Shown in pieces: positions 1 through 64,000 of a stretch of 64,000 nt of DNA (the first letter of the stretch is position 1; the number at the start of each line of letters is the position of its first letter). The notes beneath the pieces were generated by a model. That model was not told the origin of the DNA, made no database searches, and worked only from the letters and a program-made list of their open reading frames with translations. Origin of the DNA: Capitulum mitella (lineage: Eukaryota; Arthropoda; Thecostraca; Pollicipedomorpha; Pollicipedidae); assembly GCA_030062745.1 (NCBI GenBank), contig CP099842.1:22973822-23037821 (forward strand), in the 5' to 3' direction. The translations under genes and the position numbers were made by a program.

Positions 1-24
1 GACGGCAAGATGGATCCTAAGATG

Positions 25-300
25 GATAGAAGGACCCTTGAAGCCCTCCAAAGGCCCCTGGAATCTCAAGAGGCGCCACAACACGGCGAAAGGCCCATGA
101 GACCGCTAAAAGTGTCAGAGAAGTCCCTGAGACGACAGGAACTGGTTCAAAAATGGGTTCATGAAACTGCCTGCGATGCTTCCTGAAACTGCGGAAGTAG
201 CACCTGAGACGTCCCGAGGGACACGTGAAACTGTAAAAGGAACCCAAGACCACTAGAGGCTCCTGACACGGCAGCCGGCCCGAGACCACCAAAAGTGCTT
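25..300. repeat. Diverged minisatellite, unit about 21 bp
   Basis: Blocks of the form CCTGAGAC-n-CnAAAAGG recur irregularly (cctgagacgacagg, catgagaccgctaaaa, cctgagacgtcccgagg, cgtgaaactgtaaaagg). The period is roughly 20-25 bp and the copies are strongly diverged. A 91-residue open frame on the minus strand follows from the repeat and has no recognisable domain. The array may continue beyond the left edge of the window. Confidence 0.4.
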
Positions 301-1539
301 CTGTAAGCGCAAGAGTGAACCTAACCTAAGTTTGCAAAAAAGTCCCCAAAAACTACAAGGGGGCAGAGGGGCTCCCGGACCAGATGCAGGCTCGACATTT
401 CAAATAGCAGGAGGGGCGCAGTCGCCTAAAATCCCACCGTTGTCATATTTTTGCCACTTTATAGGGGAAAAAATGCGAATTTTTTAAATAACGTAAAGGA
501 ATTGAATTGTTTTTGGTTGATTTTGGCGGTAAAATACGCATAATTGCACGAAATATTTCCCCCTGGACTCGTGCAAGTCAACATTTTTCATAAATGAAGA
601 GCAAAAAATGTGGGGGGGGGGGTCGGCCGGAAAAGGGCGAAATCCTGGATCTGCCCTGGCTGGCTGACCAATTTTTCATTGTCGTTTCTATGATCAAGGT
701 CAAAGTTTACACTGATGCCTACTCTGAAAGAACTACGCTGACTTTCAGGTTGTAGCTTTAACATTTGTCTGAGATTTGCTACCGGTGTCGTTAACGGATG
801 GGTTCATGGGTTGACGGTTGAGTGGATATACTTTAGTCGTGCCAAAAAAGAGGCCAAAAATGGCTTAATGGTCAATATATGCACAACTGAAGGTTATTTT
901 CAACTTAAGATATCATTTTTTCCTCGTCCTAAATATGTCCCCAACTGACTTCCGGTAGAAATGATGATCAGATTCGTCATCCCTCAATATTACCGTAAAG
1001 ACTCATTCATACTGCTTATTTCAATATCGGATATTATCAAATGGCAAAATCTCTATCTCTGTGCACAAGCAAAGCCAGTTATCCTTAAAGTCTAATTTTT
1101 TGGTTGTTAGCGGTGTGCAGAAATATGCAAAACAAGCTGGTCCTTTACTGTCTATGTTTAAGAATGTCAGATTGATAATAACCACCCTAAACCAGTCTAA
1201 TAATCTAGTTTCATCCTGAAGTCGCGATGTTTCAAAGATAATTTATCACTGGGTGTAAGAGTGTCAAAAATGCCTGGGGAAAAGGGGTCAGGTTTGGCGA
1301 TGATACCGATCCCACCATGCATATTTCCCATCTGAAGGCACCACACCTCCAGATGTTGTCCAAATGTTATTTAATCTTATTCCTTGCTCCTGCCCGCTAC
1401 GTACGATTCCGTGCTGGGGGGTGGCAGATTCTGCGTCCCCCTGCGACCTCAAGACCGCTGATCCGATTTCCCAGCGGAAAACGACGTTCGATGGCATGCT
1501 GGGAGATCTACATTTCTAAAAAGAAAGCAGAATGAAAAA
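301..1539. other. Non-coding stretch, no gene seen
   Basis: No open frame with recognisable protein content. It holds a poly-G run near 611-622 and a single AGGTCA half-site at about 698. A ctggatctgccctgg motif near 645 resembles the ends of the GGATCCGCC-type inserts seen further right. Confidence 0.6.
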
Positions 1540-2694
1540 TGTGAAAAGAGGGGATGGACAGGGGTCAAAGTATTGGTATAAATAGGAGTGTATTTACCCG
1601 AGCTTCTTGGCCACATTTTATGATTTATTTTATTCTTATTCATGTCATTCTACCAGACAATGATAGGTGTATGAAATTTCTTAGGAAGAGGCCAATTTTT
1701 AAAACTAATAGGCATATCCATGGCACAGAAAAAGTGGTATACGTTTTTCGAAAATCTTAATTTAATCTACAGCATGTCTTGAGTCTGGCGGACTTATTTG
1801 TGTTCGGAAAACATTTCCGTATGCGTCAGATGCCATGTGATATGCATAGGACAATGCCCATAGGCGGATCCAGTCACCAAGAAAAAATGTTTTCTGCATG
1901 GTAAATTGAGTCATATTTCCATGGGAATAAAAAGGTATAAAATACCCCCTCTTTAATTACCCTGAAGCCATCTCTGATTTTTGTTTTCACTGAATATACG
2001 GCATTTGATCGTAGTATGTGTGGATGTAACAAGACCAGTCACACGGATCCAGATGTCCCTTAGGCCCAATGATGTGAACCCCAGAACCAATGCTTGGGGA
2101 CGCCCCTAGCCGAATATGTAAACGAATTATATTCGTAAATTAGGGTCATTATGTCTGTATCACACTGTAGCTTTGTTTTATTCATGCAATAAGTCATACA
2201 TTCATAGAAATATGAAAATGTAGATATCCCCTTTGCATGCATCTAGATCCGCCACTGACCAACATTTCACTGAAAAATGTTTGAAAAAACGTCTCGGAAA
2301 GTGGAGGTGTCAAAGGCAATTTTGAAGTCGATTCTTTCCACGCATCGTCATAGGGTTAGTGTCCATCATGCTCGGAAAGTGAGGGTGTCATAACACCCAT
2401 GGACCCCCTCCCCATTCCTACGCCTATATTGTAAACGGCGTCAAGAAAGTACATAGCCACGTCGAAACGCGCCAATTTCCAGACAGCGCGATATTTCTCA
2501 AACATGCCTCTTTAAAAGGTGTCCTGAGACTGCGTCTGGAGGCGGAAATTTTTTAAAGTTTCGTCACAGCGTATAAAAAAACACATTTAGGGCATGTCAC
2601 CAAGTGTCGTGAAACAGTTCCCAGAACCCTGGGAATGGCAAACGAAAAACGGAAGCTGCGAAATCTTCCCCCCCCCCGCATGGAATAAGGTTAA
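1540..2694 (-). repeat. TTAA-family repeat, copy A
   Basis: This segment is homologous, in inverted orientation, to 6101-7140 over almost its full length. Matching blocks include ggtaaattgagt, aatatttctcaaacatg, caagaaagtacat and tcaccaagt-tcgtgaa. Its right boundary reads ggaataagg followed by TTAA at 2691-2694, the same terminus (TTAA-CC-TATTCC on the other strand) as the complete member at 20273-21483. Reading inward from that end it shares about 130 bp with that member (TTTTTCGTTTGCCA, ACGACACTTGGTGAC, GCTGTGAC), then diverges. No transposase is encoded, so it would be non-autonomous. The left boundary is approximate. Confidence 0.7.
1863..2253. mobile_element. Possible nested MITE bounded by GGCGGATCCAG / CTAGATCCGCC
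   Basis: Inside copy A, short inverted motifs ggcggatccag (1863-1873) and ctagatccgcc (2243-2253) bracket about 390 bp. The other copy has the corresponding motifs at the same relative places (6468 and 6837). The ends resemble hAT-type MITE termini, but no target-site duplication was established. The segment could equally be an integral part of the larger repeat. Confidence 0.35.
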
Positions 2695-3149
2695 GGCCAG
2701 TGGCATAGGTCATTTTCAGTTTCCAGCTTAAGGGTGGCCAAGCCCAAAATATTGAGAGGGGCCATGACCTCCTGCCTCCCCCCGGCACTAGTGCATTGAC
2801 CTGTGATAACTTTGATTACATCCGAGACTTTTATTTAAAAAAGACGCTTAAATACCTTACATTGCTAATCTGAAGCAGACAGTAAATATCCCTGGCATTC
2901 AGTGTTTGTGCCATCATGATGTCGATATCCCAGATACCTTTGCTTGGGCTCATCACTTCAAAATCTTTTGAAATCCTGAGCATCCCCAGTATAAGATACT
3001 TGTTAGGTAGGCGCATAGCTGTCCTTATGAATAACATTTCTTCAGCGTACTTGACCCCAGTTAGCAAAACTGAGAAATACAATACTTTAGACCATATAAT
3101 CCCTCGACAAAGAGCTGAAACAAAGGCTGGTGATCTCAACAAAGCCCTG
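2695..3149. other. Non-coding stretch, no gene seen
   Basis: Unique-looking sequence between the TTAA-family repeat and the SINE. The 162-residue open frame that crosses it reads into the (AT)n tract as an Ile-Tyr polymer and has no family features in its first half. Confidence 0.5.
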
Positions 3150-3319
3150 CCGGCCGCCGTCATAGCTTGTTGGATAGCCGGACAACGAACTGCAATGTGT
3201 GGCAAGCACTGGGTTCAAGTCCAAGAATGGGAACCTCCTACTGGATCTGAACCCGGATGGGTCAGTCGGTCACGTAACTGCTTTGTCGTGGAGTTGGACG
3301 TTATAACAAAGGTCCATAG

Positions 3320-3323
<4 letters not shown>
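3150..3323 (+). mobile_element. tRNA-derived SINE
   Basis: A box-A-like element (tagcttgttgg, 3163-3173; consensus TRGCNNAGTNGG) is followed after 37 bp by a box-B-like element (gggttcaagtcc, 3211-3222; consensus GGTTCGANTCC with one change). This is the internal RNA polymerase III promoter arrangement. Around the boxes the sequence does not fold as an intact tRNA: the T stem is imperfect and no paired acceptor is visible. The body runs on for about 100 bp and ends in a pure (AT)n tract, as SINE 3' ends often do. I therefore call a tRNA-derived SINE rather than a tRNA gene. The left end is approximate. Confidence 0.55.

Positions 3324-3402
<79 letters not shown>
3324..3402. repeat. (AT)n microsatellite
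   Basis: About 39 uninterrupted AT units form the 3' tail of the SINE-like body. It produces long Ile-Tyr open frames on both strands, which are artefacts. Confidence 0.97.
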
Positions 3403-3404
<2 letters not shown>

Positions 3405-4196
3405 CACATGGAGAATTACAAAAATGGCACGTATCAACGCTCAAGATTTTCGCCGCTTTACATTGTCCGAACTGGCTTTGGTCAGCCAGCCGAAGCAAGC
3501 TGTAACCGCAGAATCGTCTCATATGGACTGTTACTTGAGACGGGTCGGTTGAGTCTCATGGAAATCTTGACTTCCGCGCGACTTCGGCAGTCTGTCGCCA
3601 AGCGCCGGCAGGGAGAAGGACAGAATAGACAATGAAAGATAAATGGCAGCCACTTATGGCTCTGGGGCGGCGAGGTACGTTTCCAACGACGCCTCGTTTC
3701 ATCAATCGCACTGCTTACCTTATCTGCTTAATCTTCTCTGTGATCTTATCCAAGGTTCATTTCAGAACTAGATTAAGCTTGTTAGAACCCATTAGATGAA
3801 ACAGTCGTTGACGTCCAAAAGCTGTACGGTACTGACACATATAACAGCATGCATAATGTAACTTTCGAGGTAATGCTGATCAGGCACTTAGCCAAGGGCG
3901 GGGGGGGCCCATGGTAGCCTTCCTCCCCTCCCCCGAGCAAGCGGTCTTCAGTACATATATGACGATTTTGCACGAATACGGGAGAGTGATCATACATATG
4001 TACACATTATATGCATTCTTGTGGGTTAAATGTGAGATCAGTTAAAACTCGCGATGGATATGACAAAATATGACATTCCCTCCCCCCTGAGAAGAATCCT
4101 GGCTACGTGTCTGCAGCTGATGCAGGTGGCGCCAACCACCAAAGAACGGGCTTGAACACATGGCGCCACCTACACCAATCCAGATGAACGCATGAA
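3403..4196. other. Non-coding stretch, no gene seen
   Basis: No recognisable protein or RNA. Contains poly-G/C runs near 3899-3908 and 3925-3935. Confidence 0.55.
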
Positions 4197-4315
4197 ACTT
4201 TCGACTTTCGGAGTTCTGGCTGTCGAAGTTCGAGCGTCGGAGTTTTGGTGCCCGGAGTTCTGGCAGTCGAAATTCTGGCTGTTGAAGCTCTGAAAGCCGA
4301 AGTTCAAGCAGTTAC
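4197..4315. repeat. 15-bp minisatellite, first block
   Basis: Seven to eight diverged copies of a 15-bp unit close to TTCTGGCAGTCGAAG. The unit is a multiple of three, so the minus-strand frame at 4170-4388 reads as a pentapeptide series (NSGHQ, NSDAR, TSTAR and similar). I see no evidence that it is translated. Confidence 0.75.
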
Positions 4316-4408
4316 AGTTACATTGGTGAAGAACTGGGATACAGTTTGGTGTGAAAGAATGAATTTCGTCTGGTATTGAAAGCTCCACGTCAAGGATCTA
4401 CAAAGTCA

Positions 4409-4515
4409 TGAGCGTCGGAGTTCTGCTAGTCGAAGTTCTGGCAGTCAGACTGGTAGATGTGGAGGTTCGGGAGTCGAAGTCCTGGCAGTCAAAGTTATGA
4501 ACGTTGGAGTTCTGA
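4409..4515. repeat. 15-bp minisatellite, second block
   Basis: The same 15-bp unit (gagttctgctagtcgaa, gttctggcagtc, gggagtcgaagtcctggcagtc) resumes after about 90 bp of unrelated sequence, with one interrupted stretch. It is probably the same ancestral array split by decay or insertion. Confidence 0.65.
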
Positions 4516-6100
4516 GCTAACCCCGCCGGGCCAGCCTCCGGATCCACCTTCGCAGGACTGGGGGTTCATGAGAGCCCCGACCCTCAAATTCTCAAGAACT
4601 TCAAGTCCCACCGAAAAGTAAAAACATCGTTGTCAAAACGTCGAAAACCACTCATTTTTCCAATAAGGTCAGTTAAGGGATCTAGGGACCATTCCATGTC
4701 AGATAACCCTGTTGACATTTGTGGCAAAAGACTTTGATAATCAAGGCTTGTACGTGGCTACAAATGAGTGAGCAGTAGATAGAAGGTCTAATTTACTGCA
4801 TGGACAGAAAAAAGGATCCGAGGTCGAAAATAAACATTTAAACTAGCACCAACTGGGTTATTTCGCCACCTTCCATTGACTGGGGGCAGGGAGAGGGGCG
4901 TTTGACGCCCTTTCCTCCTTTTTTTATCTCGAGAACCAATCGTCCGATTCGGCCGATTTAAACGCCAAACAGCACTGACCCTTGCGGGCCTGTGACATAT
5001 ATATTTGATTTCTTTTGATCACTGATGACTCCACAGGTCAACAGGGCTGTAGGATATTATACAGTTCGGGGGCTGCAGCCCCTCCCAACTTGCAGCTCAG
5101 TCCCCACACTGGCAGCCAGCGCTCCAACTTTTCAAAAATAAGGTGGCCTAAACCCGGGGAGAAATCAGTATTTGAGGATACCCTAGGTTGATCCACCTAG
5201 GGCTGAGCCCCCGAATTGATTTCGTGGTCCTAAACACCTGCAGGTCAAGTGGCAATATGCTCTTTGCAGTCTAATCTCATGTTCTAGGGGCTAACTGACC
5301 CAAACTCATAAAAAGTCAAGGTCAAAGGTTGGGTCGAATTTGACCTCCGTTATGAAGCGTCTTGCAGTGCATGTTTCCTGGTCCATTTGACACGTAGATG
5401 CTAAAAAAAGACTGTTTTGAAGAGTCTTTAGGAAAAAGACCTTGAAATGACGCCACCTATTATCGTCCTCGTGCAACATTGCAACATTTTGTGGTTTCAA
5501 ACTCGGCACATAACGAGCACGCCAGTGAGCTCCACCTGACATCTCTGGATGAGATGTCAGGTTCAGTGAGTTTGTCCCGTGATGTACACTGTTACGGAAT
5601 GGTACACAATATTGCAAAGGCCGATGTCTCTACACCGGTCATCCAGAATGTCAAACAGACGCCACTGGTCTATTTGTTTAGCTGAAATCCGCGTAAAACC
5701 ACGAAAGGCCAAACAACCGAAATGCATCGCAAAGGTGCAGGAAACTGCTGCGTAAGTTGGACTTGCAGTTTGTTGCAAGAAAATTCACAAGTCTATCTGG
5801 CCGTAGACAAAAATATTTTCTCACAGTACCCGGAAACCCAAAAATAAATATTTGACCCAACATGACCTAGCATGAGGTTAAAGAAGCTCAATATTCATGT
5901 TTCAGGTTATTCCGGAATGCAGTGCAAGCCACATTCACCATAAATTGTAAAAGCAACGACAATACAACAGTGAAATAAAACTGAACATCGAATCGCAAAA
6001 CGTGGTCGTTTTTATGATGTCATTAAGACAAGATCTAAGATAGCTTCATTTCCAAATTTTTGTCAGTATGTGTACGACTAATGTAAGAATAGGACCGAAA
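4516..6100. other. Non-coding stretch with scattered AGGTCA sites
   Basis: No protein recognised. Half-sites of the form caaggtcaaagg occur near 5318-5330. A perfect hairpin is annotated separately at 5534-5562. Confidence 0.5.
5534..5562. repeat. Perfect 12-bp inverted repeat (hairpin)
   Basis: Arms acctgacatctc and gagatgtcaggt pair perfectly around the 5-nt spacer tggat. No adjacent gene explains it. Confidence 0.85.
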
Positions 6101-7140
6101 GCTTAAGGACACTGCGCTAATTTGGTGGGGAAATATCTACGAATGCGCCGGGGGAGGTTCCCTTCCGATTTTCGCTCGTCATTCTAGGAGTTTTGGGAGT
6201 CGCTTCACGAAACTTGGTGACTTTCCTAAATATGATTTTCACATCTTGTTACAGCATTGCAGTCATGCACCTCTTCCATAGGCTGTCCCAGGACATGTTT
6301 TTGAGAGACATGTTTGAGAAATATTGCGCTTTCTGGATATCACACACTTCGACGTGGTCATGTACTTTCTTGATGACCTTCATAATGCCGCGGACAGTTC
6401 AAATGATCGACATGTTTGCAATTTGCACACTTTCAGGCATTTTTAAGAAAAAAAGATGTTGGTTAATGGTGGATCCAGGGGCTTGTAAGAGGGGTATTTA
6501 TATGTTCTTATTCCTTTGATTCTATGCCTTATAGTTTGAATAAACAAAGGTAACGTATGGTACAGACATACTTATCCTAATTTATCCATATAATGCACCT
6601 ATATTGCTGTCAGAGGAGTCTCCAGGCATCAGCTTTTCAAACGTCTTAATCTATGTGACTGGTTTTGTTAGGTCCACATATAGTACTATAAAATGCCTCA
6701 TATTTCAGCGCAAATAAGGATCAGGCGGCTCCAGGGCAATGTAAAATAGAGATATTTTGTATCTTCTTATTCCTGGGAAACTAAGACTCAATTTACCATC
6801 TAGGAAGTTGCCCCACTTTCTGGCAACTGGATCCGCCTATTGACATTTGTCATATGTATATAATATGGCATGTGACACGGGCAGAAATATTTTTCAAGCA
6901 CAGATAAGCTCTCTAGACTGAAGATGTGTTCTAGAATGAAATAACATTTCCCAAAAACGTATATCCCTTTCTAAATGTCCTGGATACGCCTATCAATTTT
7001 GAAAATCGACGTCTTCATAATATACATGATAGATTAGTAAATTTTTGGTATCATGGCATAAATAAAAACGCAATCGGTCAGAAATGTGGTCAGAAAGCTC
7101 GTATAGGTAAACCCCTATTGTTACCCACATTTCACCCCCT
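6101..7140 (+). repeat. TTAA-family repeat, copy B
   Basis: Inverted homologue of copy A at 1540-2694. It begins near gctTTAAgg-like sequence at about 6099-6104. The first 130 bp carry the family block cacgaaacttggtgac, followed by homology to copy A through ggtcagaaagctcgtataggtaaac at about 7083-7107. A nested GGATCC-bounded segment occupies 6468-6837. The terminal TTAACCCTATTCC motif is degraded in this copy and the right end is approximate. It encodes nothing recognisable. Confidence 0.65.
6468..6837. mobile_element. Possible nested MITE, second copy
   Basis: Inverted motifs ggtggatccag (6468-6478) and ctggatccgcc (6827-6837) bracket 370 bp, at the same position as in copy A. It was therefore present before the two larger repeats separated. 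Confidence 0.35.
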
Positions 7141-8239
7141 ATGCCGGGATCCCGACGGAAAGCGAGTTATCCTCGTTTTGCGTTGGATTCTAACCTGACC
7201 AGGCTAAGTATTGCATCACCTGGGCACTGCTTTGCTTCGAAGGGACACGACCTTTCCGAGAAGACGCAAGGACCCGTCCAGGACAACGAGGGATTGTCAT
7301 AGGGACAACATATAACATAAAACATAGGGACAACCTGCAGTTCATCCGGATCCTGGCACGTGTCTGTGCCTGTCCCCTCTTTCCCAAATTTTCAACATGC
7401 CATGGTTTACAAAGCAAGTCTTGCTACAGGCTATCGAACACCGTCTTTCGCCAGGAAAAAGGGCCAATAGTTTTCAAGATCACAGGAGGAAGGCGGCAAG
7501 ATCCCCCCCAGTACAGAATCGTACGTAGTGAGCAGGAGCACAAAAAAGGGTTAACACCTAACAAGGTCAACATAGATCAAGGTACTGACGTCCATATATC
7601 GAGCGTTTCTGGTGCCCGTCACATCATCTGGCGCTTTACCATTGATAATGATCAGACACGGCACGGCATGACATTCTGCAACATCGGTTCATGTAATATC
7701 CATTCCATTCCATGAAATCAGAGTCACAAAGCATTTATTCACTTATGCCACACAAATGCCGGGCAGCGGGCACAACCGCGTTGTAAAAGCGTTATTTGGC
7801 AGGACGTTCTTTCAGCGATGGCAAAGCTTTTTATCTTGGCGACCAAAAATAAGAGAGCTGAAACACTACAAATTGTGTACAAAAACGACATGGGTGCAGG
7901 TGCTTCTTCGACAAACTTCTTGACGCTCGGCCGAGTCAAGCGATGACCACGGCCGTTCACTGCTTGCCGCGGAGCCCTCACCTGGTCCAGACTGGCCGCC
8001 AACGTCTGCTGTTGCTGCACGCCTCCACTTGTGCGGCAGGTTCATTTGAGATCTCGTCCAGGACGTCTCGAATGGCTTTCCCGTTAGCCACTACAGAGGT
8101 CAGCGCCGACTCGGAGCATATCCGGCGTGTGGCGCCGAACTAGGCCCTAATTTATAGGATCAAACTGCTGACGTACAGGCTGCCTGATCTTCGCTCAGTG
8201 CTCGGTCGTTGGGAGTCCACTGAACCGTGGGAGCCTCCC
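7141..8239. other. Non-coding stretch, no gene seen
   Basis: Several overlapping short open frames (7739-8143) have no family signature and no shared frame. I see nothing else. Confidence 0.5.
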
Positions 8240-8737
8240 ACAGAGGTGTCTCGGAGAATTTCAGAGACCGGTGTGGACCGGGAACCAACCATCCCACAGC
8301 CAGGGCCGGTCCAGGCCCAACTTTTTGAGCGTCGTCAATGAGAAAATGAAGCATTATAGGCAACGTCCCCACTGCCGGCCCAGTTTGGGACTTGTTGAAT
8401 CCAAACCGGACTTTTGGCTGGGCCTGCCGGGCTCTGGTTTTGACATCACTTCCTCCCATCCATACATAGGATGCGAGAAGGAACGTAGACACTCCCCTGA
8501 GTCAAGTGATCTACATTCTACGCCAGTGGTGTCAAAACCATGGCCCGACAGGCCGAGCCAAATGCTCGGTTTGGGCCTATCTGGTCCCAAACCGCGCCGA
8601 TTGTGGAAAATTTGCCCAGATTTCTGTATTTTTCATTGATACCCGTAAAAAATTGGGCCTAGGCCGAGGCTCGTATTGGATGGTTGGTCGCCGTCTTCAC
8701 CTGTCCCGGAAATTCTCCAAGATTGACACCTCTAGTG
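8240..8737. mobile_element. Foldback / long-inverted-repeat element, about 0.5 kb
   Basis: The left arm (about 8240-8455) and right arm (about 8520-8737) are diverged inverted copies separated by about 65 bp. Paired blocks, left against reverse complement of right: agaggtgtc, ggagaatttc, accaaccatcc, aggcccaa-tttttt, caatgaaaa, and ggcctgccgggctctgg against ggcctgtcgggccatgg, plus gttttgaca. No transposase is present, so it is a foldback/MITE-like element. The apparent open frames here arise from the palindrome. Confidence 0.75.
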
Positions 8738-10560
8738 CACACTAGCTATTTTGCAATTTGCGGAGAAAAAGGGGGGGGGGAGTCTGGCAATGGAAAAACT
8801 GGCGTTCTCCCGAACGAAAATTTTGGCAGTTCTTCTGTGTGCAAATCAAGTATGTCAATAGCCATCTGGTTTTGCCTTCTGGTACTTCACAAAATCGGTT
8901 ATAAAAGAAACATATAAAAACGGACAAGAAAACATAATGTGCGTACCTGTCTCCGAATGGCGGCTTCTGAACGTCTTAGGAAGACCATAAGAAGTTTGAG
9001 TTTAAAGTTGTTTAGAAACGAGATATGGTACATTCGAATTTAGTGGTCATGATATGGGGATGGCAGTGGTTTAAACTATCTTAAATTGAATGGTGTCTGA
9101 TGGCACAAATGACACAAGACACAATTGTATGTGAAACATGTGTTGCTTTGTTTTTGCTGATTCTCTCGTGGTTTTTTCTTTGAACACATGGAAAGTTGTA
9201 CGGAATGTTAACGTGACGTGGTTATTACTGCATTAGCGGCCTAAGACAGCCAATATGTAAAAATGTACATTGCCAGATAGCAGATTACCTAAATCCCAGT
9301 CTGTTAACAATCGCACAGGAATGACAGACATCCTGGGGGCAGCCAAACAGGAATCCTTTCTCAGAGCTTGAGCAACGTTATGCTGAAATGCGGAGCACTA
9401 AGTTTCGAATCACTTGGTTGCCTGGATTTACAGCATTGTCTGCGTCTTGTTCTTCGTAACATATGTTTGAAATCCATCTTAATCACTATAAAAAGTAAAC
9501 AGTGTTTCCAGACCCCCTTAAGAAGTCCTGTCTATGTGGCACCTGCTTTTTCTAGATGGTGCTATTTTTAGGTGGTGCTCGAGCACCGCCTGAGACATAC
9601 AAAACTCCGCATGTGCCTGACCCCAGGTCACAAGTCAAAAGACACATTGATGGGTGCAAAGAACATGAGAAGAACCGGGCCGTATGTCCAAGCTTCAAAA
9701 CCGCGAAACCAGACCCGCAATTTCAACAGCAAACGACAAAAAACGCTCAGTTGGCCAAACACTCAGTTGACCTAAGGTCAATAAACTAAGCATTTCCAAT
9801 GAATTCGAGACAGCAGTATTTTATTATTTGTTATGTTCCACAAACGTGGCAAGTTTCATGCCAATCGATACGTTTTACTAGACGCTATCCCACTTTAATT
9901 TTTTTGGAGCATGGTCGTACTTCTCTAGGTCAAGGGCTCTCGGTGATCCGACCTTTATGACTTGACACGAGGTGTAAAAATGATGCACGAAAAGGTACCC
10001 TTAGTTCACATTTCTGCGTTCTTTTGTCTTTGTGCTATCCTCAGAAAACCGTAGGGGTTTCTCATGAGCCCTTAGCCTGGCGTAGATAAAGCTTGCATAT
10101 CTCCGGATGGAAAATAATGAAATAGATTGATAAACATCCTTTTCTGCTGCGAAATGAATAATGGGGAAATAATGATCCAAGCAACAAAGAAGGCTTCTCT
10201 CATCATGTGCCCCGCTCCACTTGCGATGCGGTGATAGAACAAGGGGGTGATCAGGAGGAACTGATACAAAGTATGGTTATAAGGGCAACATAAACAAACA
10301 AACAAGAGTGTCTGCTACGTGTGCTGTGGTGTACGCATTGGGGCATTTCCTACGTCATCTAATCTGGAACTTTCACGTTTCATGTTCTTTTCTACAGGCC
10401 TTAGACCATTTCCCATCAGCCGCCTTCGGCGATTGAAATGTAATTACCCCTTCACCAAGAGGTGAGACTTCAGCCGGCAATTTTTTTTTTTAGATCGAGC
10501 CGAGAACTGTATCTAGGCTGACGGCCTTCCATGGATTCTAATACAGGCTCAAAAACGAAG
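8738..10560. other. Non-coding stretch, no gene seen
   Basis: A poly-G run sits at about 8770-8780. A perfect 14-bp palindrome, ggtgctcgagcacc, lies near 9575. Phrases such as caagtttcatgccaatcg (about 9850) resemble fragments of old dispersed repeats. No protein recognised. Confidence 0.5.
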
Positions 10561-11462
10561 TCTCAGCGCGTCCTGCCGTGTCTGCTTGTTGCACGCCACC
10601 CACTGCTGAAGGAATCCGGAGGATTAAGGATTTTCCCGACAAACAACCCAAGGCCCACATTAGACTCGCCTCAGAACAGCTCGGGATGTCCTTCGGTAGG
10701 ATCTGGAGAAACCTGAGGAAGAAGCTGAACTAGAAGTCGTATCAGCCTGACCTCGCCCAGATCCTCTCACCTGCCAACGAGGAGCCCAAACTGGCAGCGT
10801 GCATGTTCTGGGTGACCCATTAAGAGGATTGCTTCAAGAGATTCCTGTGGAGTGATGGGAAATGGTTTGTGCTCCATCATGCTCCCAGCCGTAAAAATTA
10901 TGTAATCTGGGTCCCGGAGAACCCAGATTACATAATTACATAATGAAAAGAAGAAAAGCGCACTACTGTGAAGTGCAAGGAGGCGCACGAAAGAAAGTGA
11001 TGATCTAGGTAGTAATAATGGACGGCAAGTGTCTCCCGGTGCACTGGTTGGAGGGACCGGTTGGAGATCCAGTCTACCTGGGGATGTTGCAGACGTTGGT
11101 GCGGCCAGCTATGCGAAGATTGGCCACTCGCCGCCAGCACTGGTTGCCATGAGATGTTGCATCACCTCATGTGACATGGCAGTCAGGGAATTCCTAAGCT
11201 CGGAGTTTGGAGACTGAATCATCCTTCGCAACTCTCAACACCACTAGCCCCTAGAGCCCAGACCTTTCCTTTCTGGACTTTAGCTTGGTCACAGGCCATG
11301 GCATACGTGGTCGGATGGGGGCCAAAGACCATCCCCGAACATCCCCGATGGTGACGGAGGACTTTACTGCCAACATGAAGGAGGAGGCGCTGCGGAAGAT
11401 GGCCAGACACGCTAAATACAGGGTTGAGCTCTGTGGTCAGAGAGAGGCGCCCACTTCGAGCT
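10561..11462 (+). pseudogene. DDE_3-type (Tc1/mariner superfamily) transposase pseudogene
   Basis: Read across frames, the plus strand gives a recognisable DDE_3-type transposase with stops and frameshifts. In order: an N-terminal helix-turn-helix piece (HIRLASEQLGMSFGRIWRNL, about 10654-10713), a linker (DLAQILSP), the first catalytic block (FLWSDGKWFVLHHAP, about 10837-10884, then VIWVPENPDY), a central block (MDGKCLPVHWLEG, RLATRRQHW, DVASPHVT), and the last catalytic block (SPDLSFLDF) followed by the family's usual C-terminal tail (RKMARHAKYRVELC). Such proteins cut and paste DNA through three acidic residues. Here WSDE has become WSDG, and I count at least four in-frame stops plus frameshifts near 10960-11010 and 11215. 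No terminal inverted repeats were found. Family assignment is by pattern recognition and is firm; subfamily is not. Confidence 0.85.
10896..10937. repeat. Perfect 17-bp inverted repeat inside the transposase pseudogene
   Basis: Arms at 10896-10912 and 10921-10937 are exact reverse complements around an 8-nt spacer. The right arm lies where the coding match to the transposase ends (after ENPDY), so it is probably a local inverted duplication made during decay. Confidence 0.9.
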
Positions 11463-11971
11463 GATGATCACGAAAAAATACAAGAAATGAGCCTGTTATC
11501 AACCTGCGATCAAATGTCCATAACACCATCTTCTATTTTTTTTTTAACGAGGGAAATTATAAGTTTTTTTTCTCCATGGTGGCTGTTTATTTATAGCAGC
11601 TGCCCATGACCACCCGGTACCAACGAAATAACCACTCATTTTCTTTGGATTATGTTAATGATTTCGTATTTAATATCTCGTTTAAATTCGTCTTAATGTC
11701 GCTCTTTGCCAAAAAACACGCTGTTTCATATAGACCATGTATTAAAATAATGTTACACAAGCTTTTGCTATCATTCGCCATGGAGAAACAACATACATCG
11801 TCCTATTAAGCCACCAGGATCTAATCTCAGCAATCGAATTAGATAGGAAGGTTTTATCGTTCGATATGAAATTCGTGCATGGTCGCCCGGTCACAGAGCG
11901 TTTGTGGTAAATACTTTACTGGATCAGTACAAAATGTATCAAATTAGTTTCACGCACGAAATAGGTATGAT
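11463..11971. other. 3' flank of the astacin-like gene; candidate poly(A) signals
   Basis: On the minus strand, downstream of the stop at 11972-11974, ATTAAA is present at 11669-11674 and AATAAA at 11586-11591, about 300 and 385 bp after the stop. Either could end the transcript. No other coding content was recognised. Confidence 0.4.
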
Positions 11972-14900
11972 CTAACCAGAGGCCCCGGGCAAAAACATTT
12001 CGGGCGCATCCTGTTCGCCAGGCCCTATCGCTCCTCCGAACAGGTCAGGATCGTCGAAATCATCCTTCTTGTCCTTCTTCTTTCCAAACCGGAATTTCTT
12101 CCCCTTGCCGCCACCCGATCCTCCTGCACCGGCTCCACCCTTTCCTCCTGCTCCACCTGCCATAGCCCCAGCTCCACCACCCATACCACCTGCCCCACCA
12201 CCCATTCCGCCGGCTCCACCGCCCATTCCACCAGCCCCGCCGCCCATTCCACCTGCCCCACCGCCCATCCCACCTGCCCCACCGCCAATTCCACCAGCCC
12301 CACCACCCATGCCGCCTGCTCCACCACCCATTCCGCCAGCTCCACCACCCATTCCGCCAGCTCCACCACCCATTCCGCCTGCTCCGCCACCCATACCACC
12401 TGCCCCACCCCCAACGCCACCTGCCCCACCGCCCATTCCATCAGCTCCACTACCCATGCCTCCTGCCGCTCCACCAAGGCCACCAGCACCGCCATCCATA
12501 CCACCAGCTTCGCCGCCCATTCCGTCCTCATCCTCGCCCATTCCGTCGCCGTCACCATCTCCTTCATCACCGTCCTGGCCTTCACCCTTTCTTTTCTTCA
12601 TCACTAAGAATATAATGAGACAGCAAAGAAGAAGGAGAAGGGGAATAAGGATCCCTGCGACTAGGAGGCCGGTTCCACTAGATTTTTTCTCCTTTTCCTT
12701 ACTGGCTTCACCACCTCCTCCTGGTACAATAACACCAGCCTCTGTAGTCGTTTTGCCACCTCCATAAACGCCAACGCCACCGCCAAGTCCACTAGAAGTC
12801 TTTGTGCCACCGACGCCGTGTCCTCCATCACCAGTACCAGTATAACCACCCCCTGGTTTACCACCCGGAAGTCCATTCGTCGTTCCTCCATGAGGCCCTG
12901 GGGGCCCAGGGGGACCAGGAGGTCCGCCAGAATGGCCATGCCCTGAACCACCACCCTTAGTAGTGCCACCACCAGATGTCCCATGACCGCCATGACCGCC
13001 GGGGCCTGTGTGACTGCCATCCCCAGGCCGAGTGGTCCCTTCGCCTTTCCCTGGTCCCTCACCACCACCAGTTGTCCCGCCGGGAGGACCCGGTGGCCGA
13101 CCCCCAGGAGGTACAGGAGGACCATATGTTCTAGGTGGCGGTGTTGGCTTGTTGTGTCTGGGTGTTGTTGTTGTAAACCCAGGCGGACGTGTTCCCGTAG
13201 GAGGCGGCTTCGGTCCCATAGATGACGGCAATGTCCTGGTTACCGGCTTGCGTGAAGTGGTCGTCGGCGGAGAGGGTAGGGGCGTCGTAGTAGTGCTGCG
13301 TGTCCATAGCGCGGTCCATGGAGTCGGCCCAATGACGGGACCAAATGTAAACGTCGTGCCATTACATTTGCCATAGTGCTTCGAGATGAAAAACAGACAC
13401 GCTATGACTACGTCATGCTCAGTGGGATCAATTGGATGACCGCCAGGCGGTGTGGGTTGGGTGGTAGATGCCCGTGTAGGCACAGTGCTGAACACATCGA
13501 CTGGAGTCGTTGTTTTCGGTTTTCTTGTCGTTGTTGTCGTGGTTGTGGTCGTGGTCGTCGTGGTCGTCGTTGGTGGTGCTGTGGACTTAGTGGTAGTAGT
13601 CGTAGTTGTTGACGTAGTGGTGGTTGGCACAGACCATATTGGCGGAGCAAAAGTTGTGGTTGCAACTGTGCGATGAGTGGTGGTGGTCGTTGTTGTTGTC
13701 GTTGTTGTAACAATAGGGGGTAGCGAATAGACTGTTGTTGGAGTTTGGGTCGCCGGCGTGACGTAAATATGCGGCCAAGGGGCTTCGGAAGTGCGCGGTT
13801 TTGTTGGTGAATGAATAATAGGCCTCACTGTAGTTTTATGTGTTTTGGTTGTCTTCGGTGGTGGCTTTACAGGCGGCTTCGCCGTCGGTGGGGGTGGAAG
13901 AACTATTGTTGGAGGAGGATGTGTAAACCGAGTCGTCCTCGGTGTGGTGGTAACGGTTGAAACTGTCGTGGTGGTGGTGGTTGTAGTCGTCGTCGTAGTT
14001 GTCGGCGTCGTCGTGGTTGTGGTTGTCGTTGTTGTGGTTGTAGTTGTAGTAGTCGTAGTGGTTGTGGTGGTAGTAGTTGTTTCCTTTTTGTGAGTTGCTT
14101 TTTTAGTAGTGGTTTGCGTTGTTGTAGTCGTGGTGGTGGTCGTTGTTGTGGTTGTGGTGGTCTTTTTATGCGTGGGAGCAACGGTTGTAGTAGTTGGTAA
14201 CGTGTGAGCAGTGGTAGCCCGTTTTTTCGTGGTCGTGGTTACGTGGGTTCGGCAGTACTCTCTTTCGTAGGAATGCTTTGTGGGGAAGAACGGTGAGCAG
14301 TAATTTTCCAGTACACACCAGGGATCCGCACTGCCCCGTGCAGTCATTTTTAGCTTGAAAGGTCCGTTCATTAGCATCCTCTTTGGGTCCATCCTCCAGT
14401 TGTACTGCAGGTAGAGACTTGCCTGTTGGGATTTGGCTCGTAGCTCTGTCTGTTCCAAGTACAGCGAAGTGTAGCAGTATAGCCTTCTCTTAAACATTGT
14501 ATCTTTGGAGGTTCCGTCCCACTCGGACTCGTAGAATGGATCTCCATTTTGATCGAAGTATGCAGTCACCAGGCCAAAACAATCGTAGCCCTGCTGCACA
14601 ACCAGCTTTTCGTATTTGGGGTCGGCCATCGTCTGTCCAGTTTTCGTACTGAGATATTCACGTCCGTTGATGTGCAAAACTGGACGTACGCACGGTCTGC
14701 TACCCTTTAACAAAATGAGAATGAATCGATAACCGACATCGTCACCAAACACCTGCTGGCGTGTGTACTGATATCCTCCCACTGCAATCTTTTCGTCATC
14801 TCGATCGGCAAAGTATTTGCTTTCCTCTCCTGCCAGCGACACCGTGCGTGACGTGAGATCAAGTTTATCCATGGTTATCACGGAATGCCGTGTCTTGGGA

Positions 14901-15958
14901 CGCACCGCGTCTCTATCGCCATCACTAAAATCGTAGTCGCCCTTTACTTTTCCCTCGCCGTATATGACGTCGTACGTCGAGCAGTGGACGTCGTTTAAAA
15001 ATCGACTGGAGCATACGCATCTGCAACCTCTCATGAAGCCATCTGATGGACATGAGCTCCAGTGGTTGAATCGAGAATATGATTCTCCTCCCATCCCACA
15101 GTCAGTCCTTTCTTTTGCATCACAGTGGTGCCGCCAACCAATGATTGCTTCATCATGGTGAGTGAATCGCACTTCATAATTTTTTGTGTACTTCGAGGCG
15201 TCGATCCAGGGTTGCCAAATGGCAAACTTTGTGACATAGATAGCTCTTGGATCTCGTGGGTAGGATCTATCGTTTGTTCCTGGGTGAAACACTGATTTGA
15301 AGGTATAGTAAGGGAGACCCTTTGAGCCAGTCTCCTTGTCCATGAGTTCATGACTTCCAAAATCCTCTTCAGTTTCCTTGCGACCAAGTAAATTTTGCAG
15401 ATTACATGCGTATAGTCCGGTTGCAGAGTTCTTATCCAAGCTTATGGTGACAAGAGGATTCACGCTGACGTATCCATCTCTGTCCGGTCGGAAGGGTGTG
15501 GGAGAGTAACCCATTAGCAGGAACAACATAGACACTAGATGATTCCAGGAACACTCGAAATCGTCACCAACGATGAAGATATATGGCCTCCAGTGACCAT
15601 ACATTCCATTTGGGAAAAATGGCAAAGAAATGTCACATAGCCCAGGTCTTGCTGAAGAATCTGATCTTGTGTTTTTAAAGCAAACCGTTACCCTGAATTG
15701 AGCTGTGTCACAGGTACTGCCGTAGGCGTCAATTTCCCTGTATTGTACACACGATTTCTTTCCAAGGTCTTCTAGAAACTTCTTCACTAACAGTTTTCTC
15801 TGTGTTGAAGGGGGATCCTTGCTGTCGAAATAATACAAGACGACCTTGTCGTCTCCAAGAGGAAAGTCAACCAACTGCTTCAGCTCGGACTTATGTAAAA
15901 AAAGGCACAGAAGAAGAAGTGCCGCAAACCAATCGTAAACTTTCATCTTTGAAATCAT
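11972..15958 (-). CDS. Astacin-like pseudoprotease with mucin stalk, single-pass membrane protein
   Basis: A single 1328-codon frame. The start is the first ATG after an in-frame stop at 15995-15997. Residues 1-25 form a signal peptide (core FAALLLLCLFL). Residues 38-330 look like an astacin (M12A) domain: a YYFD strand, C70, and RPDRDGYVSVN at 157-167. The zinc site HExxHxxGxxH has become SMLFLLMGYSP (143-153) and the Met-turn SxMHY is SVFHP (222-226), so all His ligands, the catalytic Glu, the Met and the Tyr are gone. C279-C326 is a Cys-rich patch and 345-560 an unidentified domain. Residues 573-835 are Thr-rich with near-pure Thr runs, a likely O-glycosylated stalk. Residues 890-1085 are Pro/Gly-rich. 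A transmembrane helix lies at about 1097-1119, followed by KKRK. The cytoplasmic tail has Gly/Met/Ala repeats (1145-1274), then a Lys-rich and an Asp-rich end. A non-catalytic surface role is inferred. No intron is needed; a pyrimidine tract just upstream could hide one in the 5' UTR. Confidence 0.85.
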   Translation of the reverse strand: MISKMKVYDWFAALLLLCLFLHKSELKQLVDFPLGDDKVVLYYFDSKDPPSTQRKLLVKKFLEDLGKKSCVQYREIDAYGSTCDTAQFRVTVCFKNTRSDSSARPGLCDISLPFFPNGMYGHWRPYIFIVGDDFECSWNHLVSMLFLLMGYSPTPFRPDRDGYVSVNPLVTISLDKNSATGLYACNLQNLLGRKETEEDFGSHELMDKETGSKGLPYYTFKSVFHPGTNDRSYPRDPRAIYVTKFAIWQPWIDASKYTKNYEVRFTHHDEAIIGWRHHCDAKERTDCGMGGESYSRFNHWSSCPSDGFMRGCRCVCSSRFLNDVHCSTYDVIYGEGKVKGDYDFSDGDRDAVRPKTRHSVITMDKLDLTSRTVSLAGEESKYFADRDDEKIAVGGYQYTRQQVFGDDVGYRFILILLKGSRPCVRPVLHINGREYLSTKTGQTMADPKYEKLVVQQGYDCFGLVTAYFDQNGDPFYESEWDGTSKDTMFKRRLYCYTSLYLEQTELRAKSQQASLYLQYNWRMDPKRMLMNGPFKLKMTARGSADPWCVLENYCSPFFPTKHSYEREYCRTHVTTTTKKRATTAHTLPTTTTVAPTHKKTTTTTTTTTTTTTTTQTTTKKATHKKETTTTTTTTTTTTTTTTTTTTTTTTTPTTTTTTTTTTTTTVSTVTTTPRTTRFTHPPPTIVLPPPPTAKPPVKPPPKTTKTHKTTVRPIIHSPTKPRTSEAPWPHIYVTPATQTPTTVYSLPPIVTTTTTTTTTTTHRTVATTTFAPPIWSVPTTTTSTTTTTTTKSTAPPTTTTTTTTTTTTTTTRKPKTTTPVDVFSTVPTRASTTQPTPPGGHPIDPTEHDVVIACLFFISKHYGKCNGTTFTFGPVIGPTPWTALWTRSTTTTPLPSPPTTTSRKPVTRTLPSSMGPKPPPTGTRPPGFTTTTPRHNKPTPPPRTYGPPVPPGGRPPGPPGGTTGGGEGPGKGEGTTRPGDGSHTGPGGHGGHGTSGGGTTKGGGSGHGHSGGPPGPPGPPGPHGGTTNGLPGGKPGGGYTGTGDGGHGVGGTKTSSGLGGGVGVYGGGKTTTEAGVIVPGGGGEASKEKEKKSSGTGLLVAGILIPLLLLLCCLIIFLVMKKRKGEGQDGDEGDGDGDGMGEDEDGMGGEAGGMDGGAGGLGGAAGGMGSGADGMGGGAGGVGGGAGGMGGGAGGMGGGAGGMGGGAGGMGGGAGGMGGGAGGIGGGAGGMGGGAGGMGGGAGGMGGGAGGMGGGAGGMGGGAGAMAGGAGGKGGAGAGGSGGGKGKKFRFGKKKDKKDDFDDPDLFGGAIGPGEQDAPEMFLPGASG
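12140..12525 (-). repeat. 21-bp coding minisatellite (Gly-Gly-Met-Gly-Gly-Gly-Ala)
   Basis: About 18 heptapeptide units, mostly GGMGGGA with Met sometimes replaced by Val, Ile, Ala, Leu or Lys, make up most of the cytoplasmic tail of the astacin-like protein. Synonymous differences between units argue against very recent expansion. The array also creates a Pro-rich frame on the plus strand (12069-12767), which is an artefact. Confidence 0.9.
13500..14240 (-). repeat. Threonine-codon tracts encoding the mucin-like stalk
   Basis: Long tracts of mixed ACN codons (seen on the plus strand as gtn repeats) encode Thr runs of up to about 26 residues, interrupted by His-Lys-Lys, Pro-rich and Arg/Lys-containing spacers. 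All four Thr codons are used, so this is not a simple trinucleotide microsatellite. Confidence 0.85.
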
Positions 15959-16329
15959 ACTCCAATACAGAAAAAACGAAAAAGCGTCATTGTATTAATG
16001 GACGCATAATTACCACGACAGGAAAAATTTGCTTGTTTTCTGTCTTTTCACATCGAAATGTTGCAGCATTTGGATATTTACCGACTTGCACGTGATTGCC
16101 ATTTCTCCCTCTTCTTCGTGAAAGATTTTTTTTTACCTGCGTTTGGTTATCTTATGATTGCACTGAATCGTATGAATTTTGAAAGCACATACAGTCCAGC
16201 AAAGTAACAGCTGCCCACAAAACGTGATATGTCTGCTGCTAAAGAAGGAATATCGGAAGTCGTGCTCTAACCTTTAGCACACTGCCATTGCGCAATTTCT
16301 TTATTGCAAGGCGTGCTATTAAGCAAACG
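15959..16329. promoter_or_regulatory. 5' flank of the astacin-like gene
   Basis: The region upstream of the minus-strand gene, up to the retroelement remnant. I see no convincing TATA box. The minus strand has a pyrimidine-rich stretch ending in GAG directly before the start codon, which is a weak candidate splice acceptor. Any promoter must lie here or beyond the retroelement. Confidence 0.25.
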
Positions 16330-17960
16330 TTTAGGTATTGCTTCAACGTGACCTACTACGAAGGCCTTGTTCCGCGGCTTGCTACAATGCACCGCGTCCA
16401 CATAATGCAGATAACCAAATATGGTCAAGCGGTGCCAAGGACTCCCCAAGAACGTCTGCCACCCTACCCTGGCCAGCTGTGTGCCCGGCCGGCAGTGGCC
16501 AACTCGACGACAGGCTTGAGAATGGACAAACATAGCCAAGCTTCCGGCTGTCTGGATGACAGTTCTCCCTTGTGTGGACTTTACGCGTCTGAACTCCTAC
16601 ATCCGTGAAGGTGTCCATTCAGTGTGTTCGCCCCACGACGTTGTTTCAGAAATCACGCCGGGCTCTCGACACTCCACGAAACTCGACACGAAGTGTGGAC
16701 ATTCTCAGATCCCAATCGTTCCACATCACCAGGACTATACGCGCTTAAAATGCCCAAGGGCTGTGCCGTTTTAAGTTCTGGCGAGAAGTTGGAAGATACT
16801 GCACTTTCGGTGACCAATACGGCGGACGCGGTTACCTGACACTCGCAGTGATACAGAACGTTCGTAAAATCGTGGCGTCTGTAATACGGATCGTGGTCGC
16901 CGTCGGATCCAGAGGGGAGAAGGAAGGCATCGGGCTCTTTTTCTAGAAAACCCGGTCCATCAAGTCTTTTTAACCTCCTTTTTGTACGAAAATTCGAGGT
17001 ATTTTGCTTCCGAAAGAAGTAATTTTATGCTATAGTAATAATAATCGATATGACGATTAGTTTTATACGATAATTGTAATTACGACCCACAATGCCAAAA
17101 GTTTTACATTCTTATCAGTTTTCACATTGCTCAGACAAAGAGGTCGAAATCCCAAGAGAAATCAAATTCCAGGGATAGGTTTAAATAAACAGAGGGCTAT
17201 TCGATACTTCTCCCTTAGTACTCGGTCTGGATTTGCCAGTGACCATACGACACGCACCTTCTGAACGTCACATCATCACAGTCCTTGAGCGACGTGACCA
17301 GCATAACACCACGCTGAACCTCGTTAAGCTGTCGCTTGCGTATTCAAGCGTCGACTTCTGCGGCCACGCCATTGGACAGGCCGGCGCTATGACGGCAGAA
17401 CACATGCCCCATGCCTCGTGGACATCCCGATACCTACCATCATCACCGATCCTCGCAGTCTCCTGGGCCTGGTAAACCAGCTGGGCGTCTTCGCAGGTCA
17501 GACGGTCGACGCCACGCCCTCAGCGCTCTGCTGCGCCCAACCACGCCTCGGCACGGACGTCCGCCCACGAGCAGGCATTCACCGCGGCGAAGCGGATACT
17601 GGTGAGCTACTTCGGCCCGGCGCCACCCACGCTGCTTCGGGCGGACGAGGTTGCACCCTCCTCCGCCGATGCGGCCAGAAGGCGCCGGAAGACCCGCGCG
17701 GCTTTGCGACTCTGCCGCCGTTAACGGGCAGCAGTTACGTTCGGTCGCGCAGGCGCGCACCCAGGCTCGTAATGACCTCGGTGCGGGCCGGATCCGTGAC
17801 TATGCCCTGTCGTTCTGGCGCACCGAGACCGTGTCGGTCAACTGCTATCGCTCGCGCCATGGTCGCCGTCGTGTCAGTGCATGCGGACAATCTAAGCCGT
17901 GCGGAAGCGTGCTGCCGCTGCCCTGCAGACCGCATCATGGCCGTTTTATTAGTTCACGGG
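16330..17960 (+). pseudogene. Ty3/gypsy retrotransposon pol remnant (RT to RNase H)
   Basis: Broken into frames and read in order, this matches a Ty3/gypsy Pol. The reverse-transcriptase start is at about 16560-16700 (PCVDFTRLNSYI, then PHDVVSEITPGSR and KLDTKCGHSQIPI). After an AT-rich interruption at about 16955-17225, where the YVDD catalytic block should be, come the RT thumb (17260-17420: VLERRDQHNTTLNLVKLSLA, SSVDFCGHAIG), ITDPRSLLGLVNQLGVF (17445-17495), the RNase H entry (HEQAFTAAKRIL, YFGPAPPTLL, about 17565-17645), and a late DNLSRAEA block (about 17888-17911) like the usual D-LSRAP end of RNase H. Frames change several times and the core RNase H is mostly lost. GC content is high compared with the flanks. 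No LTRs, gag or integrase were recognised. It is inactive. Confidence 0.75.
16955..17225. other. AT-rich interruption in the gypsy remnant
   Basis: About 270 bp of AT-rich DNA, including a short taataataat tract near 17034-17044, separates the two recognisable parts of the pol remnant and replaces the active-site region. It may be an insertion or a replacement that accompanied a deletion. Confidence 0.4.
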
Positions 17961-18487
17961 ATAGTCCAGCCGTGTTGAGGCGTGTCCGCGACTGCTGGAC
18001 GGACATGCAGCTTGGCGACACCAGGGATGTTCCAGGCTTGATATTTAATCATTGATACCGGCATATTCTTCTGTAACCCAAAATACTGATCATGACGTTT
18101 TGACACATTCATTTTCATTTTCACTTCTCCTGACAATTTTTTGACATCTTCACTTCTTTCCGCGAAGCACCTAGACAGTTACTTATTTATAAATTTATTT
18201 ACTTACCCATTTGTTTATTCAGTTATGTCACATTAATAAACCATGCCCCACATATGTGCAAAATCCTGGAATAAAGTAATCTTAAATATAATGTACTTAA
18301 AGATAATAATCGAGAATAACAATCCGATGTCGCCAACTGATGACGTAACACCAGACTTTCGTCCACGGTCACTGGCCTCCTCTCATGCATGCAGTTATGG
18401 AAGAGCTGTCATATGACACATAAAACATAGCGAAGAGCAGATTCATACGAAATCATCCTAAAGTTCTTTAAATGTGCAGTTCCGTGG
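17961..18487. other. Non-coding stretch, no gene seen
   Basis: AT-rich sequence with no recognisable coding or RNA feature. Confidence 0.5.
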
Positions 18488-18511
18488 GAGAGAGAGAGAG
18501 AGAGAGAGAGA
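18488..18511. repeat. (GA)n microsatellite
   Basis: Twelve GA units at the edge of the Penelope-like fragments. Confidence 0.95.
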
Positions 18512-18529
18512 TCCCGCACAGTGATTAGG

Positions 18530-18890
18530 AGAGTACTTTTATGTTTAACAACATACCAACACCTAAAGGTCTGTTGTTCAGAGCCAGGTGTGTATGTGTT
18601 TTATTCTGTACGTTGATAACTGGTGTCCGGTCTCTGATGTATGTTGCCTTAGCAATCGCCAGCCGACGTTTGTCATGACATTGCATTAGGATAGCAGTGT
18701 CAGGAGTGCTGTTCGTTAGCATGGTCCTGGTCAGGCACTGCCCGTGGTGTTCTCGAAGGGGTTCTTGGGGCCATCTTGCAGGTGCATTGTCAGGCAGCGG
18801 CTGAGAATGGTAATGGTGTGGCTGATGTAGTATATATTACAGGTTGCACAGTCCCCGGTAGTACATCTGAAAGGTATACTACACCTGGGC
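18530..18890 (-). pseudogene. Penelope-like element, GIY-YIG endonuclease fragment 1
   Basis: On the minus strand the frames read RCTTGDCATCNIYYISHT, LSRCLTMHLQDGPKNP, then after a frameshift LTRTMLTNSTPDTAIL, HDKRRLAIAKATYIRDRTPV and INVQNKT. This is the C-terminal endonuclease module of Penelope-like retroelements: a Cys pair, YYIG-T-T-LSRRLT-HL, the LTR-x-L-x-NT block, KRRL-I-EA-YIR-P-IN. The family's YIG core reads YIS here. It is truncated, with no reverse transcriptase nearby. Confidence 0.75.
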
Positions 18891-19069
18891 TGTTGAAGTG
18901 TTATAGGTTTGATTGTACTGTTGCACGTAACGTGAGAGGAAGCTTCAGGTGCTTTAAGAGTACGAATTATATATTTTTAAAACGCGAGAGGAAACTTTAT
19001 GTGTTTTAGGTGCTTAAAACTTCCTCTTTCGTTATACGTGAATACATTAAAACCCCCATTTCAACAGAC

Positions 19070-19290
19070 CGATGCAGAATGCTGTTTCAGATGTACTACC
19101 GGGGACTGCGCTACTCGCAACATCTACTACATGGGTCATAACACTAGCACTCTAAGACGCCGCCTCACAATACACCTGTGGGAGGGTGGTCCAAAGAACC
19201 ACCTTCGAGAACACCACGGACAGTGTCTCACCGAGGCCATGCTGATAAACAACGCTACATCACACCCAAGTTATCAACGCAAAGAACAAA
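19070..19290 (+). pseudogene. Penelope-like element, endonuclease fragment 2 (opposite strand)
   Basis: The plus strand encodes CCFRCTTGDCATRNIYYMGH, TLRRRLTIHL, GGPKNHLREHHGQCLTEAML and INNATSHP, the same module as the neighbouring minus-strand fragment and clearly from the same subfamily (shared CTTGDCAT). It lies head to head with that fragment about 180 bp away. The frame runs into the following (TA)n tract. Confidence 0.75.
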
Positions 19291-19294
19291 ACGT

Positions 19295-19321
19295 TATATA
19301 TATATACATATATATATATAC

Positions 19322-19353
<32 letters not shown>
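19295..19353. repeat. (TA)n microsatellite, interrupted
   Basis: TA units with two short interruptions (acatatat, cataaata). Confidence 0.95.
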
Positions 19354-19356
<3 letters not shown>

Positions 19357-19474
19357 ACTTAAATACACGATTTGTTCAAGACCAATGCGTTGCTCGTTTT
19401 GATGAGTTTTTTGCTCGTTTTTTTCGGTGTGTCTTATGTTCGTTTTTATATACAAAGGAAGATCACCAATCACG

Positions 19475-20078
19475 GTCACACTCGTAAAAACACACACATA
19501 TTTTCCATGACAGTAGTTTCGCAAGTACTTCTAATGAGCAGAAGCTGACTTGAATGACCTATAAAAAGACAATGAAAAGACACAATACTCCTACACATGC
19601 ACTCACATAGATGGCCTGAAACCACAGTTCATTTTCGACCACTCCACAGCGTTATGCTAGTTTTCGACTGCTTGTTGAGCGCCGGGGAGCGGTCGTGAAT
19701 GAGAAGGACTCCCTGCACCACCAATCTCCTTTTATGATTGCATCTCTTTAGAAATCTGGTGTTCTCTGTCAGATGTTCTCTTGTAAGCAGAGTGATGTGC
19801 TGTTGGAACATGTGGTCACGCGGGGCTTCATTTCTCAAGTGCATCGTCAACCTCCGTGACAATGAGGTTGGCGTGCCACCGATGTAGTCTGAGTTATGAG
19901 GCCTGCATGATCGGAAATGAACTGTGGTTTCAGGCCATCTATGTGAATGTATGTATAGGAGTAATGTCTTTTCTTCATTATCTTTACGTAAGTCGTCCAG
20001 GTCAGCTTCTGCTCATTAGAGGTACTTACGAAACTATTGTCATGGAAAATATATGTGTGTTTTTACATCGAGTGTGAC
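19475..20078. repeat. Inverted-repeat pair enclosing a Penelope-like fragment
   Basis: Arms at 19475-19640 and 19911-20078 are inverted copies. Shared blocks include gtcacactcg, acacacata-attttccatgac, gagcagaagctgac, and catagatggcctgaaaccac followed by agttcatttt. They flank a 270-bp loop holding endonuclease fragment 3. Terminal repeats in inverted arrangement are known for Penelope-like elements, so this may be a collapsed element end. Confidence 0.8.
19632..19905 (-). pseudogene. Penelope-like element, endonuclease fragment 3
   Basis: The minus strand reads CRPHNSDYIGGTPTSLSRRL, TMHLRNEAPRDHMFQQH, LTREHLTENTRFLKRCNHKR, RLVVQGVLLIHDRSPALNKQ. It contains the full family series from the Cys/YIG motif to the C-terminal P-x-LN, almost in one frame after a shift near 19860. 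It differs from fragments 1 and 2 enough (YIGGTPT against YYISHTI) to belong to another Penelope-like lineage. It lies in the loop between two inverted arms. Confidence 0.8.
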
Positions 20079-20599
20079 AATTCAGTTTAGATTTTCTGAG
20101 GATGGAGAAAGTATCTCTGGAACGTCAAATATAAGAACACATGTATGAGAGTCATTGGCGATTTGATTGGTGATCTTCTTTTGCATACAAAAACAAAGAT
20201 AAGACAGATAAAAAAAAACAAAGAAAAAACTAATCAAAGCAAACAACGCATAAGTCTTTAACAAAACGTGTATTAGCCCTATTCCCGGCAGGGGGGCTGA
20301 ATCCGCCCCCGTCCGGTTTTTTGTTTGCCAATTCCAGGCTTTTTAACGCAGCTTTACGACACTTGGTGACTTTTCCTAGCTATTCTTTCTTAGTGCTGTG
20401 ACAAAATTTCAAAATTCTGTTTTGCTCAGGGGCGGAGCCAGGCAACGTTTTTGGGAGGCACCTCATGCCATTTTTGGCCATGTTGAGGGTAAAAGGAAAA
20501 TGTCTGCCAAAAACAGAGTTTTAAGGATAAAACTTAAAACTTTATATGGATGTATAGCTAAATAGTTGGGCAATGTGCAGATGTAATTTTATTTATCTG

Positions 20600-20629
20600 A
20601 GGTCACTTTACAAGGTCAGGTCAAGGTCA
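20600..20629 (+). promoter_or_regulatory. Cluster of four AGGTCA nuclear-receptor half-sites
   Basis: Perfect AGGTCA at 20600-20605, 20613-20618, 20618-20623 and 20624-20629; the second and third share one base and the last two form a DR0. It lies inside TTAA-family copy C. Binding is not shown. Confidence 0.6.
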
Positions 20630-20903
20630 AAAGTTAAACTTTGTTTTTTTGCTATAATTTCAGCGCTGTTTTTTCAGATGCCAAACCCGGAATATATGTG
20701 ACATAAAAGGATGCCTTATACTTGTGTACCAAGTTTCAGCTTGATATCAGGTCGGGTCACGGAGCTATGACCTAAAATGTCAGTGCGCGTACCCTATATC
20801 GCAATAGCCATAAAATGAAATTTTTGAAATAGAGTGAATTCAAATGATTGAAAACGTTTACAGATCATATTAAATGCACACGAGATCATTCCAAGTGCCC
20901 CCA

Positions 20904-20936
20904 AGGTCACTGGAGGTCATTTAAGGTCAAAGGTCA
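20904..20936 (+). promoter_or_regulatory. AGGTCA array with DR4, DR4 and DR1 spacing
   Basis: Four perfect AGGTCA half-sites in 33 bp at 20904, 20914, 20924 and 20931, separated by 4, 4 and 1 nt. DR1 is the classic spacing for RXR/HNF4/COUP-TF type receptors and DR4 for TR/LXR-type heterodimers. Whether it is used in this genome is unknown. Confidence 0.6.
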
Positions 20937-21483
20937 CAAGTTGATCTGAGAAACGTGTGACCATGACAGTTTCCCCTTTTTCATGTCCCTGACACTGCCT
21001 ATGCTAACATTATACAAACATTGCAATGCGATTTGTACTTCTTTAGTATAACATGACTAGCAGAAGCAAAAAAAGGGTGTTTGTCTCTTTTGTTCACTCA
21101 GTTGTTAGAAAACTAATCCTGCTATTTTTGAAACCCTGTGAACGCCCATGAATTTTCTCAAAATTTCAGATTTGTCTGCCCATGGTAAAAGCCCTATCCA
21201 TAATCTCCCGATTTATGCCAGTTTCATCAAAATCGGTCGATAAACAACGGAGTTATAAGAAGTCCAAAAGTACCCCCATTTTGACATTTTTGCCCCCCTG
21301 TATCCACAAATTTCAAAAGTTTGGAAATTTCTTTTTATAAAAGTGTAGTTCACGTCACGGCAAATCGATTGCCGTTTGTTGCGATGAAATCGGACAAGTA
21401 GTTCTGGAGATCTCAGGGGGGGCCGAATCCGCCCCCCTGCCGGGAATCGACCATACCGTCTAGCCCTCCGGGAATAGGGTTAA

Positions 21484-24075
21484 AGAGCATATTCTGCCAA
21501 AGTATACCAACATATATATGGGACATATACATTTTTTTATAAATGATAACAAAAAAAAAAAATATCTTGAGAAGCTCGCGTTTGGGAAGGTTAACTTGTC
21601 AGGCCTCCAATCATTTACAAAAAACGACGCCCTTGTTAGCCTGTCATGACATACATATATCGCGGGATGTCAGCGTCTTACAGCTTAGTTGTATACATAG
21701 AGAACAAGAAAACTAGAATCATGTGGAAACAACCGGAAATATGGTCGTCTTTATGTCGTCACTTTGACGCCTTGCAAAACCATGATTACAACAGATCTTT
21801 CTCAAAAAAATCCGCTCACCCGCCGCCACCCAGAGGGAGGGGCGAGCGGGACGGGGCGGCGTCCGCCGACCAGCACTGGCCCCGTTAGCGAAGTGTCACC
21901 GCAAGTTGGTCTCCATTCTGTCCGGCTGTCTAACTCGAAAGCTGGCATGAGACGATACGAGATGTCCTCGCGCCCCCTCTGCACTCGGCTGTGTTCTCGG
22001 GATACCCGGCAGTACCCGGCGGCGGAAGGTCGCTCGGTTCGCGAACAGCTAGCATTAAAGAGGCATTACCGTGGGGTGAGTTGTTAACATCTCACGGACA
22101 CGGCTGGAGATGACGCGGAAACCAATATCTGTCTTGACCCGATCAAAGTGGTAATGGCGAAAAGTCTGCAGTGCAGAGCCCCTCGTTATGCTAGATAATG
22201 GAAGGCGATAGAGCTGGGCATGAAAACGAGGAGTAACAAGCTAACAGGTGTGACGCTGTAACAGCTTCGCTGCCGAATTAGAACCTAAGCTCTTTTAATT
22301 TGCAGTGAACAAAAGCTTCATCACTTCGTAGCCCTATCCTATCCGAGGTATTTTTATATCATAGGAGGTACGGACAGGAACAACAATCAATTAGAACATG
22401 AGTTTCTAAATTGAGATACTATTAGACTTGTCAACGATGTTTCGAAAACCAGTGTTTTTTGCCGCAGTTTGCTTGCGTGAGTTTGACCAATACGTTCAAG
22501 ACTATATTTTGAAACAGCGTGTTGTCCTGATTTTATATGCACTAAGAATTTTTGTTCCCTAGGTCATCTCCTCGTTTTATTTCATCTCTCGATTCCCTCT
22601 AGAAAATCGGGGCCTCCGGGTAAATCCAAACGTGACGTCGAACGTAGGTTGTGGAAGGGGACGAGGAACCCGAAAAAAAACACGCGCTTTGTTTCCGAAC
22701 AAATTTGTTTTGTTGTTGGTTTATGAGATACGACGCACGCTCCCTTAAGCTCGGGCGTCCGGAAGCCGCAACCTTCCAGAGTCAAGTCGCGTATGTTTCC
22801 TATGTGACGGGGAGGGGGGAGGGGGTCAGGCGTCAGTCAGTCGTCTGAAAAATTGCAATGTTCCGGAATGGCGACGACTGCAGCACCGAATACGGTTACA
22901 TGGATAGAAAAACTGGCTCACCCTGAAGCAGCTGTTTGACGGGATCGACGAAAGTGAATAAAAGTACCCCCTACATATCGTGGAGACGCGAGCACAATTC
23001 CGCAACGGGGCGTCAAGCGATAACCACAAAAACAGCGGACAATCGGGAGCTCGGTGACCCTGTGGCCTTTATCATGTGTGGAAAGCGGTTGAGGTGGACG
23101 CAGTCAATGGTTTGCACTGCGATGACGGAGCGACGAAGTGTCATCAAAAGCGTATTTCCTATAATGTTTTTTAAAAAGGATGAACGCAACAAAGCGGTGG
23201 AGAAAACAAGGAATATCGTACTAAATTGTATATTCTTACAAAATGGTTCCCATAGCCTACAAATTCTTCAGCTTTAAGAAGTTTCAAGTACATTTCCGAA
23301 GAGTTTCTACAAAAATCTCTATCACTATAACCGACATTAAAATCAACCCTTCAAAGCCACCTTCAGCGTCCCAGACAAAGACGTCTGTGACGTAAATGGT
23401 AATCTCATTTAACCCACCACCGCCTGGCGTATTTTTGCACCTCGACCGCCTGGGATTGTCAAAAAGGGCACCCCCTGCTATCTCAAGATCTAACCGTCGG
23501 ATCTGAACCGATCTACCACCAGTCGATTGCCCTGAGTCCTGCGATTCAGAAAATACTGTGTTAGCCCTGGTCACGTGACTGATGACATCACAGGTCGCGT
23601 AAAAGGCATTCCATGAGGTCGGAAGAACTGACATCGGTTTGTACATCATATCAGCAGTAATAGTGGAGTTAGATCCTTCAACTGAGTATCAACAAAAGGT
23701 CACGATCTTCTGTATCAAATGCATGCCAAAATGTTCAAAAATGTCAGGTGAAGGTCAACCCTTGTCAGGCGAAATATTGGTCTTACTTTACATGCCAAAG
23801 ATCGATACTTTCTCACAGCCGTTTTGATCTACGTGACAAAAAATGTAAGTGAAACCTTCTTATGATCAATTTCGCATTATCTACGTTTAACCCAGTCAAG
23901 GTCGGTTTAGGTCAGGTCAGATAAGGTTGATTACTCTCCTGACAAAGAGCAAGCATGACTGGCTTCGATTCTAAACTGCGCCGGATACAGAACTGAAATG
24001 ACATCTAGTGATAATTAAATATGCTGCCTGCTCTTAAGCGGGTCAAGGTCGCGCCAGGTCAGGACAAATAGTTAT
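21484..24075. other. Non-coding stretch, no gene seen
   Basis: A GC-rich patch lies at about 21815-21890. AGGTCA-type sites occur near 23897-23925. No protein family was recognised in any frame. Confidence 0.5.
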
Positions 24076-24180
24076 TTTTCTTTTTATATAATAATATAAT
24101 ATAATACAAATATAATAATTCCTTTAATATAACAATAATTTGAAATATGATAATATAATGTAAATATAATGATTTCTTTC
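24076..24180. repeat. AT-rich low-complexity tract (ATA/TAAT)
   Basis: Dense ataat/atata units with few G or C. Confidence 0.8.
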
Positions 24181-24594
24181 TGACTAGGAACAATAATTGC
24201 TGTCTGCTGCTACTGAACGATCTTCCACGGACAATGCTATATTTCATTTTGTTTTGACATCTACCCAGGAAGTGACCTGACCTGACATGATCCCAAATGC
24301 TGACTTGAACGATGGGGAAAATCAGCGGCATCAACTTCTATCAACCACAATACGAATCACTGCAACTGCCACCAAGCATGCGACCTAGCATGGCCTCTAT
24401 TGTTGACATGTCAAGAGTATATATCCTTTTGGGGACCGTTTCCTACACAAATCCAAACAGTTAATGCATTATACTTGCAAACATTATAACAAACGAAGCG
24501 TGTTCGCGCCACCGCATGAACAGGCAAAAACAAGCGTGAAAGGGTTCACTTATGACGTGTTATCTCCATGACCTTACCTGGCATGAAAATGGTT

Positions 24595-24602
24595 TGACGT
24601 CA
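24595..24602. promoter_or_regulatory. Palindromic CRE (TGACGTCA)
   Basis: Perfect CREB/ATF octamer within the larger palindrome gtttgacgtcaaac. No neighbouring gene. Confidence 0.35.
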
Positions 24603-26726
24603 AACTATGTAGAATTGATTGTTAAATAGATAATGAAAATTTGGCTGGGCAGACTCAAACGGTTAAGAAGTTATTCACGAAAAACCGAGGAGGCGCCCTA
24701 TTTGACATTACCCCAGGCGGTGCCGGGTTCGAGCAAAAGAGCTGCTGGCATTCTTTACTAGAAATGTGATCAGATACTTCCCGTACGTCAGTTTCAGTAG
24801 CAAACAAAGCAGACCGACAGCCGGTACTTTAAGGAATCGCAAGACGACACCAATAACTGTGACTGGTCCAGCCGAAGGCTTACGCCCTCCACGGCACCAT
24901 TTTACGCCTCTCGCTCGATGACGTACCCGTCTCTTATTGGTTGAGGTTGTATATGAAGCAAGTCAGTTGTAGCCATGAGGGCGCACTTTTTTAGAACTGG
25001 TAAATGAAGAGTCTCCGTGTAGTGTGGGTAATCGTGTAGGTATTTGGTTTTGGTGATTTACGTCAAAAATAGAGATTTTGGACTTGATGTCCCTAGTAGC
25101 TGACAATGAAATTTGCGAGAAAGACTGGCACTAGTGAGGTCATCGCTAGCATAACTATCACACAGACAGTCAGAAAAACTTCTTCATATGTCCTCTGGGT
25201 AGATGTGACACTAAGCTTTCAAAAACCAGAAGTATCTGTAATTACGACGGACTTAAATCCATATGTTTGTGTACAGTTTTATGAACTACAGCCGAAATGA
25301 AAATTCCGGCAAATTGCGTATTTGGAATCAGTGCCACGAAAAATTTAAGTATCGCCGTTTTCAAGAAAAATCTAAATTTTATGCCAATAATTCGTTAGAA
25401 GATGTAGGAAAATAATACATATCGAAAATGGAAAATCGAAACACCAAGCCACTAAACATCACCTGAAGTTCTTAATGCTCGCACGGTTGACTGGTCAAAT
25501 ATAACGTGCTCGTGTGTGGGGAGGGGCCAGTTTGACTCCATAAGATGTCAAAATCTAACCAAAATTTTCCACCACAAACTAACCAAAAAGAGCCACCAAA
25601 TTATCAGGGCAGATGCGGCTTTGCAAAGAATCTCTCTATGTATATGTAAGTAATCTCGTCTGTGTAGAAGTGAGACATTTCTAGAGCGTGATCTTCAAGA
25701 TAAGTAGGTTTAAAGAAGGTCCAATACGGTGCGGCTTGCCAGACTTGCATTGTAAAATCATAAAAAAAAAACAGAAACTTCCGCTTGTACCGCGAAAACT
25801 CTTCGTCACAGCGCTAAAATGTGTGAGCCATTTCGTAGGACGCACAAAACTGCAATATATAATACATTGCTTAGGACACTTGAGTCTGTACGTATGCTTG
25901 CATTAGTGCTTCAGCTTAACTTCAGTCACATGCTATTGTAATTTCATGAAATGTCATATGCCTTGTTTTGTGGCTTCTCAGGGCAAAATTTTGACGGAAT
26001 TTGGCACTCCAAAATACATCGCAGATTACATTTCTGCCACCAAAGTCACCCAAGGCTACATGAGGTCAACCTAGGTCACCGGCATAAAGTGACCTCGAAA
26101 AGTGAAGATCACAAAAATGTGCTCAACCGAGGCAACTATCGCCATCCACTTTTGAATCAAGTATTTGTCCCTGCTAAGTAAAATTCCACTGCGTCCTCCA
26201 GCTTCCTCAGAATAGTACGCAGATATGACACGAACGCTAGACCGAAGGCTGATCATCTAGACCATCTGATCCATTTCTCTTTGACACCTATTTATCCCGA
26301 CGTGCACCATACCCAGATAATTCTGGTCGCTGAATTCGAAATAAGCGTCAGTTCTAAAAAGCTAGTTGTAGAAAAATACATACTAAGGTCAATCAAGTTC
26401 ATCTCAGGTTAGCGACCTTAGATGACCTAGAACAGATCAAAATCTCCTAAATGTGTATTCGATCATCTCCGACATTGTTTTGTACTTACAGCTGTAGTCG
26501 TGAATTATCCATTGAACAAGTAACTGAGAGGGTTTCTTCGTTTGGACTCTACAAAAAAAAAAAACGGTACGCGAAAGCACAGTTTTGGTCATCTCTCCGT
26601 GACATGACCTAATTCCGACCTGATCCTAAAACTGAAACTTTGTACATCGAAAGCAGATGACGTGTCCTTTTACACACGTCGCGTTTTTTGACTGAGGTTA
26701 TTAGAGCGAAAGAGCTATGTTCGGAA

Positions 26727-26730
<4 letters not shown>

Positions 26731-26771
<41 letters not shown>
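26731..26771. repeat. (AT)n microsatellite
   Basis: About 20 uninterrupted AT units. Confidence 0.97.
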
Positions 26772-26773
<2 letters not shown>

Positions 26774-29025
26774 AATCTGAACCTTACCTCTTTTTTAATT
26801 TTTAATTTAACCTGACTTTTTGACCTGACCTCAGGTCAATCAAATTATTTTGTCGTTTTTTCACGTGTTTATCTGTACATCCATCAAACGTTTGAGTCTA
26901 TCATTAAAACTTTATTCGTGGCGGCAGTTTGAGGTTTACCTGAAAAAACGACCATTTCTGAAACGATGACCTGACTTTAACCAGCTCTAACTTCGTGATC
27001 TTGAGCGATCTTGATTTTTTTTCACCGAAAGATCTTCCGATATTTAATTTTGTACAACTGTGCCAGATTTGATGCGGCTGCCCCGCACTCTTTGGAATCA
27101 ATTTCAGAAAAACCTCAGGATTAGTTCACTGACTCCTCACGCATCCGCCGAGCACGTGTTAATCCGTCATTTGCTGGGAGGCTGCTTTTTGCCCCCTCCC
27201 CTTTGGGCTTTTTTCTTGAATATAAGCCGTTAGGAATACCAAGGCTTTGCCTTAACTCTGTATTCTTTTCAAGGAACGTTTAGCACATACTCTGTAAAAT
27301 TTTCAGTTCGAGGTCGTGTAATGTCACGGAGCAACGGTATATCAGAGTTGAACATGACGTGAACTGGCCGTTCACATCCCAACTGGACTAAAAGACCCGC
27401 TATAAATTTGCTTACAGAGATAAAGCCACAAATAAAATACGGATGAACCAACCAAAATTACATAACTCTCGTGATTGTAACCTAATGTTCTGCTCAGGTC
27501 AACGTCATTAAAACTTTTTCAAGGCCACACGTTTTTCCTTTACGTTACCCAATTTGCATGGCTAATGCGGTAATTTGAGGGGCCGATCCTCTCAACAGAG
27601 CGTATTTCACCCTCCAACTGGTGCATAAAACAGTTTCGCGGCATTTTTTTTTTCCTAGAGAAAAAGTTAGTCTTGACCAAGCTAGCCTTGACCTTCCCCC
27701 AGAACCCTGACCTCTTGTCTTTTTCTCTGGTCTTTTTCCGGCAACACTTTAGGTTTAGAACGTTTTAGGTTTTAGGACAATGCCGTCAGATAAATTACGT
27801 TCCCGACTTCTGGAATAACCACGAGGGCTTCAAGAGTGGAAGAATTCGTTTTTTTATTTGACCTGGTCTGTGACGCCACTCGTGACCTTCGGCAACAAAA
27901 AATCATACATTTTCTAAAAGATCTTGTTAAGGGCTATTGTTTCAAATTTGAAACGATTTGATCGGCCCATTAGTTACGAAGTTAGACGGGAAGGGGACAA
28001 AATATAGCATTTCCCTGGAAATGGTGTAGTTCTAAATGCGTCAGCAAATGCCTGGTCAACAGCCCAGTTATTGACATTTCTGAGCAGCCTTCCAAGTGCT
28101 GTCACATCAGTCCCACCGCGAATATTCAAATATATCGCACGGAGTCACAGCTGCCAACTCTCTTTGAAAGTGATAAAAATGATAAAACACACTGATAGAC
28201 ACTTCCAGTGTCCTGTGAAAATTTCCTGTAAATTCCCTGTGAAATTCCCTTAGATCGTACTGCAGTGTATGAAATGTACCACATCCACATAGTGTACAAA
28301 ACGCCTGGAACTGCTGAAGGCCAGTGCAGGAGGCATCCTAGGGGGAATGCATTATCATGGCTAAGTGCGCCATGGGTGCTGAAAACAATGTATGACTCTA
28401 GCTGCTAAAGTTTTTACGTGCTATGGCATGGCACGTATGACTAGTGATATGTGATTTTTGCAACGGCATATTCGGTAAAGGGATAGCTGTCAGGCTCAAA
28501 CGCGGATTCACACACATCATTTCGTTTACACCATTTCGTTGGAGGTGGGATGGAGGACCAGAAAATGTGAAGGAAAAAGACCGACATTTGAAAGATCGTT
28601 GGTTTTCTCAGTAGACCACAGGCGATTCCAGTAGATTACAGTCACACCCTGTTGGGTTTCCAGGACCCGCCATTAACGTTTGTTGTTGTAGGTTGTTGTA
28701 TAAGTTATAACATCGTATCACATGGTACTATTGCTCTCCGTGCCAGTGATGCAGAAATGGATGACAATCCGGAAGCTGTGAATAACTACTATTTTTGGAG
28801 TCTTAGATTCACCATTATCCGACAAATTGTTCTCGTAATTGATCATAAATGCAAACTGAACAATTCCAAAAACTCGTTTCGTGTCTTCTGGCTAAATGAA
28901 TGAAAAAGGTGAATTTATTGTCAGTATCAGAGTCAGGGTGAGATAAGTGCATTGCACACCAGTAGAAGAAAACCTGCCGTTTATCCCGTTTTCTTTTGTC
29001 TTTGCTCTTCTGAAGGCGCATCTGA

Positions 29026-32000
29026 GGCATTCTACCACAAATCGACAGGGGGGGTACACACCATAGCCTCGAATTCCGATAAAACTTGGTCCTAGGGGAA
29101 ATCTTGGGCTAGGATTGCAGTTTTGAAAGTTTCAGATCGTGCTGAAGAAAGGTTTTTGTGATATAGCACTTTCAATTTTTCTAAATGTGCTTATTTTCAC
29201 CAAAACTTACCGCACATTTTCCTTCATAACTTAAGCAGCCGTTGGCCTGGTCTTTAAGCACCTGACGGTATTTTGGTCAGAATGAGATAGCGCAACTTTT
29301 AGCTATATCGAATTTCAAATGTACAGGTTCCGAAAAAGTTTTGCGTCGAATGCTGCTTTCAAGGTCAAGTTTTCGAGGTGTGGCCATAAATTCAGATGTA
29401 CGTATATATGTATGTATATTCAGAAAAAGCTATGAGCACGCAGAATTCCTCCAAAAGGGCTTTAAATTATTTTTAAACCATCCAAAAGCATCCTTTCTCC
29501 GGTTTAGGATCAGCTATGTGCAATGAAAAGTCTTCAAAACTGGGCAATTTTTGCTAGTTGGTACAACTCCACCTTGGTGATTGGTCGCTGTTTCTGCTAG
29601 AGCCCGGAAACAAAAACGAGCGTAATGCTTGTCATAGGAGAAAGCCAGTGGTATTCGATTTTGACGGTTTTAGGGCGACCGGTGACTTATCAGGTTGGAT
29701 CAAGGACCCAAAAATGGCAAAAATTGCCATTTTGACTCCAGAAGGTTTAGGATGGTTTTCTGACTACAGTTTTTGTTAGTTGGTACAACTCCACCTTGAT
29801 GATTGGCCCCTGTTTCTGTTTTAGGGCGACAAGTGACTTCTCAAGTCGGATCAAGGACCCAAAAATGGCAAAAATCGCCATTAGACCGTCTTTAAGGTAT
29901 TCTGGGGCGCTAATTTCGAATTGGCATCCATTTAGTGTCATTGCGACTTCTTAAATTAAGGTGCATTTCATGTCTGCCACAGAGCTCTAGATTCTAAACC
30001 CCTCTGAATTTAGAATCAATGAATATAGAGGAACCTGAATACGTGGAATGATGCCAAATGGGTACCGAATTCGAAATCAGCGTCCCAAAATACCCTGTAG
30101 ACGATCTGGCGTCAAAAAGAGTCATCCTGAACCACCCAGGGTATGTTGGAGCACGGCGTGGCGCGCGGACGTACGCAGCGATAGAGCGTCGGCGCGATGC
30201 CCATAAGCCAGTCTCCGATTTGGACGAGTTTCGCCGGACGTCATGAGCTGCGTCGGTTCGCCGCAGTGCTGCGCAGATCACTGTGTATTATGCAGAGATT
30301 TGCGTTCAGGTGCCACCGGTGCTCCGTAGAGGCCCGTAGTGACAGGTCATTCATTATGCCTCATCAGAAACGGTTGTTTTGCCGTGATCCTCTTAAGGTA
30401 CATAAAAGGAAACGCTGTTTAAATGCCTTCAGGAACTGCAATTAAGGTGCAGCAGCGAAGCCTCGAACCAAGCCATGGAAAACACAGTCAAACAACATGA
30501 TCGTCGCAGTCCTTCACTAAAGATATTGCCATAACGCAAGGCTTAAGTTCGGCTCAGCAACACGAGCCACCTTCTCCTGAAGCAGGGGAAGTAGCAGCCA
30601 CTGATGTTGACGACGTTTTGCTACTGTTGGACGAAAGTCCAATGAAAACCGGTGAGTAAAGACTTGATTCAATAGCCCGATACTATTCGTTGTTCTTAAC
30701 GTGATGTATGGACTGCCAAATAATCGTGCAGGCAAATCCACTGCTATTTCTCAAACTTATTTTTCAGCCACAGATGTGCCATGTCATTTATCAGACCCGG
30801 TGTGGTGTGAGTTCTTCGAAGAACTGGAAAAAGTCTTCCCGAAAAAACGAAAACATACTCATAATCTGTGGCTTTTCGGATAATTATAGCTCCGTGGTAC
30901 AGGACGAAATACAGCAATTTCACTGAGACGCGCCGCAGTGCACGCTGCATCCATTTGTGGTCTGTTGGCGAAAGGGGTCTGAGTCCAGCATCAGAGCTAC
31001 TGCGGATTGCCAGGTGGTATGAAACACAGTACTGCTGGAGTGTACTCTTCTCTTCACAACTTTCCTGCGTACTTTCTACCTGAAGTCAAAAACCGCATTT
31101 CATACCTAGACAGATTCCACTGCTTCTCAGAGGGTTCTGTGGTTCAATTCAACAACCAATTTAAATTTCTGAACATGTGCTACAGTGAGGAGGATTTCGG
31201 TCTGAGGTGTGAGTGGCACTATTATGCCACATCGTACGGAAGAAAACGCTTGTAATGGGATTGGGGTCACACTGAAAACAGCTGCAACAAACGCAAGTGT
31301 GGCGCTTTCACACTCGAAACAATTTTTTTTTACAGGGAGCGTATGTGAGTCCTTCAAACAAAAAGTGAGCACAAAAACAGTATGTTTCTCCGTCCCGAAA
31401 GCTGAGGTCCTGAGGACAGATGATAAGCTTGGCACACGGTTTGGTAATACCAATACCATCAAAGAGACCCCAAAAATTCACAGAATGACTACAGTCAATG
31501 CCCGGCCACTTATCGTGTGTCTGCTGGCAGCAGACAAGGGAAGAGAAGAAAAGGTGGCTTAAAAATCTCCATTGTTTGTGTTTTGCCGTGCTTTAGGAGG
31601 AATGGATTTTTTCCAGTAAACATTGCTAGCAGACTGATGCCTTTGCTGTAAGGGAATGACCTCATTTAGTCCTCATTGATCCCTAATTACGCCAGAGCCG
31701 GGAAACAAAGACGAGGTGTTTTTCGTCATGAAAGGGAACCAGGTTCAGATTCATTTAAAAAGGCTCTTGATTCAGCTCAGGGTCATTTCAGAGGACTCTA
31801 AATTCATAAATTCTAGATTCAAAGGGGTCTGGAATCTAGAGTTCTCTGGTGGCATGAAATGCAACTTAATAAGTCGCAATATTGCTAAATGGATGCCAAA
31901 TTCGTAATCAGCGCCCCAAAATACCCCAGAGACGATCTGTTATTCAAAAGGTCGTTCTGGATCTCAAAATACCCCAGAGACGACCTGTTATTCAAAAGGC

Positions 32001-32735
32001 CAATCTGGATCTTCCGGGGTCCCAGAAGGCGATTTTTGCCATTTTGGGGTCATTAACCTGACCTACCGGTTACCGTAAAACCGCAAAACCGGATGCAGCT
32101 ATTTTTTTTTGTTATGACAAGCAACATGCTCGTTTTGGTTTATCGGCTCTAGCGCAATTAGGAACCAATCACCAAGTGGGAGTTGAACCAACCAACAAAA
32201 AATGTCCAGTTTTGAATAATTTTCATCACATGTACTGGGTACTTATCTTAAGAAAGGGAACTTTTCGATGACATAGAGTAACTTAAAACAGTTTGGGAAA
32301 TGTTCTACATATTCTCAGTTTTCATCTGAATTCATGGTCACACCTCGAAAATATGACCTTGAAAGCAGCGTTCGAGGTCAAATTTTCAAAACCTGTATAC
32401 TTCAAATTCAAGAAAACCAAAAGTTGCGCTAGTTCGTTCTGATCAAAGTACTCTTCGGTACTTGGAGATCAGGCCAACGGTTGCTAAATCATGACGACAA
32501 ATGTGTAGTAGGCTTTGGTGAAAATAGGCAAATTTAGAGTAACTGAAAACGCTTGTATCACAAAAGCATTTGTCAGATCGATCTAAAACTTGCAGAACTG
32601 GCATCCTGGACTATGATTATCCCTACTGACCTACTACTACTGACCATACCTAAATGACTGACCAAGTTCCATCGAAACTCGAAACTACAGTGTTTGAAGT
32701 GGGGTAGGTGCTTTGTCGATTTGTGATGGAATGTC
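29026..32735 (+). mobile_element. 3.7-kb DNA-transposon-like element with about 1-kb inverted arms
   Basis: The left arm (29026-30130) and right arm (31690-32735) are inverted copies. Paired blocks, left against reverse complement of right: cattctaccacaaatcgaca / cattccatcacaaatcgaca at the tips, aacttggtc, gatttgctattttcaccaaa-like sequence, gccgttggcctg-tct, gcgcaacttttgg, gctgctttcaaggtca-ttttcgaggtgtg, aactccaccttggtgattgg, tggcaaaaatcgcc, ggcatccatttag, gcatttcatg. Each arm also contains its own internal inverted and tandem copies. The centre (30140-31680) carries a decayed plus-strand gene annotated separately. Target duplication was not resolved. Confidence 0.75.
30700..31562 (+). pseudogene. 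Decayed multicopy repeat-associated protein, possible DDE-like transposase
   Basis: Read across frames, four conserved blocks of a multicopy invertebrate protein family appear in order: CGFSDNYSSVVQDEIQQFH (about 30867-30923) running into DAPQCTLHPFVV; then FHCFSEGSVVQFNNQFKFLN and EDFGLRCEWHYYATSYGR (about 31120-31245); then NGIGVTLKTAATNASVAL (about 31255-31308); then a C-terminal tail to LGTRFGNTNTIKETPKIHRM. From memory, intact members read FSDG, FFATSHGK and CDGIGGTVKR at these places. Here FSDG is FSEG and CDGIGG is CNGIGV, and several stops and frameshifts are present, so it is inactive. The function of the family is not established to my knowledge; a transposase role is inferred from the surrounding inverted arms and the conserved acidic residues. 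Confidence 0.65.
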
Positions 32736-33269
32736 CCAACTGACATTTGAGCTACCTTTACTTATACGGAAAATTAGTTCAGATCACGGGATTTCGTTTG
32801 AGTTTGGTTCGTCGAAATAGGTCTGGCGAATTGGCACATCTGGAACTGGGCGAGGGGAAAGTGGGCGGGGGAGGCAGTCACCCGCCCGCATGGATTTCAA
32901 GCGAAATCCACCGCACGATAATACGGCTTAAGGCCGCGACAATATCAGATCAACCTCTGAGATGTTCTCCTCTGTACTCGCATTCGCTGTTGTCCCAAGG
33001 ACATTGTTGCGTTCTTTCAAGGAAATGATATTTGGTGCTTCCCGTACACCATATCATTGTTGCCCTTGGAATGTCATTATGGGTTGCGTAGCAGACAAGC
33101 AGAATCGGTTTGTGTTTTGGAAGAACCAGACCATACGGTGCATCTGAATAGTGACCTCCGGAAACACTTTCTTATTTTGTTGACTTATTTACTCAATTAC
33201 GACCCCCCACCTGATTAAAAATCCTTTGCTGGAATTGCAAAAATCGGAATGGAGATTGTTCTGTTCAGT

Positions 33270-33335
33270 TCTCAAAGTGGCGCCCGGTTGGAACAGCCTG
33301 TGATTGGTTGTGACGTCACGAAGCCCCCAGCGGTC
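33270..33335 (+). repeat. CRE-bearing GC-rich repeat, copy 1
   Basis: The segment around ttgtgacgtcacgaagccccc matches, at about two thirds identity, the reverse complement of 36275-36345 (atgtgacgtcacgaaacctcc). Both conceptual translations share CDVTKPP, which shows only that the DNA is homologous. Confidence 0.5.
33305..33318 (+). promoter_or_regulatory. Inverted CCAAT box plus palindromic CRE
   Basis: attgg (inverted CCAAT) lies a few bases before a perfect TGACGTCA (33311-33318). The pair is a common core-promoter arrangement, but no transcript start is identifiable. Confidence 0.4.
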
Positions 33336-36274
33336 GGCCGGTCCGGCCTGGCAATAACGTTTGACACGGCGGAAAACGTCACCCCGGGTGTTTTGCCCGC
33401 AGTTCTTGAACCGCTCCAGACAAAACCCTGAAAATTGGTGTTATCCTAAATGCCCTTTGTAACACACGTTGGCACAAATGCACGATCCCAGAGCGTATCA
33501 AGTGGCGACTCCAGAACGCGGGCATCGTATGAACATAGTAAAAATTAGGCGTAGTTCCGCAGTCCGGGATTCTAAATTAAATACGTCTAGCACTGACCAG
33601 AAAACCATCTCATTGGGAAGATCAATTATCCCGTAAGCCCTCCCACTGCCTTATCACCGACAGAAAGTCATCCCCCAGTTACCCCGGAGCGCAAACGTCA
33701 TGCGAACGTCTCTAGTGCAGGGGATAACTTGATACATGACAACTCCCACCAGTTTTTTCGCAATATTTCCTGGATCGCTCGGCCGAATGAGCTGAAATTT
33801 TGGCTACTTGAGTCGTGATCCATTTTACACATTCTCGGAAAACATTAAGTTGATGCCATGCTAGGTCACTGAGCTGTGACCTCGTTCTCGGGCCTACAGG
33901 CCACAAATGTCGAAAATTTGAACCGTGACATAAATAGTGCTTCCGAGGTGGTTTCAGATCTAATCACTGTTTGCTAGTGGTTCTAGAGGTGCCATCCGGC
34001 TATGACGTGACGTTTTAGATGATCTTTCACCGTCCAACGAAACTGCTGTCTCAGAGTGCAAAGTTGGTGCAAGGTCATTCAACCTTGCCTTTGTTTTCAA
34101 TCTTTGGTTCTCGAGGTCACTTCGACCTTTGCTTTCAAGGCCGTGGTCACCTTATATGATCTCATGTGACCTTTCCCGACCACTTAGACACCATTATAAG
34201 CTACGTGGACCTTATAAAGTGTTGCTTCGTAAACGTCTAAAAGAACGTTGCAAATCACGTAAAAACTGGATATGTCCTCGATTGATCTAATCTGACAGGT
34301 GAAGTGTAAGAGACATTTTAAAATGATTTACAAGACTGGTTGAGGTTGGTAGGCCCGGCACCGGCGGCTGACCGATTTCGTGACCAGCTGGCTATAATGA
34401 TTAATCCAGGATCGCAGCATTGGTGTACTTTTTGAGGTGCAATGGAAAATATATTCCCCACCTTTTTCAAGTTGATTGAATTAATTTAAATTGGTCCCAA
34501 GATCAAAAGAACAACGCCGATTTCCTAAGACCTCGGTAAATTTCTCAAGACAGTGCAGTATTCATAGGATTGCTTCGGCAACATTTCGCTACCATGTAAA
34601 ATAAGGAACTCTTGGAAAAATGTCCAGCATAAATCATAACAGTCGTGACTGCTCCCCAACACCAGCAATTAGTTGCGACGCTCGTCTTTGCGCATGCATT
34701 TTTCAACAGCCCCTCCCCATGGCCGGCTAGCCGGGTCAGTTAGCCGCCCCCTCCGACTAGCCGATTGATCGGCGGCTAGCCGGAAACCAGCACTGCTGTC
34801 TATTAAAATCTGTGAAGAACAGTCAGGGCTATTTACTGTTCCTGTTATTTTTCTTCTAGCATGTCAAGTGTGGAAACGCGTGGGGGTCGCATCCCCTTCC
34901 CCTTCCTGGACTGGCGACGATGGCGAAAACCAGAAAGCTGGCGAGGATTTAATCGTTACCTACATACAGAATTAAACAGCCTTTAAATTAAACAGTTAAA
35001 CACGATGCTAATTTCACATGTGTTGGGCATCTTTACTTAGTGCACGGGTTCTTGCACCGTTTTGGTTCCCTGTGCTGAGAATACTGACTTATGAGAGTCT
35101 TGCAATAGCTTTTGAGAACCATGTTCATAACCACATACCTAGAGTTTTGCAAACGGAAGATAAATTTGGCCAAGTGATCATACTAAAAACGACCTTGACG
35201 GTAAAACACCCAGTATGATGTGTGAAAAGCAGGCAGTTCAGAATAAATTCTGTCCTCTGATTTGAAATCAGTTCCCAAAAGTGACAAAACAATAACTCAA
35301 AGGGCGTTAATAAACCTGTTTTGTAATGCATTGATCAAACGGCCCGAGCTAGTTCGTTTTGTTTTTGTTATGTTGTTTCCATATTTAAATGTCCTTACAT
35401 GACCGCAAACTTGATCGGTTCAAAGGAAATACATGCCAATTTTGAGTGGGTAGACTCGTTAGTCATCAGCAGTTTTCAGCATCAGTCATTGCCATTAATG
35501 GCAAGTACTAGCATTAGTCAGCGTAGTCAAAATAGTTATGACAGCAGCGGTCACCAGATCACTCTGCCGCCAGGTTTACTGCACAGCCAGCCAGTTAGAA
35601 CAATTTCGCGTAATGCCAGTACTCGCTTTGGCGTGGACTCTTGAGAGAGCGGAAAAATAACGTCACGGCTCTGCACAGGACGCCGTCCTTAAATGCACCG
35701 GACGGGTGTGGGTGGGGCTCTACTGTCAACACAGTTAAAATGTTTATAGTCAGTCCCTCCACCTCGTCCGCTACAAGCAACGACCATGCAGCATACTACG
35801 GCAAATATACCGTGAACGTTGTCTGTGTATGAGTTTCCTCATACATGTGTGAGTTCCCGTCAATAAATGAATGAGAAGACCGAAGACCGCACGACACCAT
35901 TCATTGTGCTCACCGGCGGCGGAACGCTTTTCAGCAACGGAGACACCATTGCGGAACAGCAGTTTGCTATAAGTGTTATGAAAATCGGCTTATTTTGAGG
36001 ATTTAATCGGAGGCGTTGCGACCCAATGGATAACACGTTACGCCACTGGTGCCTGCGCGCCGTTAGCCGGCCAAAGACTGCGGGGGAGGGAACGACTCCA
36101 GTATAGATTCGCACATGTGAAATGCCTGGGGTTGCTGTAGTGTCCAAAACTGCCGAAAATAATACAGCTCTGCCTAGCAACGGTTGCACCAGGACCGGAG
36201 GAACCGTCACAGTGAGCAAACGGCGACAAAGCACCGAAATATAACGCGAAACGGCCGGCCGCCAACGTAGCCTG

Positions 36275-36345
36275 ACGGCGCCCGGAGGTTTCGTGACGTC
36301 ACATGACATCGGACGCGTTTCAAGGCCACTGTGCCTTTCGGTGGA
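36275..36345 (-). repeat. CRE-bearing GC-rich repeat, copy 2
   Basis: Inverted relative of 33270-33335, with a perfect TGACGTCA at 36294-36301. Confidence 0.5.
36294..36301. promoter_or_regulatory. Palindromic CRE (TGACGTCA)
   Basis: Perfect CREB/ATF octamer within the GC-rich repeat copy 2. Confidence 0.35.
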
Positions 36346-37312
36346 AATATCTCGTGAACGAACGTCGCACAACAATTTGAATGACATATATGTAATCAGC
36401 GTCTGCAGTTCTATCGGATGAACGTGAAAACAAACAATCGGCCATTACCGTAGTGGAATTGAACGAGAGGAATTTAACCATATTCTGGGCACGGAACAGT
36501 CGAATGCGTTTTCTTTCTAGGTCAGCGTCCGTTAATGTACCACGTCGTGGAATGGCGGTAGCGCTGCTAAAGCTGGAAAATTTGTACGCTTAAAACTGTA
36601 TACAAGAAAGCCTAATTGTAACACGCGGCCATATCATTACCTGTAACAATGGCTGACAACACCGTGGGCTTCTACATTCCATGGGTATGGCTGAGCGAGC
36701 AAAGTACGATACATGAGGGGCACTTGAGATAAAAACGACAGCTCAAGCAGGGGAATAGCGGAAAATCAACAAAAAATGGATTCTCAAACGAGACTAAAGT
36801 CAAAGTGGGTTGTAAGTCTTCTTGTGGCAGTAAAACGTTCTCAAACGTCCAGGCTTGAGTAACCGTTGCTACATGCAATGCGAAACCATGTGCAATTTCC
36901 CACATTACATCCATTCAGCGGTCGCCCTATCTACGCCAACACCCTGCACGGGCCCCCTGGGGCCCAGAAAAAAATGCGCGGCCATGCTTTATCCATGCGA
37001 TTGGCTGTCCCGTCTCTGGTTCCGGCATAGCAAACCACGCTTTCGTTCCATGCAGTAATACATCGGCGATTGATTTATCGACCGGCTCCTCCACCTCGTT
37101 AGCAGTGCCGGCGAAGAAAGACGGTGCCTCGGAGATGGCCCATGGGTCCAGCCAGCGCTGTATGACAACACGTCTTCACTTTGAACAGACCGTGACGACC
37201 TGAGGCCTGTTCTGACGCCAGACGACCTGAGACGATCTGACTATGTGATCCCGCCGCGTGCGGCTTCCCATGGGAGCCTCCTTGCGGACCACGTAGTTGA
37301 GTGTTCAGACGA

Positions 37313-38000
37313 TTAACCCCATTCCCGTACCCATAACGCTTGGGGGCATTTCTGTGTCGGGAAGGGACTTATTCGGCCCCTCAGATCTCGATTCCTACCG
37401 GTCCGATTTTATCACGAGAAACGGGAATCGATTTGCCGTGACGTAAACTACATTTTGGCGGGGAGAATATTTGAAAATCTTGAAAGGAGTAGATACAGGG
37501 GCCAACATAGTCAGAAAGGGGGTATTTTTACTTGTTATAGTTCTGAAGTTTAGAGGCCGATTTGGATGCAATTAACTTGAATCGAGAGATAATCGATGGA
37601 ACGTTTTCCATAGGCCCATATCTTAAGAATTGAAAAAAAAAATCATTGGGGTTTACTAGAGTTGGAAAATGGGAGGAATTTTCTGTGTTTTTTTACCGAA
37701 TTAACATAACATTTAGAATACCTTGTTAGCTTTTACGAATCATGATATAATTCAGAACTACAAACCGTGTTACGCTGTTCGTATAATGTCGGCAAAGGCG
37801 GCGCTAAGGACATAAAAAAGGGGAACTGTCATGGTTGCATATTCATCGGGTCGACTAATGACTTTGGACCTCAACACGGGCAGTGGAAGGGGGTTTCGCG
37901 CTAACGCGCACTGAAAGGGGCACTTTTGTGTCCCCTCTGGTCTCGGAAACGCAAAACGCTATAGACACGAAAGTTTTAGGGCAGGGTGGGCCTATAGTAA
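37313..38000 (-). repeat. TTAA-family repeat, copy D
   Basis: Starts TTAA-CCCCATTCCCG at 37313. It then matches the reverse complement of the right part of copy C: cggcccctcagatctcg, ggcaatcgatttgccgtgacg-type block (aatcgatttgccgtgacgt), gatacaggggccaa, gggggtatttt, and aaaggggaactgtcatgg at about 37818-37835. Homology fades after about 37850 and the far end is not defined. Confidence 0.65.
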
Positions 38001-39498
38001 ATTAACCTGTGTGCAAGTTTCATGGCGTTAGATTAATATCTACATTGTGAAATGAAGTCAAAAAGGCCAAATTTAGACACTTTCGGTCCGCTCAGGCTTT
38101 TCCGCACGGCTTTGCGGACGAAACGGGCAAAGTGGGCGTGTCAGAGCGTAAGAGCGTGCAATACGGCAATTTCCATTCATCTGACGTGTTGGGTGAACAT
38201 TTCGGCTCGAGGTCATGGCAGGTCGTTGACTTATAACGTCATTTATTATCTTTGCAGATCGGATTTGATCATGATATACATCATTTGATTGCGATATGCA
38301 CCAGACACGCCCCTTTATGGGCGTCATTACCTTGAACTATGTTGGCCTTGTTTAACCTTAATATATATGATAAAAGCACACTTAATATGAATGCCAGAGA
38401 CATAAGCAGCATATTCCATGTTCCATGTAACACACACCCTCATACATCCCGAAAAAAACGCAACCCTTTCCCTTGCAAAACTTGACGATTCCTTACCAGC
38501 TTTTCGTATTTTTTTTCGTCTTGAGCTTGTCTGAAATGGCCAGATTTGACCTTGAGTGCCCTTTCCTGCCCCACAAAAGTAAATCAGACCTTCTCTTCAC
38601 TGCTAACCCCTTTGGTCTCGCGTGAAAACCTTGATTATCAAAGCTTTCACCAAAAACGCTAGTAGGGTAATATGACCTTAGATAACACCTGTTGGCCTTT
38701 ATATTGACTTTATCAGTAAAAATATAAGCGTTCTCTTTTAGTTCCATCATTGGCTTGCAGCGATGTTTGTACTTTTGGGAACTCAAAGTCTGGAGATTTC
38801 GGGGTCCTCAGGACCGCCGCGCCCCCGCCCCGCGAAGGTGGATCTGGAGGCTGGCCCGACAAAGATGAACAGACGGATTGCGTCGGTCGGTGTGCGTCGA
38901 CTCTGGGCTGAATGCAGAAACCTTCCGTGATTCTGATTATTTTGTTTCGCGTATGGTAAAAAGGCACGTCTGGTCACTTCATAGCGCAGCACCAAGAGAG
39001 AGGCATGCTTTGACCCTGTGAAAATGAACGAGAATACCCAGTTTGGCAGAATAACACTGTATTTGGAGACAATGAGACGTTGGGTCAGGGTCCGGTAATA
39101 GGCTGTGATCATAAAATGGGTAGGTATTATTTTTGTCAAATATGTATGGTATTTGACAAAAACCATAGGGGCTACATTTATTTGCAAAAATGTCCGTCGC
39201 CCTGCTGCTTCTGCAATCTAAAAACTGGTCTCGTAGTTTTACAAGGTTGGTACAAAGAACAAAGCCCAGGCGCGCCACATTTTACTCCGCTTTTTGTCCC
39301 TCACTTTGGCATCAAGCGAGACACTTTTGGAACTTGGAACAGCCACTGAATTTGCAGCAATCGTTAAAATCAGCCAGCCAGAAGCCTGAGACGATGCTAT
39401 TTTTGGTATATTTCCCGCTTGCGTCGTTATGTTTTTGGCCTTGATAACGGTAGAAGCTGAATTCCAAATTATCTTAGCTAGACATAAAAATAATCCGA

Positions 39499-39511
39499 AG
39501 GTCAATGACCC
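39499..39511. promoter_or_regulatory. Near-perfect palindromic hormone response element (IR1)
   Basis: AGGTCA-a-TGACCc differs at one base from the AGGTCA-n-TGACCT inverted repeat bound by EcR/USP-type receptors in arthropods. Motif match only. Confidence 0.35.
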
Positions 39512-39931
39512 GGCCTAAGGTCAGCGATAACCCTGATTTTGGCCTTTTACGATCCAAGATCATTTACTTTCACTTCCAAAAAATGTTTGTCTTGAGATCC
39601 TCCTTTCCCTTTGCCGAAATCACGTCGGACCAAACGTAAAGTGCAGCATTCCAGCTTGGCTTGGCCTAAGTCAGTTTCACCTGGTACCACGTACCAGGTA
39701 CGTAGCTGTGCTATGCTAAACACTTAATTTACAAGATATGCTTGCAAGAGTTTTGCAAAGCAACTTTCTCCTAAAATTTTATGATGACCACCTGATGTAA
39801 TCTGAAGCTAAACCAACAACGGACAAACCATATGCAAAGACTAACTCGCTATCTCCATTACATTTAAATAAGACTGAAAAACATTTGCCTTCAGCTGCTA
39901 AGTGTAGCTATCTCTGTAAATCTTTTTGGAA

Positions 39932-39939
39932 TGACGTCA
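39932..39939. promoter_or_regulatory. Palindromic CRE (TGACGTCA)
   Basis: Perfect octamer in the context atgacgtcat. Confidence 0.3.
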
Positions 39940-40249
39940 TCGATGTAAGCCGTTTCACGAGGTGTCAAGGTATGGCTGAACTGTCCCGCCGTAAACAGCC
40001 GTTTGTTCCAAGAAATTTTAAAGGCAAGCCTTTGTTTACAAATGTATGCAAGCACTTCTTTATTCCGAACATGTGGTATTGAAGTGGGCAATTTCACTTG
40101 ATCGAAAATTGCATGCATTGATATCATAGTGAACTCTCGCTTTGTGTTGAGCGAAATCTAAACGCTTTCATCAGGGCTGAAAACAAATAATCTAAAGGCT
40201 AAGTCCAAACAAACCGGAAGAGATTACGCTGCCACGTCAGACGCCAATC

Positions 40250-40480
40250 GGCGTGACTACCAGCGTCTGCTGTTTCACACGCCGGCGCCGCGGCGACCTG
40301 AGCCGCCGTGCAGGGAAACGGAGCTGTGAGACCGGCCACCGCGGGCGGGGGCGGGGGTACTCCTACCGCCGCGCCGGCCGGCCAATGGCCGTCGGTCCGT
40401 CGCCGCCGATGGCCCTGAAGTGCCGACGAAGGCCCCACACGGGCCATAACATTGCTGGAAACGGCCACCTGACTGCCCGC
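40250..40480. other. GC-rich, CpG-dense island
   Basis: Contains cgccggcgccgcggcg, ccgcgggcgggggcggggg and ccgcgccggccggcc. Overlapping short frames occur on both strands without a recognisable protein. It may be a promoter or a GC-rich repeat. Confidence 0.5.
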
Positions 40481-40761
40481 CTGATATGACCGAATTCAAT
40501 TGAAGCGTTTTAGAAGGCGAGAGAAATCATTACGATGGCAGATAAACGAGGTCGCTGTCGCCTCGCGAGTTTCGCACGATGTCATTCATGGTAGGTTTAC
40601 ACTTGGCGGTTATTATGAGAAATTCAAACGCGTCTGGTTTTCTGAGGTCAACGTTTCTGATTTGCTGATCAACAGTGATCCTAATTCACTTGTCTTTTTG
40701 TGGAAGCTTAGTGTAAGATTGTTCGCATAAACAAAAAATGTGTCCCGGGAACTATCTCATG

Positions 40762-41000
40762 TTAACCCGCCCTACTGAGGGGATGGGACGGTTGACCATC
40801 CCCACCTCCTGAGTTTTTGTCCAAGGTTGTGAGAGAACAAACAAACGCAACGCCACGAAACTTTATGCACCTTTTGCCTCATCATTTTTACACCTTATGT
40901 CAAACTTTTGACCTTACGTCAGGTCAGGTGTCTAACCTAGGTCAGGTTAAGTGACCTGTGTCCAAAAACGTTTAGCTCCCCGCGACGTTTTTAGAAGACG
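40762..41000 (+). repeat. TTAA-family repeat, copy F (left end)
   Basis: Begins TTAA-CCCGCCCTACTGAGGGG, then tttttgtcc and acgcaacgccacgaaactt, parallel to the left end of copy C (ttttttgtttgcc, aacgcagctttacgacactt). AGGTCA sites follow (40918-40950). Strongly diverged; end not defined. Confidence 0.45.
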
Positions 41001-41411
41001 TAATATCGCAAAATTGATAGATGCAACAAATCTGTTATCTCAGATTTTTTCAGAATTTTCCGGGTCATTTACTTTAGATCAAGCCCATCTTCAAGACATA
41101 TTGTTCTTTTTTCGGAAATTGGCTGAGCATTTTTCTTACATTTTCAGTATGTGTTAATGCAGACATCGAATTACCGTCAATGGCCAAAGCATCGGTGACT
41201 CCCAGCAATTTGCCTGAGGTCACGTCACAAATAACTGTTACGAGCCAAAATGCACCGCCATCAGAATCCGCGATAAAGTACTCAGAATGGGCAGGAAATG
41301 GCAGAAATAGCTCGCACAGCTGCGAGTAATACCAAAAAGTTAAAAAAAGGTTCAAAAATTACATATTTTGGAAATAAACAGGCTCCCACGAATAACGCTC
41401 CGCCATATGTG

Positions 41412-41500
41412 TAAATTAATAATAATTATAATTAATAATAATTGTAATTATAATAATTCTTATGCATTATATAGACATTGTAATATAATAATATTGATTC
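41412..41500. repeat. AT-rich low-complexity tract (TAA/ATT)
   Basis: Repeated aataataattataatt-type units. Confidence 0.8.
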
Positions 41501-44119
41501 GTAACTATCGATTTTGCAGTCCGAAATTGCATAAGTGCACAGCCAGTGACCATCTCAACGCATGGTGATGCCATATTTCCTCGTGTCTGACTCTGGTATG
41601 CCTCTCGCGCATCACGTAAGGACTCTGGAATCGCAGTGCGAAAGTTCTGCAGTCATGACAGATGGTGCTGTTCATTTTTTTCTGTAGCCTTAAGCATGCA
41701 TGAATATTTGTATCGGGCAAGGGAGCTGCAACCCATGTTTGCAAAATACATGGGAGATGTATTATGAATAAGGTTGGCCACGCCCAAAATGCCGCCAACC
41801 GGGCTTGTCAACGGATCACTAGTTGCTGCCATCATGAAGATGATTGTGAATATAGACGAACATGACACTAGGGTTCGACCTTTTGCGTATTACACGCTGC
41901 CAGTTTCCCAGGTGTACTGAGCACAGAGACGGTTGCATCACTGGGGCTCTCGTGGGTAAACCTTGTACGTTTGTGACAGACCAGCTACAGATAGGACTGG
42001 AGACAGCAGCCCTCACTAATATTGCTGAATTGCTTGCAGGCATACGAAGTTTCGATTACGTTCATACCAATACCTGAAAATTTAGCACTCGTGGTGAGGG
42101 GCAAATATTGCCAACTCAGGCGATTTGTTTGAGAATAACTCACAATGAAAGCTGCCGCGCTGATATTGTCTAACTTCTGCTGCACTCATAGCATATCTCT
42201 TGCGTTCTTTCAGTGTGCGTGACTAACACATAAATATTTTGGCAGACTTCAGATGTCTTTTCCAGTGAAATCTGTGATTGGCAAGCATATTTGTGTAGCA
42301 CGGATCCTTTAATATTCCTGCCATTACTGATCCTTTATCTCAGTCATCACCTACTGAGCGCAGATGCCATTGCGGGCTCACATTAAATATTTTACGGTGC
42401 CAGGTTTTAGAATTGGTCAATGCGTTTTCAGGCCCAGTCCGGGGAGGTCGGGGAGGGGGGGGGGGCGGATAGCACGGCTGATCGATTGTCCGCTGCGGAC
42501 GGTGGCGTGTATGTCGGGAGGTAGGGCGCACGCTTTGTATATAAACAGTTATTTCAAGATACCCAGCTACATAACTCTGTGAGGAGCCAGCCAGTGTTAT
42601 AAACTTACAGTCCTGTGATGCAGTTACCCAATGTCAAATGATTAGCATAAAACATTCTGTTATTTCATATAGATTTCTTCCGGCCTGATAGCAATGAATT
42701 TTTGAACGGAATTAGTTCACAGGATGAGTATACGTAGTTTGAGGCACAAGTGGACTAGGTCACGGGGCCCATCTTGGCCAATAGAGGTGAAATGTTGCAA
42801 ATGCAGGATTGTGGAAATGGGGCATATGTGAATTTCATGGGACCTAGACTGCATGATGAATGCCGTTGACTAAAAGCACGGGCAAGCTCGTTAAGAACAG
42901 ATTAATTGAGATAATCCAAGTCAACTAGTGAGGATGCAGCATAATGCCTTCTCCAGTCGGCCGGAGTGGTATGAATAAGGAATGTGTGGGTGTATTTTGT
43001 TGACCTTGCTTAGCCTTAGGTAACCTCAAATGACCCAGGTAATCCATTTAAATTATCGATAAATAAGCTCATCGTACCAAACAGCAATCAATAATTTTGT
43101 TTTTTCTCCATTTCAAGAAAATGCGGCATTTTAAGAAATCGAACTGAATTGGCTTGGATTTATCTCACTTGGGTCAGTCCCGTTTTGTGGTATGGAAGTT
43201 CATGATATGGACTAAGTTTCCAATGCATGTGTGTTTGATTAGTTCCGTAGATCAGGCTGCTACATATTCCACACTTGTAACGTTTGACCTAGTTTGATAT
43301 CGATTGGCTTAACTTAACTCATTTAGATTCTTAGGGCTACTATAAAGACTACCTGCCCACAAAATTTCGTTGCTCCATGGATATCGGCTCCATGGATCCA
43401 AGGCCTTAAATACCAGGTATGGCCATCAGGCCCAACGACCGTTTTCAAGTCAACGGACCGTTGCGTCATCTTTACATAACATGGCAGGGACAGGTATGGG
43501 GATAAAATGTCCAACTGGATGTCTGAAGACTTTCCTCGAGGATTTTCATGGTTTCCGTTCCTGTTTTGACTAGATAAATAGATAGATAGAATAGACAGAT
43601 AAACTAAGAAATAGACAAAATTAATATTTCCACCTTACGATGTAACAACATGCAAACATATTATTTCTTCACCAAGCTCTCGCCGGCACAGAGACACCTT
43701 TGCGAGGCACAGATTTCCACGGAGCTACAACGCAAACGGGCATGACTGCAACTTTGTGAAAGAAAGATCTCTAACCTCAAATATTATCCGTAGAGCATCA
43801 GCCACACCAATATGCCTCATCCATGACAATTACAGATGACCAAAACCTATCCCCGGCCGGCCGGCCGAAGGAAAGAAAAGGAAAGGTAAGCACGGCCGAC
43901 GCCGCTCCCCGTCCAGCAGCGTTAGCAATGGCGTGTGTAGGGGAGGGTACAGAGGCACATAGCACTCTCATATGTTTGTCGAAACCTAGTTAAGTCCAGT
44001 TTCTTAATTTCTGATAAACAGCGAAAAACTGTGTTGAAAGTTTATCTTCTTCGAATGCATACTTCTTAAGAAATGGTGCACACTTCTTTTACAAAACCTG
44101 CTCATACCCCTGAAAGCTG

Positions 44120-44127
44120 TGACGTCA
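44120..44127. promoter_or_regulatory. Palindromic CRE (TGACGTCA)
   Basis: Perfect octamer in the context tgtgacgtcacc. Confidence 0.3.
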
Positions 44128-44202
44128 CCTTTTAAGGCACTGGATTAATGCCTCAAAAAGTGGACACCTTAATTTAAAAGGGATGACATCTGCCATGGAT
44201 TA

Positions 44203-44230
44203 AGAGAGACAGAGAGAGAGAGAGAGCGAG
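44203..44230. repeat. (GA)n microsatellite, interrupted
   Basis: agagagac followed by agagagagagagagag and cgag. Confidence 0.9.
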
Positions 44231-45462
44231 ATCGTAATTCTCACACGCGCGTGCTAAGCATCGTGGCGACACCTCCGCGGGGAGAAACCGGCATTCTGTT
44301 GGACGAGTTCCATGTTTTCCATCTGCCGGTAGTCGCCCGTCGATAAAGATTGCTCCGAGCCGGCGGCAGCTTATCTCCCGATCTGTTGACTTTCGATAAC
44401 AGGCCAGTGCTTATTGCACCCTGCTGGGCCGGGGTAGAGCAGCCAGTGAGGAACCCTGAGAGGAATCTCTCTCACACGTTGCGCTGCCATCACGGACCGT
44501 CTCGGTATCTTCAAGATGGAGGTCTTGGGCACAAGGGTATTGTGCACTGAGTGGATTTCAGAATTTTGTCCAGAGTTTAAAGATAGCTAGTATTCAGGTA
44601 GTAACATGATCGATGATATAACTGGATAAATATTTTTAGTGGAATCGTATAAACCTATGAAGTAACGTATAACTGATGAAATGAAATGAAAACGACTAAT
44701 GAAAACGACAGTAAATTGTCTGCGTTTGTGGTATTCAGTTGCCATGTTTATCAGTGTATCCAATAACCATGAGGCACAGCATCGCAACCTTCCACTTTGG
44801 TTGACGAACTGAGTTAGTGTTATATCACGTGAAACAGGTGAGAATTGAACCCGAACTCATGCTATCGGGGACTGTAATGAAACATTGACTAGAAACGATA
44901 AAAATAGTGAGCGTGATAAAACAAATACAGATAAACTAAAACAGAAGTAAATACAAAGAACGAAAAGCAAATGGTGAGCAAAATGGAACACGAATGAAGA
45001 CTGGGACAAAAAAAGGTTTGCATCCGCACTAGTGTGCCACCATTTCTGTATTCCGCCGACAACAGTGAGGGACAACTCTTGCGAGATTCCGGTAAAGGCA
45101 TGCGGAGCCACGCGTCCGAGTCCCGCGCCCGCACGGGATATCGGATAAGGGTCTATCTCGCTTTTTCGGCGACGAACGCTCTGAATGGCTGGGAACGCCT
45201 GGGCTGGGGCAGCTTTAGCCGCGAGACAGGCTGCTTTGTGGCCGCTGTCCAGCATTCAGACGCTGGCGGAGTGCCGGCGTATTTACCGGCGAGTGATTGG
45301 GCCTCTCCGGTGTGAGAACCGGACTGCAGGTGACACGCGACACCTCAGGTGGGATCTTGTGAGCCTCTCCATTGATCGAAGCGCCCAAGGGAGGGCTAAA
45401 TGTAACATTTCCTCACGTAGGCGGCTATGGTGAAACGTCAGGTTTTCTGTTGTTACCGAGAT

Positions 45463-45500
45463 CTTTGAGTAAACAAGCGGTTCCCGCTTGTTTACTCAAA
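45463..45500. repeat. Perfect 17-bp hairpin
   Basis: Arms at 45464-45480 (ttgagtaaacaagcgg core) and 45484-45500 are exact reverse complements around a 3-nt loop. Each arm contains a forkhead site. Confidence 0.9.
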
Positions 45501-45544
45501 TATGTGAAGTTGTTTTGTTTACGTTGTTTTGCTTATTTGTTTAC
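45469..45544. promoter_or_regulatory. Cluster of four perfect forkhead/FOXO sites
   Basis: GTAAACAA occurs at 45469-45476, and its complement TTGTTTAC at 45488-45495, 45515-45522 and 45537-45544. These match the FOXO consensus exactly. The first two form the hairpin arms. No promoter is identified; the LINE remnant begins about 70 bp downstream. Confidence 0.55.
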
Positions 45545-45614
45545 GCGAAGATGTGACGCCGCTGACTCCGATGCTGACATCTCGTTGTAGAGTATTCCAG
45601 TGCATCTCAGATAT

Positions 45615-46228
45615 CTTTCTTCTTCTTCTTCGGGTCTTCGGAAGGCGTTTGACGCGGTTGTCAGGGACATTCTTTTGAAGAAACTCGAACAATATGGGAT
45701 AAGAAATGAATCATTTGAAATAATCCAATCGTACTTGTCAAACAGAAAACAATGTGTTCGCATACGAAATTCCTTGACTAATTACATAGATGTTAGTACA
45801 GAGATTCCTCAGCGGTCTATTCTTGGCCCTGTTCTTTTCACCATATACATGAATTATCCTCCTAACATGAACTGCGAAATGACTTGTTACTCGTATGCCG
45901 ATGACACTGTCTTAATTTTCAAACATAAAAATCCTGAATATTTACAAAACATTATACACGAATCATTGACATCCGTGTCAAATTTGTTCAGAGCAAATTT
46001 CATTTCGATTAATGTCGATAAACATTTACTTAGCAATATTATTATTGCCCCACAGAATTTCAGTTGAAGGCATACATAAATAACAAGTGGATTCAAGAAA
46101 GTGATGAAATAAAGGACCTTGAGATTCTAATTCATAACAATTTAAAGTTCTCTAGTTATATAGTGAAAAATGAGAAGTTCTTTTCTCGAAGACGAGAAGG
46201 ATACTTGAAATTGTGTTGTCTGATTTGA
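45615..46228 (+). pseudogene. Jockey/CR1-like LINE reverse-transcriptase fragment
   Basis: A 5'-truncated ORF2 fragment. In order: LRKAFDAVVRDILLKKLEQYGI, cut here to its ends as RKAFDAV and LLKKLEQYGI, then IQSYLSNRKQCV, the IPQRSILGPVLF block (usually VPQGSILGPLLF), the catalytic YSYADDT (about 45886-45906), and FISINVDK. A frameshift or stop at 46066 is followed in another frame by NNKWIQESDEIKDLEILIHN and NLKFSSYI, the usual region after the active site. The aspartates of YADD remain, but PQG is PQR and the frame is broken, so it is inactive. The endonuclease half and 3' tail are missing. Confidence 0.85.
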
Positions 46229-49200
46229 TAGGGCCTATGAGAAGTCAATGACCTTATAGCATCTTGGAAATGATTGTACTCTTAAAACATTTTTTTTATC
46301 AAAACTTCAGTCAGTAAAGGGAGCGAATTTTTTGACTCCAACAAAACTAAACCTATAATCTTTGACTTTGAAAAACGCTCTGATTGGGCCCAAAAACCCA
46401 TAATCTTAACAATTTTTTCCACATAATAGCACAAGAACGCTCAACAAATATTCCATAACCATGCCATGCGACTTTTGGTCTTAATTATGGCCTTAAGAAC
46501 TAACATGAAACCACACTGCTACAAAAAAAAATTAGAAATCCTTATCCAATCCATAAACATGCGTAACATGCACCGCTTCGTCGAACTTATAGCATGAGTA
46601 ACTGTTACAAAATAACGCGAGATTTAACGCACTGCAGAAATGTTGATAGATACGTTACACAAGGCCCTGCAAAATCTTAACTCTTCTGAAGAAATTTTTT
46701 TAGCAAAACAGAACAATATCTCAACAGAGGTCAGGAAAACTACCTATTTACCTTCCAAGGTAACTAGTAATATTGGTCTGGAAAGCGTGGACTCGGGTAA
46801 CAGTCCGATGCAAACATCAGTCACGAATGCAAAAACAGATCCATTTAAAAGACTGCGATAAATCGTCTTCGCTCAGCTACATTAAAGCTGCTTAACGCTG
46901 TTTCTGTGGTAAATCAGTTCTTAGCACTGTGTTTGGGTGTTTGTACTTCCTGTCTTTCCTGCCGGCTCACTGCCTGCGCTTCCTTATCACCTCCATTAAT
47001 AGCATGAACAAAATGATATGGCGCCAACTCTTGGTTTACTGATTTCTTGGTTTGTGATTTCCTGGTATTTCGCTAAGGGCAATATTTTATAAAACTGTGG
47101 CAAATCATCACTCGGTATGAATTTTGTATTCCTATAGAGGCATATTCCTTGGAAAAATTGCATCTCTTAGATCCTAAAATGTTAGAGCTTGTGACAAGTA
47201 CAGAAAAAAGTAATATAATGCTGGGTTTCAAGAAAGAAAAAACTTGTTCTCCCAGGTGACGGCTACCCGGCGTTACTGGGTAACTGCATGTTTATTGCGG
47301 TAGAGGGCAATGGCAACTCCGTAAGGGCTGGCAACTGACAAGCACTTGTTGGATTCAGTCGGCCGCCATTGAGCTGCGGATGTGTATCGTGAAATGAGTG
47401 GTTGGAAACTGTTCGGTGAGGGTTGTTTGTGAGCCCAGCCTACATGCCCATTTGGTCCCCAGATGGTTTATGGGTGGGTTTGATGGGCTTAGTGGTCAGG
47501 GGCTCTGACTGGGCTTTTGGTGGGGTCCGTGTGGGTGCTTTGTGGAGCAAGCCAGAAGCTAAAAATTAAGGTATATATCCATTAAGCTGAGACATGGCTA
47601 ACAAAATTGTCAAGCACGTAGAAGAATACTCTTCCATCACGTGGCGTAAAAAACTCTTCTTTTGGCATCCGTATCTTTATCGATAAAAATCAATATCTCT
47701 GTCAACGATGGTGATATGAGTTCCAACACGAGTTCCAAGTAACGCTTTAAGCGTCAATGGTCAAGTATCAATGCATTTTCCAACGTTAAGTCAAGTCAAG
47801 CCCACTTAAGCCTTCAGTGCAATTGCTCGCGAAAGGCATAAGAAAGCTATGCCGCTCGGGCCCAGGGACCACACGCCTCGGTGAAAAGAACGTCTTTGCT
47901 CGGCAGTTGTTTGTTGAACAACAGCTGTGCAATGTTTCCCCAGTATGGAATTACGGACATTATTCTGCGCCCTTCTGAGAAGATAAACAATGTTAAGCAT
48001 TACATAATCCTACCGAGGAAGGGCTTCAAGATATGAAATCGGGCTGGTAATTCCAAAATGACATTCGTGACTTTAATGCTTGGCAGCATGGTGCTGCGCT
48101 CATTCGGGCTAATTTATGTGCGCTTGGATAATGTTTCCAGAATGGGTCCGAATGAGGTGTCCCTCGTTTCGCAGCAGGATGTGGAGGCAATCTGGATGGC
48201 CAGCATACAGACACCCCATGGTGTGGAGCCTTTCCGGCTTGTTCGGAGGTGACACACACATAGTGGCACGTAGCAGAAGTCGTCTGGTCGCGCATCTACG
48301 CAGCATGCGCTCATGCGCCGCAACCGTTGACGCTAGACTGTACAACGAGACACGCCAGGTCCTTCTATGTTTCGTTTTTGTTGTTTAATGTAACGCTCGA
48401 ATGAATTTATGCAACTGAAATACGTCTAAAACTTCCAGTGCATAAAATCATACTCAAACTTTGGCAGCATGTCATTTTTTAAATAACCCACGCAAACTCA
48501 CTGCGCATTACAATACGCCATTATTTTAGCGTGATGCATTTCCTCCAAACTTTCAGCAGCATTGTCACATGTTAACCGCGCGGATTTTGTTTAGATGTGA
48601 CTGATTCTCAGTTTTCTTTAAGTATATTCTCTTACTACAAAGGCTTTCATGTTGGAACAGACCATGCAATAGCGAGCATGGCAGGTTGGGTTTCAACTAA
48701 ATATGGACGCTACCAGATTAATCCAACGATACGGTTTGGTTGCTAGGTCACTGTGCTGGTAAACCTTTCCAGTAAAATGACTTTAAAATGATAAATATTG
48801 ATGTCTTATTCTTCATTTTTTTAATCGTATCTCTTGGCAGTTGAAATGATCCATCCAGCCATTTTGATGATCATGACTGGAATGACGACCTGGACCAGGG
48901 GTGGAGATGGCCGAAGTCCTGGCCATCTAGCCCAGTGGATCCTCCCGACAGAGGACAAAAAATTGGGCCTGTGCACCTTAATAATTTAGCCGTTTTCTTT
49001 TGCCTGCTAAAGCAATGTATATCGCGTGAAAATCGAGTAAACAGCTGTGCAATTTTCCCTCGATGTGTGAACATTTTTGCTGTTATCCGTGATTCACAAA
49101 AAGTGATCGCCCCAAATAACCGACGAAAACCACGTGTCTTGGGTCCTGCATGTCTGTTGGTGCATATGTTCAAATTACTGGACATTTGTACATTTCAAAA

Positions 49201-49678
49201 TCGGCATAAGTCACATCAAATTACTAATGTCATGGCAATGGTGAGCAGCAAAGTACTCACAACCAGCAACAGGGCTCGCTTGATACTCGTCAATCGGGGA
49301 AGCTACGACAGTCGGTACATGATCTCTGTATCTCAGTATCTGTTTGCCCCCTACTGTTGTGTTCACATGTGAACATGCTATTAAGTGTGACTGAGGATGC
49401 AGATTTGAATAACGTTCCAAACTTATCTATAAGTAGCAAACTGTGAGTCAGCCCACAGCTGCGCTGTCACATTTGTGTAACTCAGCGGATAATCTCGTCA
49501 CGAGAACGACGCAGTTAAATAAATTAACCAGAGTTATGTCCTCCTGCAACATTTGAGCAATAAACGTATGCTAACCAACTGACTTTTTAGAAAGGCTGAG
49601 AAAGCCCTACTCGGGTTGCAAGAACATGTATAAAACATAACACTGAGTAATAGTTATTTCATTTCGCCTGTAATCATA
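46229..49678. other. Non-coding stretch, no gene seen
   Basis: The first few hundred bases may still be LINE 3' sequence but show no motif. Short frames at 48026-48388 on both strands have no family signature. Confidence 0.45.
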
Positions 49679-49850
49679 TTAACCATTGCCTGGCGAGGGT
49701 TAACCGCATTTCGGGACCAAAATGTTTGAGATAAAACTCGGTGGGGGAGGGGCTTATGTGGCCCCTTCATATCTCGGAAACTGTTCGACTTTGCTGCGAG
49801 GCGGCTCAAATGAATCCTTGTGACCACATGCACGATTATATATGCTTCAG
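49679..49850 (-). repeat. TTAA-family repeat, copy E (end fragment)
   Basis: Begins TTAA-CCATTGCC (49679). A second TTAA-CCGCATTTCGGG lies at 49700, then gggggaggggcttatgtggccccttcatatctcgg, parallel to copy D (gggaagggacttattcggcccctcagatctcg; the shared stretches are each under 20 bases). Diverged, end undefined. Confidence 0.45.
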
Positions 49851-51124
49851 AATCCGAAAAGACTTCAATGGCGGTGTCAGGAAACAAAAATGCTTTTTTT
49901 GCATGTTCATTGGTCGCCATTTGATCGGATATTCTTGGTAAAGAGTTCTCAACAACGAATGGAAATGAGACCCAAGGGTAGAAACAGTCTTTCTGGGGTC
50001 AAAATGCCTTCGAACAGTTATCAATGACGCATCCAGGAACTGTGCAATAAATTGTAACGTACACTGTATACTTTTTTGAACTATTACCAGTTTTTGCCGT
50101 CTGAAGAAACTCGAAAGGAGCCATCGTGAAGTTTTTCTATGTTCTGAAACTCAGACGCGAAAATTAGCAAACAATCTCGATGCCAGGGACGAAGAAAGGG
50201 GAGTTCACGCCTTAAAGATTTGTAATGCAAGCAAGGAGATATATACTCGTGTGTGTGTTGTGACTGCATAAGCCCGTGGTCTGAGAGTCTGATATTATGC
50301 TGACATGGTGCTATACATTACAGCGTACGTCATTGGCACAGCCAGGAACCCGCATTGGGGCAATGTTTATTATCCTCGTGCCTGGATCTTTTTACATTCT
50401 GATGGGGCCTTAAATGGCTGAAAATAAGTATTGTGACCCAGCTGGAATTTGATGGGAACATTAACTGCCATTTTCTTGCGCATTCATTACTATTGCGTGA
50501 AATGATAAGCGCGGTGTCGTATTACCGTGTTGCCTGGCGCGACATATGGGCCTTGCCTAGGGTTTCCCTGGATCTGTCGCTGGCAAAATCCACCAAAGGG
50601 AAAATGTTAAAACATATTATTCACGCAAAGTCGCAGACCAGACCAAAGACGTCCTTGTAATCACGCTATATGGGCGTTAAGCTAGCGACATAGTCCACTT
50701 ATTCCATTTTTGGTCCCCTGGATCCGCCCTCCTGTCGTAATGCTGCTTTTACATCTCAAAACAAACAAAGAATACGTAAACGAATAAAGCGTAAACATGT
50801 TATTATATTCTTGATCAGGCAATATGGATTAGCTGATTTGGGCGCCGAATGACCCTGCAGTCGGTGCGCCCCTAAGCCCCAATAACCAACCAACCTTTGC
50901 CGAAAGTAATGTCTTCAATGCCCCGTTTTCCTCCTCTGGATCCAGCATTGCAAGCATGAAATGTAAGAGATGTGTCAAAAGGTATAAAATGAACAGGTGC
51001 TCTGCAAAAAAGGATGGTGACTTGCTTCTCACGAATAGAGCAAGAGCACGTCAAGTGTTCAGCATGGAAAAGTGACGAAAAGCTGCCGAACATGCCTCCC
51101 GAAAACTCGTCTGTCTGGACCCCA
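49851..51124. other. Non-coding stretch, no gene seen
   Basis: A cccctggatccgccctcc motif near 50715-50732 resembles the nested-MITE ends seen at 1863 and 6837. No protein recognised. Confidence 0.45.
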
Positions 51125-51136
51125 GAATAGGGTTAA
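51125..51136 (-). repeat. Isolated TTAA-family terminus
   Basis: gaatagggttaa is the exact inverse of the TTAACCCTATTC terminus of copy C. The sequence inward (to the left) was not clearly alignable to the other copies. Confidence 0.3.
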
Positions 51137-54100
51137 TGCAAGTTCTGGATAATGAAAGTAACGAAACACCTTGTGAAACTTTGCACAGTCTACGTACTGG
51201 TGCACAAATGAGTGCATAGCTTTCCATTAATCCTACACAAATTTTTAATGATTTGATATAATAAAAGCACTTAATTTTACTGCTTTTTATTAAACCAGTT
51301 TTACAGTTTTTTATTAAACTCACACAAGTATTAATTTTACTAAACAAAATTATTCTTTGTTCGACCCGCTTCCTGCTCACAGCAGTTTTATTATGCTGCA
51401 GCTGCATGTACCGTTTAACGCGGGAATTATCCAGCCCCTTTCCTTACGACCTTAATGTCATAATTATCCTGACGTGTTCGGTGTGGTCGTCGGGAAAGAA
51501 ACAGTCGTGAGTTCAGGAGCATTTCGCACAGTGGTATGGGCAGAACCATGTTGAGAGAATTTCTTCAGTACACCCGCGCGAACAGTCTAGGATGATATAC
51601 CTACCATGGCAACGCAGTAACCGTATCACACCAGGTGGAGAACTTACTATCCTCACTGTTGAGCGGTGGGTTGCCGCCCATCTCCAGCTAAGGCTGAACG
51701 GGTGGGCTGTCAAGGTGCTGACTGGTAGGTATACGGCCACCACTCGGTCACTTGCCGCAGCCTGCCGCCCACCGAATAAGCCGCTGGCAGACGGCTGGAC
51801 CTGACCTGAACTGACCTGCTGACCTGAACGAGCAGCTCCGCGTCGCCTCCAGTACAGGGAGATAGCCCTTGCTTCGGCGACTTGAAATGCCACATCGCAC
51901 CGTGACGATTCAGGTGTGTATAAACATAGGTCTGCGTTAAGCAGCCCTGGCTTGTCCGGGATGCATACACCGACCGAGCTGCCGCCTTCCGCGACGCTGC
52001 GCTGTTGCGTATCCGAAAGCGCCAGACCTCGGCTTGGCTGTTGATGCGCGTCAGAGCCGATCTGTTATCAACTGGCCATCGTACGAGCGCCCTTTCCGCA
52101 GGCTGCGCCCGAGATCACCACAAAACGCCCTGACGCCCGACAGAGGATGCCTGGTTGATGCTGACAAATGGGCCATTCGGCGCGTTGGCAAAGATCATGC
52201 CGTGACTGTGACCTCCATTGTACTCAGCGGGCGCCTGACAGCGTTGACTGTGGGATCCTGTCCAAACTCCATGTGAACAGAACTCACCCCGTATGTTTGG
52301 AAATTTGTGCGATGAGCGATTTGTGGTAAGGTGCTGCTCTTTGTTCATCCCTGGGTGCTTCTCATGGATTTTGGGGCAGCGCCATCATCTTCAGTATCTT
52401 CAGAGACGGTGTATTATACTGTTAAATACATGGGGCTCAAATATTCCGTGAAGACGCTGCCAAGTTGCCGGACTCGTTCATCCCAATAATTTTTGTGTAT
52501 CTTTGTTCTTTTTCTTTGTCATTTCTTGTACTTTTCACCATGTTACCTTCTAAAAAATGGCCTCTCCAAAACTGACACTCCTCGTTGACGTTTCTCCGCC
52601 CATGAGAAAAATAATGAAAACATTTTACCATCTTAGCATTGTTATTGCCCTCAAAAATGCTTCCCAACCTCATCGACCAGTTGTTATCGTAGGCAAGGAG
52701 CACATGTGAATGCTCAGCATCTCCAAAATTCTCCTTCCGCACAGAATGCGGCAGCGTCTTGCACCGAGACCCAGGATTCCTCGTCCAGGTCCGCGTCTTT
52801 CTGCATGCCCAATACTACCTCGAAGTCTGCGGCGGGGACGCCATGTATCACCTGTGCGAGGTGCCAGGGATGCGCGTTCCAGACCGGTTTCGCCGGTCCT
52901 GGAGGAGCTCAGCGACGGGACACGCCCAGCTGGGATGTTCGCCGGTGTCGATATCATGTCGATGTTGACACCGTGTCGATCCAAGGATCTGAATGACCCG
53001 CGCACTCCCGCGATGCTCGATCGTTGTTCGTCGAGCGAATACCGCCGTGTCTCGGCCGTAATTTGTGCAGCTTGGCGGGCGTTTTAGAACTGTTCATTTC
53101 CCGCCTGGTCGTGCTGCGCACGTTCTTCGTGTCGGGGAGTCGTCCTCGAGCCACCGGACGCTGGCTGTCACTAGTTCTCGATCCCGCCGAGAAGTTGTCT
53201 CGAGGTAGACGGTCCAGTGACCGTCCGCGTCGAAGTGCGTGACATGATGATGATGATGCGTCGCAAACCTCGTCCTTCCGGCCGGCCGGCCGACATCGCC
53301 CTGGACGAGCACGGTGTTCTGGTCCTGGTCTCGTTCGGCTCTGGCTTGTTTACACTGCAACTCGCGTCGCGAACGGAACGACGAGTTTGGAATGATTTGC
53401 TAATACACTGGGCTGAACTTGGGCAGAAGTTAAGAGAATGTTTAAAATGAAGCACGAGGAGGACGACACCCCGCTCCGGATCCATTAGCGCTACCTTGTT
53501 CTCGGTAACCGAACGTTCGCGTTACTTATTTAGCGCACGACAGCGGCCTCATCACACCCATCCCTCAATCTGTCGACGAGTTGTGCCGCATTGCACGCCC
53601 ATCGTATCGGACTTGACACATGAGCGGATAAAGCAAAATTGCCCTTCTTCCCGACATGCGTCAGCCAGCTTTTCTCGGCGTGGAACAGCACTCCGACTGC
53701 AGAAAGCCTCGGCCGTCCCAGGCGCATTTCGAGACGACGGCCACCAGCTGCGGCGCGGCATCAGAGCGCCGTCAGTCAAGGCGGAGCCGGCGTCGGCCGC
53801 CGCCGGCCGGCGGGCCGCCGCTCGTCGTCGCCGGCCGACGCTGGACAAAAAGCGTCGTCACCTCTCGGCGCTGGCGCTGAAACACCTGCGCCGACGACAG
53901 GAGCGACTCCATTATTAACGACGGCCGCCGGACTGTCCGTCCTCCCGATGCCGCCGCAGTCGTGCGCAACAAATCAATCAACGGACCGCCGGCGGCGATC
54001 GATAGTTTTTGCCGGGCCGGCGTCGATTCCGACGAGTGCCGTGTCCGGCGGACTGACGGGTGCGCGTCGACTGCGCCGACCGTGTGAACAGACGCTCACC

Positions 54101-54389
54101 AGGCCATTGGAGTAGGTGCTTGCAAGCCCGTGGGATAAATGCTTGCCAGAAAGAAGATGGAGGTGTGTGGTGGGGCGCTCCTGGTGACATGCCACTGGTG
54201 TTGATATTTTCGGAAAACGAGAATTACGTATGGCTTTCTAGTGGTGCGTCTAGCACTTCAGCCGTGACGGTTCGTGTCTGACTTTTCATCGGTCGGTTGT
54301 GTGCGTTTTACGTCGTATAATGAGACTGAGATACAATATGGAATGTTTCATACGTTCTCAAGCATTTGGCACATTTCGCTAGTAATGGC
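51137..54389. other. Non-coding stretch rich in CpG islands
   Basis: GC-rich patches lie at about 51740-51860, 52700-53300 and 53660-54100, the last with gccgccgccggccggcgggccgccg-type sequence. Many overlapping frames occur in all phases, typical of GC-rich non-coding DNA. A gatgatgatgatg run is near 53245-53258. No protein family recognised. Confidence 0.45.
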
Positions 54390-54512
54390 AGTGACGTGGT
54401 GGTTACATGACGTAGTGACGTGATGATAACAATTACCTGGTGATTACATGACGTAGTGACGCAGTGATAGCAATTACGTAGTGGTTAAATGACGCGGTGA
54501 TTACGATTACAA
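54390..54512. repeat. 41-bp tandem repeat, three copies
   Basis: The block ttacatgacgtagtgacg starts at 54403 and 54444, and its variant ttaaatgacgcggtga starts at 54485, an exact 41-bp period. Each unit contains TGACGTAG-type half-CRE motifs. Confidence 0.85.
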
Positions 54513-57133
54513 TAAAAAATCAGGAATGCGTTGCCCCTCTGATGCATAACTCGATACAGGCTGAACTGTTAGACAAGCTTAACGTGGCCGTCCTGCTACC
54601 AGCCGGCACCAGTCCTGTCGTCCACCCTGCAGCCAGCTCAGACCATCCCTATTAGCCGCCCCGCTGCCGTCTGTGAGCAGCCGCCGCCAGTCCTCGGCAA
54701 CGCAGTCAGCCGCCTTGTTAGACGCAGCGGACATCGACGTCGTCGCCGGGAAGTTCGCCCTGGGGTTCAGCGGAGAGCCGCGCTGATGACGAGGCCGGCG
54801 GCAGAGGGCTTCGCCGGCTTACGGCGAGCCTCGGGCCGCCGCGAGGGAGGATGCCGACACGAGCGTAATGGCCGCTGACGCGACACCGACGCCACGAGCG
54901 CGCAACGACGGCTTCTCTCGCACGTCCGGGCGCCGGGAAACGCCGGCCGTCAGGCGAAGGTTTTCTGTTCGCAGCGCGTCCGTTTTCATTACCGCCCTGA
55001 AGGCGCAGAAGGGTGTTTTGTCGCACCTAATTTATGTGCGGTTATCCTCCTCCCAGGCATTAAAGTGGAGCTGACGTATTTTAGAGACGCCATATAAGGC
55101 GTTACAGGCAAACTTTCGCCTTGAAATGGAAATCTTATCAGGATTTAATGGGCGAATGGGCCTTGGTTAAGGCTGTGAAGGTGAGGTACAGGATGGCTGT
55201 ATGTGGCTGAGATATATTTCGTGGTTTCCAGCATGACGTGATGAGATCAAACAGGGAATGACGGGAAGTGGGAAATTTGTGTGGTGTTCCCCGAGCTATG
55301 CTGAGTTAAACCCCGGACTTTTGACAAAAGTATACTTGCCTGAAAGGCGACGTCACTTCTTCCATTCTAAGAGACTCGGAAAACCAAGCGAAGTGACCGA
55401 AATCATGACTTCACGCTTTCCAGTTTAGACGCAATTTGGCTTGCTCACTCTTAACCACATCATGTTTCTCTAGAGGCGATTATAAGTCAAAGTCAAAGTC
55501 GAATTCAGCTTCAGTTTTCCTGGGACCAGAGAAGAAAGTACATCAGACTGGAATACCGCACGCCTTTCCGCACTTCCTCAGATGACAGAGAGGGAGCCCT
55601 CTGCCCGAAATATCACTGACCTTTCCCTCCAAATTCGATTACCTCCGTTCTTCCCCAGCGAGACGCGAGGGGCTGGAAGCCATGACCTCCACTGAGGCTA
55701 TGCTCTCCGCTATGAACATGCCCTTCGCTAAGGTCACGCTCTTCGCTGGGGTCATGCGCCTGAAAACGTTCGAGGGGTCTGCGTGGCGACTGAGTATTTT
55801 TAGGCAGGCTGGGCCGCTGGATCGTCTCCTGTTTGACACTCGGAGAGCGTGCGGCGTGCAGAGCCGGGCCGTAATCGCGCCAGTGACGTCACGCCGCTGC
55901 TGCCGATGGCGGGGAATAGCTGAGTCGCGCTAAGTATAGACGGATGGTCGTGCGGACATTGTTTGAAATTAGACCGCATTGTGGACCAAACGCGCTAATA
56001 ATGATTTACGGCGTGTGCAGAGCCTTTCCTAAGAGCATGAAAAGTTTGCACGTGGCGTCTTTTAGCCGTTCGTGTGTAACCTGGCACATTCATACGGAGA
56101 GGCACACGTGACTCTGGACCACGTGAAGACCCAAAGACAGGGAGACCACTAAGACCTACATGTCTGACACCGACCCTCTCCAGCATAACGGTGGCTCCGT
56201 AAACCTAGGAAGGCTGTTGTGCTGAGGTAATGTTTTATGGGATCGTTGCTTTTGGATCACAGTAGAGCCAGTTGATTCGATGTTAGCTCACTTAGCCATC
56301 GTAACACCTTGATCTTCAAAAGTGGGTAGCATTGATACGTTAGTCGCTGATGGGCTAACGACGCAGCTTCATCGCAATTCGGAGCATGTAAAGAAGCTGA
56401 TCGTCTTTGGAAGGCCTCTCCGCGTTGGCTCAATTAGTGCTTCCGTCGATCGTTGGACATGAACACGAACACGAATGAGGCTCTCTGCCAAAAACACTGC
56501 AGCGACGACACATGTCAGCAAATAGTGCGCCAGTGACTGGAGAGCACCGTCATTCTCAAATGGTTCCATCCTAGAAGTAAAAGCACACCTGATTACCCAT
56601 GGATATCACAAGATGTGCTCTTATATGCGTTATTGTTAACCGCAGAAGCATACCGTCAAGCTTCAGTGAATTGATCCGCTCACTGTCTAATGCAGAGCTT
56701 CGAAGCAAACAACAGCTGTACAGTAAGAATGGTGGAAACCAATCCACCCACGGCCTATGGAAGAGGACAACTGGATCATTATATACAACTGGATCATATA
56801 TATTTCATTTCTTTTCACGGGTCCCAGAAGTCTTTCAGCAACTTTCGCAGTCCACTCCCACCACGACCCGGCCTCAAGCCCTCGAGCAGAGGAGGTCGTC
56901 GCCCTCCGCCCCCTGCCACGACGTGGCGCCGTGTATACAGGACCAGGAGCCGACGGCGCAGGGGGGGGGGGGCGGTGGAGTCGGGGCCGCCCGGCCCGGC
57001 CCCCGCCCGGCCCGACCCTGAATTATTCACCGGCCGCCGCTCGACGCCCTGGTACGCTAATACGCCGCCGTGTCGGCTGGCTGTCAGACAGACCGGCCGC
57101 GCCGCGCCGGGCCGCGCCGGACAGGACACCACG
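54513..57133. other. Non-coding stretch with CpG-rich islands
   Basis: Islands at about 54600-55000 and 56850-57130 (with a poly-G run at 56960-56971). A 60-80-residue frame at 55682-55933 is uninterrupted but matches nothing I recognise. Confidence 0.45.
55884..55891. promoter_or_regulatory. Palindromic CRE (TGACGTCA)
   Basis: Perfect octamer in a GC-rich stretch (cagtgacgtcacgccgctgc) among the right-hand CpG-rich islands. Confidence 0.4.
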
Positions 57134-57292
57134 GATCGGACCAGAATAGACCGGAACGGACCACCGTAGACCATAATGGATTCGGACGGACAGGAGCGGG
57201 CGGACAGGAACGGCCCGGAACGAACCAAAATGGTCGGAAAATGACCAGAACGCTTTGCGAGCGGGCCGGAGCGGATCGGAACTGACAGAACC
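57134..57292. repeat. 10-bp degenerate tandem repeat (GGACCRGAAY)
   Basis: Successive units such as ggaccagaat, agaccggaac, ggaccaccgt, agaccataat, ggacaggagc, ggcccggaac, gaaccaaaat and tgaccagaac keep a near-10-bp period for about 150 bp inside a CpG-rich island. Confidence 0.65.
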
Positions 57293-59699
57293 GTCTTCGT
57301 TCCAGCCGAGACGCCGAGAATTCCATGCGCGCCTGCCTGTCAGCAGGCGCCAGAAACCTGCCCACTTTCGCTCACCGGGCCGGGGCGGCGCTCGCGACAG
57401 CGTTTCCGGCGCCACGCCGAGATGGCCCGAACCAATATCGGCGGGCGCCGGTGACGGGAGGTGAGGGCCGGCTCGGCTTGTCTCGTAACCGCTGACGAGG
57501 CCGCCGGACCCCGCGCCGCGAGACGACCTCGGCCGCGACCGCCGGTCACGAGGCGCGCAATTTAGGCCGCGATGGTTAAAGTTGTCAGCGTAAATCAGAC
57601 GACGGTGCCGGTAAAGCTCGCGATACTCGTAAACCGGACGCCGCACTTAGTGACGGTCAGCTTTCGCGGGCGTTTTACGGCTTCCGCAATCGATGATCGT
57701 GGAATCTGAGCGTTTTGTGTGACGCCGCTACGGGACTACCGTCAAGGAACGTTACGGCTGTTTGCATTCCTTTGTTGTTTTGCCGTTCTACCCATAGGGT
57801 TAACGTTGGTTTATGTGCCGGAAAACACTCCGGAAACGTGATATATCTTCATTGTCTGTCAACGCCAGGACATGGATTACAAACCTCAAAATAGAGGAAA
57901 CCGAAAACAGATGAAATTCCATCATTTTCTGGAACTTGAAGAAGTGGAAGAACTGTAGTCAGCTTCTTCACGCAACGCTTTATGCATGAAAGCTGTTGAG
58001 TCACTGAGTTGTGGTTTAATGGCTTATATTCCTCAACTACTGCACTTTTCAGAAAACACCGCTAGTTACAAGTTTGCGATGACAGATTCTCAAATTCATT
58101 TCACTTCTTAAAATATTCCTAGGTCAATGACGTTTTGCACACAACATTATTTGTTATTCAAAATACCAAAACAGCTGTTTATGACACCCATCATGAGACC
58201 CATCAAAGCATCACTGAAAACAATTTCTGAGAGGAAGGTAAACGTTTCACTAACACATCGACCCACGGTCATAGAATTATCTGTTTTGAATAGACTGGTG
58301 CCCCTTTGAGAATTACGGACTGGTGGTTGCACATTTTGTCCCTGCCCCAGTCTATTCCTTCATCTTCCAAACAGATTGCAGCAACGTGTTGTGGGTTGTG
58401 GTTTAAAAAGCTGGACAGGAAAACTGGTACCCTGCGTAGGCAGGTGTGTTGTTTCGTATCTCTTTGTGGGTGCCCCGACACTCACAAAGTGTAAATGGGC
58501 ACCCACAGTACGAATTGGGCACCCGCAACTTAAAGTATGTTAAAATATTCAAATATGGTTATATTCTCAGGCCCATGAAGTTAACCACCTAAAATCAGCT
58601 TCATCAGTAATAATTGGAACCTATTTACTTCATTGTCACCCACCAACTGTTTTTCCCCACCACCCTTCAAAAAAATTATGTCAAACTGGTTCCTGAAGCA
58701 AGTTCCTCCATCAAGAGAAGTGTATCAAGTGTATATCAAGTGTATCAAATCGCGATTTTAATTGTACACGCACGATTAAAAAGGACATGTTCATGAATCG
58801 AAGCTTAGGTACCATTCATTCCTGCCAACTCACTCTCGTTAGCCCGTATTTCACTTAGGTAAGTACGCTGGCTGCCAGCCCATCTTTGACCTATTTATCC
58901 CAGTTTTTTCACCATTACGACCACCAATAAAATGTGCTAGCGTCAGGCACGTAGCCAGGAATTTCCTCCGGGGTGGGAAATGTCAAATATTGCCATATGC
59001 CACTGGCGTACGACAAAATTTGTAGCAAAAAGCAAAACAAAATTAAGCAGTTAACCTCACATTTAACGCACAGCAAAAGCATATGATGTGATGCATAAAA
59101 ATAAAGATCATATATATGATCACTACTCCGTATTCCTGCGAAATCGATTAATATGTAGTGCAGACCGCTTGCCTTGGGGGAGGCATGGCCCCATACCCCC
59201 GACCCTTTAGTTATTGTATGTCGTGTACCGATAACACTGCCAATGAAAACAGTAACTAAAATGCGTAAAATATTGGTCAGAAATGACCAAAATGCACTTT
59301 TCATTCACATGATAATTCATAACTAGTCGTAGATATTCCCCGAAGTGTGTTTTTTGGGATACCGGAATAACGAGATATATTCCCGTTAGGGATGTCGCCG
59401 CCATGAAGCCATCCATAATTTACGTAACACATTCTTGTGTAATTTATCTCCCGTAATACCTTTATTAATTCATTTCTCTGAACTTTAGACATAAGTGTCT
59501 GTTACGAGCCCCTCCCCCATCCGATACGCAATGTTTAGATGTCCCATAGCCTTTTGGGCACCCACAGTCGTTTCCCAAAAACCACACCCATGTGCGTAGG
59601 GTGTAATATACAGAGGCCCCAGGGCAGCGGGTGTACCACAACCTCCAGAGCATAAACGACTAAATCAGCTGAGATCAGAGGAGACGCAGCGCTGAACAC
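57293..59699. other. Non-coding stretch, no gene seen
   Basis: GC-rich until about 57560, then ordinary AT-rich sequence. A GGGCACCC-type motif recurs (58466-58472, 58497-58504, 58519-58526, 59557-59564 and nearby). No protein recognised. Confidence 0.45.
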
Positions 59700-59830
59700 G
59701 TTGCACCCTTCCTCTTCTCCAGGGTTACGTTACCGATCGCAACCAAATTCTGTCGAAGCTGATTGCCCGTTGCGCCCTTTCTTTTCTCCAGGGCCACATT
59801 ACCGATAACTACCAAATTTTGTCGAAGTTT
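59700..59830. repeat. 69-bp tandem duplication
   Basis: gttgcacccttcc...ctgtcgaag at 59700 is repeated as gttgcgccctttc...ttgtcgaag at 59769. The period is a multiple of three, so a minus-strand frame (59675-59878) shows a 23-residue repeat (LRQNLV-IGNV-LEKRKGAT), but nothing else supports translation. Confidence 0.85.
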
Positions 59831-61699
59831 AGTTCGTCCGATGAACTTACATGTAGCAAGACAAAGCGGGGTTGGCACAGGTCAAGTGAATCGAGGCCAA
59901 CGGAGATCAATATTCGAAAATGCTGCATTTTGTCAGCATGGAGCATATCGCAGTTTGGTTGGTTGATTGAAGACAGGATGAGCTTATATGAGTCATGGAA
60001 ACTACTTAGATCATTTGTGACCACCCGAGTCGGAAACTAATATTCCATGCGAAATGTAACACGGCTCATTCAGATAGATCTGGGATAGGAAAACGAGTTT
60101 TTTATCCATTTATCCTGGATGATCATAATTAACCTTATCTGGTTTGCCGGTGCGTTGGGACGCCTTTTTCAGCATAGAAGCCTCACTAAATCCACTTACG
60201 CCCACTTATAAAATGCCGCATTTCCAGTACTTCACCTTCGCCGACCTCGATTGACCTGAACCAGGTCAGATGTGCTCAATGGTAAGTCCATTCATCTTGC
60301 GGACTAATTCCGCAGGATTTCCTTGGGATCGGATGAATAGATCTGCGGTAAAACGACAAATGCTTTGTCTTCATCGTCTGATATTAATTGAGCTCAGTCT
60401 GACCTGACTAAGGCTACCTGGACCCCGAGGTTGTAAGTCTGGACTATAACACGTGGACTGTATCGCCACATATTTTTTTGTAGCTGGTTGACTGACAGTC
60501 ACTATACATACACAACATATTGTGTGTCCTGATGCCCGAAAGGCGTGCGGCCGGCCGCCGCCGACCACGGACAGGCTGCCTGATTGGCTTCCCGTTACCG
60601 TCGGGCCGTAATGGAAAACGAGTTGGCCGATTTTGAAATTCGGAACAATGGGCGCGCTAGGAGCGCACAGAGGATAAAATGCCAGCACTCTAGTTTTATT
60701 GTTAGGGAACTACTATGCAAAAGACATATGGTGTCGACACTTAATACCCTCCCCCTCCTACAAGAGCGTGTCTTAACCGTGCAGAATTATAGAAAAGTTA
60801 GTTAACATAATCCTTTACAGTTACTCTTACAGGAAATGGGTATATAATTTGAATGACTCTTTTTTGCTTGTCTTTTCCAGTGTGAGGTAGCCTTCACCAC
60901 AGTTCTAAAACCTCTGTGATTTTCAGTGCTTACAGAGGCTACATGTCAGTGACCTTACGTATACCGAAGACACTAGACAATGACATCAGCAACACGCATC
61001 ACATTGGGCTTATGCGTTCGATGCAAATTTAAGGAAGGCATCTGGGATCACAGTAACTAATTTTGAGTTCGTGACGAAGGTATACAGGAGTCAAAGAATC
61101 GCGTAAACTTGAATATAAGCTTCTAGTCGTAAGGTCTTCAATGTGGGTAATATTTTCCGTTTAAAAGCGAGTTTACCGGAATAGCTGCAAAGTACCCTGC
61201 ATCCTTATCATGGCTGGAGAGTTTTCAAAATTAAGCGAGCTCTGTATACAATGAGTCTATTTTCTTAACAATTGGATCAACCTCATACTATTAAAGTCTA
61301 TGAAAAGTTGGTGGGTTTGGCCTCTGCCAGTGCCCTAGGATCCCAAGCCATGATCTCCACCAAAAACTTTGAACAAATTATCGTTGTAGCCAGGTCATGC
61401 ACTGGTTTGGGAACAGGCCATACGCACCTACGAATAGTAAATCGGCGTATTAACGCACTTATAATAGTAAATCACACGATAATCACACATCTGAAATCAC
61501 AGCCACCATTATCAACTCACAGGAGACGACCTGCCATCTTTCAATATCGGGAAACGGTTCCCTGGTTTCGGATACAGTCGCCTGGCCTCCGCTGTACAGC
61601 CATTCGAACAGATGAATGCGCCTGCCACGCTGCCACCACTTGCCCGCCTCAGTCTCCCCGAGTGTGCTCACCTTTCTAGCCTTCCGAAGGTCGTCCCAG
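59831..61699. other. Non-coding stretch, no gene seen
   Basis: Unremarkable sequence. A gcggccggccgccgccg patch lies at about 60547-60563. Confidence 0.45.
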
Positions 61700-62290
61700 A
61701 ACGCATTTGCGGGCGGCGGAGGTCGCAGTTTATTTGACGAGGTCGTCTCTGAAGCAGCGCTCTGAAAGACAGCAGGCGGCAGAAATGCAGCTGCCGAGCG
61801 CCGCCGCAGAAAGTCGGCAGCGGCCCAGGGAGTCGCCCTTCCTCGGAAGTCGTCTGGCCCGGGTCGGCCGGGCCGGCGCTCCGCCTCCGGTAATCACCAG
61901 TTCCCGCCCGTCACCCGCCGGCGTGAAGTTGGCGCCGCTAACGACCTTCACGGAATGCGTTATTAATGAAACAAAATATTGCCGGCGATTCTGCCGCGGG
62001 CCGCCGGCGGTTTTCCGCTGAAGTCGGCTCGACTCGGCGGCGCGGCGGGGCAGATCCCGGCTTCAGCCGACGGCCTCGGGCGGTCGGCCGCGCCGGGAGC
62101 GGTCTCGGAGGGTCGCAGCGAGACGCCAGGAACTTCTCGAGAGATTGAGTACTCACCGGTGCCGCCGACGGGTCCGACTCGTCGGCCGGCGTCCCGCCGG
62201 ACGCGTCGGTGCCGACAGATCCGACGAACGACAGATTCGGTCTGTCCGACTTTCCCGCCGCCGCCAGGCTCGTCTCTTTGAGGCTCTGCA
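61700..62290. other. GC-rich, CpG-dense island
   Basis: About 590 bp of GC-rich sequence (gccgccgg, cggccg and ggcggcgcgg motifs) with overlapping frames on both strands and no recognisable protein. It is sharply bounded by AT-rich flanks. A candidate promoter/5' UTR region or GC-rich repeat. Confidence 0.5.
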
Positions 62291-64000
62291 ATGGGACAGG
62301 CAGGGACGGACGCTCTGAAGCCCGGCTGAAATAGTGCGAGGTGAAACCGTGTTGTGTATGCAGATTGTCATGCGGTTGATTGAAGGGGACGCAGGGGCTC
62401 AGGGGCTCAGGGCCTCCGGCCGGGAGTGGCAGTTTCTGTCCGCAGACCGGGCTGGTGTTACAATGTATCTTTACCTGCTGGGGTGTTGTTGCGTCATCGA
62501 CGACCTCAGACGAGATAGAAGATAGAGACAGAAGATAGAGAAATGAATCTAAATAACATTAACACAAACAAGGTCACCGGTGCGGGATTCTCCGTGAAAA
62601 CCGATCTTTACTGAATAATGGCCCCAAACTCTTCCATACTGTTACTCCTTTTCGATCGTGGCGGGGAGTCATAACCCTACACGCAGTGAAACCTGCTAAC
62701 GGTTAATTCATTACATAAGTGCGTTAGTTAATGTTAATTTAGACAAAGGGACGAAGTATGTCACGGACCAGGCTGAACGACCTATAATTGGTCAGCGATT
62801 CCCTATCCCTTTCGTCTGTCTCCGCCGTACTTACTGGAAAATAATCCGAAATTTCCGTGAAATTTCACATCAGATTTCCTGCTCAGAGTGATCAGATATC
62901 TGTATGCATATATTCAAGCTACTACATCGATGGTCACGCGGACGTAACACGGGCACCGGAGAGGGTCAGAAAATACTCTGAGCTGGAGAAGGAGCAGGTT
63001 TTGCCCCATCTACATGGAGGTAGCGCCGGTAGAGAACGTGTCGTGTGTAGTCCTCTATGATCGTACATCATTAACGTACAGGCCAATGTACCAAAAATCG
63101 GCGATTTTGCTACTTGAATTTGGTGGAAAATGACCCTATACTTCGCAAATCATATTTCCCGAAATATGGTTAAATGTGTCATTCTGAAGGCTGCAGCCTC
63201 TTCATATCCGCATGAATAAAGACAAATGGTAACACTGGGCTTAAATATGATGAAAGCGCGATAAAGTGTAAGAATTAAAAAACTTCTGCTGCTGTCGGGG
63301 TTCATATCGCGCTCGCGCAGATATGCAGTCATTCCTTTCTCTCGTTCTGCAGTGACAGATAAACATCTCGCATTGGCTTGCAAATTTTGTACGTAATGTG
63401 CAGAATTTTGTGGAGATTCAGGAAGTCGGTTATTTAAGAAAGCATGTTATGTTGTGAGCTTTGAAATTTACCACTTTGAACTTCAAAGGTTTCCACTCCA
63501 GCTCGTTACCCCACAGGAAAGACCACATTATCCCACGTGGGGTAATTATCCGTAAGTTGGGAACCACTGTAATAGAAGCTGCCTCTTTCGCTCTTTGTTT
63601 CTTTGCACACAGTGACTGGCTGCCGAGCTCTCTTAAAGCCTGATTGCATTAGGCTGACTGTCAGCGACTGCAGTAAGCTCTTGTATCGTGGTGGATAAGT
63701 AAAAACACCTGATCAGACGCAGAGTGACGGAAACACAGATGACGTATAAGCGTTCCTTGCTTTGGTGAAAAGGTGCAAATATCCACGGCAGGGCATTTTG
63801 GGTTATTTTTCCAATTCTGTTGGAGAATCCTATGAATGAATTGAAACGGAACTAGAAAAGAAACAAAAAACGAAAAATTAGACGGTAATTTGTAGTCGGT
63901 TCTTGAATTACATCTCGCGAGGTGGTGAGGTATCTCTTCACACAGCTGCAAGTGGCTTGCGAGCTTTCATGAGGGACTGAAATCTTGCGACTTTGGGCGT
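62291..64000. other. Non-coding stretch, no gene seen
   Basis: No coding, RNA or repeat feature could be supported up to the right edge. Confidence 0.45.

What the first reader, a model, noticed from the sequence alone, without database searches (positions are those of the whole stretch)
11972..15958. Astacin fold converted to a catalytically dead, mucin-stalked membrane protein
The astacin hallmark RPDRDGYVSVN is kept, but every His ligand and the Glu of HExxHxxGxxH are replaced (SMLFLLMGYSP, residues 143-153), and the Met-turn SxMHY is SVFHP. Only the structural Gly and the family-specific RxDRDxYV remain. The rest of the chain (Thr stalk, transmembrane helix, Gly-rich tail) is not a standard astacin architecture (EGF/CUB/MAM). 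This looks like a pseudoprotease reused as a surface scaffold or decoy.
Basis: partly seen in the sequence, partly recalled or inferred. Interest (0 to 1): 0.85.

Follow-up and report, generated by a model that had tools for sequence, protein, structure and literature searches.

The report
Dead membrane astacin with mucin stalk
An arthropod gene, probably from a barnacle, encodes a cell-surface protein whose protease head has lost its whole zinc site; it is one of several such dead relatives in a family of membrane-anchored proteases, so the family may have been reused for something other than cutting proteins.

Summary
Window 11972-15958 (-) is an intact 1328-codon ORF. Its head is a very divergent astacin: HExxHxxGxxH reads SMLFLLMGYSP, the Met-turn SVFHP, and no HExxH occurs in the chain. 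Pfam and PDB searches miss it. Its own genome settles ancestry: a profile of ten intact membrane astacins matches it (25.9 bits; best scored shuffle 5.3), 13 of 15 conserved Cys columns are kept, and trees place it in a membrane-astacin clade (98/99, 100/99). It is not alone: of 22 membrane astacins in the tree, 13 keep the site, 8 have lost it, 1 lacks only the Glu; one dead relative lies about 15 kb away. Stalk and tail codons show constraint. Best reading: surface pseudo-astacins acting as binding heads, like ADAM pseudopeptidases. Function untested; fold not modelled. New variant of a known kind.

The parts
11972..15958 (-). whole ORF, 1328 aa plus stop, single exon as read; host genome place C4:22985793-22989779 (-), computed from the window's place
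15878..15958 (-). signal peptide as judged by eye (residues 1-27), directly followed by the first astacin strand; no prodomain seen
   Evidence: sequence; alignment with paralogues that have one
15125..15877 (-). pseudo-astacin domain (residues 28-278)
15500..15532 (-). destroyed zinc site SMLFLLMGYSP (143-153) in place of HExxHxxGxxH
15458..15490 (-). retained RPDRDGYVSVN (157-167)
15281..15295 (-). altered Met-turn SVFHP (222-226)
14981..15124 (-). EGF-like module (residues 279-326), Cys pattern as in intact paralogues
14249..14968 (-). second extracellular domain (331-570), shared with the membrane astacins; no Pfam family here or in this part of the six paralogues scanned, and only a chance-level PDB match for the family profile
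13109..14239 (-). Thr/Pro mucin-like stalk (574-950), 164 Thr in 377 residues
12677..13108 (-). Gly/Pro-rich membrane-proximal region (951-1094)
12602..12667 (-). transmembrane helix (about 1098-1119) followed by KKRK: type I topology inferred
11975..12601 (-). Gly-rich tail (1120-1328), cytoplasmic by inference
12140..12517 (-). 18 seven-residue units in the tail, 15 of them close to GGGAGGM
   Evidence: (list printed before the script stopped with an error)

Best explanation
The gene encodes a type I membrane pseudo-astacin. It descends from a family of membrane-anchored astacins (signal, prodomain, astacin, EGF-like module, second domain, TM, mostly acidic tail) that still has many intact members in the same genome. 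In this copy the zinc ligands, catalytic Glu and Met-turn Met are gone and no prodomain is visible, while most of the Cys scaffold, the EGF-like module, the second domain and the TM are kept; a long, presumably O-glycosylated Thr/Pro stalk and a Gly-repeat tail have been added. Shown: ancestry by sequence, loss of the site, architecture, codon-level constraint on stalk and tail. Inferred: it cannot hydrolyse peptides, sits at the cell surface, and works as a stalked binding head, either for a ligand or substrate shared with its active paralogues (competitor, co-receptor) or as a recognition or adhesion receptor of its own. By analogy with ADAM pseudopeptidases the interaction surface need not be the old cleft.
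For: Ancestry: in the 477-Mb host genome the search with the ectodomain returned 4 matches: itself, two intact membrane astacins (E 0.0115, 0.0288) and another dead member, L034 (E 1); the search with L034 returned this gene (E 1.86) beside L025 and L060. A profile of 10 intact members, built without this protein, scores 25.9 bits (E 3.9e-6 for a search size of 20,000 that I set), shuffles at most 5.3. hhalign: 91%, E 1.3e-7, 437 columns (no shuffle control). 13 of 15 conserved Cys columns kept, among them Cys 83 and 93, which the aligned members share and crayfish astacin lacks. Clade support 98/99 (33 rows) and 100/99 (23 rows). The family is astacin: the 5 intact members scanned hit PF01400 at 4.6e-27 to 4.5e-34, and the profile of A1 (12 rows, this protein and L034 among them) hits PDB astacins, best 4.6e-24. 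Not plain decay: no stop in 1328 codons on a branch of 2.82 or 4.06 changes per column; in 15 tail units the third codon position varies (minority fraction 0.400), positions 1 and 2 hardly (0.010, 0.029); stalk Thr codons are 52, 42, 37, 33. Repeated pattern: 8 zinc-site-dead members, of which this one, L059, L060, L065 and L071 show a TM.
Against: No Pfam hit but a sub-threshold DUF3377 match at the TM (E 0.26), no PDB hit better than E 0.19, no NCBIfam hit. The dead relative L034 also has no Pfam hit. The N-terminal half of the head aligns weakly (1.4 bits) and hhalign places the site differently. The AlphaFold run without an alignment is unusable (mean pLDDT 34.7), so the fold is not shown. 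Codon constraint was measured on stalk and tail, not on the head. No expression, orthologue or binding data. Its place inside the clade is unresolved; the tool warns that its join with L034 may be false, as long branches meet there.
Confidence: 0.62

Rival explanations
1. Gamete-surface recognition protein: the dead, fast-evolving members act in sperm-egg or sperm-fluid recognition, as dead ADAMs do in mammalian sperm.
For: End branches of the 8 dead members 1.2-2.86, against 0.09-0.82 for 11 of the 13 intact membrane members (the other two 1.53 and 2.04); repeat-rich stalk; ADAM pseudopeptidases of sperm (PMC11266112, passages seen); sperm-surface astacins of an ascidian (PMC11673157, abstract start in a listing).
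Against: No expression data; fast evolution also follows from relaxed constraint.
Confidence: 0.2
2. Decoy or dominant-negative regulator: the dead head still binds substrates or natural inhibitors of the active membrane astacins and so tunes their activity.
For: Paralogues with an intact site and the same architecture coexist in the genome.
Against: Residues around the site and the Met-turn have changed beyond the zinc ligands, and this protein is only 17-22% identical to the other rows of A1, so a shared substrate cleft is doubtful.
Confidence: 0.25
3. Relic: a dying gene, kept open by chance, with no function.
For: Extreme divergence; a frameshifted paralogue exists (L072).
Against: Open over 1328 codons; mostly synonymous differences among tail units (344 to 68) and mixed Thr codons; conserved Cys scaffold.
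Confidence: 0.05
4. Not an astacin: the RPDRD match is convergence.
For: No direct Pfam or PDB hit.
Against: Profile score, Cys pattern, EGF-like module, second domain, TM and tree agree.
Confidence: 0.03

Closest known systems
Astacin family M12A (crayfish astacin, hatching enzymes, meprins, BMP1/tolloid)
   Same: Ancestry of the head; RPDRD motif; Cys scaffold; an EGF-like module behind the protease domain, as in some members (recalled)
   Different: All zinc ligands, catalytic Glu and Met-turn Met lost; no prodomain seen; own second domain; mucin-like stalk and Gly-repeat tail
ADAM pseudopeptidases (M12B: ADAM2, 7, 11, 18, 22, 23, 29, 32; unc-71)
   Same: Type I membrane metzincins with dead sites beside active paralogues, used as receptors or in sperm (PMC11266112, passages seen)
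   Different: Another metzincin family; ADAMs have a disintegrin domain and per that review typically keep the Met-turn, which is changed here
Meprins
   Same: Membrane-bound astacins with an EGF-like domain and TM (PMC9848320 passage; PMC4545420 abstract start in a listing)
   Different: Active; carry MAM and MATH domains, which Pfam did not report here or in the six paralogues scanned

Membership tests
Astacin (M12A) by descent | sequence homology to M12A domains | tested here: met
   through intact paralogues; no direct Pfam hit
Astacin (M12A) as an active peptidase | HExxHxxGxxH zinc site | tested here: not met
   SMLFLLMGYSP; no HExxH in the chain
Astacin (M12A) as an active peptidase | Met-turn SxMHY | tested here: not met
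   SVFHP
Astacin (M12A) as an active peptidase | prodomain that keeps the enzyme latent | tested here: inconclusive
   signal peptide runs straight into the first astacin strand; an unseen 5' exon is not excluded
Astacin fold | two-lobed metzincin fold with Cys42-Cys198 and Cys64-Cys84 bridges (numbers recalled) | tested here: inconclusive
   Cys columns mostly kept; model unusable, mean pLDDT 34.7
Membrane-astacin family of this genome | astacin, EGF-like module, second domain with conserved Cys, TM | tested here: met
ADAM (M12B) | reprolysin-type domain and disintegrin domain | tested here: not met
   no Pfam match to either in this protein; some intact paralogues touch reprolysin models below the cut-off, far weaker than Astacin
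Pseudopeptidase (functional sense) | no catalysis by the protein | not testable with these tools
   needs a biochemical assay

The most novel reading that the evidence does not exclude
An arthropod lineage, probably barnacles, has evolved a whole class of membrane-anchored pseudo-astacins, perhaps by several separate losses of the zinc site, that serves as a cell-surface recognition system: an M12A counterpart of the ADAM pseudopeptidases, with a second domain that Pfam does not recognise.
Probability: 0.4. Interest if true: 0.75.

Novelty: new variant of a known kind. Interest (0 to 1): 0.56.

Why it matters
Dead membrane metzincins were known to me from the ADAM branch, where they act in sperm and at synapses. 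A review of inactive metallopeptidases (PMC11266112) lists ADAMs and unc-71 under M12 and uses the word astacin once (passages only). A set of dead, membrane-tethered astacins beside intact sisters in one genome would be a second origin of the same trick, with natural pairs for asking what a protease fold does once catalysis is gone. The unnamed second domain is a further lead.

Tried and rejected
Tick origin, my first guess, was dropped: the host genome has 16 contigs and 477 Mb and 150 matches to PF00379, a family that I recall as arthropod cuticle. This fits a barnacle such as Capitulum mitella (16 chromosomes, longest 45.43 Mb, PMC8416341 passages; C1 here is 45.52 Mb; not all contig lengths were seen). 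No tool names the species.

A HExxH lying elsewhere in the domain: none. A relative in viral contigs: none confirmed; the metagenome contigs and genome contigs collections were not searched for it. Meaningful Pfam, NCBIfam or PDB hits of the protein alone: none. AlphaFold without an alignment: useless, so I made no fold search. A clade of this protein with L059 and L065, suggested by position and by a similar TM helix with two or three Cys: not rejected (p-AU 0.31) but not shown. A single origin of all dead members: not settled; the tree needs 3 changes for the 8 dead rows, while starred branches force only 1.
Full report
What is there. The finding's coordinates give one open reading frame on the minus strand, 1328 codons. 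From the N-terminus: a signal peptide (by eye); a divergent astacin head (28-278); an EGF-like module (279-326); a second extracellular domain (331-570); a Thr/Pro stalk with 164 Thr in 377 residues; a Gly/Pro region; one hydrophobic peak (mean hydropathy 3.22) followed by KKRK; and a Gly-rich tail with 18 seven-residue units. A pyrimidine tract and AG just before the ATG leave room for a 5' exon, probably untranslated since the ATG opens a signal-like stretch.

Is the head an astacin? Alone it is invisible to Pfam and to the PDB (best chance match E 0.19). The host genome helps. PF01400 gives 52 matches there, this gene not among them. Ten of the loci read (L018, L021-L025, L027-L030) are single open frames with leader, prodomain region, astacin, EGF-like module, second domain and TM. 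The search with the ectodomain returned 4 matches at E up to 10: itself, two of this group (E 0.0115, 0.0288) and L034 (E 1). L034 as query returned itself, L025's place (0.0166), L060's place (0.126) and this gene (1.86). A profile of the ten intact members, without the query, scored it 25.9 bits, nearly all over residues 156-320. Of 5000 shuffles 2154 were scored, the best at 5.3 bits; the reversed sequence got -0.5. hhalign: probability 91%, E 1.3e-7, 437 columns, without a shuffle control. Of 15 columns with Cys in at least 8 of 10 intact members, 13 are Cys here; Cys 108 and 185 lie near the other two. The profile of A1 (12 rows, this protein and L034 included) hits 17 PDB astacin sequences at 1.6e-16 or better, an EGF-bearing protein at 0.033 over the EGF part, and only a chance-level chain (0.17) over the second domain.

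The site. In alignment A1 the stretch from C136 to RPDRD has no gap against intact members, and S143, M144, L147 and P153 replace His, Glu, His and His; Gly150 stays; the Met-turn Met is Phe. One search agrees. Against this, hhalign opened a gap there. No HExxH exists in the chain, so the loss does not depend on the alignment. The AlphaFold run without an alignment failed as evidence (mean pLDDT 34.7; 286 of 306 residues below 50). It did draw helices at residues 52-66 and 138-150, where astacin has its two main helices (position recalled), but at low confidence.

A family of dead heads. Searches with L034, L029 and L059 brought in more members. The motif table has 34 rows that I chose from the loci read; my trimming cut L014 short of the site and it was left out of the trees, although its frame has an intact motif. 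In the 33-row tree the membrane clade of 22 rows holds 13 with HExxHxxGxxH, 8 with the zinc site destroyed (this protein, L034, L059, L060, L065, L068, L069, L071; L060 and L069 keep the third His) and L066 with only the Glu replaced (HMMVHALGLMH). L070 (only an EGF and second-domain part) and L072 (frameshifted) were not counted, and some further matches (for example C6:4979550, C8:20603913, C11:9584651) were not read, so the numbers are those of a subset. Clade support with this protein inside: 98/99 and 100/99 (23 rows, ten fewer than: seven with long end branches and the three HLLGH rows). L059 and L065 pair with support (98/94, 98/97). The place of the window protein inside the clade is not resolved, and the tool warns that its join with L034 may be false. 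L059 (C4:22969053-22970456, minus strand) lies about 15 kb from this gene on the same strand. L059, L060, L065, L066 and L071 show a hydrophobic helix and acid residues behind it; L066 also has a shorter Thr/Pro stretch. The frames of L034, L068 and L069 end before a TM, perhaps at introns. Whether other dead members lack a prodomain was not settled, as several frames have no clear start.

Is it alive? Between 15 tail units third codon positions vary (mean minority fraction 0.400), first and second hardly (0.010, 0.029); pairwise codon differences are 344 synonymous to 68 not. Thr codons in the stalk are ACA 52, ACC 42, ACG 37, ACT 33; of six Thr runs of 7 or more, five use all four codons and one uses three, and of 80 neighbouring pairs 25 are identical. 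So the repeats look old and kept as protein. The head was not tested in this way; no orthologue or transcript was available.

Host. 150 matches to PF00379 (627 candidates, 150 scored), 16 contigs, 477 Mb. Capitulum mitella has 16 chromosomes, the longest 45.43 Mb and the shortest 19.66 Mb (PMC8416341, passages). Barnacle is my inference.

In print. Searches of the held library for astacin with: tick and 'catalytically inactive' (3 papers listed of 3), pseudoprotease or HExxHxxGxxH (any two of the three terms, 15 listed of 125), Rhipicephalus and paralog (6 of 6), barnacle (9 of 9), pseudoenzyme (3 of 3), terms on inactive membrane forms (any four of six, 6 of 6), non-peptidase homolog (7 of 7); and six phrases on inactive astacins (any two, 1 of 1). 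By these listings none describes membrane pseudo-astacins, but 110 papers were not listed and most papers were seen as listings only. The review PMC11266112 lists ADAMs and unc-71 under M12 (12 of 58 places shown); PMC9848320 on astacins does not hold the word 'inactive' in its main text (passages).

How it may work. Shown: ancestry by sequence, dead site, architecture, codon constraint on stalk and tail. Inferred: surface location, O-glycosylated stalk, no catalysis, binding role. I hold a binding head the likeliest, with decoy towards active sisters and gamete recognition as the main specific versions.

Noticed in passing
L019, L020, L026 (host genome C4:17.85 Mb, C5:27.33 Mb, C7:1.58 Mb): A separate astacin subgroup with HLLGHVIGLVH or HLLGHVLGLPH: three His kept, catalytic Glu replaced by Leu, Met-turn Met kept; another C-terminal architecture. 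Possibly zinc-binding but inactive.
   Followed up: partly
L066 (host genome C10:18656432-18657010): Membrane astacin with HMMVHALGLMH: only the catalytic Glu replaced (Met), with a Thr/Pro-rich stretch before the TM.
   Followed up: partly
L050 (host genome C4:21753855-21754517): HExxH intact but the family motif RPDRD reads RPAAR.
   Followed up: no
L072 (host genome C13:16857500-16858900): Membrane-astacin copy whose frame is shifted: a decayed gene or an assembly error. Left as it is.
   Followed up: no
window 14249-14968 (residues 331-570) and paralogues: Second extracellular domain shared by the membrane astacins, without a Pfam family in the proteins scanned and with only a chance-level PDB match.
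   Followed up: partly
window 45600-46064 (+): Reverse transcriptase fragment (RVT_1, E 1.4e-14).
   Followed up: no
host genome C9:23.4-23.6 Mb, C10:28.6-28.7 Mb, C13:17.7-17.9 Mb: Dense arrays of PF00379 (chitin-binding, cuticle) matches.
   Followed up: no
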